A DNA stretch of 31,132 nucleotides from Candidatus Hydrogenedentota bacterium (GTDB lineage: Bacteria; Hydrogenedentota; Hydrogenedentia; Hydrogenedentales; CAITNO01), in NCBI GenBank assembly GCA_029554925.1, contig JAKPUV010000206.1, positions 1-31,132 of the forward strand. Direction: 5' to 3'. The notes under the pieces are model-generated. The model was not told where the DNA came from and ran no database searches. It was given only the letters and a program-made list of their open reading frames with translations. The number at the start of each line of letters is the position of its first letter. Within the stretch, counting starts at the first letter, position 1. Position numbers and translations under genes: made by a program. This document shows, piece by piece, positions 1 to 31,132 of this stretch.

Positions 1-3000
1 ATTGTGGACGCGGACCTCACGCGGCGGGCCGTTTTTGTGGAGAGCGGTTACCGGCTGACCCTGATCAGCGCGGGCACGGGCTCCGGTGCGACCCTGCCCG
101 CCTCGGGGCCGGATCCCGGCATTGTCTACGCCTATCCCGACGGGGATAGTGTGAGCCTGCTCGCCTTGCCGAACGCGGATTCCGTTTTTGTCGGGTGGTC
201 CGGCGATCTTCCCGCGGGCGCGGACCCCGCGGACCCCATACTCGAAATAGTCATGGACCAGAACCGGGTGATTACCGCCATTTTTGACGCGGCGGATCAT
301 GTCCTGACGGTCAACGTTGTGGGGCAGGGCGCCGTGGTCTTGGCAAACCGCATTCAGAAGGGCCCGGGGGTCTTCGGGTTCCTCGACGGGGAGACGGCCA
401 GGCTGGGGGCCGCGCTGACGCCCGGAACGGGGCACGCGTTTCAGGAGTGGACCGGCGACACTGCCGGAGACGCGCTGCTGTTCGACCAGGCCATCTTGAT
501 GGACGGGGACAAGTCGGTGACGGCGGTGTTCTCCGAGCAGTCGGCGGTTCCCGTGACCGTGCTGAGCGCCGACCCCGCAAAGGGAACAACGAGCCCCGCC
601 CCAGGGGACTACGCCTACCGGCCCGGCCAGTTAACGTTTTTTTCCGCGGTGCCCCTTGAGGGGTTTGTGTTTGCGGGATGGAGTCTGGAGACGGACGCGG
701 GCGGCGGGTATGTGGACAGTGGCCGCACGTATGTGACGCCCGTCCTGGCAGAGCCGGTGGGGCCGCATCCCACCCGGGTCACGGCGCATTTTGGGGAGAA
801 CCCCGCCACACTGACCATCTTGGAGCCCGTGGGGGAGGGGCAGACCTACCCGCTGCCGGGGAGCTATGAACTGGCCTCGGGAACCGCCGTCACCCTGACC
901 GCCACCCCGGAGGATGTGTGGGAGTTTCAGGGATGGTACGACGGCGAGGGCACACTGGTTTCCGGCAGCCCCGTCTTTCCCGTCATCCTTGACGGGACCA
1001 TGACGTATCAGGCGCGTTTTTCCATACCCACGTTCACCCTGACCCTGTACACGGCCGGCGCGGGAACGGGCACTCTGGTACCGGCGGGCTCCCCCGACGG
1101 GGAAACCTATGACCTTCCCATCTCCACCGCCGTGACCCTCACGGCCATTCCCGACTCCAACAGCGTGTTCACGGGGTGGAGCGGCGATCTTCCGCCGGGC
1201 ACCGTGCCGGATGTTCCCGTGCTCAACGTGGTCATGAACCAGAACCGGACCATCACCGCGACCTTTGTGCCCGCCGACTTCACCCTGACAGTCAACGTGG
1301 CGGGCACGGCCAACCCGGTGAACGTCACGCCCCCGCCCGGCGTCTATGGTTACCTGGCCGGCCAGACGGCGGTGGTCATCGCGCTGCCCGCGTCGGGCAG
1401 CCCGGCGGCCTTCGACCTGTGGACCGGAAGCGCCATCACCAACAACGCGATTGTCCCGTTGACCATGGACGGCAACAAGGTGATGACGGCGAACTATGTG
1501 GACGACAACGGGTCGAACACCTTCGGGCTCACGGTGACGGCGCCCGGGGGCGACGGGTCCGGGGCCTATTTCCCGCTGAGCCCCGGAAGTTACCGCGTGC
1601 TTTCCAACAGGACCCTCTTCTTCGGGGCCAACCCGAACCCCGGCAGCTTCTTCGGCGGCTGGACGGGCAGCTACGCGGGGGTCAACACGCCGCAGGAGCT
1701 GGCCGTGCGCATGGACCAGGACCGCACGGTCGGCGCGGTGTTCAGCGCGACGGGAACCACGGTGACCGTGGCCCTGTCCGGGCAGGGCGATGTCTTCCCG
1801 CGGCCGGGCGTCTATGCCTTCGCCGACGGGCTGGTGGTTCCCTTCACCGGCCAGCGCATCAACTCCACCTGGGTGTTCGACAGCTGGCAGGACGCCGTCG
1901 GCGGCGTCTATGCCACCACGTCCACCTACAACCTCACGGTGGATGCGGACATGCCCGGCATGTTCATCACCGGCGTTTTCGCGGAGGACTCCGAGGCGCC
2001 CGTGCTGGCCTGCGGGGGCGACCGGACCCTGGAGCCGAACGGGGCCTGCGAGTGGATTGTGCCCGACTACACGGGGGACATCACCGTCACGGACGACTAC
2101 GGCCCGATTTTCCTGGGCCAAGCCCCTTTAGCAGGTACGGTGATCGCCGGGCCCACGCTCGTTGTGATCACGGCCCGCGACGCCAGCACCCTCAGTCCGA
2201 ACAGCACCTGCTCCTTTCTTGTCAACCCGGTTGACACGGCCGGGTTCTGCACGCAGCCGGTCTTTGGCGTGGACCAGGACGGGGACCAGGACATCAGCCT
2301 GACGGAGCTGATGCGGATCATCCAGTTCTACAACACCCCGGGCGGCGCCTATTCCTGCACGGAAAGCGCGACCGAGGACGGCTATCAGCCGGGCGCCGGG
2401 GACACCTCCTGCGCGCCGAACGCGGCCGATCTCGACGGCGACTTCTCCATCACGCTCTCCGAGCTTCTCCGCATCGTGCAGTTCTACAACGCGGGCGGCT
2501 ACTTCTACTGCGGCGTCCTCTCGCCCGACGGCGACGGCTTCTGCGCGGGGCAGGCCTCCGGGGTGCGGCTGGTCCACGCCGCGTTTGAAACCCCCTCCGT
2601 GGACCTGTGCGCCAACGGCCTGAAGGTGCTCTCCGACCTGTCCTACGGGCAGGTGACGGCTGCCCTCGGGTTCCCGGAGAACGCCTATGACCTCGGGCTG
2701 GTGCCCGCGGGTGGGGACTGCGCGGACACCCCCGTCATCGCGATGCAGCAGGATTTCTGGGCGGGCTCCGACCAGACGCTGGTCGTTGCGGGGCCGTCGG
2801 CCGACCTGTCTTGGTTTGTGTTTTCCGATGACGCCGTGGAACCCGCGCCCGGCAACGCCCGCGTGCGCGTCATCCATGTGAATCACGCGCTGGAGACGGT
2901 GGACTGCGGCGCCGTCACGCCCGGTCCGGTCCTCTTCGCGGACGACATTTCCTACGGCGAGCAGCGCGACGCCGTGGAGGTGTCCGCGGGCGACTACACG

Positions 3001-3138
3001 CTTGCCATCACCACGTCCGACGGCCTGACCACCCTGCTGGGCGGGCTGGCGATCACCCTGGAGGACGGGATTAACTACAGTCTGGTGCTGGGAGGCAACG
3101 GCATTCCCGGATTCCAGCCCGTGATCCTCGCGAAATAG
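1..3138 (+). CDS. Large surface/secreted protein with divergent InlB-type repeats, EF-hand pair and DUF4397 (5' partial)
   Basis: The reading frame is open at the left edge. Its first residues (DADLTRRAVF) look like the end of another repeat unit, so the N-terminus and any signal peptide lie upstream. Eight more repeats of roughly 75-90 residues fill about residues 12-658. Each has a GWSGD/EWTGD-like turn followed by a MDxxxxVTAxF strand, as in divergent InlB B-repeats (bacterial Ig-like beta folds). A HYR-like segment starts near residue 660 (SEAPVLACGGD). Two EF-hand/dockerin-like loops follow near 757 (DQDGDQDISLTELMRI) and 810 (DLDGDFSITLSELLRI), each ending in QFYN; they probably bind calcium. 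A DUF4397-like domain (VRLVHAAFETPSVDL) starts near 853 and a second strand set follows. Cysteines are concentrated in the C-terminal third. The likely role is cell-surface adhesion or matrix, inferred from architecture. The function is unproven. Confidence 0.8.
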   Translation: MVDADLTRRAVFVESGYRLTLISAGTGSGATLPASGPDPGIVYAYPDGDSVSLLALPNADSVFVGWSGDLPAGADPADPILEIVMDQNRVITAIFDAADHVLTVNVVGQGAVVLANRIQKGPGVFGFLDGETARLGAALTPGTGHAFQEWTGDTAGDALLFDQAILMDGDKSVTAVFSEQSAVPVTVLSADPAKGTTSPAPGDYAYRPGQLTFFSAVPLEGFVFAGWSLETDAGGGYVDSGRTYVTPVLAEPVGPHPTRVTAHFGENPATLTILEPVGEGQTYPLPGSYELASGTAVTLTATPEDVWEFQGWYDGEGTLVSGSPVFPVILDGTMTYQARFSIPTFTLTLYTAGAGTGTLVPAGSPDGETYDLPISTAVTLTAIPDSNSVFTGWSGDLPPGTVPDVPVLNVVMNQNRTITATFVPADFTLTVNVAGTANPVNVTPPPGVYGYLAGQTAVVIALPASGSPAAFDLWTGSAITNNAIVPLTMDGNKVMTANYVDDNGSNTFGLTVTAPGGDGSGAYFPLSPGSYRVLSNRTLFFGANPNPGSFFGGWTGSYAGVNTPQELAVRMDQDRTVGAVFSATGTTVTVALSGQGDVFPRPGVYAFADGLVVPFTGQRINSTWVFDSWQDAVGGVYATTSTYNLTVDADMPGMFITGVFAEDSEAPVLACGGDRTLEPNGACEWIVPDYTGDITVTDDYGPIFLGQAPLAGTVIAGPTLVVITARDASTLSPNSTCSFLVNPVDTAGFCTQPVFGVDQDGDQDISLTELMRIIQFYNTPGGAYSCTESATEDGYQPGAGDTSCAPNAADLDGDFSITLSELLRIVQFYNAGGYFYCGVLSPDGDGFCAGQASGVRLVHAAFETPSVDLCANGLKVLSDLSYGQVTAALGFPENAYDLGLVPAGGDCADTPVIAMQQDFWAGSDQTLVVAGPSADLSWFVFSDDAVEPAPGNARVRVIHVNHALETVDCGAVTPGPVLFADDISYGEQRDAVEVSAGDYTLAITTSDGLTTLLGGLAITLEDGINYSLVLGGNGIPGFQPVILAK

Positions 3139-3154
3139 CCCCTCTGAAACGCCG

Positions 3155-3187
3155 CGGCGGCGGGGTCCGGTCCGGACCCCGCCGCCG
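3155..3187. terminator. Shared intrinsic terminator between convergent genes
   Basis: A perfect 16-bp inverted repeat with a single central T (3155-3170 against 3172-3187) is followed on the plus strand by TTTCTCTT. It lies 16 bp after the stop of the repeat protein and 17 bp beyond the metF stop on the other strand. It therefore probably ends both transcripts, with the better T-tract for the plus-strand gene. Confidence 0.75.
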
Positions 3188-3204
3188 TTTCTCTTGGGGG
3201 AGAC

Positions 3205-4098
3205 TCATTCCACGGGGGTGAAGAGCGCCAGGGCCCGGCAGATGAGCAGCGCGGCGCGGGACTTGTTCAGCACGTAGAAGTGCATGCCCGGCGCGCCGCC
3301 GGCAATCAGCTCCTCCGCCTGCCGCGCGGCGTGGTACACGCCGACGGCATACTGCCCCTCCTCGTCGTCCTGGTGCACCTCCAGCCGCCGCAGGAGGCGT
3401 CCGGGCAGGTGCGCGCCGCACATGGCGGTCAGCCGGCGGATCTGCGCCAGGTTCGTTACGGGGAGGATGCCCGGCACGATCGGCGCCGAAATGCCCGCGT
3501 CCGCGCACCGGTCACGGAAGCGGAAATAGTCCTGGTTGTCGAAAAAGAGCTGCGTCACCACCACGTCCGCGCCCGCGTCCACCTTCCGCTTCAGGTGCTC
3601 GATGTCCGCCGCCACGGACGGCGACTCCGGATGGGTTTCCGGGTAGCCCGCCACCAGCACGGCCAGGGCGGGGAACTCCGCGCGGATCAGCTCCACGAGG
3701 TCGGACGCGTGGCGGAACTCCGAAGGCTCCTCCGCCCCCGGCGCGTCTTTGGGCGGGTCGCCGCGCAGGGCCACGACGCCGGAGACCCCCAGGTCCAGCG
3801 CGGAGCGGATGTACGCCCGGATGCCGTCGCGCGAGGCTCCCGAACAGGTGAGATGCGAGACGACCGGCATCTGCGGGTGCCGCTCGCGGATGGCGCGGAG
3901 CACGTCCAGGGTGCGGTCCCGCGTGGACCCGCCCGCCCCGTAGGTGCAGGTGATGAAGGAGGGCTTGCAACGCACCAGCTCTTGGAGCTGGTCGAAGAGG
4001 CTCTCCATCCCCTCCGGGGTCTTCGGGGGAAACAGTTCAAAGGACACGGCCGGACGGCCCTGCCCGTAGAGGGAACGGATGTCAAAAGCGGTGTCCAT
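3205..4098 (-). CDS. metF: 5,10-methylenetetrahydrofolate reductase
   Basis: A complete 297-residue protein, matching the usual bacterial MetF length of about 295. MetF is a cytosolic FAD enzyme that reduces 5,10-methylene-THF to 5-methyl-THF for methionine synthesis. Family landmarks are visible: SFELFPPKTPE near residue 20 (with the catalytic Glu), TYGAGGSTRDRT near 92, VVALRGDPPKD near 150, and TQLFFDNQDYFRFRDR around 220. The ATG at 4098 is preceded by a weak purine-rich site (GGGAAA). The gene is monocistronic, divergent from the GntP-type permease and convergent with the repeat protein. A promoter candidate lies at 4133-4162. No SAM-riboswitch-sized leader fits, because the predicted 5' UTR is only about 30 nt. 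Confidence 0.95.
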   Translation of the reverse strand: MDTAFDIRSLYGQGRPAVSFELFPPKTPEGMESLFDQLQELVRCKPSFITCTYGAGGSTRDRTLDVLRAIRERHPQMPVVSHLTCSGASRDGIRAYIRSALDLGVSGVVALRGDPPKDAPGAEEPSEFRHASDLVELIRAEFPALAVLVAGYPETHPESPSVAADIEHLKRKVDAGADVVVTQLFFDNQDYFRFRDRCADAGISAPIVPGILPVTNLAQIRRLTAMCGAHLPGRLLRRLEVHQDDEEGQYAVGVYHAARQAEELIAGGAPGMHFYVLNKSRAALLICRALALFTPVE

Positions 4099-4132
4099 GA
4101 GATTTCCCGGCGTGCCTTATGCACTCCCGCCT

Positions 4133-4162
4133 ATTTTAGGGACCGGCGGCCGCGGGGGTCAA
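4133..4162 (-). promoter_or_regulatory. Candidate sigma-70 promoter of metF
   Basis: Read on the minus strand, TTGACC (4162-4157) and TAAAAT (4138-4133) are separated by 18 bp. This places transcription start about 28 nt before the metF ATG. Confidence 0.55.
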
Positions 4163-4214
4163 GGCGGCCCCGCGCGTTTTCGGGCGCGGCCGGGCACCCT
4201 TTCGGACGCCGCGC

Positions 4215-4243
4215 TTGAACGCCGCCTTCCGGGCGGCAATAAT
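4215..4243 (+). promoter_or_regulatory. Candidate promoter of the GntP-type permease with palindromic spacer
   Basis: TTGAAC (4215-4220) and AATAAT (4238-4243) are 17 bp apart. The spacer itself is an inverted repeat, GCCGCC-TTCCG-GGCGGC (4221-4237). A dyad between -35 and -10 is a plausible operator for a repressor. The regulator is not identified. Confidence 0.5.
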
Positions 4244-4323
4244 GGGGGCTGCTGCGGCGCCCCCGCGGCACGCGCCGCTCCGGGGCGTCGCCGGAGGTGT
4301 CCGGAAAAGGGCAGGGTAACGCC

Positions 4324-5658
4324 ATGGGCCTCATCGTGTCGCTGGTCGTGTCCGTGCTGTTCATCGTGCTGGCCACGGTGAAGGGGAAACTGCACCCCTT
4401 CCTGGCGCTGCTGGTGGCGGCGTTCGGGTTCGGGATCGCGGCGGGCATGCCGCTGAAGGACCTGGTCAAGTCGGTGAACACGGGATTCGGCGACACCATC
4501 GGCAACATCGGCATCGTCATTCTGGCAGGCTGCATCATCGGCACCTTTCTGGAGAAGTCCGGCGGGGCCTACCGCATCGCGGCGGCGGCGCTGCGCGTCA
4601 CGGGGCGGCGCAATGTGCCCCTGGCCATGGCCGCCGTGGGCTATGTCGTTTCCATCCCCGTGTTCTGCGATTCCGGGTTTGTGCTGCTTTCCCCGCTGGG
4701 CCGGGCGCTGTCGCGGAAGGCCGGGGTGCCCCTGGCGGCCTGCGCCGTGGCGCTGGCCATGGGGCTCTACGCCACCCACACCATGGTGCCGCCGACCCCC
4801 GGTCCCGTGGGGGCGGCGGGGGTGCTGGGCGCGGACCTGGGCCTGGTAATCCTCTGGGGCATGGGCGTGGGGCTGGTCGCGGCGCTGGCGGGGTGGCTCT
4901 TCGCCGTGAAGGCGGCCGGGAGGGTGGTGTTGGAGGCGGACATTCCCGAAGCCGCCCCCGCGCCGGAGGAGGGAGGAACCCCCTCCACGCCGAAGGCGCT
5001 GGCGCCGATCCTGCTGCCCCTCGCGCTGATCGTGCTGCGCTCCATCGCAGAGCTGCCGGCGAAGCCCCTGGGGGAAGGGCAGGCCGCCGTGCTGCTGTCC
5101 TTTCTGGGGCAGCCCGCCGTGGCCCTGCTGCTCGGGGCCTTTCTTTCGTTCCTGCTTCCGGCGAAATTCGACCGCGCCATGCTGTCCACGACCGGCTGGG
5201 TGGGCGAGGCCATGACGGCGGCGGCCATCATCATCGTCATCACCGGCGCGGGCGGCGCTTTTGGCAAGGTGCTCCAGAACTCCGGCATCGCCGACGTCAT
5301 CGGCTCGACGCTCCAGGGGCGGGAGGGTGTCGGCATCCTGCTGCCCGTGCTCATCGCGGCGGCGCTGAAGACCGCCCAGGGCTCGTCCACCGTGGCGCTG
5401 GTCACGACGGCGGGGCTGATGCTGCCGCTGCTGGCCCCGCTGGGGCTGGAGGGGGCCACGGCCCGCGCGCTCGTGGTGGTCGCCATCGGCGCGGGGTCCA
5501 TGATGGTCTCCCACGCCAACGACAGCTTCTTCTGGGTGGTCACCCAGTTCTCCGGCATGACGGTGAACCAGGGCTACCGCCTCCAGAGCCTGGGGTCGCT
5601 GGTGACGGGCCTCGCCGCCGCGGCAACCGTCTGGGCGGCCGCCGCCGTGGTCCTGTAG
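4324..5658 (+). CDS. GntP-family gluconate/organic acid:H+ symporter
   Basis: Inner-membrane permease of the GntP family, which takes up gluconate or related sugar acids and hydroxy acids with protons. From the ATG at 4324 it has 444 residues, close to typical GntP proteins. An in-frame GTG at 4297 would add nine polar residues; the ATG is preferred for its hydrophobic start and upstream AGGG. Many hydrophobic helices are visible. Family-typical segments include GFGDTIGNIGIVILAG near residue 58, a YVVSIPVFCDSGFVLL stretch near 111, THTMVPPTPGPVGAAG near 152, and a closing SHANDSFFWVV near 397. The substrate cannot be fixed from sequence. Pectin genes nearby make a uronate- or aldonate-type acid plausible. 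Its stop is 9 bp from that of the convergent radical SAM gene, with no hairpin between them. Confidence 0.88.
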   Translation: MGLIVSLVVSVLFIVLATVKGKLHPFLALLVAAFGFGIAAGMPLKDLVKSVNTGFGDTIGNIGIVILAGCIIGTFLEKSGGAYRIAAAALRVTGRRNVPLAMAAVGYVVSIPVFCDSGFVLLSPLGRALSRKAGVPLAACAVALAMGLYATHTMVPPTPGPVGAAGVLGADLGLVILWGMGVGLVAALAGWLFAVKAAGRVVLEADIPEAAPAPEEGGTPSTPKALAPILLPLALIVLRSIAELPAKPLGEGQAAVLLSFLGQPAVALLLGAFLSFLLPAKFDRAMLSTTGWVGEAMTAAAIIIVITGAGGAFGKVLQNSGIADVIGSTLQGREGVGILLPVLIAAALKTAQGSSTVALVTTAGLMLPLLAPLGLEGATARALVVVAIGAGSMMVSHANDSFFWVVTQFSGMTVNQGYRLQSLGSLVTGLAAAATVWAAAAVVL

Positions 5659-5667
5659 GAGCGCCGG

Positions 5668-7116
5668 TCAGAGCAGGAAGCGGACGGAGTCGAGGCCGAT
5701 GCGGATGAAGGCCATGGGGGTCCACGGGATGGCCTGGGGGAAGATGCGCGTGGAGATGCGGTAGGCCGTGTAGGTGTGGCCCAGGTACCGTGCGAGGGTC
5801 ATGGGGAAGGGGCCCCGGATCATCGCGCGGACAACGGGGGCGGCCCATCCCGGCGCCATGGTGTACAGGGGGCCGAGATAGCAGGCGCGGAGCTGCACTT
5901 CGCGCTCGCGCGGCGTGAAACAGGACAGCTCGGTGGCCTCGTGGAAGCGGGCGCTCTTTGCCCCGGACTCCGGGAGCCACCCCTTCTTGACGCACTCGCG
6001 CCAGATGTCGGTGCCCGTGTAGGGGGTGCACAGGGCGAAGATGGGCGCCGAGGGCTGGAGGTCGCGGACGAAATCGAGGGACTGGAAGTCGTCCTCAAGC
6101 GTGCCGCCGGGGATGCCCAGCATGGTGCAGGCGTAGGTGGTGATGTGGTACTTCTCCGCGATGGCGAAGGACTCGCGCACCAGTTTGTCCGTGAGGTTGC
6201 GCCGCAGCACGACGTTGCGCAGGGTCTCGTCGCCCGACTCAACGGACATGCCGATGGACTGGCACCCGGCCCCTGCCAGCAGGCGGGCCGTCTCCTCGGT
6301 GAGCGTGTTGGACCGCATGAGGCAGTAGAAGGGCACGCCGATCCGCCGGGGGTATTTCTCCGCGAACTCCAGCAGCCAGTCGTCCACGCGGTGGGCGAAG
6401 GTGTCGTCGGCGAAGCGGACCAGCCGCAGCGGGGGGAACTCGCGGCGCACCTGGTCAATCTCGTCCAGCACGTTGTCCACCGACCGCCGCCGGAGCACGG
6501 GGCCGCACTGCTTGAACATGCGGTTGAACGCGTGGTTGAAGCAGTACGAGCAGTTGTAGGGGCAGCCGCGCCCGGTGATGAAGGACCGCAGACCCGAGGT
6601 GCGGCAGTAGGGCATGGCCTCGTAGAAGGCCGCCCGCTCGGGGAACGGGAACCGGTCAAGGTCGTGCGAGAGCACCCGTTTCACGGGCTCCTTCGCGCCC
6701 CGCGGCACGAGGTTCGGGATGTCGTCAAAGGACGCGCCCGCCTCCAGCCGCGCAAGCAGCTCGGGCAGCGCCTCGTCGCCGTCGCCCTGGCAGATGGCGT
6801 CGAGGCCCATTTCCTCCAGCACATTCGGGGAAAAGGTGGGATGCGGCCCGCCCATCACCCGGAAGGGCGGCTTCGGCCACTCCTTCGCCGCCGCCAGAAT
6901 CTCCCGGTCCGCCGCCCGGAACATCGCGAGGTCGGCCGTGGAGGTGCTGTAGGCCACCACGTCGGGGCGGAAAGCCGCCGCCATGCGGCCCACGCGGTGG
7001 CGCCGCAGGATGGCGAGGCGGGTGTCGTGCCCCGCGCGGCGGCACGCCCCGATGAGCATCAGCACGCCCAGCGGCTCCATCAGAAAGGGGGTGGAGGAGA
7101 CGAACAGCACCTTCAT
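5668..7116 (-). CDS. B12-binding domain radical SAM protein (second gene of pair)
   Basis: A 482-residue protein. Residues 1-130 form a cobalamin-binding Rossmann-type region typical of class B radical SAM methylases and cyclases (PLGVLMLIGACRRAGHD, then VMGGPHPTF near 88). The classic DxHxxG cobalt ligand is not seen, as in many of this class. The radical SAM core follows, with the CxxxCxxC motif at C185, C189 and C192 (GCPYNCSYCFNH) binding the 4Fe-4S cluster. SVESGDETLR and GIPGGTLEDD are typical of the barrel. Residues beyond about 400 form a basic, partly hydrophobic tail. The start codon overlaps the stop of the upstream gene by 4 bp (ATGA), so the two are translationally coupled. The substrate is unknown. 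B12-radical SAM enzymes commonly methylate or rearrange unactivated carbons of lipids, cofactors or natural products. Confidence 0.87.
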   Translation of the reverse strand: MKVLFVSSTPFLMEPLGVLMLIGACRRAGHDTRLAILRRHRVGRMAAAFRPDVVAYSTSTADLAMFRAADREILAAAKEWPKPPFRVMGGPHPTFSPNVLEEMGLDAICQGDGDEALPELLARLEAGASFDDIPNLVPRGAKEPVKRVLSHDLDRFPFPERAAFYEAMPYCRTSGLRSFITGRGCPYNCSYCFNHAFNRMFKQCGPVLRRRSVDNVLDEIDQVRREFPPLRLVRFADDTFAHRVDDWLLEFAEKYPRRIGVPFYCLMRSNTLTEETARLLAGAGCQSIGMSVESGDETLRNVVLRRNLTDKLVRESFAIAEKYHITTYACTMLGIPGGTLEDDFQSLDFVRDLQPSAPIFALCTPYTGTDIWRECVKKGWLPESGAKSARFHEATELSCFTPREREVQLRACYLGPLYTMAPGWAAPVVRAMIRGPFPMTLARYLGHTYTAYRISTRIFPQAIPWTPMAFIRIGLDSVRFLL

Positions 7117-8606
7117 GGTGTTTTTCCGGAGGGTGGGGGCGCGGCCGTGTCCGCGGCCGGGGCACAGCCCCCCGTGTCGGGACAGGCGGCGGCGGACGGC
7201 AGCAGTCCCTTGGTCGCCCGGTACAGCAGGATGGGCAGGAAGGCCGGCAGCAGCCAGGGCTGGGGATGGCTGCGCGCGAGGCGCGCCAGCCGCCTCGGAT
7301 TCGCGTAGAACTGCCGAAGCGCGCGCCGCTGATAATGAAAGAGTGTCTCGTCGGGCAGGTCCGTCAGGTTGACGCGCATGCCCGAGATGTCCATGTTGTC
7401 ATAGCGCAGCCGCGCCAGCTTTTCGGGGTGCTCCCGCTTCACGATGTCGTGAAGCGCCGTGCCGGGGAACGGGGTGACGGTGTAGAACGACGCCGTGTGG
7501 AACGGCGACGCGCAGGCCGTGGAGATCGTCAGGCGCAGTTCCTCCTCCGTCTCCGTGGGGAAGCCCAGCATGCAGAAGAGGTTGCTGTACACCCGCCGCG
7601 CGGTCATGCGCTCCCCCGCCGCCATGAGCATCTCCACGCGCATGTTCTTGCCCGTGTATTTCTGCAGCCGGGGGGACGCCGTGTCCATCGCCACGCTGCA
7701 CTGGTACATGCCCGCGCCGACCAGCGCGTCTATGACCGCGTCGTCGAGCAGGTCGGCCCGAATGCCGTAGGGGAAGGCCATGCGGGGCCGAAACCCGCAC
7801 CGCGCCGCCAGGTCGCAGAAATCTGTCACGCGGCGCGGGTAAAAGTTGAAGTTGTCGTCCAGGAACTCGAAATCATTGATCCCGTAGGTCTTGGACAGGT
7901 GGGACATTTCCTCCAGGATGCGCTCCGGCGAGTTGACCCGGATGCTCCTCCCGAAGGTCTTGTGGCACCAGATGCACCCGTAGGGGCAGCCCCGGCTGCT
8001 GTTCAGCGAGGCGTAGCGGCGGCGGAACACGGGGGCGATGGACTGCGCCCGCCAGTACGCCGGCAGGTCAATCAGGTCATAGGCCGGCATCGGCAGGGCG
8101 TCCAGGTCCTCCACCTGCTCCACCGGGCCGGGGTTCACCACCACCTCCCCGTTCGCGTCGCGCCAGATCACGCCGGGGATCCCGCCGAAGTCCCGGCCGC
8201 CCTCCCTCCAGGCCTGAAGCACCGTCTTCGTGGCGAGTTCGCCCTCGCCGGGCACCACCACGTCCACGTCCGCCTCCGCCATCACGGCCTCTTTGGCCGA
8301 GGAGGCGTGCGGGCCGCCCGCGAGGATCAGGGCGTTGGGCAGCGCCGCCCGCGTGAGGCGGACCGCCTCGGGAAGGAGGTAGGAGGCCGTGGTCAGCAGG
8401 GAAAAACCGACCGCATCGGCCCCGAACGCCGCCGCACGGCGGACAATCTCCGCCGGGGGGCAGTTCTCCAGGCGCTGGTTGACGATCATCGGCTCGGCGG
8501 ACAACTCGCGGCGCAGGTAGGCCGCGAGGGACATCACGCCCATCGGCGGGGTGACCAGGGGGAAGACCCGGGTGTGATAGCCGATATTTGCCAGAAACAC
8601 CTTCAA
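7113..8606 (-). CDS. B12-binding domain radical SAM protein (first gene of pair)
   Basis: A 497-residue protein of the same superfamily as its downstream partner. The start is a TTG at 8606 (MKVFLANIGY), chosen because it mirrors the partner's MKVLFVSS start and has AAGG upstream. The cobalamin-binding region covers about residues 1-150 (TPPMGVMSLAAYLR near 19, ILAGGPHASS near 94, VVPGEGE near 117). The radical SAM CxxxCxxC is C207, C211 and C214 (GCPYGCIWCHK). An FLDDNFNFYPRR segment near 249 and CMLGFPTETEEE near 348 continue the barrel. The last 30 residues are Pro/Ala-rich and probably disordered. The two genes form a clear two-gene operon. The upstream gap (8607-8762) contains a small dyad GGTATGATACC at 8646-8656 that overlaps a possible TATCAT -10, but no convincing -35. 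Confidence 0.87.
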   Translation of the reverse strand: MKVFLANIGYHTRVFPLVTPPMGVMSLAAYLRRELSAEPMIVNQRLENCPPAEIVRRAAAFGADAVGFSLLTTASYLLPEAVRLTRAALPNALILAGGPHASSAKEAVMAEADVDVVVPGEGELATKTVLQAWREGGRDFGGIPGVIWRDANGEVVVNPGPVEQVEDLDALPMPAYDLIDLPAYWRAQSIAPVFRRRYASLNSSRGCPYGCIWCHKTFGRSIRVNSPERILEEMSHLSKTYGINDFEFLDDNFNFYPRRVTDFCDLAARCGFRPRMAFPYGIRADLLDDAVIDALVGAGMYQCSVAMDTASPRLQKYTGKNMRVEMLMAAGERMTARRVYSNLFCMLGFPTETEEELRLTISTACASPFHTASFYTVTPFPGTALHDIVKREHPEKLARLRYDNMDISGMRVNLTDLPDETLFHYQRRALRQFYANPRRLARLARSHPQPWLLPAFLPILLYRATKGLLPSAAACPDTGGCAPAADTAAPPPSGKTP

Positions 8607-8710
8607 CCAGTCCGCCTTTCACCGGTCCTCGCCGCCAGGCCCCGGGTATGATACCACAGGGCTCCGGAGAACATTCCCCGGGGCCGGCCGCGATACGGCC
8701 AGCAAACGCG

Positions 8711-8738
8711 CGTCCCCCCGCGGCGGCGCGGGGGGACG
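8711..8738 (-). terminator. Hairpin downstream of the rhaT-like gene
   Basis: An 11-bp perfect stem (8711-8721 against 8728-8738) with a 6-nt loop lies 24 bp past the stop of the symporter gene. On the minus strand it is followed by CGCGTTTGCT, a poor U-tract. It is probably a terminator, but efficiency is uncertain. Confidence 0.5.
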
Positions 8739-8762
8739 GAAAAGCGTTGTTGCCGGTTCGGT

Positions 8763-9896
8763 TTAGTGCGCGGCGGCCGCGGCGTCTCCGGCGGCCTTTG
8801 CGTACTCGGGCAGCGTGTTCAGGTAGTTGCCGTAGCCGACGATGAAGGTGGAGAAGACCAGCACGGCGAGGCCCAGGGCCACCAGCACCTGGGTGCGCTT
8901 GCTGGCGCCGCGCCACTCGCGCAGCGCCACGCCCCACAGCGTGCTGAAGATGATGATGGACGCCATGTGCAGGGTCCAGCTCGAGAACTTGTACTCGCCC
9001 ATCTTCGTCTCGCCCATGCTGTAGAAGAAGAACTGCATGTACCACGTCACGCCCGCGAGGGCGGAGAACACGTAGTTGGACAGCATCGGCACCCGGGTGG
9101 GTTCGCCGGTCTCCGTCTTGCCCGTGGCGGTGAAGTACTCGTGCCCGCTGCGGTTCTTCCAGTTCAGGTACATGCACCACAGGAAATTGGTGGTCAGCCC
9201 GCCCCAGAGGACGATGATCAGCACGGGCAGGTTCTGCCACAGGTCGCTGCGCCCGGCGTCCGTCAGCTGCGTTAGCGCGATGTCCGCAATGGGCCGCCCC
9301 GCCGCCATGCCGTAGGACATGGAGGCGCTCATGACGCCGGAGAAGGTCGCCACGAGGATGCCCTTGGTGAAGTTGAACTCCTTGATGACCGCCTTCTTCT
9401 CCTCCTCGGGCATCTCCTTTTCCTTGGACATGCCCGCCGCCCCGCTGATGGCGATGCCCGCCAGGCAGACAAACACGCCGAGCAGAATGAACTGGCCCGG
9501 GGTCTCCGAGATAATCGTCAGGAACTCCCCCTTGAAGATCGGCGGCATCAGCGTGCCGAAGGCGGCGCAGTAGCCCAGGGCGATCGCCATGCCCAGGGCG
9601 ATGCCGAGGTAGCGCATGGTCAGGCCGAAGGTCAGCCCGCCCAGACCCCACATGGCCCCGAAGAAGTATGCCCAGAAGATGTTTTCCCTGGGGGCGTTGA
9701 AGATCGCGCCCAGCGGGTTCGGCACGAGCAGGCTCGCCAGAATGAACGGAGCGATGAGCCACGAGAAGATGCCGCCCACCAGCCAGTAGGTCTCCCACGA
9801 CCACACCCGCACCTTGCGGTAGGGGATGTAGAAGCTCGCCGACGCGAGGCCGCCCAGCCAGTGGTAGAAAAGACCAAGAAGGGGGTTCGGTGCCAT
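8763..9896 (-). CDS. rhaT: L-rhamnose:H+ symporter RhaT
   Basis: A 377-residue inner-membrane carrier of the RhaT family (DMT superfamily, about ten helices) for proton-coupled L-rhamnose uptake. Similarity to the E. coli type is visible along the whole length: SASFYIPYRKVRVWSWET near residue 19, a GAMWGLG...GLTMRYLG block near 80-97, EFNFTKGILVATFSG near 192 after a charged KEKEMPEEEKK loop, and WYMQFFFYSMG near 284. The protein is somewhat longer than the E. coli protein (about 344), mainly at the C-terminus (AKAAGDAAAAAH). The ATG has GGAAAGGA about 9 nt upstream. With the PL10 pectate lyase three genes upstream it suggests use of rhamnose-containing pectins. No rhamnose isomerase or kinase is in the window. 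A promoter candidate lies at 9995-10024. Confidence 0.92.
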   Translation of the reverse strand: MAPNPLLGLFYHWLGGLASASFYIPYRKVRVWSWETYWLVGGIFSWLIAPFILASLLVPNPLGAIFNAPRENIFWAYFFGAMWGLGGLTFGLTMRYLGIALGMAIALGYCAAFGTLMPPIFKGEFLTIISETPGQFILLGVFVCLAGIAISGAAGMSKEKEMPEEEKKAVIKEFNFTKGILVATFSGVMSASMSYGMAAGRPIADIALTQLTDAGRSDLWQNLPVLIIVLWGGLTTNFLWCMYLNWKNRSGHEYFTATGKTETGEPTRVPMLSNYVFSALAGVTWYMQFFFYSMGETKMGEYKFSSWTLHMASIIIFSTLWGVALREWRGASKRTQVLVALGLAVLVFSTFIVGYGNYLNTLPEYAKAAGDAAAAAH

Positions 9897-9994
9897 GAGG
9901 GGCGCATCCTTTCCGTGAGAGGTTGACCGCGAAAAAGGGCGAAAAGCCGCCGTCCGGACACGGGCGACACAGCCCGCCGCGCCCGGCCCGCATC

Positions 9995-10024
9995 AGAATA
10001 CAGACCGCGCGGGGGGCAAATCAA
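9995..10024 (-). promoter_or_regulatory. Candidate promoter of rhaT
   Basis: On the minus strand TTGATT (10024-10019) and TATTCT (10000-9995) are 18 bp apart. The -35 sits 9 bp from the end of the 69-bp hairpin repeat copy A. The remaining leader to the rhaT ATG is about 90 nt and shows no other signal. Confidence 0.45.
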
Positions 10025-10033
10025 GACCAGGGA

Positions 10034-10102
10034 ACCACGGAAAACACAGAGTACACGGAACGGAAGAGGGGTTCTTTTCGTCTACTCCGTGTGTTCCGTG
10101 GT
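10034..10102. repeat. 69-bp dispersed hairpin element, copy A
   Basis: An imperfect inverted repeat. The left end ACCACGGAAAACACAG (10034 on) pairs with the right end CCGTGTGTTCCGTGGT (to 10102), with about 18 of 21 outer positions matching. It starts 12 bp beyond the stop of the GxxExxY gene and is exactly the same length as copies C and D. It may act as a terminator-like structure, but no T-tract follows. Confidence 0.8.
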
Positions 10103-10114
10103 CAGTCCCAGTCC

Positions 10115-10492
10115 TTACTTCACAATGCGCTCGATCTCGGCGCCCGGATGGTGGCCGAAATTGACGAGCAGCCCGAGCCGGTGTCCGGACGCCTTCAGGT
10201 AGTTGTGGACCTGGGCCCGGTGCTCGTCGGCGATTTCCCTGACGGCCTTGAGTTCGACGAGGACACAGTCGAAGCAGACGAAGTCGGGGCGGTAGGTCTG
10301 GGCAAGCGGCTCCCCCTTGTAGAGAAGGCCCAGTTCCTGCTGGGCCACCGCCGGGATGCCCCGCGACCGAAACTCCCGTTCCAGGCATTCCTGATACACC
10401 GCCTCCAGGAACCCGCACCCCATCTCGCGGTACACCTCAAACACGGCCCCGCGTATCCTGTAACTCTCCTCACGGAAAAGCAGGTCTTCCAT
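10115..10492 (-). CDS. GxxExxY protein (PD-(D/E)XK_3-like)
   Basis: From the ATG at 10492, which has GGGAGG 4 nt upstream, the protein has 125 residues, the usual size for the GxxExxY family. A longer open frame back to 10591 runs into the repeat leader and is not credible as coding. The diagnostic G-x-x-E-x-x-Y motif is GFLEAVY near residue 27. Further on, YRPDFVCFDCVLVELKAV near 67-84 resembles the D...ExK core of PD-(D/E)XK nucleases, and VNFG near 112 is typical of the family. Its biochemical role is not established. The family is often found beside dispersed repeats, as here, where copy A follows the stop and degraded copy B precedes the leader. An association with repeat mobility is speculation. 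Confidence 0.85.
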   Translation of the reverse strand: MEDLLFREESYRIRGAVFEVYREMGCGFLEAVYQECLEREFRSRGIPAVAQQELGLLYKGEPLAQTYRPDFVCFDCVLVELKAVREIADEHRAQVHNYLKASGHRLGLLVNFGHHPGAEIERIVK

Positions 10493-10511
10493 GATCCCTC
10501 CCATCCGCCGC

Positions 10512-10612
10512 ATTTCTCTTTCCTGAACGACAGGTCCACTGACGGGAAAATCATACCCAAAACCTGCCACCACGGACCAAACAGAGCACACTGAAAAGAA
10601 AGAGGAGCCTCC
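10512..10612 (-). repeat. Promoter-leader plus degraded hairpin element, copy B
   Basis: The segment 10528-10568 aligns with the leaders of copies C and D (shared GTCCACTGACGGGAAAA-like block and a TACCC core). It is followed by one hairpin arm (ACCACGGACCAAACAGAG from 10569). A -10-like TATGAT is present on the minus strand at 10555-10550. About 16 bp that carry the -35 in C and D are missing. The second arm is not recognisable; its expected place is occupied by the 3' end of the hypothetical gene ending at 10615. Confidence 0.6.
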
Positions 10613-10614
10613 TT

Positions 10615-11238
10615 TTAAGCGTCCGCCTGTTGGCCTTCACGCTGCGCGGCGTTGCATCTTGCGCGCCGCACAAGGCGGACTATCACTCGCAAGATTCCCG
10701 CCCCGGCGAAGAAGAGCAGGATGGCGAACATCCCGAGCCAGACGGCCATCATCGTGTCCCCGACGGCCAATACCCCCGCCCTCAAGTTCACCGGACGACC
10801 GTTGACCACGTCATAGTAGAAGTTGCAGAGACGCGTCTCCCGGTCGTATGCCACATGAACGCTTTTCAGCCCCCCAATCTCTTGTATCGTGATATGGGCG
10901 CTCTTCCCTCCCACGCCTTTCTCCAGCCCAGCCTCATGCAGTTCTTCGGCTGTGATATCGAAGCGATGGGATTGCAGCAGACGGTCTGAAAACAAAGCTG
11001 CATAATCCCCGCCCCGCCTCAGCGTGGTCCGAGCATCGGTCTCAAGCGGGACAAGGTTCCAGAGGACATAAGCGCCGCTTTGCCTGTCCTGCGCCAACAG
11101 CAGGAACTCCTCCCACAAGACGCCGTCTCCATAGGCATGGGGTGCGATTCTGTAACTCACCCACCCGTAGGAGACACCCAGGAATATGGTGCCACAGGCA
11201 ATGAGTGTGAAAACGCGTCCCCATCTTGATGACCGCAT
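10615..11238 (-). CDS. Hypothetical protein with two membrane segments
   Basis: No family recognised. The start chosen is the ATG at 11238 because GGGAGG stands 6 nt upstream. This gives 207 residues. An open frame extends much further upstream, but that part is antisense-type reading through the pectate lyase. Residues 8-28 (GRVFTLIACGTIFLGVSYG) form a membrane anchor or signal anchor, and residues 163-190 form a second hydrophobic helix, followed by a basic tail (RLVRRARCNAAQR). The roughly 130-residue loop between them is probably on the outside by the positive-inside rule. It contains acidic and aromatic stretches but no catalytic motif I can name. The gene stands between hairpin copies C and B and has its own repeat-borne promoter candidate (11323-11351). 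Confidence 0.65.
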   Translation of the reverse strand: MRSSRWGRVFTLIACGTIFLGVSYGWVSYRIAPHAYGDGVLWEEFLLLAQDRQSGAYVLWNLVPLETDARTTLRRGGDYAALFSDRLLQSHRFDITAEELHEAGLEKGVGGKSAHITIQEIGGLKSVHVAYDRETRLCNFYYDVVNGRPVNLRAGVLAVGDTMMAVWLGMFAILLFFAGAGILRVIVRLVRRARCNAAQREGQQADA

Positions 11239-11322
11239 CAGCGACCTCCCAGGAAGAGCGCCAACCCGCCTTCCCGCCGTTGCATTTCCCTTCCGTGACA
11301 GTTCAGCCCACCGACGGAAGAA

Positions 11323-11351
11323 ATCGTACCCGATCGCCTGGCGTAATACAA
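11323..11351 (-). promoter_or_regulatory. Repeat-borne promoter of the two-TM hypothetical gene
   Basis: On the minus strand TTGTAT (11351-11346), 17 bp, TACGAT (11328-11323). The -35 is 6 bp from the end of hairpin copy C. The segment aligns with the promoter of the PL10 gene, including GATCGGG just before the -10 and a C(A/G)TCGGTGG-type stretch after it. The predicted leader is about 80 nt. Confidence 0.5.
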
Positions 11352-11357
11352 TCTGCG

Positions 11358-11426
11358 ACCCCGGAACACACGGAGAACACGGAAGGGTAGAGGGTCTGTT
11401 TCCGTGTGCTCCGTATGTTCCGTGGT
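11358..11426. repeat. 69-bp dispersed hairpin element, copy C
   Basis: Imperfect inverted repeat with 25-nt arms, 11358-11382 (ACCCCGGAACACACGG...) against 11402-11426 (ending TGTTCCGTGGT), 22 of 25 pairs matching, and a 19-nt centre. It starts 3 bp past the stop of the pectate lyase and stands directly upstream of the hypothetical gene's promoter. It could serve as a terminator for the first and an insulator for the second. Confidence 0.85.
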
Positions 11427-11429
11427 CCC

Positions 11430-12584
11430 CTATTGCGGCAGTTCGGGCAGACCGAGGCGTTTGCGCCAGGCGGGGTAGTCCTTTTCGAGGAAGGCGGCGG
11501 GCCAGCGGCCGTACCAGGCGTAGCCGGAGCGGCGCTCGAGCTCGACTTCGGCGAGGGTCTCCACGCGCGTGCCGTCGCGGCGGCAGAGGAAGGGCTTCTC
11601 CGTTTCCAAATCGTAGTAGCGCGCCCAGAGGGGCGGCGCGGCGGGGTCGGGCACCGCCACGGTGTCGCTGGTGGCGGTGTGATGGGTGAAGCGGACGGGC
11701 TCGATGGGCACCTTCTCCACGCGGAGCCCCTCGATGCGCGCGGACTGCAGCCACGCGGCCCCCGCCTCGACGGCCGCGATCACCCGCGCGTCGGGGTCGG
11801 GCAGCGCGGCGAGCAGGCGCAGCACATCGGTGCTTTCCCCGGCGGTGATGGAGGGGAGCTCGTAGGCCCGCGCCTTCACGGGGGCGAAGGTGGCGTGGTC
11901 GTGCTGCTGGCACCAGGCGGTTTTGCGGCCCTTCACGGTGATCTGGCAGGCGAGCACGCAGTCCAGCGCGCGGTCCAGCGCCTCCCCGGCGGCGCGGCGG
12001 CGGGCGTCGTCAAGCCAGGCGAACTCCGGCGCGCCGGAGCGGATGGACAGCAGCAGCCGCATGACCCCCGTCATCACCCCGTCGTTGAAGGTGACGGCGT
12101 CAACGTCCGCGCCGCACCACCCGCCCGTGGGGCGCTGCTCGCGCAGGACATAGTCCAGCCCGCGTTCCGCCGCCGCGCGGTGGGCCGGGTCGCCCGTCTG
12201 GAGAAACACCCGCGCCAGATACTCCACCTGCGTGTAGGTGTTGCGGTTGTCGAGCGTGCTCTTCTTCAGGCCGTCACCGCTCAGCCGCCGCACCTCCGTC
12301 TCCGGAATGTCCGCCAGCCAGTCCACATTCTTTGGCCAGCCGCCGTCCGCATTCTGGTAACGCAGCAGGTTGGCCGCGATTTCCACGATCTGCGCGGGGT
12401 CAAACCGTGCGTCCTTCCGGTCGCGCCCCAGCTTCGCCCGCCAGTGGGAGATACTGTCCGAGAAACCCGAGATGTCCACAGGGGTGTACGTGACCGGATT
12501 CTCCGGGACCACGTCCGCAGTCACGGGAATCGAGAGAGACAGCACCGCGAGAACCTGAACAAGCACGCCAAGTCGGAAGGCCAT
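11430..12584 (-). CDS. Secreted pectate lyase, polysaccharide lyase family 10
   Basis: 384 residues from the ATG at 12584 (AAGGAG 4-5 nt upstream). A signal peptide covers about residues 1-23 (VLAVLSLSIPVTA). Pectate lyases of family PL10 cleave polygalacturonate by beta-elimination, using an (alpha/alpha) toroid fold and Ca2+. Family landmarks are visible: GGWPKN at 81-86, LDNRNTYTQ at 111-119, GLDYVLREQ near 142, VTFNDGVMTGVMRLL at 164-178, TAWCQQHDH at 222-230 and KARAYELPS at 237-245. A C-terminal PLWARYYDLET segment and RRSGYAWYG near 360 complete the domain, so the protein looks full length and active. It is the first gene of the minus-strand series ending in rhaT, but each gene has its own promoter element, so this is probably not a single operon. 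Confidence 0.9.
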   Translation of the reverse strand: MAFRLGVLVQVLAVLSLSIPVTADVVPENPVTYTPVDISGFSDSISHWRAKLGRDRKDARFDPAQIVEIAANLLRYQNADGGWPKNVDWLADIPETEVRRLSGDGLKKSTLDNRNTYTQVEYLARVFLQTGDPAHRAAAERGLDYVLREQRPTGGWCGADVDAVTFNDGVMTGVMRLLLSIRSGAPEFAWLDDARRRAAGEALDRALDCVLACQITVKGRKTAWCQQHDHATFAPVKARAYELPSITAGESTDVLRLLAALPDPDARVIAAVEAGAAWLQSARIEGLRVEKVPIEPVRFTHHTATSDTVAVPDPAAPPLWARYYDLETEKPFLCRRDGTRVETLAEVELERRSGYAWYGRWPAAFLEKDYPAWRKRLGLPELPQ

Positions 12585-12647
12585 GACTCTCCTTTTCCCA
12601 TCTGTGGCCTGCTTCCTTCCTGCCCCGTCAGTCCACCGATGGGGGAA

Positions 12648-12676
12648 AGCGTACCCGATCCCCTTGCCGGATGCAA
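12648..12676 (-). promoter_or_regulatory. Repeat-borne promoter of the PL10 gene
   Basis: On the minus strand TTGCAT (12676-12671), 17 bp, TACGCT (12653-12648). The -35 is 6 bp from hairpin copy D, the same geometry as at copy C. The flanking leader (12605-12650) is homologous to those of copies B and C. Confidence 0.5.
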
Positions 12677-12682
12677 TTTGCC

Positions 12683-12751
12683 ACCGCGGAGCACACGGAA
12701 CACACCGCAAAGAAAACGTTTCTTTTCCGTGTGCTCCGTGTGTTCCGTGGT
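12683..12751. repeat. 69-bp dispersed hairpin element, copy D
   Basis: Imperfect inverted repeat with 25-nt arms, 12683-12707 (ACCGCGGAGCACACGG...) against 12727-12751 (ending TGTTCCGTGGT), about 21 of 25 pairs. It lies between two divergent genes, with the PL10 promoter on its left and the PQQ-protein promoter beginning at its right end. It is flanked by TGCC on both sides (12679-12682 and 12752-12755), which could be a short target duplication or chance. Confidence 0.85.
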
Positions 12752-12779
12752 TGCCCCCGGCGGCGGTTTCTGGGATAAT
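12751..12779 (+). promoter_or_regulatory. Candidate promoter of the PQQ-propeller gene
   Basis: TTGCCC (12751-12756), 17 bp, GATAAT (12774-12779). The -35 begins at the last base of hairpin copy D. The leader to the ATG at 12815 is about 30 nt. Confidence 0.55.
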
Positions 12780-12814
12780 CCCGGACACGCAAAGAACCGA
12801 AAGGGATTGGACAG

Positions 12815-14059
12815 ATGAAGACCAGCCATTGCCTTCTTGCCGCGATCCTCTTCGCCGCCGCGGGGGCGGCGGTTGCGGCCGATTCGCCGCAGTTCCGGGG
12901 GCCCGACCGGACGGGGGTGTTTCCGGAGTCGGGACTGCTGAAGGAATGGCCGGAGGGCGGCCCCAACAAGGCGTGGGTGGCCACCGGGATTGGCAGGGGC
13001 TATTCGTCTGCGGCCACGCTGAACGGGAAGATCTATGTCACGGGGATGACGGGGGCGAAGGAGGGGGTGGTCACGGTGCTGACGCCGGACGGCGCGGTCG
13101 TGAAGACGATCCCCTACGGCCCGGAGACGGACGAGGAGCAGGCGCCGGGGGCGCGGTCCACCCCGACCCTGGAGGGAAACCGCCTTTACCTTCTCACAGG
13201 CCTGGGTGTGGTGGTGTGCCTCGACACGGACACGGGGGCGAAGGTGTGGGAGGCGAACGTGGCCGCCCGGTTCAACGCGAAGAAGCCCATGTGGCACTAC
13301 GCGGAGTCGGTGCTGCTGGACGGGGAGAACCTGATCTGCACGCCCGGCGGGGACGACGGCCTGATCGCCGCGCTTAACAAGCACACCGGCGAGACGGTCT
13401 GGGCGCTCAAGGAGCCAAAGGACAAGGCGGCCTACTGCTCCCCCGTGATCTTCACGCACAACGGCCGGCGCATGATCTCCACCGCCACGGGCCTCTATGT
13501 CGTCGGGGCCGACCCCGCGACGGGCGCGCTGCTGTGGCAGGTGGAGCAGAAGGCCCCCTGGGACATCCACGGGGTGAGCCCGGTTTACGGCGGGGGGCTT
13601 CTCTACTATGTGGCGGGCGACGGCACCGGCGGGGCCGCGCTGGAACTCTCCGCCGACGGCGCGTCGGTCACCCAGAAGTGGGCGGACAAGACCCTGGACT
13701 GCCTGCACCACGGCGTGGTGGCGGTGGACGGGCATCTCTACGGCACGGGCTACAAGGGCGGCGGCAAGCTGGTCTGCCTCGAAATGGCGACCGGGAAAGT
13801 CATGTGGACCACCAAGGAGGTGGGGGAGGGCGTCACCATCGCCGCCGACGGCATGCTGTACGTCTACGAAGGGCCGAAAAAGGGCATCGTCAGCCTGGTC
13901 AAGGCCGACCCGTCGGGGTTCGTCCGGACGGGCCAGTTCCCCGTGACCGACGGCGGCGACGACAAGCACTGGGCCCATCCCACCATCGCCAACGGGCACC
14001 TTTTAGTCCGCCACGGCGACGCGCTGGTCGCTTACAAGGTGTCGGCGGCGGCGGAATAG
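12815..14059 (+). CDS. Secreted PQQ-like beta-propeller protein
   Basis: A 414-residue protein with a Sec signal peptide (residues 1-22, cleavage near AAVAA-DS). It then shows repeated WxxxxG/ALDxxTGxxxW-type blades of the quinoprotein/BamB-like fold: CLDTDTGAKVWEANV near 137, ALNKHTGETVWALK near 186, GADPATGALLWQVE near 229, CLEMATGKVMWTTK near 320. The opening FRGPDRTGVFPESG is typical of a family common in Planctomycetes and Verrucomicrobia. Quinone-binding catalytic residues of true alcohol dehydrogenases are not evident, so a structural or binding role is as likely as an enzymatic one. The ATG has AAGGGA about 8 nt upstream. A 79-bp gap separates it from the oxidoreductase gene downstream, which could be co-transcribed. 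Confidence 0.82.
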   Translation: MKTSHCLLAAILFAAAGAAVAADSPQFRGPDRTGVFPESGLLKEWPEGGPNKAWVATGIGRGYSSAATLNGKIYVTGMTGAKEGVVTVLTPDGAVVKTIPYGPETDEEQAPGARSTPTLEGNRLYLLTGLGVVVCLDTDTGAKVWEANVAARFNAKKPMWHYAESVLLDGENLICTPGGDDGLIAALNKHTGETVWALKEPKDKAAYCSPVIFTHNGRRMISTATGLYVVGADPATGALLWQVEQKAPWDIHGVSPVYGGGLLYYVAGDGTGGAALELSADGASVTQKWADKTLDCLHHGVVAVDGHLYGTGYKGGGKLVCLEMATGKVMWTTKEVGEGVTIAADGMLYVYEGPKKGIVSLVKADPSGFVRTGQFPVTDGGDDKHWAHPTIANGHLLVRHGDALVAYKVSAAAE

Positions 14060-14138
14060 GCGAACCGCAGGCGGAGTTGCATCCCTGCGGGGGATGTGAC
14101 ATGCTGGACGGCGAGCATCCGCGAAAGGAACTGCACGC

Positions 14139-15383
14139 ATGAAAACCCGCCCCACCCGCCGCGGCTTTCTTCAGGCGGCCGCCGGCGCCGCCGTGGCCAT
14201 GAACGCGTCGAGCTACGCCCGTGTGGTCGGTGCCAACGATCGGATTGGCGTTGGCCAGCTGGGCTGCGGCGAGCGGGGGCGCACGGCGCACATGCCCGGT
14301 CTGCACGCCCACGAAAAGGCGCACAACGTGGAGTACCGCGCCGTGTGCGATGTCTGGCGGGTGGCCCGGGAAGAGGCGGCCGGCATGGTCCAGAACTGGA
14401 ACGGCGCGGCCCCGAAGCAGTACGTCAGCCACGAGGACCTCGTCAACGACCCCGACATTGACGCCGTGATGATCGCCACCTGCGACCACCAGCATGTCCG
14501 GCACTTGGAGGACACGGCGCGGGCGGGCAGGGACGCCTACTGCGAAAAACCCCTCGCCAAGGATATGGAGAGCCTGAACCGGGTCTGCGACGTGGTGAGG
14601 GAAAGCGGGATACTGGTCCAGATCGGCACCCAGTCCCGCAGCCTGCCCAGCATGACCGGTGCGCGCGAGGCCTACCGCAAGGGGCTGCTCGGAAAGGTCG
14701 GACGCATTGAGCAGATGCGCAACGAGCCCCGGCCCTACTGGCTCACCCAGCTTAAGGAGGCCCGGGCGGAGGATGTGGACTGGCAGCGATTCCTGATGGG
14801 CCGGCCCGACCGCCCCTTCAGCGCCGCCCAACTGACCGGATGGTACGGGTTCCGCGAGTTCTCTGACGGACCGGTGCCCACCTACGGGTCGCATTTCGTG
14901 GATCTGGTGCACTACATCACCGGCACGACCTTTCCCGTGAGCGCAGTGTGCCTGGGACGGGACAGCGAGGGGCATGAGGGGGTTCCCTTTGACTGCCCCG
15001 AGCAGGTGCAGGCGGTGTGGACCTATCCGGAGGGGTTTCTGGTCTGCTACTCCACCGGCTTTGGGAACTGCTCCGGTTCCGGATTCTCCCTGTACGGCGA
15101 CCAGGCCGCCATGAACTTGTGGGAGGGGGAGGACGTCTACCTCTACCGAAGGGGCGCCCTCAACAGCGGCGGGAAGCCTGAGGACCAGATCCGGGTCGAG
15201 GATGTGCCGGTGCCCGACCACCTCGTTGACTGGCTCCAGTGCATCCGTTCGCGGAAGACCCCGAACGCACCCATGGAGGCGGGCTACCAGCATGCGGTGG
15301 CGGTGATCATGGCGATGAAGGCCTACGACACGGGGCGGCGCCAGGTTTTTGACCCCGGAAAGCGCGAAATCCGGGAGGGGTAG
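14139..15383 (+). CDS. Tat-exported Gfo/Idh/MocA family oxidoreductase
   Basis: A 414-residue NAD(P)-dependent sugar-type oxidoreductase. A twin-arginine signal (TRRGFLQ at residues 6-12, then AAAGAAVAM) indicates export in folded form, as is common for this family in Planctomycetes and relatives. The Rossmann part has GQLGCGERGR near 39 and the family motif CEKP at C135-P138. The C-terminal alpha/beta domain contains GSHFVDLVHYITG near 250, with the conserved His. Exported members such as the glycoprotein and polysaccharide glycosidases of the GH109/oxidoreductase group act on sugar derivatives, but the substrate here is unknown. The ATG has AAGGA 9 nt upstream. The gene ends at the edge of a hairpin (15384-15403). 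Confidence 0.88.
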   Translation: MKTRPTRRGFLQAAAGAAVAMNASSYARVVGANDRIGVGQLGCGERGRTAHMPGLHAHEKAHNVEYRAVCDVWRVAREEAAGMVQNWNGAAPKQYVSHEDLVNDPDIDAVMIATCDHQHVRHLEDTARAGRDAYCEKPLAKDMESLNRVCDVVRESGILVQIGTQSRSLPSMTGAREAYRKGLLGKVGRIEQMRNEPRPYWLTQLKEARAEDVDWQRFLMGRPDRPFSAAQLTGWYGFREFSDGPVPTYGSHFVDLVHYITGTTFPVSAVCLGRDSEGHEGVPFDCPEQVQAVWTYPEGFLVCYSTGFGNCSGSGFSLYGDQAAMNLWEGEDVYLYRRGALNSGGKPEDQIRVEDVPVPDHLVDWLQCIRSRKTPNAPMEAGYQHAVAVIMAMKAYDTGRRQVFDPGKREIREG

Positions 15384-15403
15384 CCCGGGGAAACGTCCCC
15401 GGG
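15384..15403 (+). terminator. GC-rich hairpin after the oxidoreductase gene
   Basis: CCCGGGGA-AACG-TCCCCGGG forms an 8-bp stem directly after the TAG stop. No T-tract follows, so it is a weak intrinsic terminator at best. It abuts the GGGAGGAG that precedes the possible GTG start at 15414 and could mask it. Confidence 0.35.
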
Positions 15404-15413
15404 AGGAGCCGTC

Positions 15414-15632
15414 GTGCGCCTTCTGTCGTGCCTTTTGGCCGCAGTTCTCGCCTCGCGGCCCGCCAGCACCCCCATGTCACCCTGCCCGTCTACGGGCCGG
15501 GGGTGGTCTGGAATGTGTGCCTGCGCACCGGAGTGGCGCCGATCAACAGGCGCCTCCACATCCGCCACGGCGGCGCCTTGATCGCCTGCAATCTCCGGCC
15601 CGGGCGCAAGCATTTCTGTTTTGCCCCTACGG

Positions 15633-15637
<5 letters not shown>
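15414..15637 (+). pseudogene. Possible remnant of a small secreted-protein gene
   Basis: A GTG at 15414 has a strong GGGAGGAG site 5 nt upstream and begins with a signal-peptide-like stretch (MRLLSCLLAAVLAS). That frame soon turns low-complexity and stops after about 51 codons. A better-looking sequence (HPHVTLPVYGPGVVWNV, then HIRHGGALIACNL) continues in the +2 frame from about 15466 to 15637. A single frameshift near 15455-15470 would join them into a protein of about 75 residues. No family is recognised, and the reading could be coincidental. Confidence 0.25.
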
Positions 15638-18269
<2,632 letters not shown>

Positions 18270-18305
18270 CCCGGCCCCGGGCCGGAAGCATAAGGCGTTT
18301 CGAGC

Positions 18306-20837
18306 ATGACCACAGACCGCATCAAGCCCATGCCCATCGAGCAGGAGCTGAAGACCTCGTTCCTGGACTACTCGATGAGCGTCATCGTGAGCCGCGCCCT
18401 CCCCGACGTCCGCGACGGCATGAAGCCGGTGCACCGGCGCATCCTCTTCGCCATGCACGAGCTGGGCCTCCACAAGAACCGGGCCTACCGCAAGTCCGCG
18501 GCCATCGTCGGCGAGACGATGGGTAAATACCATCCCCACGGCGACTCGGCCATCTACGACACCCTTGTGCGCATGGCCCAGCCGTGGAGCCTGCGCTACC
18601 CGCTGGTGGACGGCCAGGGCAACTTCGGCTCCATAGACGGGGACAGCGCCGCGGCCATGCGCTACACCGAGTCGCGCATGGAGTCCATCACGGCCCTCAT
18701 GATGGCCGACATCGAGAAGCAGACGGTGAACATGGCGGACAACTACGACGGCAGCCAGAAGGAGCCGACCGTCCTGCCTTCCGCCATCCCGAACCTGCTG
18801 GTGAACGGGTCCTACGGCATCGCCGTGGGCATGGCCACCAGCTGCCCGCCCCACAACCTCACCGAGGTGTGCGACGCCGTCATCCACTTCATCGACCACC
18901 CCGGCGCGACGCCGGGCGACCTGATGCGCTTTGTCAAGGGGCCCGACTTCCCCACCGGCGGCATCATCTGCGGCGCCGAGGGCATCCGCGAGGCCTACCT
19001 GACGGGCCGCGGCCGCCTCACCGTGCGCGCCAAGGTCGCCGTCGAGGCGAAAAAGGACTCCGGCAAGGAGCGCCTGATCATCCAGGAGATCCCCTACCAG
19101 GTCAACAAGTCCAAGCTGATCGAGGACATCGCCGAGCTGGTGAAGTCCAAGACCGTCGAGGGCATCACCGACCTGCGCGACGAGTCGGACAAGGACGGGA
19201 TGCGCGTGGTCATCGAGCTGCGCAAGGGCGAGGAGCCCGAGGTCATCCTGAACCAGCTCTACAAGCACACCCAGCTCCAGTCCACCGCCAGCGTGATCAT
19301 GCTGGCCCTGGTCAACAACACCCCGCGCGTGCTCAACCTGCGCGAGATGATCTACTACTACGTGCAGCACCGCGCCGAGATCATCGAGCGGCGCACGCGC
19401 TTCGACCTGAAACAGGCCGAGGACCGCGCCCACATCGTCGAGGGGCTGCTGCGCGCCATCGACCACATCGACGAGGTCATCGCCATCATCCGCGAAAGCC
19501 GCGACACCGACGACGCGCAGGCGCGGCTCATGGAGCGGTTCGGGTTCACGGTGGTCCAGGCCAACGCCATCCTCGCCATGCGGCTGCGCCGCCTGACGGG
19601 CCTCGAGCGCGAGGAGCTGGAGTCCGAATACCAGGCCCTTCAGAAGGAGATCGAGCGGCTGCGCCGCATCCTCTCCAGCGAGCAGACCATCCTGGCCGAG
19701 GTGCGCCGCGAGATGGTGGAGATCCGGGACAAGTTCGGCGACGCCCGCCGCACGGCGATCCTCGACGAGCTCGGCGAGTTCCGCGTCGAGGACCTCATCG
19801 CGGACGACGTGATGGTCGTCACCGTGTCCAACCAGGGCTACATCAAGAGCCTGCCCATCGACACCTACCGCAAGCAGCGGCGGGGCGGCAAGGGCGTGGC
19901 GGGCATGGAGACGAAGGAGGAGGACTTTGTCAAGGACCTCTTCATAGCCTCGGCCCACCAGTACATGCTCTTCTTCACGACGAAGGGGCGCCTGCACTGG
20001 CGCAAGGTGCACGAGCTGCCCCGGGGCGGGCGCACGGCCAAGGGCCGCGCCATCGTCAACCTCCTGAGCCTGGGCGAGGGCGAGCGCGTGACCGCCTGCC
20101 TGCCCGTGCGCGACCTCAACGAGGAGGGCCGCTTCGTCTTCATGGTCACCCGCAAGGGGACGGTGAAGAAGACCGCGCTGAAGGCGTTCAGCAACCCGCG
20201 CGCCACGGGCATCATCGCCCTCGACCTAGACAAGGACGACGAGCTGTGGGAGGCGCAGCTGACCTCCGGCCATGACAACATCCTCATCGCCACGCGCAAC
20301 GGCCTGGCGATCCGGTTCCCCGAGACCGACGTGCGGCCCATGGGCCGCAACGCCCGCGGCGTCATCGGCATTCGTCTCAAGCCCGGCGACTTCGTCGTGG
20401 GCGTCTCGCTGGCCGACGACGACAAGACGGTGCTTTCCGTGACGGAGAACGGCTTTGGAAAGCGCACCTGCGTCGGCGAGTACAGCACGCACCACCGGGG
20501 CGGCCAGGGCGTCATCAACATCAAGACCGGCGGGCGCAACGGGTACGTGGTGAGCGTGGACACGGTGGACGACGACGACGAGCTGGTCATCATCTCCACC
20601 ACGGGCGACGTGATCCGCACCTCCGTGAGGGACATCCGCACCGTCGGCCGCAACACCATGGGCGTCACCATCAAGAAGGTGGCCCCGGGCGAGAAGGTGG
20701 CCTCCGTGGCGCGCGCGCTGGCGGACACGAAGGAGGAGAAGGTCACGGAGTCGGCCCCGACCGAGGTGAACGTCGCCCCGGCGGACCGCCCGGTTTCGGA
20801 CGCGGCGGACTACACGGAGGAGGAGGAGGGGGAGTAG
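18306..20837 (+). CDS. gyrA: DNA gyrase subunit A
   Basis: An 843-residue breakage-reunion subunit. The catalytic tyrosine is Y120 in [10 protein letters not shown]. The quinolone-resistance region has [15 protein letters not shown], with S81 and D85 at the positions of E. coli Ser83 and Asp87, so no classical resistance substitution is present. The C-terminal beta-pinwheel carries a GyrA box QRRGGKG near residue 524, which marks true gyrase rather than topoisomerase IV. Further pinwheel blades follow, and the protein ends with an acidic EEEEGE tail. The ATG at 18306 has only AAGG at 11 nt as a ribosome site, so coupling to gyrB may help translation. The stop lies 10 bp from the stop of the convergent TolC-like gene, with no clear terminator between. 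Confidence 0.97.
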
Positions 20838-20847
20838 GCCCCCGGGC

Positions 20848-22710
20848 TCAGTCCTCGAAGTTGCTGAAGACCGCCTCGGACCAGGCCACGGGCTTCTGCG
20901 GCGCGGGCGGGGTCACCTCCACGCCGTAGTGCTCCAGCAGGGTGCCCTCGGCCGTCTGAAGGTCCACCAGCGCCCGCTCGTACATGATGCGCGCCTGCAG
21001 CTCCTGGGTGCGGGCCGCCGTCAGGTCCTCCTGCACCCGGAGCACCTGGAAGCTGGTCGTCACGCCCAGCCGCAGCCGCTTCTCCTCGGCGATCACGTTG
21101 GCCTCCTGAAGGCGCACGGCCTGCTTCGTGCTCTCGATGAGGATCTTGTTCGTCATCACGTTGCGCGCCGCGATGTGCACCGCCGCCATGAGGGCCAGCT
21201 CGGTCTGCCGCCGCCGGTCCTCCGCCTGCCGCTTCGAGATGCGCGCCTTCAGGTGCTGGCCCCTGGCCGCGCGGTTGCCGATCGCGACCGCCCCCTCCAC
21301 CCCGATGCTGTAGACATCCTCCTGCTTCTCGAAGATGCCGGACACGGACTCGCCGAGGAACCGGTTGCGGCCCCCCTGGCCGTAGGTGGCCTTGAGGTCG
21401 AACTGGGGGAGCATGTCCTTGCGCGCGCGGAAAAGCTCCAGATCCGCGTTCTCCAGCTCCAGGTCGCTCATGCGCAGTTCGGGCCGCTTCTCCATGGCCA
21501 GCTTCACGCTGCGGTCCACGCCCTCCTCGAAGGCGCTGAAGTCAAAGCCCTGCCCGTCTTCCGGGTTCGGCCGGTCCGTCGGAATGATCATCACCTTCGA
21601 GAAATAGTCCCCGTCCCGCATCCCCAGCGCCTGCTTGAGGACGTCCGCCGCGTCGCTGGCGCGCGACGAGGCCGACACCAGGTCGGACTGGCGGGCGGCC
21701 ACCCCGGCCTTCGCCTGGAGCACCTCGATGTCCGCCGCCGTGCCGATCTCCCGCCGCGTCTCGTTGATCTTCAGCAGGCGCTCGGCGTTGCGCAGGGACT
21801 CCTCGCGCACGCTGACGGCGTCCAGCGCGCCCGTCAGGTCCCAGTAGGCCTTGATGACCTCGCTGACCGCCTGCAGGACCGACAGGCTCAGCTGCGCCTC
21901 CGTGATCGCGCGCACATTTTTCGCCGCCTCGATGCGGACGGTGTTGAACTTGACGCCGAAGCCGCGCAGCAGCGGCTGCGTGAGCGTGATGGCGACCTGC
22001 GTGTTGTACTCGTTGGTCAGTCCGCCGAAGGTCGTCGCCTGGCGGTCCATGGTGGCCGTCACCCCGTACTGCGTGCCGTACCGCAGTTTGCCCCCGACGC
22101 CGCCGGTGATGTTGAGCCCCTTGGTCTCCAGGCTGCTGACGCCGCCCACGAAGGCCCGGATCTCCTGGCTGGCCAGGGCCGAGCTCTCGGTGTAGTTGAT
22201 GGAGCTCTGCAGCATGGGGTCGAACTCGCCGGACGCGCTGTACGCGTCGGCGTCGGCCTTCAGGGGCTCGGAGGATGTCACGATGATGTCGGGGTTGTGG
22301 GCCAGCGCCGTCTGCACCGCCTCGGCGAGGCTCATCTTGACGACTTCCCGGCCCGGCTGGGCCTCTGCGGCCCGGCGCAGCGCGGACAGGTCAATCAGAT
22401 TGACGGAGATCTCCTCCTGAAGGGTTCTTCCGGACCCAAGACTGTCCTCCGCCTTGGGCAGTCCCTCCATGACCCGGGCGCGCTCCGCCTCGCGGGCGGC
22501 CTCCTCGGCCGCGGCGGCCTCAGCCGCCTGCTGCGCCGCGAGAAGTGCGGCGGCCTGCTCCGCCTCGGCCGCGGCGACGGCGGCGGCGACGTCGGCGGCC
22601 TCCACCTCCGCCACGGGCTCCGCCGTGTCCTGCGGCAGGGCGGCGGGCGGGAGGGCCAGGGCCATCAGGGCCAGGGCGGCCAGGAAGGGGAGGGGATTTT
22701 TCGCGCGCAT
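20848..22710 (-). CDS. TolC-family outer membrane efflux protein
   Basis: 620 residues from the ATG at 22710 (AGGAGA 8 nt upstream), longer than usual TolC proteins (about 450-500). Residues 1-27 form a signal peptide (FLAALALMALALPPAALPQ). Residues 28-80 are an Ala/Glu-rich segment likely to form a coiled coil or periplasmic linker, which accounts for the extra length. The two OEP repeats follow. MSLAEAVQTALAHNPDI near 142 is the standard start of the first. Long amphipathic helices with VLQAKAGVAARQSDLV-type sequence and a final FQVLRVQEDLTAARTQE are typical of the trimeric channel helices. It acts with inner-membrane pump and adaptor proteins in efflux or type I export; no such partners are in the window. 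Its own promoter is at 22818-22846. Confidence 0.88.
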   Translation of the reverse strand: MRAKNPLPFLAALALMALALPPAALPQDTAEPVAEVEAADVAAAVAAAEAEQAAALLAAQQAAEAAAAEEAAREAERARVMEGLPKAEDSLGSGRTLQEEISVNLIDLSALRRAAEAQPGREVVKMSLAEAVQTALAHNPDIIVTSSEPLKADADAYSASGEFDPMLQSSINYTESSALASQEIRAFVGGVSSLETKGLNITGGVGGKLRYGTQYGVTATMDRQATTFGGLTNEYNTQVAITLTQPLLRGFGVKFNTVRIEAAKNVRAITEAQLSLSVLQAVSEVIKAYWDLTGALDAVSVREESLRNAERLLKINETRREIGTAADIEVLQAKAGVAARQSDLVSASSRASDAADVLKQALGMRDGDYFSKVMIIPTDRPNPEDGQGFDFSAFEEGVDRSVKLAMEKRPELRMSDLELENADLELFRARKDMLPQFDLKATYGQGGRNRFLGESVSGIFEKQEDVYSIGVEGAVAIGNRAARGQHLKARISKRQAEDRRRQTELALMAAVHIAARNVMTNKILIESTKQAVRLQEANVIAEEKRLRLGVTTSFQVLRVQEDLTAARTQELQARIMYERALVDLQTAEGTLLEHYGVEVTPPAPQKPVAWSEAVFSNFED

Positions 22711-22750
22711 GGAAACCGTCTCCTGGAGTGTGGCGGTGTCTCGGTCCCCC

Positions 22751-22782
22751 GCGGCACCGCCCGCCAGCCTGCGGGGTGCCGC
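22751..22782 (-). promoter_or_regulatory. Hairpin in the leader of the TolC-like gene
   Basis: GCGGCACC (22751-22758) pairs with GGTGCCGC (22775-22782) around a GC-rich loop. It lies between the predicted transcription start (about 22811) and the ATG. It has no T-tract, so a role in mRNA stability or translation is more likely than termination. Confidence 0.3.
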
Positions 22783-22817
22783 ACCGTCAACGCCCGGGGC
22801 GCCGGACACACGGCGCA

Positions 22818-22846
22818 AGTGTATCGCTTCTTTTCGGGCCAGTCAA
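22818..22846 (-). promoter_or_regulatory. Promoter of the TolC-like gene
   Basis: On the minus strand TTGACT (22846-22841), 17 bp, TACACT (22823-22818). It lies in the gap just after the DUF1844 gene, so the outer membrane protein can be transcribed independently. Confidence 0.6.
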
Positions 22847-22861
22847 GCGCGGGGAGGGGGG

Positions 22862-23377
22862 TTACATGTCTTCGCGGGGGCGGAGGGTGGCGGGGTCGAT
22901 GCCCGCCTGCTGCATGGCCTGCATCTCAAACTGGCGGACACGGCCCACGAAGAGGCGGTGCAGCTCGGCGAGGGCCTCGTTCAGTCCGGCGTCCTCGTCG
23001 GGCGTGAGGTTCCCCTTCGTTTTCTCGCGCAGCATGGCCAGGAGCTCGATGGAGAAGCGCGCCTGGTCCAGGTTGACCATCACCTGCTCGCTCTGCTGGC
23101 CCACGAAGCCCAGGGCGTACATGGCCTGCGTGGCGAGCATGGTGATCAGGGCGTCAAAATCGGCCTGGTAGGATTCCTCCTCCCCCGGCTCCCCCTGCGG
23201 GGCCTCCGGCGGGGCGGGAACCTCCCCCTCGGCCTCCGGCGTGGCGTCCGCGGGAACCGCCGCCGCGGCCTTTGCCTGCGCCTCGGCCTCCAGCCGCTTC
23301 CGGGCCTCCTCCTTCTCCCGCTGGACGCGGGCCTTCCAATCTTCGTCAATAAAGATTTTCTGGTCGTCGTCGGACAT
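22862..23377 (-). CDS. DUF1844 domain protein
   Basis: 171 residues from the ATG at 23377, which has GGAGG 4 nt upstream; an open frame continues upstream through the hairpin and is rejected. The N-terminal half is charged and low-complexity (KARVQREKEEARKRLEAE, then a Pro/Glu-rich stretch). Residues 80-150 match the DUF1844 family: FDALITMLATQAMYALG, a VNLDQARFSIELLAML helix, and KTKGNLTPDED. The C-terminus is rich in Met and Gln. The family's function is unknown. It is widespread in Planctomycetes, Acidobacteria and related phyla as a small soluble protein, often near housekeeping genes, as here beside ndk and a ribosomal-type peptide. It is separated from the upstream 29-residue gene by a strong hairpin, so expression may be partly independent. 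Confidence 0.85.
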   Translation of the reverse strand: MSDDDQKIFIDEDWKARVQREKEEARKRLEAEAQAKAAAAVPADATPEAEGEVPAPPEAPQGEPGEEESYQADFDALITMLATQAMYALGFVGQQSEQVMVNLDQARFSIELLAMLREKTKGNLTPDEDAGLNEALAELHRLFVGRVRQFEMQAMQQAGIDPATLRPREDM

Positions 23378-23401
23378 GGGGCCTCCGGTTGCGAGACAAA
23401 C

Positions 23402-23444
23402 CCCGGCCCCGCCGCACCCGGGAAAGGGGCGCGGCGGGACCGGG
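23402..23444 (-). terminator. Hairpin between the small basic protein gene and the DUF1844 gene
   Basis: A 14-bp stem with one G-T pair (23402-23415 against 23431-23444). On the minus strand it is followed by GTTTGTCTC. It probably attenuates or ends the ndk transcript before the DUF1844 gene. A smaller CGGCG/CGCCG hairpin (about 23460-23475) sits just after the stop of the 29-residue gene. Confidence 0.55.
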
Positions 23445-23478
23445 AAAATCATCGCACTACGGCGTTTTCACGCCGGTC

Positions 23479-23568
23479 TTACTTGTTCTTGTGACGGTTC
23501 GCCCGCGCGCGTTTTTTCCGTTTGTGCTTGTTGATCTTGCGCTTGCGAACTTTTCTTCCACCAGCCAC
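23479..23568 (-). CDS. 29-residue basic protein, bS22/mS38 (AURKAIP1/COX24)-like
   Basis: A short gene starting with GTG at 23568, with GGAGG 8 nt upstream, and ending TAA at 23479. The 29 residues are MAGGRKVRKRKINKHKRK followed by KRARANRHKNK; 16 of 29 are Lys or Arg and there are no acidic residues. The composition and the KVRKRKxxKHKxKKRxR pattern match the AURKAIP1/COX24 domain family. That family includes mitochondrial small-subunit protein mS38 and the tiny mycobacterial ribosomal protein bS22. By analogy it would bind 16S rRNA in the small subunit; this is inference from similarity in pattern. It lies 43 bp after ndk in the same orientation and is probably co-transcribed with it. Confidence 0.75.
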   Translation of the reverse strand: MAGGRKVRKRKINKHKRKKRARANRHKNK

Positions 23569-23611
23569 GTCGTCTACCTCCAGCAGTTGATGCGGGCCGC
23601 GCCTGCGCGCG

Positions 23612-24058
23612 TCACCGCCGCCACTCTTCTCCCGGCACCGCGTAGGAAACCAGCTCGGAGGGCGCGAAATACAGCCCTATCTCGCGCGCCGCCGTCTCCA
23701 CCGCGTCCGATGCGTGCACAATGTTCTTCTGGTTGCTCAGGCCGAAATCCCCGCGTATCGTGCCGGGGTCCGCGGCCAGGCAGTTGGTCGCGCCGTTCAT
23801 CCGGCGCACCTGCGCCACCGCGTCGCGGCCCTCCCACACCATCTGGACGGTGGGGCCGGACGTGATGAACGCGATCAGCTCCTCGTAAAACGGCTTGCCC
23901 AGGTGCTCCGCGTAGTGCTTCCCCGCCAGCTCCCGCGTCAGAATCTGCATCTTGAGGCCGACCAGTTTCAGGCCCTTCGCCTCATACCGCCGGATGCACT
24001 CCCCCACCAGGCCGCGTCCGACACCGTCGGGCTTGACCATGACGAAGGTGCGTTCCAT
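23612..24058 (-). CDS. ndk: Nucleoside diphosphate kinase
   Basis: 148 residues from the ATG at 24058, close to the family norm (about 140-150). A GGAG stands 10 nt upstream; an in-frame extension to 24148 passes through the promoter and is rejected. The enzyme transfers the gamma phosphate between NTPs and NDPs through a phosphohistidine. The catalytic histidine is H115 in NIVHASD. Other family landmarks are ERTFVMVKPDGVGRGL at the N-terminus, GPTVQMVWEG near 68, and GTIRGDFGLS near 99. The C-terminus (ELVSYAVPGEEWRR) is normal. It appears to be the first gene of a minus-strand unit with the 29-residue ribosomal-type protein. A promoter candidate is at 24144-24173. Confidence 0.96.
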   Translation of the reverse strand: MERTFVMVKPDGVGRGLVGECIRRYEAKGLKLVGLKMQILTRELAGKHYAEHLGKPFYEELIAFITSGPTVQMVWEGRDAVAQVRRMNGATNCLAADPGTIRGDFGLSNQKNIVHASDAVETAAREIGLYFAPSELVSYAVPGEEWRR

Positions 24059-24143
24059 GCCGATACTTCTCCTGCGGGGTGTTTCGGGAATACACGGGCC
24101 CGGTGCCCGGAAAAACCGGCCGCCGCACCCGCAAGCGTCCGGT

Positions 24144-24173
24144 ATCATAGCAAACGCGCGCCGCGGCGCGCAA
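24144..24173 (-). promoter_or_regulatory. Candidate promoter of ndk
   Basis: On the minus strand TTGCGC (24173-24168), 18 bp, TATGAT (24149-24144). The spacer and part of the -35 contain a perfect 16-bp palindrome GCGCGCCGCGGCGCGC (24155-24170), a possible regulator site or simply GC-rich symmetry. Confidence 0.5.
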
Positions 24174-24298
24174 GACCGGCTCCGCGCGGGGGCGGTCCCG
24201 GGCCGGGGCGGCCGGGCGGTGCGGCGGTTTTCTGCATTCCCCCCGCGCTCTTTGCCATAATAGGGCGGTGTCCCAACGCCCGCAGGATACTGTACCGC

Positions 24299-26590
24299 AT
24301 GCGCGACAAGCCCGCACCCGCCGACACGCCGCCGTTTCTCGCCTTGGGAGGCGTCGGGGCGGGCTATGTCCGGGTCAGTCCGGACGGCTCCTGGTCACCC
24401 GTGGCGCCGCCCGGGATGACGGAGGGCGCCGACCCCGGGGAGATGCGGCACGGGTTTCTCGCCCTGTCCGTCCGGGGCAAGTCCGGCCGCTATCTCCGCA
24501 GGCTGCGCGCCGACGACGCGCCGTCCGGGGGGCTTCCCCCCGCGCTCGCGCGGAACTGTTTCTCCTTCCGGAGCCTGTTTCCTCGCGGCGAGTTCCGTCT
24601 GAACGACCCCGTGTCCCCCGTGGAACTGCGCTGGACCTGGTTCAGCCCGCTCGTTCCCTTCGACCACGACGCCTCGTGCATGCCCGCGGTTCTGCTGCGC
24701 CTGCACATCGGCAACGTCACGCGGGAAAAACTGGAGTGCGCCCTGGCCCTGAACCTGGAGACCCCGGCCCCCGACCCGGAACGCGCCCTCGCGGGCATCC
24801 AGCCGGTGACGGCGGACTACACCGACGGCCTGCTCCAGACCGGCGAGAGTTTCCGCGAGGCCGGCGACGCCGGCGCGGGCGCGCCGCCGAGAAACGCGCT
24901 CCTGTTCACCCCCGACGCCGACCCCGCCCGCGCGGCGGGCGGTCTGCACACGTGCCTGGCGGCCCGCGCGCGGAAGGCCACGGTCAGCACCGCCGTCTGG
25001 GATCCCGCCGTGGAGGGCGCCCCGGAAAAGGTCTGGGGCGCCTTCGCGGACGACGGGGTCTTTCCCCCGGGCATGCGCGGCGGCGAGGGGCGCTGCGGCG
25101 CCCTGTCCTGCCGTCTCGACCTGAAGCCCGGGGAGGAGGCGGTGGTCTGGTTTGTCCACACCTGGCACGCCAACACGGCGGGGCCCGGCGGCGGCGCCCC
25201 GTGCTACGCGCGCCTCTGGCGCAACGCCCTGGAGACGGCCCGCCACGCCCTGCGCCACGCCGACTACTTTCACAAGGCGGTGACCGACTGGCATCTCCGC
25301 TTCTTCGAGGGGGCCCCGTCGCCCTGGCTCGCCAAGGCCCTCGCGGACAGCGTCCGCTGGTTCGTCGTGCGCGGCGGGCTCTCGGCGGCGGAGGTCTTTT
25401 CCTGGTCCGACGACCAGCGGCCCGAGGCCGAGCCGGGTCCGGAGACGGCCTTTCTGCGCTCGTACCCCCTGGCCCTGTTCCTGCCGCGTTTTGAGGCCGC
25501 CACGCTGGCGCGGCGCCTCCGCGGCTTCGCCTCCGAGCGGCAGGTGGACGTCCGCACGGCGTCGTCCCCGCTCCTTTCCGCCTGGCGCGACTACCTGCTC
25601 ACGGGCAACCTGGCCCACCTTCAGGAGCTCTGGCCGTCACTGTCCGCGCTGCTCGACGGGGCGCTTGCGCGCGCGGAGTCGCGGTGCGCGGGCCTCGGCG
25701 GCAAGGAGTGCGGCGTGTGGATGGCCGCCCTGCGCGCGGGCGCCCACATCGCCGAGGCCCTGCGCGACGCCGCGCGCCTGCGCGCCCTGCTGGACGCGTG
25801 CACCCGCGTCCGCACGCATTTCGAGACCGCCTACTGGGACGAGGCGCAGGGGACCTACCGCGAGGAGGGAGCGGAGCAGCGCAATGCCGCGGACGTGCTC
25901 CGCGGCCCCTGGACCGCCATGATCCTGCGCATGGACGACATTGTGCAGCCCGAGCGGGTCGCCCGGACCGTCGCCTCCCTGCGTGCCCTGCCTGCGGGGG
26001 TGCGCCTGAGCCAGCGCGCCCTCGTCAGCCTCGCCTGCATGGAGCGCCTCTGCGGCGACGAGGGCCCCAAGAAGGGGTACTGGGTGCGGCGGCTTATGGA
26101 GTCGGTGCAGCTCGCCGCCGTGCAGGATCCCCGCCTCTTCTGGCCCTTTTTTCTCGTGGACGGCGGCCTGCTCTATGCCGCGCCGTTCCAGCGCCTCTAT
26201 CTGTTCCCCCAGGCCGCGGAGACGCCGGGCGCGGAGGTGACCGATGAGATCATGACCCCCCTCTGCTTTGGCCGTCTGTCCTTTTCCGAGATTGGCGCGG
26301 GGAGGAAATACGCCGCCACGCTGAAAGTCGCCCTCGACAGCCCCCAGATGGTCCGCGAGATCGTCGCGCGCGTCCCCGCCGGGGTGCCCGCCGTCACCGC
26401 GGAGTGCCTCCTCTACGGTGACTCGCTGGCGTGCGCCGCCGCCGTGCGCGGCGAGGAGGCCCGCCGCGAGGCGGTGATCACCCTGCGCCACCCCCTGCAG
26501 CTCGCGGGCGAGCTGTGCGTGCGCCTGCGCGGCGCCGAGCCGCCGGAGGCCCCGGAGGCCCCCGCCCGTCTCTGGCGGCGGCGGACATGA
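24299..26590 (+). CDS. GH116 (bile-acid glucosylceramidase)-like protein, catalytic motifs apparently missing
   Basis: 763 residues from ATG 24299 (MRDKPAPADTPP); the open frame upstream is antisense to ndk and rejected. A weak CATAAT stands about 40 nt upstream. No signal peptide is visible, so it is probably cytosolic. The N-terminal beta domain matches GH116N: GGVGAGYVRVSPDGSW at about 17-32, and WFSPLVPFDHDASCMPAV near 118. The C-terminal half fits the DUF608-type (alpha/alpha)6 barrel: LAHLQELWPSLSALLDG near 438-454, CGVWMAALRAGAHIAEAL near 468, NAADVLRGPWTAMIL near 528. In active relatives a FNELYF-type nucleophile segment and a DGLIE...DQTYDGW segment are expected. Here the first reads DSVRWFV (350-356), and the second is absent between residues 454 and 468. 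It may be a pseudoenzyme. The stop overlaps the coaE start by ATGA. Confidence 0.75.
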   Translation: MRDKPAPADTPPFLALGGVGAGYVRVSPDGSWSPVAPPGMTEGADPGEMRHGFLALSVRGKSGRYLRRLRADDAPSGGLPPALARNCFSFRSLFPRGEFRLNDPVSPVELRWTWFSPLVPFDHDASCMPAVLLRLHIGNVTREKLECALALNLETPAPDPERALAGIQPVTADYTDGLLQTGESFREAGDAGAGAPPRNALLFTPDADPARAAGGLHTCLAARARKATVSTAVWDPAVEGAPEKVWGAFADDGVFPPGMRGGEGRCGALSCRLDLKPGEEAVVWFVHTWHANTAGPGGGAPCYARLWRNALETARHALRHADYFHKAVTDWHLRFFEGAPSPWLAKALADSVRWFVVRGGLSAAEVFSWSDDQRPEAEPGPETAFLRSYPLALFLPRFEAATLARRLRGFASERQVDVRTASSPLLSAWRDYLLTGNLAHLQELWPSLSALLDGALARAESRCAGLGGKECGVWMAALRAGAHIAEALRDAARLRALLDACTRVRTHFETAYWDEAQGTYREEGAEQRNAADVLRGPWTAMILRMDDIVQPERVARTVASLRALPAGVRLSQRALVSLACMERLCGDEGPKKGYWVRRLMESVQLAAVQDPRLFWPFFLVDGGLLYAAPFQRLYLFPQAAETPGAEVTDEIMTPLCFGRLSFSEIGAGRKYAATLKVALDSPQMVREIVARVPAGVPAVTAECLLYGDSLACAAAVRGEEARREAVITLRHPLQLAGELCVRLRGAEPPEAPEAPARLWRRRT

Positions 26591-27192
26591 GGCTCTACGG
26601 GCTCACCGGCGGCATCGGCGCCGGCAAGTCGGAGGCCGCCCGCCTGCTGGCGGCGCGCGGCGTGCCCGTGCTCGACGCCGACCGCATCGGCCACGAGGTG
26701 CTCCTGCCCGGCGGCCCCGCTTTTGCCCCCGTGGCGGCGGCCTTCGGCCCCGGCATCCTCGGACCCGACGGTGCCGTGGACCGCGACCGGCTCGCCCGCG
26801 TGGTCTTCGCCAACCCCGACGCCCTGCGGCGGCTCAATGAGATCACCCACCCGGAGATTTTCCGGGAGATCGCCCGGCGCGCCGCGGACTTCGCGGCCGA
26901 CGGCGCGGAGGTCTGCGTGGTCGAGGCCGCCCTCCTCGGCGAGGACGGCCGCATGCCGCCCATGCTCTCCGGGCTGATCCTGGTCTCCGCGCCGGTGGCG
27001 CTGCGCGTGCGGCGCCTCGCGGCGGCGCGCGGCATGGCGGAGGACGAGGCCCGCCGCCGGATCGCCGCCCAGTCCGACCCCGAAACCAAACGGGCCTTCG
27101 CGGTCCTTGTGCTCGACAACAGCGGCGACCTGGAGCATCTCCAACGCCAGACGGACCGTCTCGCGGAGGAACTGCTCGCCGGGCCGCTCTAA
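26587..27192 (+). CDS. coaE: Dephospho-CoA kinase
   Basis: A 201-residue P-loop kinase for the last step of coenzyme A synthesis, phosphorylating the 3'-hydroxyl of the ribose of dephospho-CoA. The Walker A is GGIGAGKS at residues 8-15. LDADRIGHEVL near 29 carries the conserved Asp. NEITHPEIF near 85 and a VVEAALLGEDG stretch near 115 follow the family pattern. RRLAARGM...RRRIAAQ near 143-160 is the lid. LDNSGDLEHL at 177 is the usual C-terminal block. The ATG overlaps the TGA of the GH116-like gene (ATGA), so the two are translationally coupled. The next gene starts 27 bp downstream. Finding this housekeeping enzyme between two polysaccharide-type genes suggests operon rearrangement rather than shared function. 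Confidence 0.95.
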   Translation: MRLYGLTGGIGAGKSEAARLLAARGVPVLDADRIGHEVLLPGGPAFAPVAAAFGPGILGPDGAVDRDRLARVVFANPDALRRLNEITHPEIFREIARRAADFAADGAEVCVVEAALLGEDGRMPPMLSGLILVSAPVALRVRRLAAARGMAEDEARRRIAAQSDPETKRAFAVLVLDNSGDLEHLQRQTDRLAEELLAGPL

Positions 27193-27219
27193 CCGCGACC
27201 GCTTCCGGGGAGACGAAGG

Positions 27220-29931
27220 ATGAGCCCATTCCTGCGACTGTTTCTGTGCGCAACGTTCCTGTTCTCTTTCACCGCCGAAGCGGTGATGATTCGTCGCCTT
27301 CGCTACAAACCCGACCCGCCCATCGCGGTGGACGGCGACCTGGGCGACTGGGGCGCCGTGTCCCGTGCGTGGACCCCGGCGGAGGGGGTGACCGCCCGGG
27401 CCGCGTGGCGCGAGGAGTTTCTGTTCATCGCCGTCGAGGCGAAGGGGGGGCCGCGCGCCGTGTCGCTGGCCGTGGGCCCAGAGGGTTCCGCCGCCCCACT
27501 GGCGCAAACGTTGACCCCGGAGAACGCCGGGGCCGCGCGCGCCGTGTGGAAGGACACGGCGGACGGCTGGGTCATGGAGGCCGCCGTGCCCTTCGCGGCG
27601 CTGGGCATGGGGAAGGCCGCCGCGGGCAGCGCGCTGGCCTTCGGGCTGGCGGTGGGGGAGACCCGCGTGGAACCCACCATCGCGGACCTCGTCGGGGCGG
27701 ACGGCAAAGTCCCGGAGGAGCCGCCGGTGGCGGAGCTGTTCCCGGACCTGCGCCTGGCTCCGGGCGAAAAACGGGAGTTCACCTTCGACGCGCCGCCCTG
27801 TCCGGAGGGGAAGATCGCCGTGCTCTCGCTGCTGGCGCGGCAGGAGTTCGACCAGGTGGCGGGCTACGCCGCCGTGCTCCGCCTCACCGTGAACGGGCAG
27901 AACGCGGGCGGCGACCGTCTCGTGAACAAGCCCCCCCGCATCAAGGCGCGCAGCGGCGACCTCTACTCCATGGCGGCCGGGGAGTCGCTTTCGGTCTACT
28001 ACAGCCCCGACTTCACCAGCCCCGACACGCACCCCCATTACGGGCCCGTGGATCCCGTCAAAGTGTGCCTCATCGAGGTGGACGTCACCAGCCTGCTCGC
28101 GCCGGGGACAAACACGCTGGTGGTCGAGCAGTCGTCACCGCAGAACCCCTGCGCGCTGGTCATGGCCGACGCGAAGCTTCGGTTCACCGCGCCGCCGCCC
28201 CCGCCCAGGCCCAAGGCGGGCCCGCCGCGGGGCACCCTGCCGCGCATCGCGCCGAAGCCCGCCAAGACGGCGTTCCAGGCCGTGGAACGGGGCGACCACC
28301 TGCTGGAGGTGACGGTGAACGGCCAGACCTTCCAGGTCGAGAGCCGCTTCTCCACGCCCAAGCCGGAATGGGTGTCGGGGAAAAACGCCTTCTTCCGCCG
28401 GGAGCGCGCGATTGAGCTGACGGACGAGGCGGTGGTGGTCCGCGACACCTTCACCAACCTGACCGGCGAGAACCTCCCGCTCATGCGGCGCAACGAGATC
28501 GTCCTGAACTGGCGGCTGGCGAAACTCTGGCTCGCAGGACTGGAGCGCGCCGACCTGTCCGGGTCAAGCGCGAACCCCGCCAACCCCACCACCTATGCCG
28601 CCGTGGAGGCGGCGGGCGTCGGCCTGCTGCCGCTCGACGACGTTGCCCGCATCCATGTGGCCAACACCGCCGCCGACGGGACCATCGGCCTCTCGGACGA
28701 CATGCTCGTGCTGGCTCCCGGCGCGGTCTACACCGCCGAGTGGGCCGTCATCCCCACGAAGACGCCCGACTACTGGGCCTTCCTCAACGCCGCCCGGCGG
28801 CTCTGCGGCGCGAACTTCACGGTGGACGGCGGCTTCGCCTTCCTCCGCGCCGACCCGCTCACCGATGTCTGGACCGACGCGGAAATCGCCGACTTTCTCC
28901 GGTTCAAGGGCGTGAAATACGCCTGCGCGTCCATCAACTACCCCCTGTACAAGGGGCGCTACCCCCACGGCACCGCGTTCCAGCAGATCACGCTGGACAA
29001 CTACAAGAACTCCTTCGCCCGGTGGAAGGGGCTCGTGCCGGAGATCAAGACCCTCGTCTACTTCCACTGCTTCATTGACGTCATGGACGAGTCCCCGGAA
29101 ACCTATGCCGACGCCCGGCTCATCCAGTCCGACGGCACCCACGCCGACTACGGTGCGCCCCACGACCGCATCTACATTCCCACCCACGAAAACGCCTACG
29201 GCGCCGCCGTCGCCAAGAACGTGGACCTCATCCTCGACGACATCCGCGCCGACGGCGTCTACTGGGACGAGCACGAGTACAGCCGCGTCCACTACCACTA
29301 CGACGCGCCGTGGGACGGCTGGTCCGGCGACATCCACCCCAAGACCCTCGCCCTGACCCGGCTCAAGTCCTCCGTCACCCTGTTGTCCGAGCCGTGGCGG
29401 CTCGACCTCGCGCGCAAAATCCTCGCGCGCGGCCCCCTCATCGGCAACGGCCCCCCCTTCACGCGGGCCATGGCCGCCCTGAAATTCCCCTGCTTCGTCG
29501 AGACCGGCAGCATCACCAACTGCGCCCAGGCCCACCTGCACTCGCCCATCGCCCTCGGCGACCACCTCACCGAGCGCTCCGAGACCGACGCCTACCGCAC
29601 CCTGCTCGCCGCCCTCGACTTCGGCTGCGTCTACCACTGGTACAACGACGTCACCGTCCGGCCCACCCACCCCCACATCACGAGCCACATGTACCCCCTC
29701 ACGCCCGTCGAACTCCACGCGGGCTACGTCATCGGCGAGGAACGCATCCTCACCAAGACCAGCGGCCTCTTCGGCTGGGGCGACCGCTCCCAGCACGAGG
29801 TCCACGTCTACGACGACACGGGCCGCGAAGTCCCCGAATTCACCGCCCCCTGCACCGAAGAAAACGGCGCCACCTGGACCGAACTCCGCCTCCCCGAAGA
29901 CTGGTCCGCCGCCATTATCAGAAAACCCTGA
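27220..29931 (+). CDS. Secreted multidomain protein: CBM9-like module plus unassigned putative glycosidase barrel
   Basis: 903 residues. A signal peptide covers residues 1-22 (FLRLFLCATFLFSFTAEA). The ATG has GGGGAGA about 8 nt upstream. Residues 24-190 resemble a family 9 carbohydrate-binding/DOMON-type module (PPIAVDGDLGDWGAVSRAW, FLFIAVEA, GWVMEAAVPFAALGM). Residues 190-325 look like a second beta sandwich of the galactose-binding type (LTVNGQNAGG near 225, IEVDVTSLLAPGTNTLVVE near 285-303). A Pro-rich linker (about 323-348) leads to a large C-terminal region. That region has a beta part (350-530), then a likely TIM barrel with acidic clusters at strand ends, notably D678-GVYWDEHEYS. That motif is typical of retaining or inverting glycosidases, but I cannot assign a family. 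It is the last gene of the GH116-like/coaE group. Confidence 0.72.
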   Translation: MSPFLRLFLCATFLFSFTAEAVMIRRLRYKPDPPIAVDGDLGDWGAVSRAWTPAEGVTARAAWREEFLFIAVEAKGGPRAVSLAVGPEGSAAPLAQTLTPENAGAARAVWKDTADGWVMEAAVPFAALGMGKAAAGSALAFGLAVGETRVEPTIADLVGADGKVPEEPPVAELFPDLRLAPGEKREFTFDAPPCPEGKIAVLSLLARQEFDQVAGYAAVLRLTVNGQNAGGDRLVNKPPRIKARSGDLYSMAAGESLSVYYSPDFTSPDTHPHYGPVDPVKVCLIEVDVTSLLAPGTNTLVVEQSSPQNPCALVMADAKLRFTAPPPPPRPKAGPPRGTLPRIAPKPAKTAFQAVERGDHLLEVTVNGQTFQVESRFSTPKPEWVSGKNAFFRRERAIELTDEAVVVRDTFTNLTGENLPLMRRNEIVLNWRLAKLWLAGLERADLSGSSANPANPTTYAAVEAAGVGLLPLDDVARIHVANTAADGTIGLSDDMLVLAPGAVYTAEWAVIPTKTPDYWAFLNAARRLCGANFTVDGGFAFLRADPLTDVWTDAEIADFLRFKGVKYACASINYPLYKGRYPHGTAFQQITLDNYKNSFARWKGLVPEIKTLVYFHCFIDVMDESPETYADARLIQSDGTHADYGAPHDRIYIPTHENAYGAAVAKNVDLILDDIRADGVYWDEHEYSRVHYHYDAPWDGWSGDIHPKTLALTRLKSSVTLLSEPWRLDLARKILARGPLIGNGPPFTRAMAALKFPCFVETGSITNCAQAHLHSPIALGDHLTERSETDAYRTLLAALDFGCVYHWYNDVTVRPTHPHITSHMYPLTPVELHAGYVIGEERILTKTSGLFGWGDRSQHEVHVYDDTGREVPEFTAPCTEENGATWTELRLPEDWSAAIIRKP

Positions 29932-30032
29932 CCCGCCGCAAAGGAAGGAAGACGGTCCCACGCGCAAGAGATTGCCGCGTCGGCCGGGGCGGCCTCCTGC
30001 TAATGAAGTAAGTCGGCGAGAACGCCCGCAAT

Positions 30033-30105
30033 GTAGACGCGCCATCTTGGCGCGTTCTTGGGGCTTTTCGTTGACCCGAAGAACGCGCCAAGATGGCGCG
30101 TCTAC
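30033..30105. repeat. BIME-like double palindrome headed by GTAG
   Basis: A perfect 27-bp inverted repeat, 30033-30059 against 30079-30105, with a 19-bp spacer. Each arm begins (read inward) with GTAG and contains its own mini-hairpin CGCGCCA-TCT-TGGCGCG. This is the arrangement of two REP sequences in opposite orientation. A GTAG head followed by a hairpin is the hallmark of REPs used by RAYT (REP-associated tyrosine transposase) proteins. No RAYT gene is in the window. Confidence 0.8.
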
Positions 30106-30190
30106 GTTTCCGGCCCTCCCGCAGCTCTCGCTTCATAGGCAGAATCCCCGCCCACGGCGGTCAGGGGCTCGCAAAGACGCGGAAACACAC

Positions 30191-30218
30191 GTCATGGCGA
30201 GCGAAGCGAAGCCATCTC
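30191..30218. repeat. GCGAGCGAAGCGAA-type dispersed repeat
   Basis: A hairpin with ATGGC (30194-30198) against GCCAT (30211-30215) around GAGCGAAGCGAA, followed by CTC. Closely similar sequences are scattered in the genomes of many unrelated bacteria. Only one copy is in this window. Confidence 0.55.
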
Positions 30219-30252
30219 GTGCCCGCAAGGGTCCGGAGTCCCCGCGCCCGGC

Positions 30253-30281
30253 TTGAGGACGGCGGGGAATCCTGCTATCTT
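30253..30281 (+). promoter_or_regulatory. Candidate promoter of hsdM
   Basis: TTGAGG (30253-30258), 17 bp, TATCTT (30276-30281). This gives a leader of about 48 nt to the ATG at 30336. Confidence 0.5.
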
Positions 30282-30335
30282 GTACCGCCGGGGGCGTTGC
30301 CCGAGAGGGGAAACCCGCAGCCCGAAGGGTGAACC

Positions 30336-31132
30336 ATGTTTGAGCAGGTCTTCAGGAACATTGACGACATCCTCCGCAAGGAGGCCGGGTGCACCACGGA
30401 GCTCGACTACACCGAGCAGAGCTCCTGGCTCCTCTTTCTAAAATACCTCGACGAGCTCGAGCGCGACCGCGCCCTCGAGGCCGAGCTGGAGGGGCGCGCA
30501 TACACCCGCATCCTGGACGGGCCCTACCGCTGGACCGAATGGGCCGCCCCGAAGCGCCCCGACGGGACCCCGGACCACGACCGCGCCCTCACGGGCGACG
30601 ACCTGCGCGATTTCGTCAACGGGAAGCTCTTCCCCCATCTCGAGGGGTTCAAGCGGCGCGCCGCCGGGCCCGACACCCTCGAATACAAGATCGGCGAGAT
30701 TTTCGGCGAGATCAAAAACAGGATCCAGAGCGGCTACAACCTCCGCGAGATCATAGACCACATGGACGGCCTCCGCTTCCGCTCCCAGACCGAGAAGCAC
30801 GAGCTGTCCCACCTCTACGAGGCCAAGATACGCAACATGGGCAACGCCGGGCGCAACGGCGGCGAATACTACACCCCGCGCCCCCTCATCCGCGCCATGG
30901 TCCGCGTCACCGCCCCCCGCATCGGCGAGACCATCTACGACGGCGCCGTCGGCTCCGCCGGCTTCCTCTGCGAGGCCCACGACTACCTGCGCCACGGCGG
31001 CCGCTTCCCCTCCCCCCCTGGGAACGCCAATCTCCCGATTGGCAGTCTTAATGGGGCCAATCAGGAGATTGGCGTTCCCAGGGAGAAGGCCGGGGCGGAG
31101 GCCGCCGGCCTCACCACCGGCGAACTGGAAAT
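30336..31132 (+). CDS. hsdM: Type I restriction-modification system methyltransferase subunit HsdM (3' partial)
   Basis: The frame from ATG 30336 is open to the right edge (265 codons seen; full length would be about 490-520). HsdM methylates adenine as part of the M2S or R2M2S complex. The N-terminal helical domain is clear: MFEQVFRNIDDILRKEAG, then ELDYTEQSSWLLFLKYLDE near 22-40 and TGDDLRDFVNGKLFPHL near 87. The pre-motif region EAKIRNMGNAGRNGGEYYTPRPL near 165-187 precedes SAM motif I, YDGAVGSAGFL at 201-211. NPPF motif IV would lie beyond the edge. After HDYLRHGGRF (about 215-224) comes an in-frame palindromic insertion (31016-31083) before the conserved LTTGELE. If the frame stays open downstream, the enzyme carries an extra 25-35 residue surface loop. 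HsdS and HsdR are expected to follow. Confidence 0.9.
   Translation, partial: MFEQVFRNIDDILRKEAGCTTELDYTEQSSWLLFLKYLDELERDRALEAELEGRAYTRILDGPYRWTEWAAPKRPDGTPDHDRALTGDDLRDFVNGKLFPHLEGFKRRAAGPDTLEYKIGEIFGEIKNRIQSGYNLREIIDHMDGLRFRSQTEKHELSHLYEAKIRNMGNAGRNGGEYYTPRPLIRAMVRVTAPRIGETIYDGAVGSAGFLCEAHDYLRHGGRFPSPPGNANLPIGSLNGANQEIGVPREKAGAEAAGLTTGELE
31016..31083. repeat. Palindromic element inserted in frame within hsdM
   Basis: A perfect 20-bp outer inverted repeat (31016-31035 against 31064-31083), then one mismatch and 7 more pairs (31037-31043 against 31056-31062), with a 12-nt loop. Each arm also folds alone as GCCAATC-NNNN-GATTGGC. It encodes about 22 residues (GNANLPIGSLNGANQEIGVP) without a stop. 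The design is the same as the double palindrome at 30033-30105, with different sequence. Confidence 0.85.

Follow-up and report, generated by a model that had tools for sequence, protein, structure and literature searches.

REPs are usually regarded as extragenic elements, and RAYTs are single-strand DNA HUH transposases whose benefit to their hosts is, to our knowledge, unclear. In the portion of the REP literature available here, GTAG is given as the characteristic REP foot, and REPs are described, single or dimeric, inside uvrA, dnaE2 and other genes of Opitutus terrae, Thauera, Rickettsia conorii and others (PMC3733652). For TnpA-REP (RAYT) subclass 2.4, the corresponding portion of its description places REPs inside the transposase genes themselves, with the frame intact (PMC6006769). 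Palindromes lying in frame in protein genes are also known as the Rickettsia palindromic elements (according to the same part of PMC3733652), and palindromic coding repeats occur across distant microbes as PARCELs (PMC2996958, in part).

In this work, we analysed a window of 31,132 nt that constitutes an entire contig (G000:C341:1-31132) of a MAG of 4.74 Mb in 1350 contigs (completeness 97.7, contamination 9.26%), and that ends within a gene containing a palindrome. We propose, with a probability of roughly 0.85, that this palindrome belongs to a REPIN family, probably dispersed by a RAYT, and that it lies in frame in a tolerant HsdM linker of a type I restriction-modification (R-M) operon.

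The gene in question, hsdM (30336..31132, plus strand), encodes the methylase subunit of the R-M system, and was recognized by its open frame, by Pfam matches to HsdM_N (35.1 bits) and N6_Mtase (54.1 bits), and by the PADLOC model MTase_I (E 3e-64); the NPPF motif and the accompanying hsdS were seen in relatives only. The contig end truncates the gene at 31132, and the remainder of hsdM was not found in the source assembly. The palindrome occupies 31016..31083 (68 bp, neither strand assigned; CCCTGGGAACGCCAATCTCCCGATTGGC-AGTCTTAATGGG-GCCAATCAGGAGATTGGCGTTCCCAGGG), with 58 of its 68 positions being self-complementary, and the segment 31006-31095 folded as RNA reaches -63.8 kcal/mol (z = -7.15; none of 200 shuffles equally stable). 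Its anatomy is that of a REPIN, namely two inverted REP hairpins with a spacer between them, an assignment based on the self-complementarity, the fold and the copies in relatives. The first REP (31020..31043, plus strand; pattern match 31020-31035) reads directly as a foot GGGAAC at 31020-31025 followed by the hairpin GCCAAT-CTCCCG-ATTGGC at 31026-31043, and the second (31056..31079, minus strand; pattern match 31064-31079) as a hairpin at 31056-31073 with its foot at 31074-31079, which appears as GTTCCC on the plus strand; the inverted-repeat search places a spacer of 12 bp between them (31044..31055). Both arms therefore consist of GGGAAC and a hairpin GCCAAT-(6 nt)-ATTGGC, and the palindrome is REPIN-like by structure, with another foot than GTAG. 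A search of Rfam returned microRNA models only, all 12 below their gathering scores, which were taken as chance matches to a long hairpin.

Read in the hsdM frame, the element encodes PGNANLPIG-SLNG-ANQEIGVPR, and the frame 30336-31130 continues across it, with no stop or frameshift seen between the palindrome and 31132. An earlier note on this DNA had described a near-perfect 68-bp palindrome in an open hsdM frame, and its coordinates proved exact; the Pro/Gly/Asn-rich stretch that it attributed to the palindrome is indeed read there (PGNANLPIG-x-ANQEIGVPR), and its placement of the insertion in the HsdM linker that leads from the (D/E)YL helix to LTT is supported, the insert being a dispersed repeat in frame. 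The note also proposed that the hairpin may slow translation of the hsdM mRNA. From the parallel that it drew with Rickettsia palindromic elements, the mode of in-frame insertion stands and the kind of element does not: the anatomy is that of a REPIN, a RAYT adjoins in relatives, and no CGTC tag occurs in or adjoining the palindrome.

The contig ends only 49 bp past the palindrome, and the hsdR gene of the same genome was found on a separate contig, C958, beginning directly after the hsdR REP site (residue 314 of P0018). The protein P0018 carries an in-frame REP at that site and is 99% identical to the C958 product over 521 aa, an identity that makes its origin from the same species as the window genome probable. 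Thus, each of the two contig breaks in the hsd operon of the window genome coincides with a REP or adjoins one. In a MAG so fragmented, with 9.26% contamination, a palindrome near a contig end could have been misjoined to hsdM at the repeat; this is, nonetheless, very improbable, as the last 49 bp continue hsdM in frame (LTTGELE) and other assemblies display the same-site insert in full-length hsdM (G002, P0009, P0010 and a Victivallales MAG).

The recurrence of the insert was assessed in the linker that runs from the (D/E)YL helix to the TFYGKEK motif, for which 130 protein identifiers were checked (4 were not HsdM) and 120 proteins were parsed. Linkers of 16-23 aa were found in 112 of these and linkers of 39-116 aa in the other 8; REP peptides are present in all 8 linkers longer than 38 aa, 7 of which were retrieved by searching for the insert itself. 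In the untargeted set, composed of 120 of the 7999 HsdM listed (114 parsed), two proteins carry REPs (P0010 and P0052). Long HsdM loops of unrelated DNA at the same site, an outcome that the earlier note had named as refuting, were not found, the long-loop proteins seen here carrying this repeat or a variant of it. The insert lies at the same place in P0008, P0009, P0010, P0011, P0014, P0015, P0017 and P0052, all of which then continue through NPPF to a normal C-terminus, and a single arm is also present at a second site, around residue 73, in P0011, P0014, P0015 and P0017. Arm number at the linker ranges from 2 to at least 6 among insert-bearing proteins, the upper bound being P0010 with at least six arms in series, and is 0 in the insert-free ones. 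Among 68 Hydrogenedentes genomes, five encode an HsdM of the window's subfamily that reaches the site (G000, G002, G012, G040 and G048), and two of these, G000 and G002, have the insert.

The best PDB relative, 5ybb_A, aligns without gaps across the site, which fits a linker, and from the alignment the site is likely a surface loop; an AlphaFold2 model of P0009, for which 36 rows of close homologues were aligned, had too low a confidence to be used (mean pLDDT 38.6, pTM 0.25). A linker between two conserved helices would accept extra residues, and the palindrome would supply it with a Pro/Gly/Asn-rich turn peptide. The frame PGNANLPIG/ANQEIGVPR predominates among in-frame copies, although the protein searches were aimed at that very peptide, and mixed or other frames occur in P0016, P0018, P0052, L173, L215 and the RAYTs of L219 and L298; the preference for this frame may thus be regarded as a tendency only.

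Insert-bearing hsdM genes are under purifying selection. Outside the insert, dN/dS was 0.186 for G000-G002 (226 codons), 0.195 for G000-Victivallales (226 codons) and 0.166 for G002-Victivallales (480 codons), and pairs with one insert-free partner gave 0.115-0.219, plus one value of 0.505. The latter, from G000-G048, is an outlier; the other ten of the 11 usable values, every one from a pair with at least one insert-bearing gene and obtained after leaving out a pair in which L230 was wrongly trimmed, span 0.104-0.219. Such retention by selection would be in line with a functional enzyme.

Further, copies of the element were searched for across genomes. The earlier note had named the absence of other copies in the genome as a refuting outcome. 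Taken strictly, the window's own assembly comes near to it, with weak copies only, whereas relatives provide copies in large numbers: the search of G000 yielded no close copy of the full palindrome, the best match lying on C1044 (75% over 72 bp), with a further weak relative on C673 (87% over 31 bp). Arm matches with at most one mismatch (forward + reverse) amounted to 2+1 in G000, two of the three being the window's own, and to 28+35 in G002, 14+12 in G007, 11+7 in G015, 8+7 in G001 and 5+6 in G012; each of the six further genomes, out of 12 searched, had 0 or 1, and the reversed pattern, used as a control, had 0 matches in all 12. Dispersal in tens of copies per genome is therefore a feature of relatives (G002, G007 and G015) and not of the fragmented G000, from whose assembly copies may be absent because it breaks at REPs. 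Matches at E <= 1e-3 were obtained in 11 of 60 genomes, the window's own included, eight of them in its GTDB family; in the protein records of G002, the group is given as Candidatus Hydrogenedentes. A scan for GGGAACGCCAATCTCCYGAT in one genome per species returned at least 119 stretches, and among the matches listed the record titles name Acidobacteria, Planctomycetota, Lentisphaerae, Victivallales, Kiritimatiellales, Hydrogenedentes, BRC1/Sumerlaeota, Armatimonadota, Verrucomicrobia, Calditrichaeota and others. Since these stretches stand under many phylum names, the arm sequence is widespread.

In the relatives inspected, most copies outside the G002 hsd operon lie near gene ends or are intergenic, as judged by inspection of open frames with homology tested for part of them. 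In G002, 18 of the 63 arm matches fall in one 5.1-kb stretch that holds the operon, two of the 18 being upstream of hsdM, and REP groups lie in coding frames in 6 of 7 cases within the operon versus 1 of 32 elsewhere (Fisher 1.5e-5), these clustering and coding-frame counts being descriptive only, given that tandem duplication breaks independence and the 32 others were not each homology-tested. The genes of this operon are ordered hsdM (C10:29109-30842), hsdS, a RAYT gene and hsdR, with Pfam support. In hsdM, in-frame copies occupy both the linker that holds the insert in the window and the C-terminus; the RAYT has them at the N-terminus, between the HUH and Tyr motifs, and near the C-terminus; and hsdR between FQTFM and YYFGGYP. 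In G015, too, hsdR carries a copy at this last position, although a diverged one. A similar arrangement is displayed by a Victivallales MAG (CAILUI010000392.1), with the order hsdM-hsdS-RAYT-rhuM-hsdR. Its REPs occupy the same hsdM linker and the same hsdR site, as well as two places in the RAYT, namely the N-terminus and the stretch that separates the HUH motif from the Tyr motif.

The presence of the same sites in Hydrogenedentes and Victivallales allows for a different history, in which one decorated hsd-RAYT operon spread horizontally and the window's insert was inherited, with no need for an insertion hotspot; this history is compatible with the REPIN identity of the element, and we consider it quite possible, although short of probable. 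The dS of hsdM is 0.62 for G002-Victivallales and 0.64 for G002-G012, two Hydrogenedentes of one family, and because the two values are so close, the similarity between the Victivallales and G002 genes points to horizontal transfer. The few copies elsewhere in G000 also suit inheritance of the insert. The frames of the arms bear on both sides: P0052, whose linker holds three dimers, has their first arm in another reading frame (GTPISRSA...ATRESGDP), as has the Kiritimatiellales protein of L173 at the same HsdM site (PGTPISRLA...ANLEIGVPG), and in both the difference concerns the first arm only, yet deriving such an arm from the window's insertion would require paired indels. Therefore, the HsdM linker has probably been struck more than once. 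The spread of arm number, from 2 to at least 6, likewise argues against a single inherited insertion, though tandem duplication could explain it.

Returning to the reading of a RAYT-dispersed REPIN in a tolerant linker, the neighbour gene in relatives has the characters of a RAYT: a Y1_Tnp domain, the HUH and catalytic Tyr motifs, and a match to the NCBIfam model NF047646 (RAYT), which scored above its cut-off for all 4 sequences submitted. In the alignment, the operon RAYTs keep NHVH and the Tyr motif YIxxNP. They also carry REPs between the HuH and Y motifs with the frame kept, the trait of TnpA-REP subclass 2.4, with Y motifs reading YIHGNP, YIHHNP, YIHQNP, YIRQNP and similar, as compared with YIxNNP in that subclass. 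Against this reading, no RAYT is assembled beside hsdM on the window's contig, where the gene is truncated at 31132, and copies of the element are few in the window genome. In the mechanism that we infer from these sequences, the RAYT, a Y1 HUH single-strand DNA transposase, would disperse REPs, often near its own gene; and only in-frame insertions in tolerant linkers would persist in the hsd genes, out-of-frame ones being lost. In relatives, elements do pile up around the operon RAYT, both within its own gene and in hsdM and hsdR, and the copies seen in these genes keep the frame. Insertion by the RAYT, loss of out-of-frame insertions, local preference, loop tolerance and a working enzyme would all be parts of this account.

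The association of RAYTs with hsd genes was also examined among 192 loci recovered through the REP: hsd matches were found in 3 of 9 loci with a RAYT match versus 3 of 183 without (Fisher p 0.0013), figures to be read knowing that the loci are not independent, that one of the three is the already known Victivallales contig, and that one RAYT match spans 46 aa. A search of 387 genomes gave RAYT matches in 79, and 20 loci from among the strongest matches, belonging to 19 of these genomes, were taken; three of the 20 are directly in an hsd operon (L331, L333 and L335), a fourth (L337) is preceded at a distance of about 2.5 kb by an hsdM, other frames intervening, and the remaining 16 showed no hsd neighbour with the queries used, several being on short contigs and diverged hsd genes being able to escape. 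In G052 and G053, the REP variant of the RAYTs lies mostly within RAYT genes (4 of 4 matches and 5 of 6, respectively), and this variant does not show a genome-wide co-variation of RAYT with REP copy number.

RAYTs within hsd operons were found in MAGs of several phyla, with diverse arrangements. In G397 and G359, from the 387-genome sample and of the Victivallales MAG's phylum, the order is hsdM-hsdS-RAYT with a plain hsdM, and another REP (GNATLRSG/ANREIGDP) is read in frame within the RAYT, and also at the hsdS 5' end, where the extension of the frame may precede the true start. A third genome of that sample, G317, shows the order hsdM-RAYT-hsdS, with genes of another subfamily. In L230, a MAG of the Deltaproteobacteria, the order is hsdM-RAYT-rhuM and the hsdM linker is plain; the RAYT frame (L230:4031-5239) has a tail resembling an HsdS C-terminus (LKKSLLHQAFEGEL), with no HsdS between this frame and hsdM, which looks like a replacement of hsdS by the RAYT. 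In L252, a MAG of the Acidiferrales, a fragment of hsdM without the site (L252:3-641, also lacking the methylase core) lies upstream of hsdS, a RAYT and a long hsdR frame without insert. Considering that the hsdM genes of G397, G359 and L230 are plain and the L252 hsdR is insert-free despite the RAYT, the presence of a RAYT alone does not predict the hsdM insert, and insertion is not forced. Moreover, G012 has copies of the element in its genome, yet its hsdM is without insert.

Other RAYTs of this kind carry different repeats. In L142:6994-7764 and L143:3058-3894, the N- and C-termini are encoded by a distinct REP (PGNADVPVG...ADEDVGAPR) that is almost absent elsewhere there, and the RAYTs of L299, L335, L340 and L347 have further in-frame repeats mid-gene or at their ends (such as GTADRLVG/AEPTLGAPS, AEQTLGGP, EPGNATLPSC and GNAGLRTG), which suggests that in-frame repeats are a common habit in this RAYT group.

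A more far-reaching proposal, which we put forward tentatively and with less confidence than the single horizontal spread discussed above, is that the RAYT-bearing type I R-M operon constitutes a self-decorating mobile module that crosses phyla, in which the RAYT would seed in-frame REPs in its own gene and in hsdM, hsdS and hsdR, linkers would lengthen stepwise, and the R-M genes would secure the persistence of the RAYT. In its boldest form, the RAYT and its REPs would also modulate restriction.

The element is not confined to hsd and RAYT genes. In-frame copies, often of one arm, were found in a G007 protein with ArgC domains and in an Mrp-type antiporter subunit of G002, and further in-frame copies in MiaB and a second protein of a Planctomycetota MAG, in a DUF1054 protein (Armatimonadota) and in a C25-peptidase protein (Calditrichaeota); protein database searches added ThyX, NuoM, a lipoprotein-like protein and four more RAYTs. 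Some of these peptide matches have weak E-values (ThyX 0.098 and 0.49, NuoM 1.0, P0006 6.7), and were accepted with the peptide being plain in the sequence. This distribution weighs on the idea that the inserts are kept for a function, with the RAYT binding REP hairpins in hsd DNA or mRNA, tuning or switching restriction and regulating the operon. The location of RAYTs inside hsd operons in several phyla, the occurrence of REPs in both hsdM and hsdR as well as at 5' ends of hsdS frames, and the very stable hairpin would agree with such a role; it is unlikely, however, as several RAYT operons have no inserts in hsdM or hsdR and the same element occurs in the unrelated ArgC, ThyX, NuoM and MiaB.

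Other repeats were noticed in the window and its relatives. Just upstream of hsdM, at 30016-30122, lies a second large inverted repeat whose 48-nt arms hold GTAGACGCGCCATCTTGGCGCG; this sequence begins with a GTAG-type foot, and the pattern was found in only 4 of 350 loci, all covering the window contig. Another inverted repeat, at 10034-10102, has 27-nt arms (ACCACGGAAAACACAGAG...CTCCGTGTGTTCCGTGGT) and is perhaps another dispersed repeat. The sequence CACGTCATGGCGAGCGAAGCGAAGCCATCTCGT occurs both upstream of hsdM (window ~30187-30220) and on contig C673 of G000 (L004 ~221-253). In G001, of the same genus, a different REP-like family, GGGATCGCCAAGCTCC, is present on many contigs (24 matches, including four inverted pairs 80 bp apart).

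Under the reading of a RAYT-dispersed REPIN, RAYT elements would write peptides into R-M subunits that are still under selection. The HsdM linker, with 0 to at least 6 arms and the first arm in two frames, offers a natural series useful for the study of the mode of REP insertion, its locality to the RAYT, the tolerance of proteins to palindrome-coded linkers, and RAYT persistence. It also carries a warning: peptides of this kind, when met in annotated proteins, derive from repeats, and assemblies of short reads break there.

With regard to known systems, the window's element resembles REPINs and REPs with their RAYTs (TnpA-REP) in its two inverted REPs, its dispersal in relatives and the NF047646 RAYT nearby there, and differs in its foot, GGGAAC, and in the location of the RAYT inside a type I R-M operon. 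PARCELs, as characterized in part of PMC2996958, are instead 25-residue amphipathic tandem repeats, often in membrane-targeted proteins, and the Rickettsia palindromic elements, as summarized in part of PMC3733652, are CGTC-tagged or longer, have no known dedicated transposase and reside in Rickettsia. Neither 'restriction' nor 'hsd' occurs in the main text of PMC3733652 or of PMC6006769, and no RAYT-bearing type I R-M operon with in-frame REPs in several subunits appeared in the titles and abstract openings of the open-licence papers that the literature searches listed, one of these listings giving 10 of 70 papers. The intragenic REPs treated in the available part of PMC3733652 belong to another REP family, other hosts and other genes, whereas those of the window's type are gathered in a transposase-bearing operon and recur at one hsdM and one hsdR position; compared with subclass 2.4, as presented in part of PMC6006769, REPs are found here in adjacent hsd genes too, and at both termini of the RAYT. 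In-frame REPs within genes, RAYT genes included, are thus already known, and what appears to be new is their setting in an R-M operon and their recurrence at fixed positions of its subunits.
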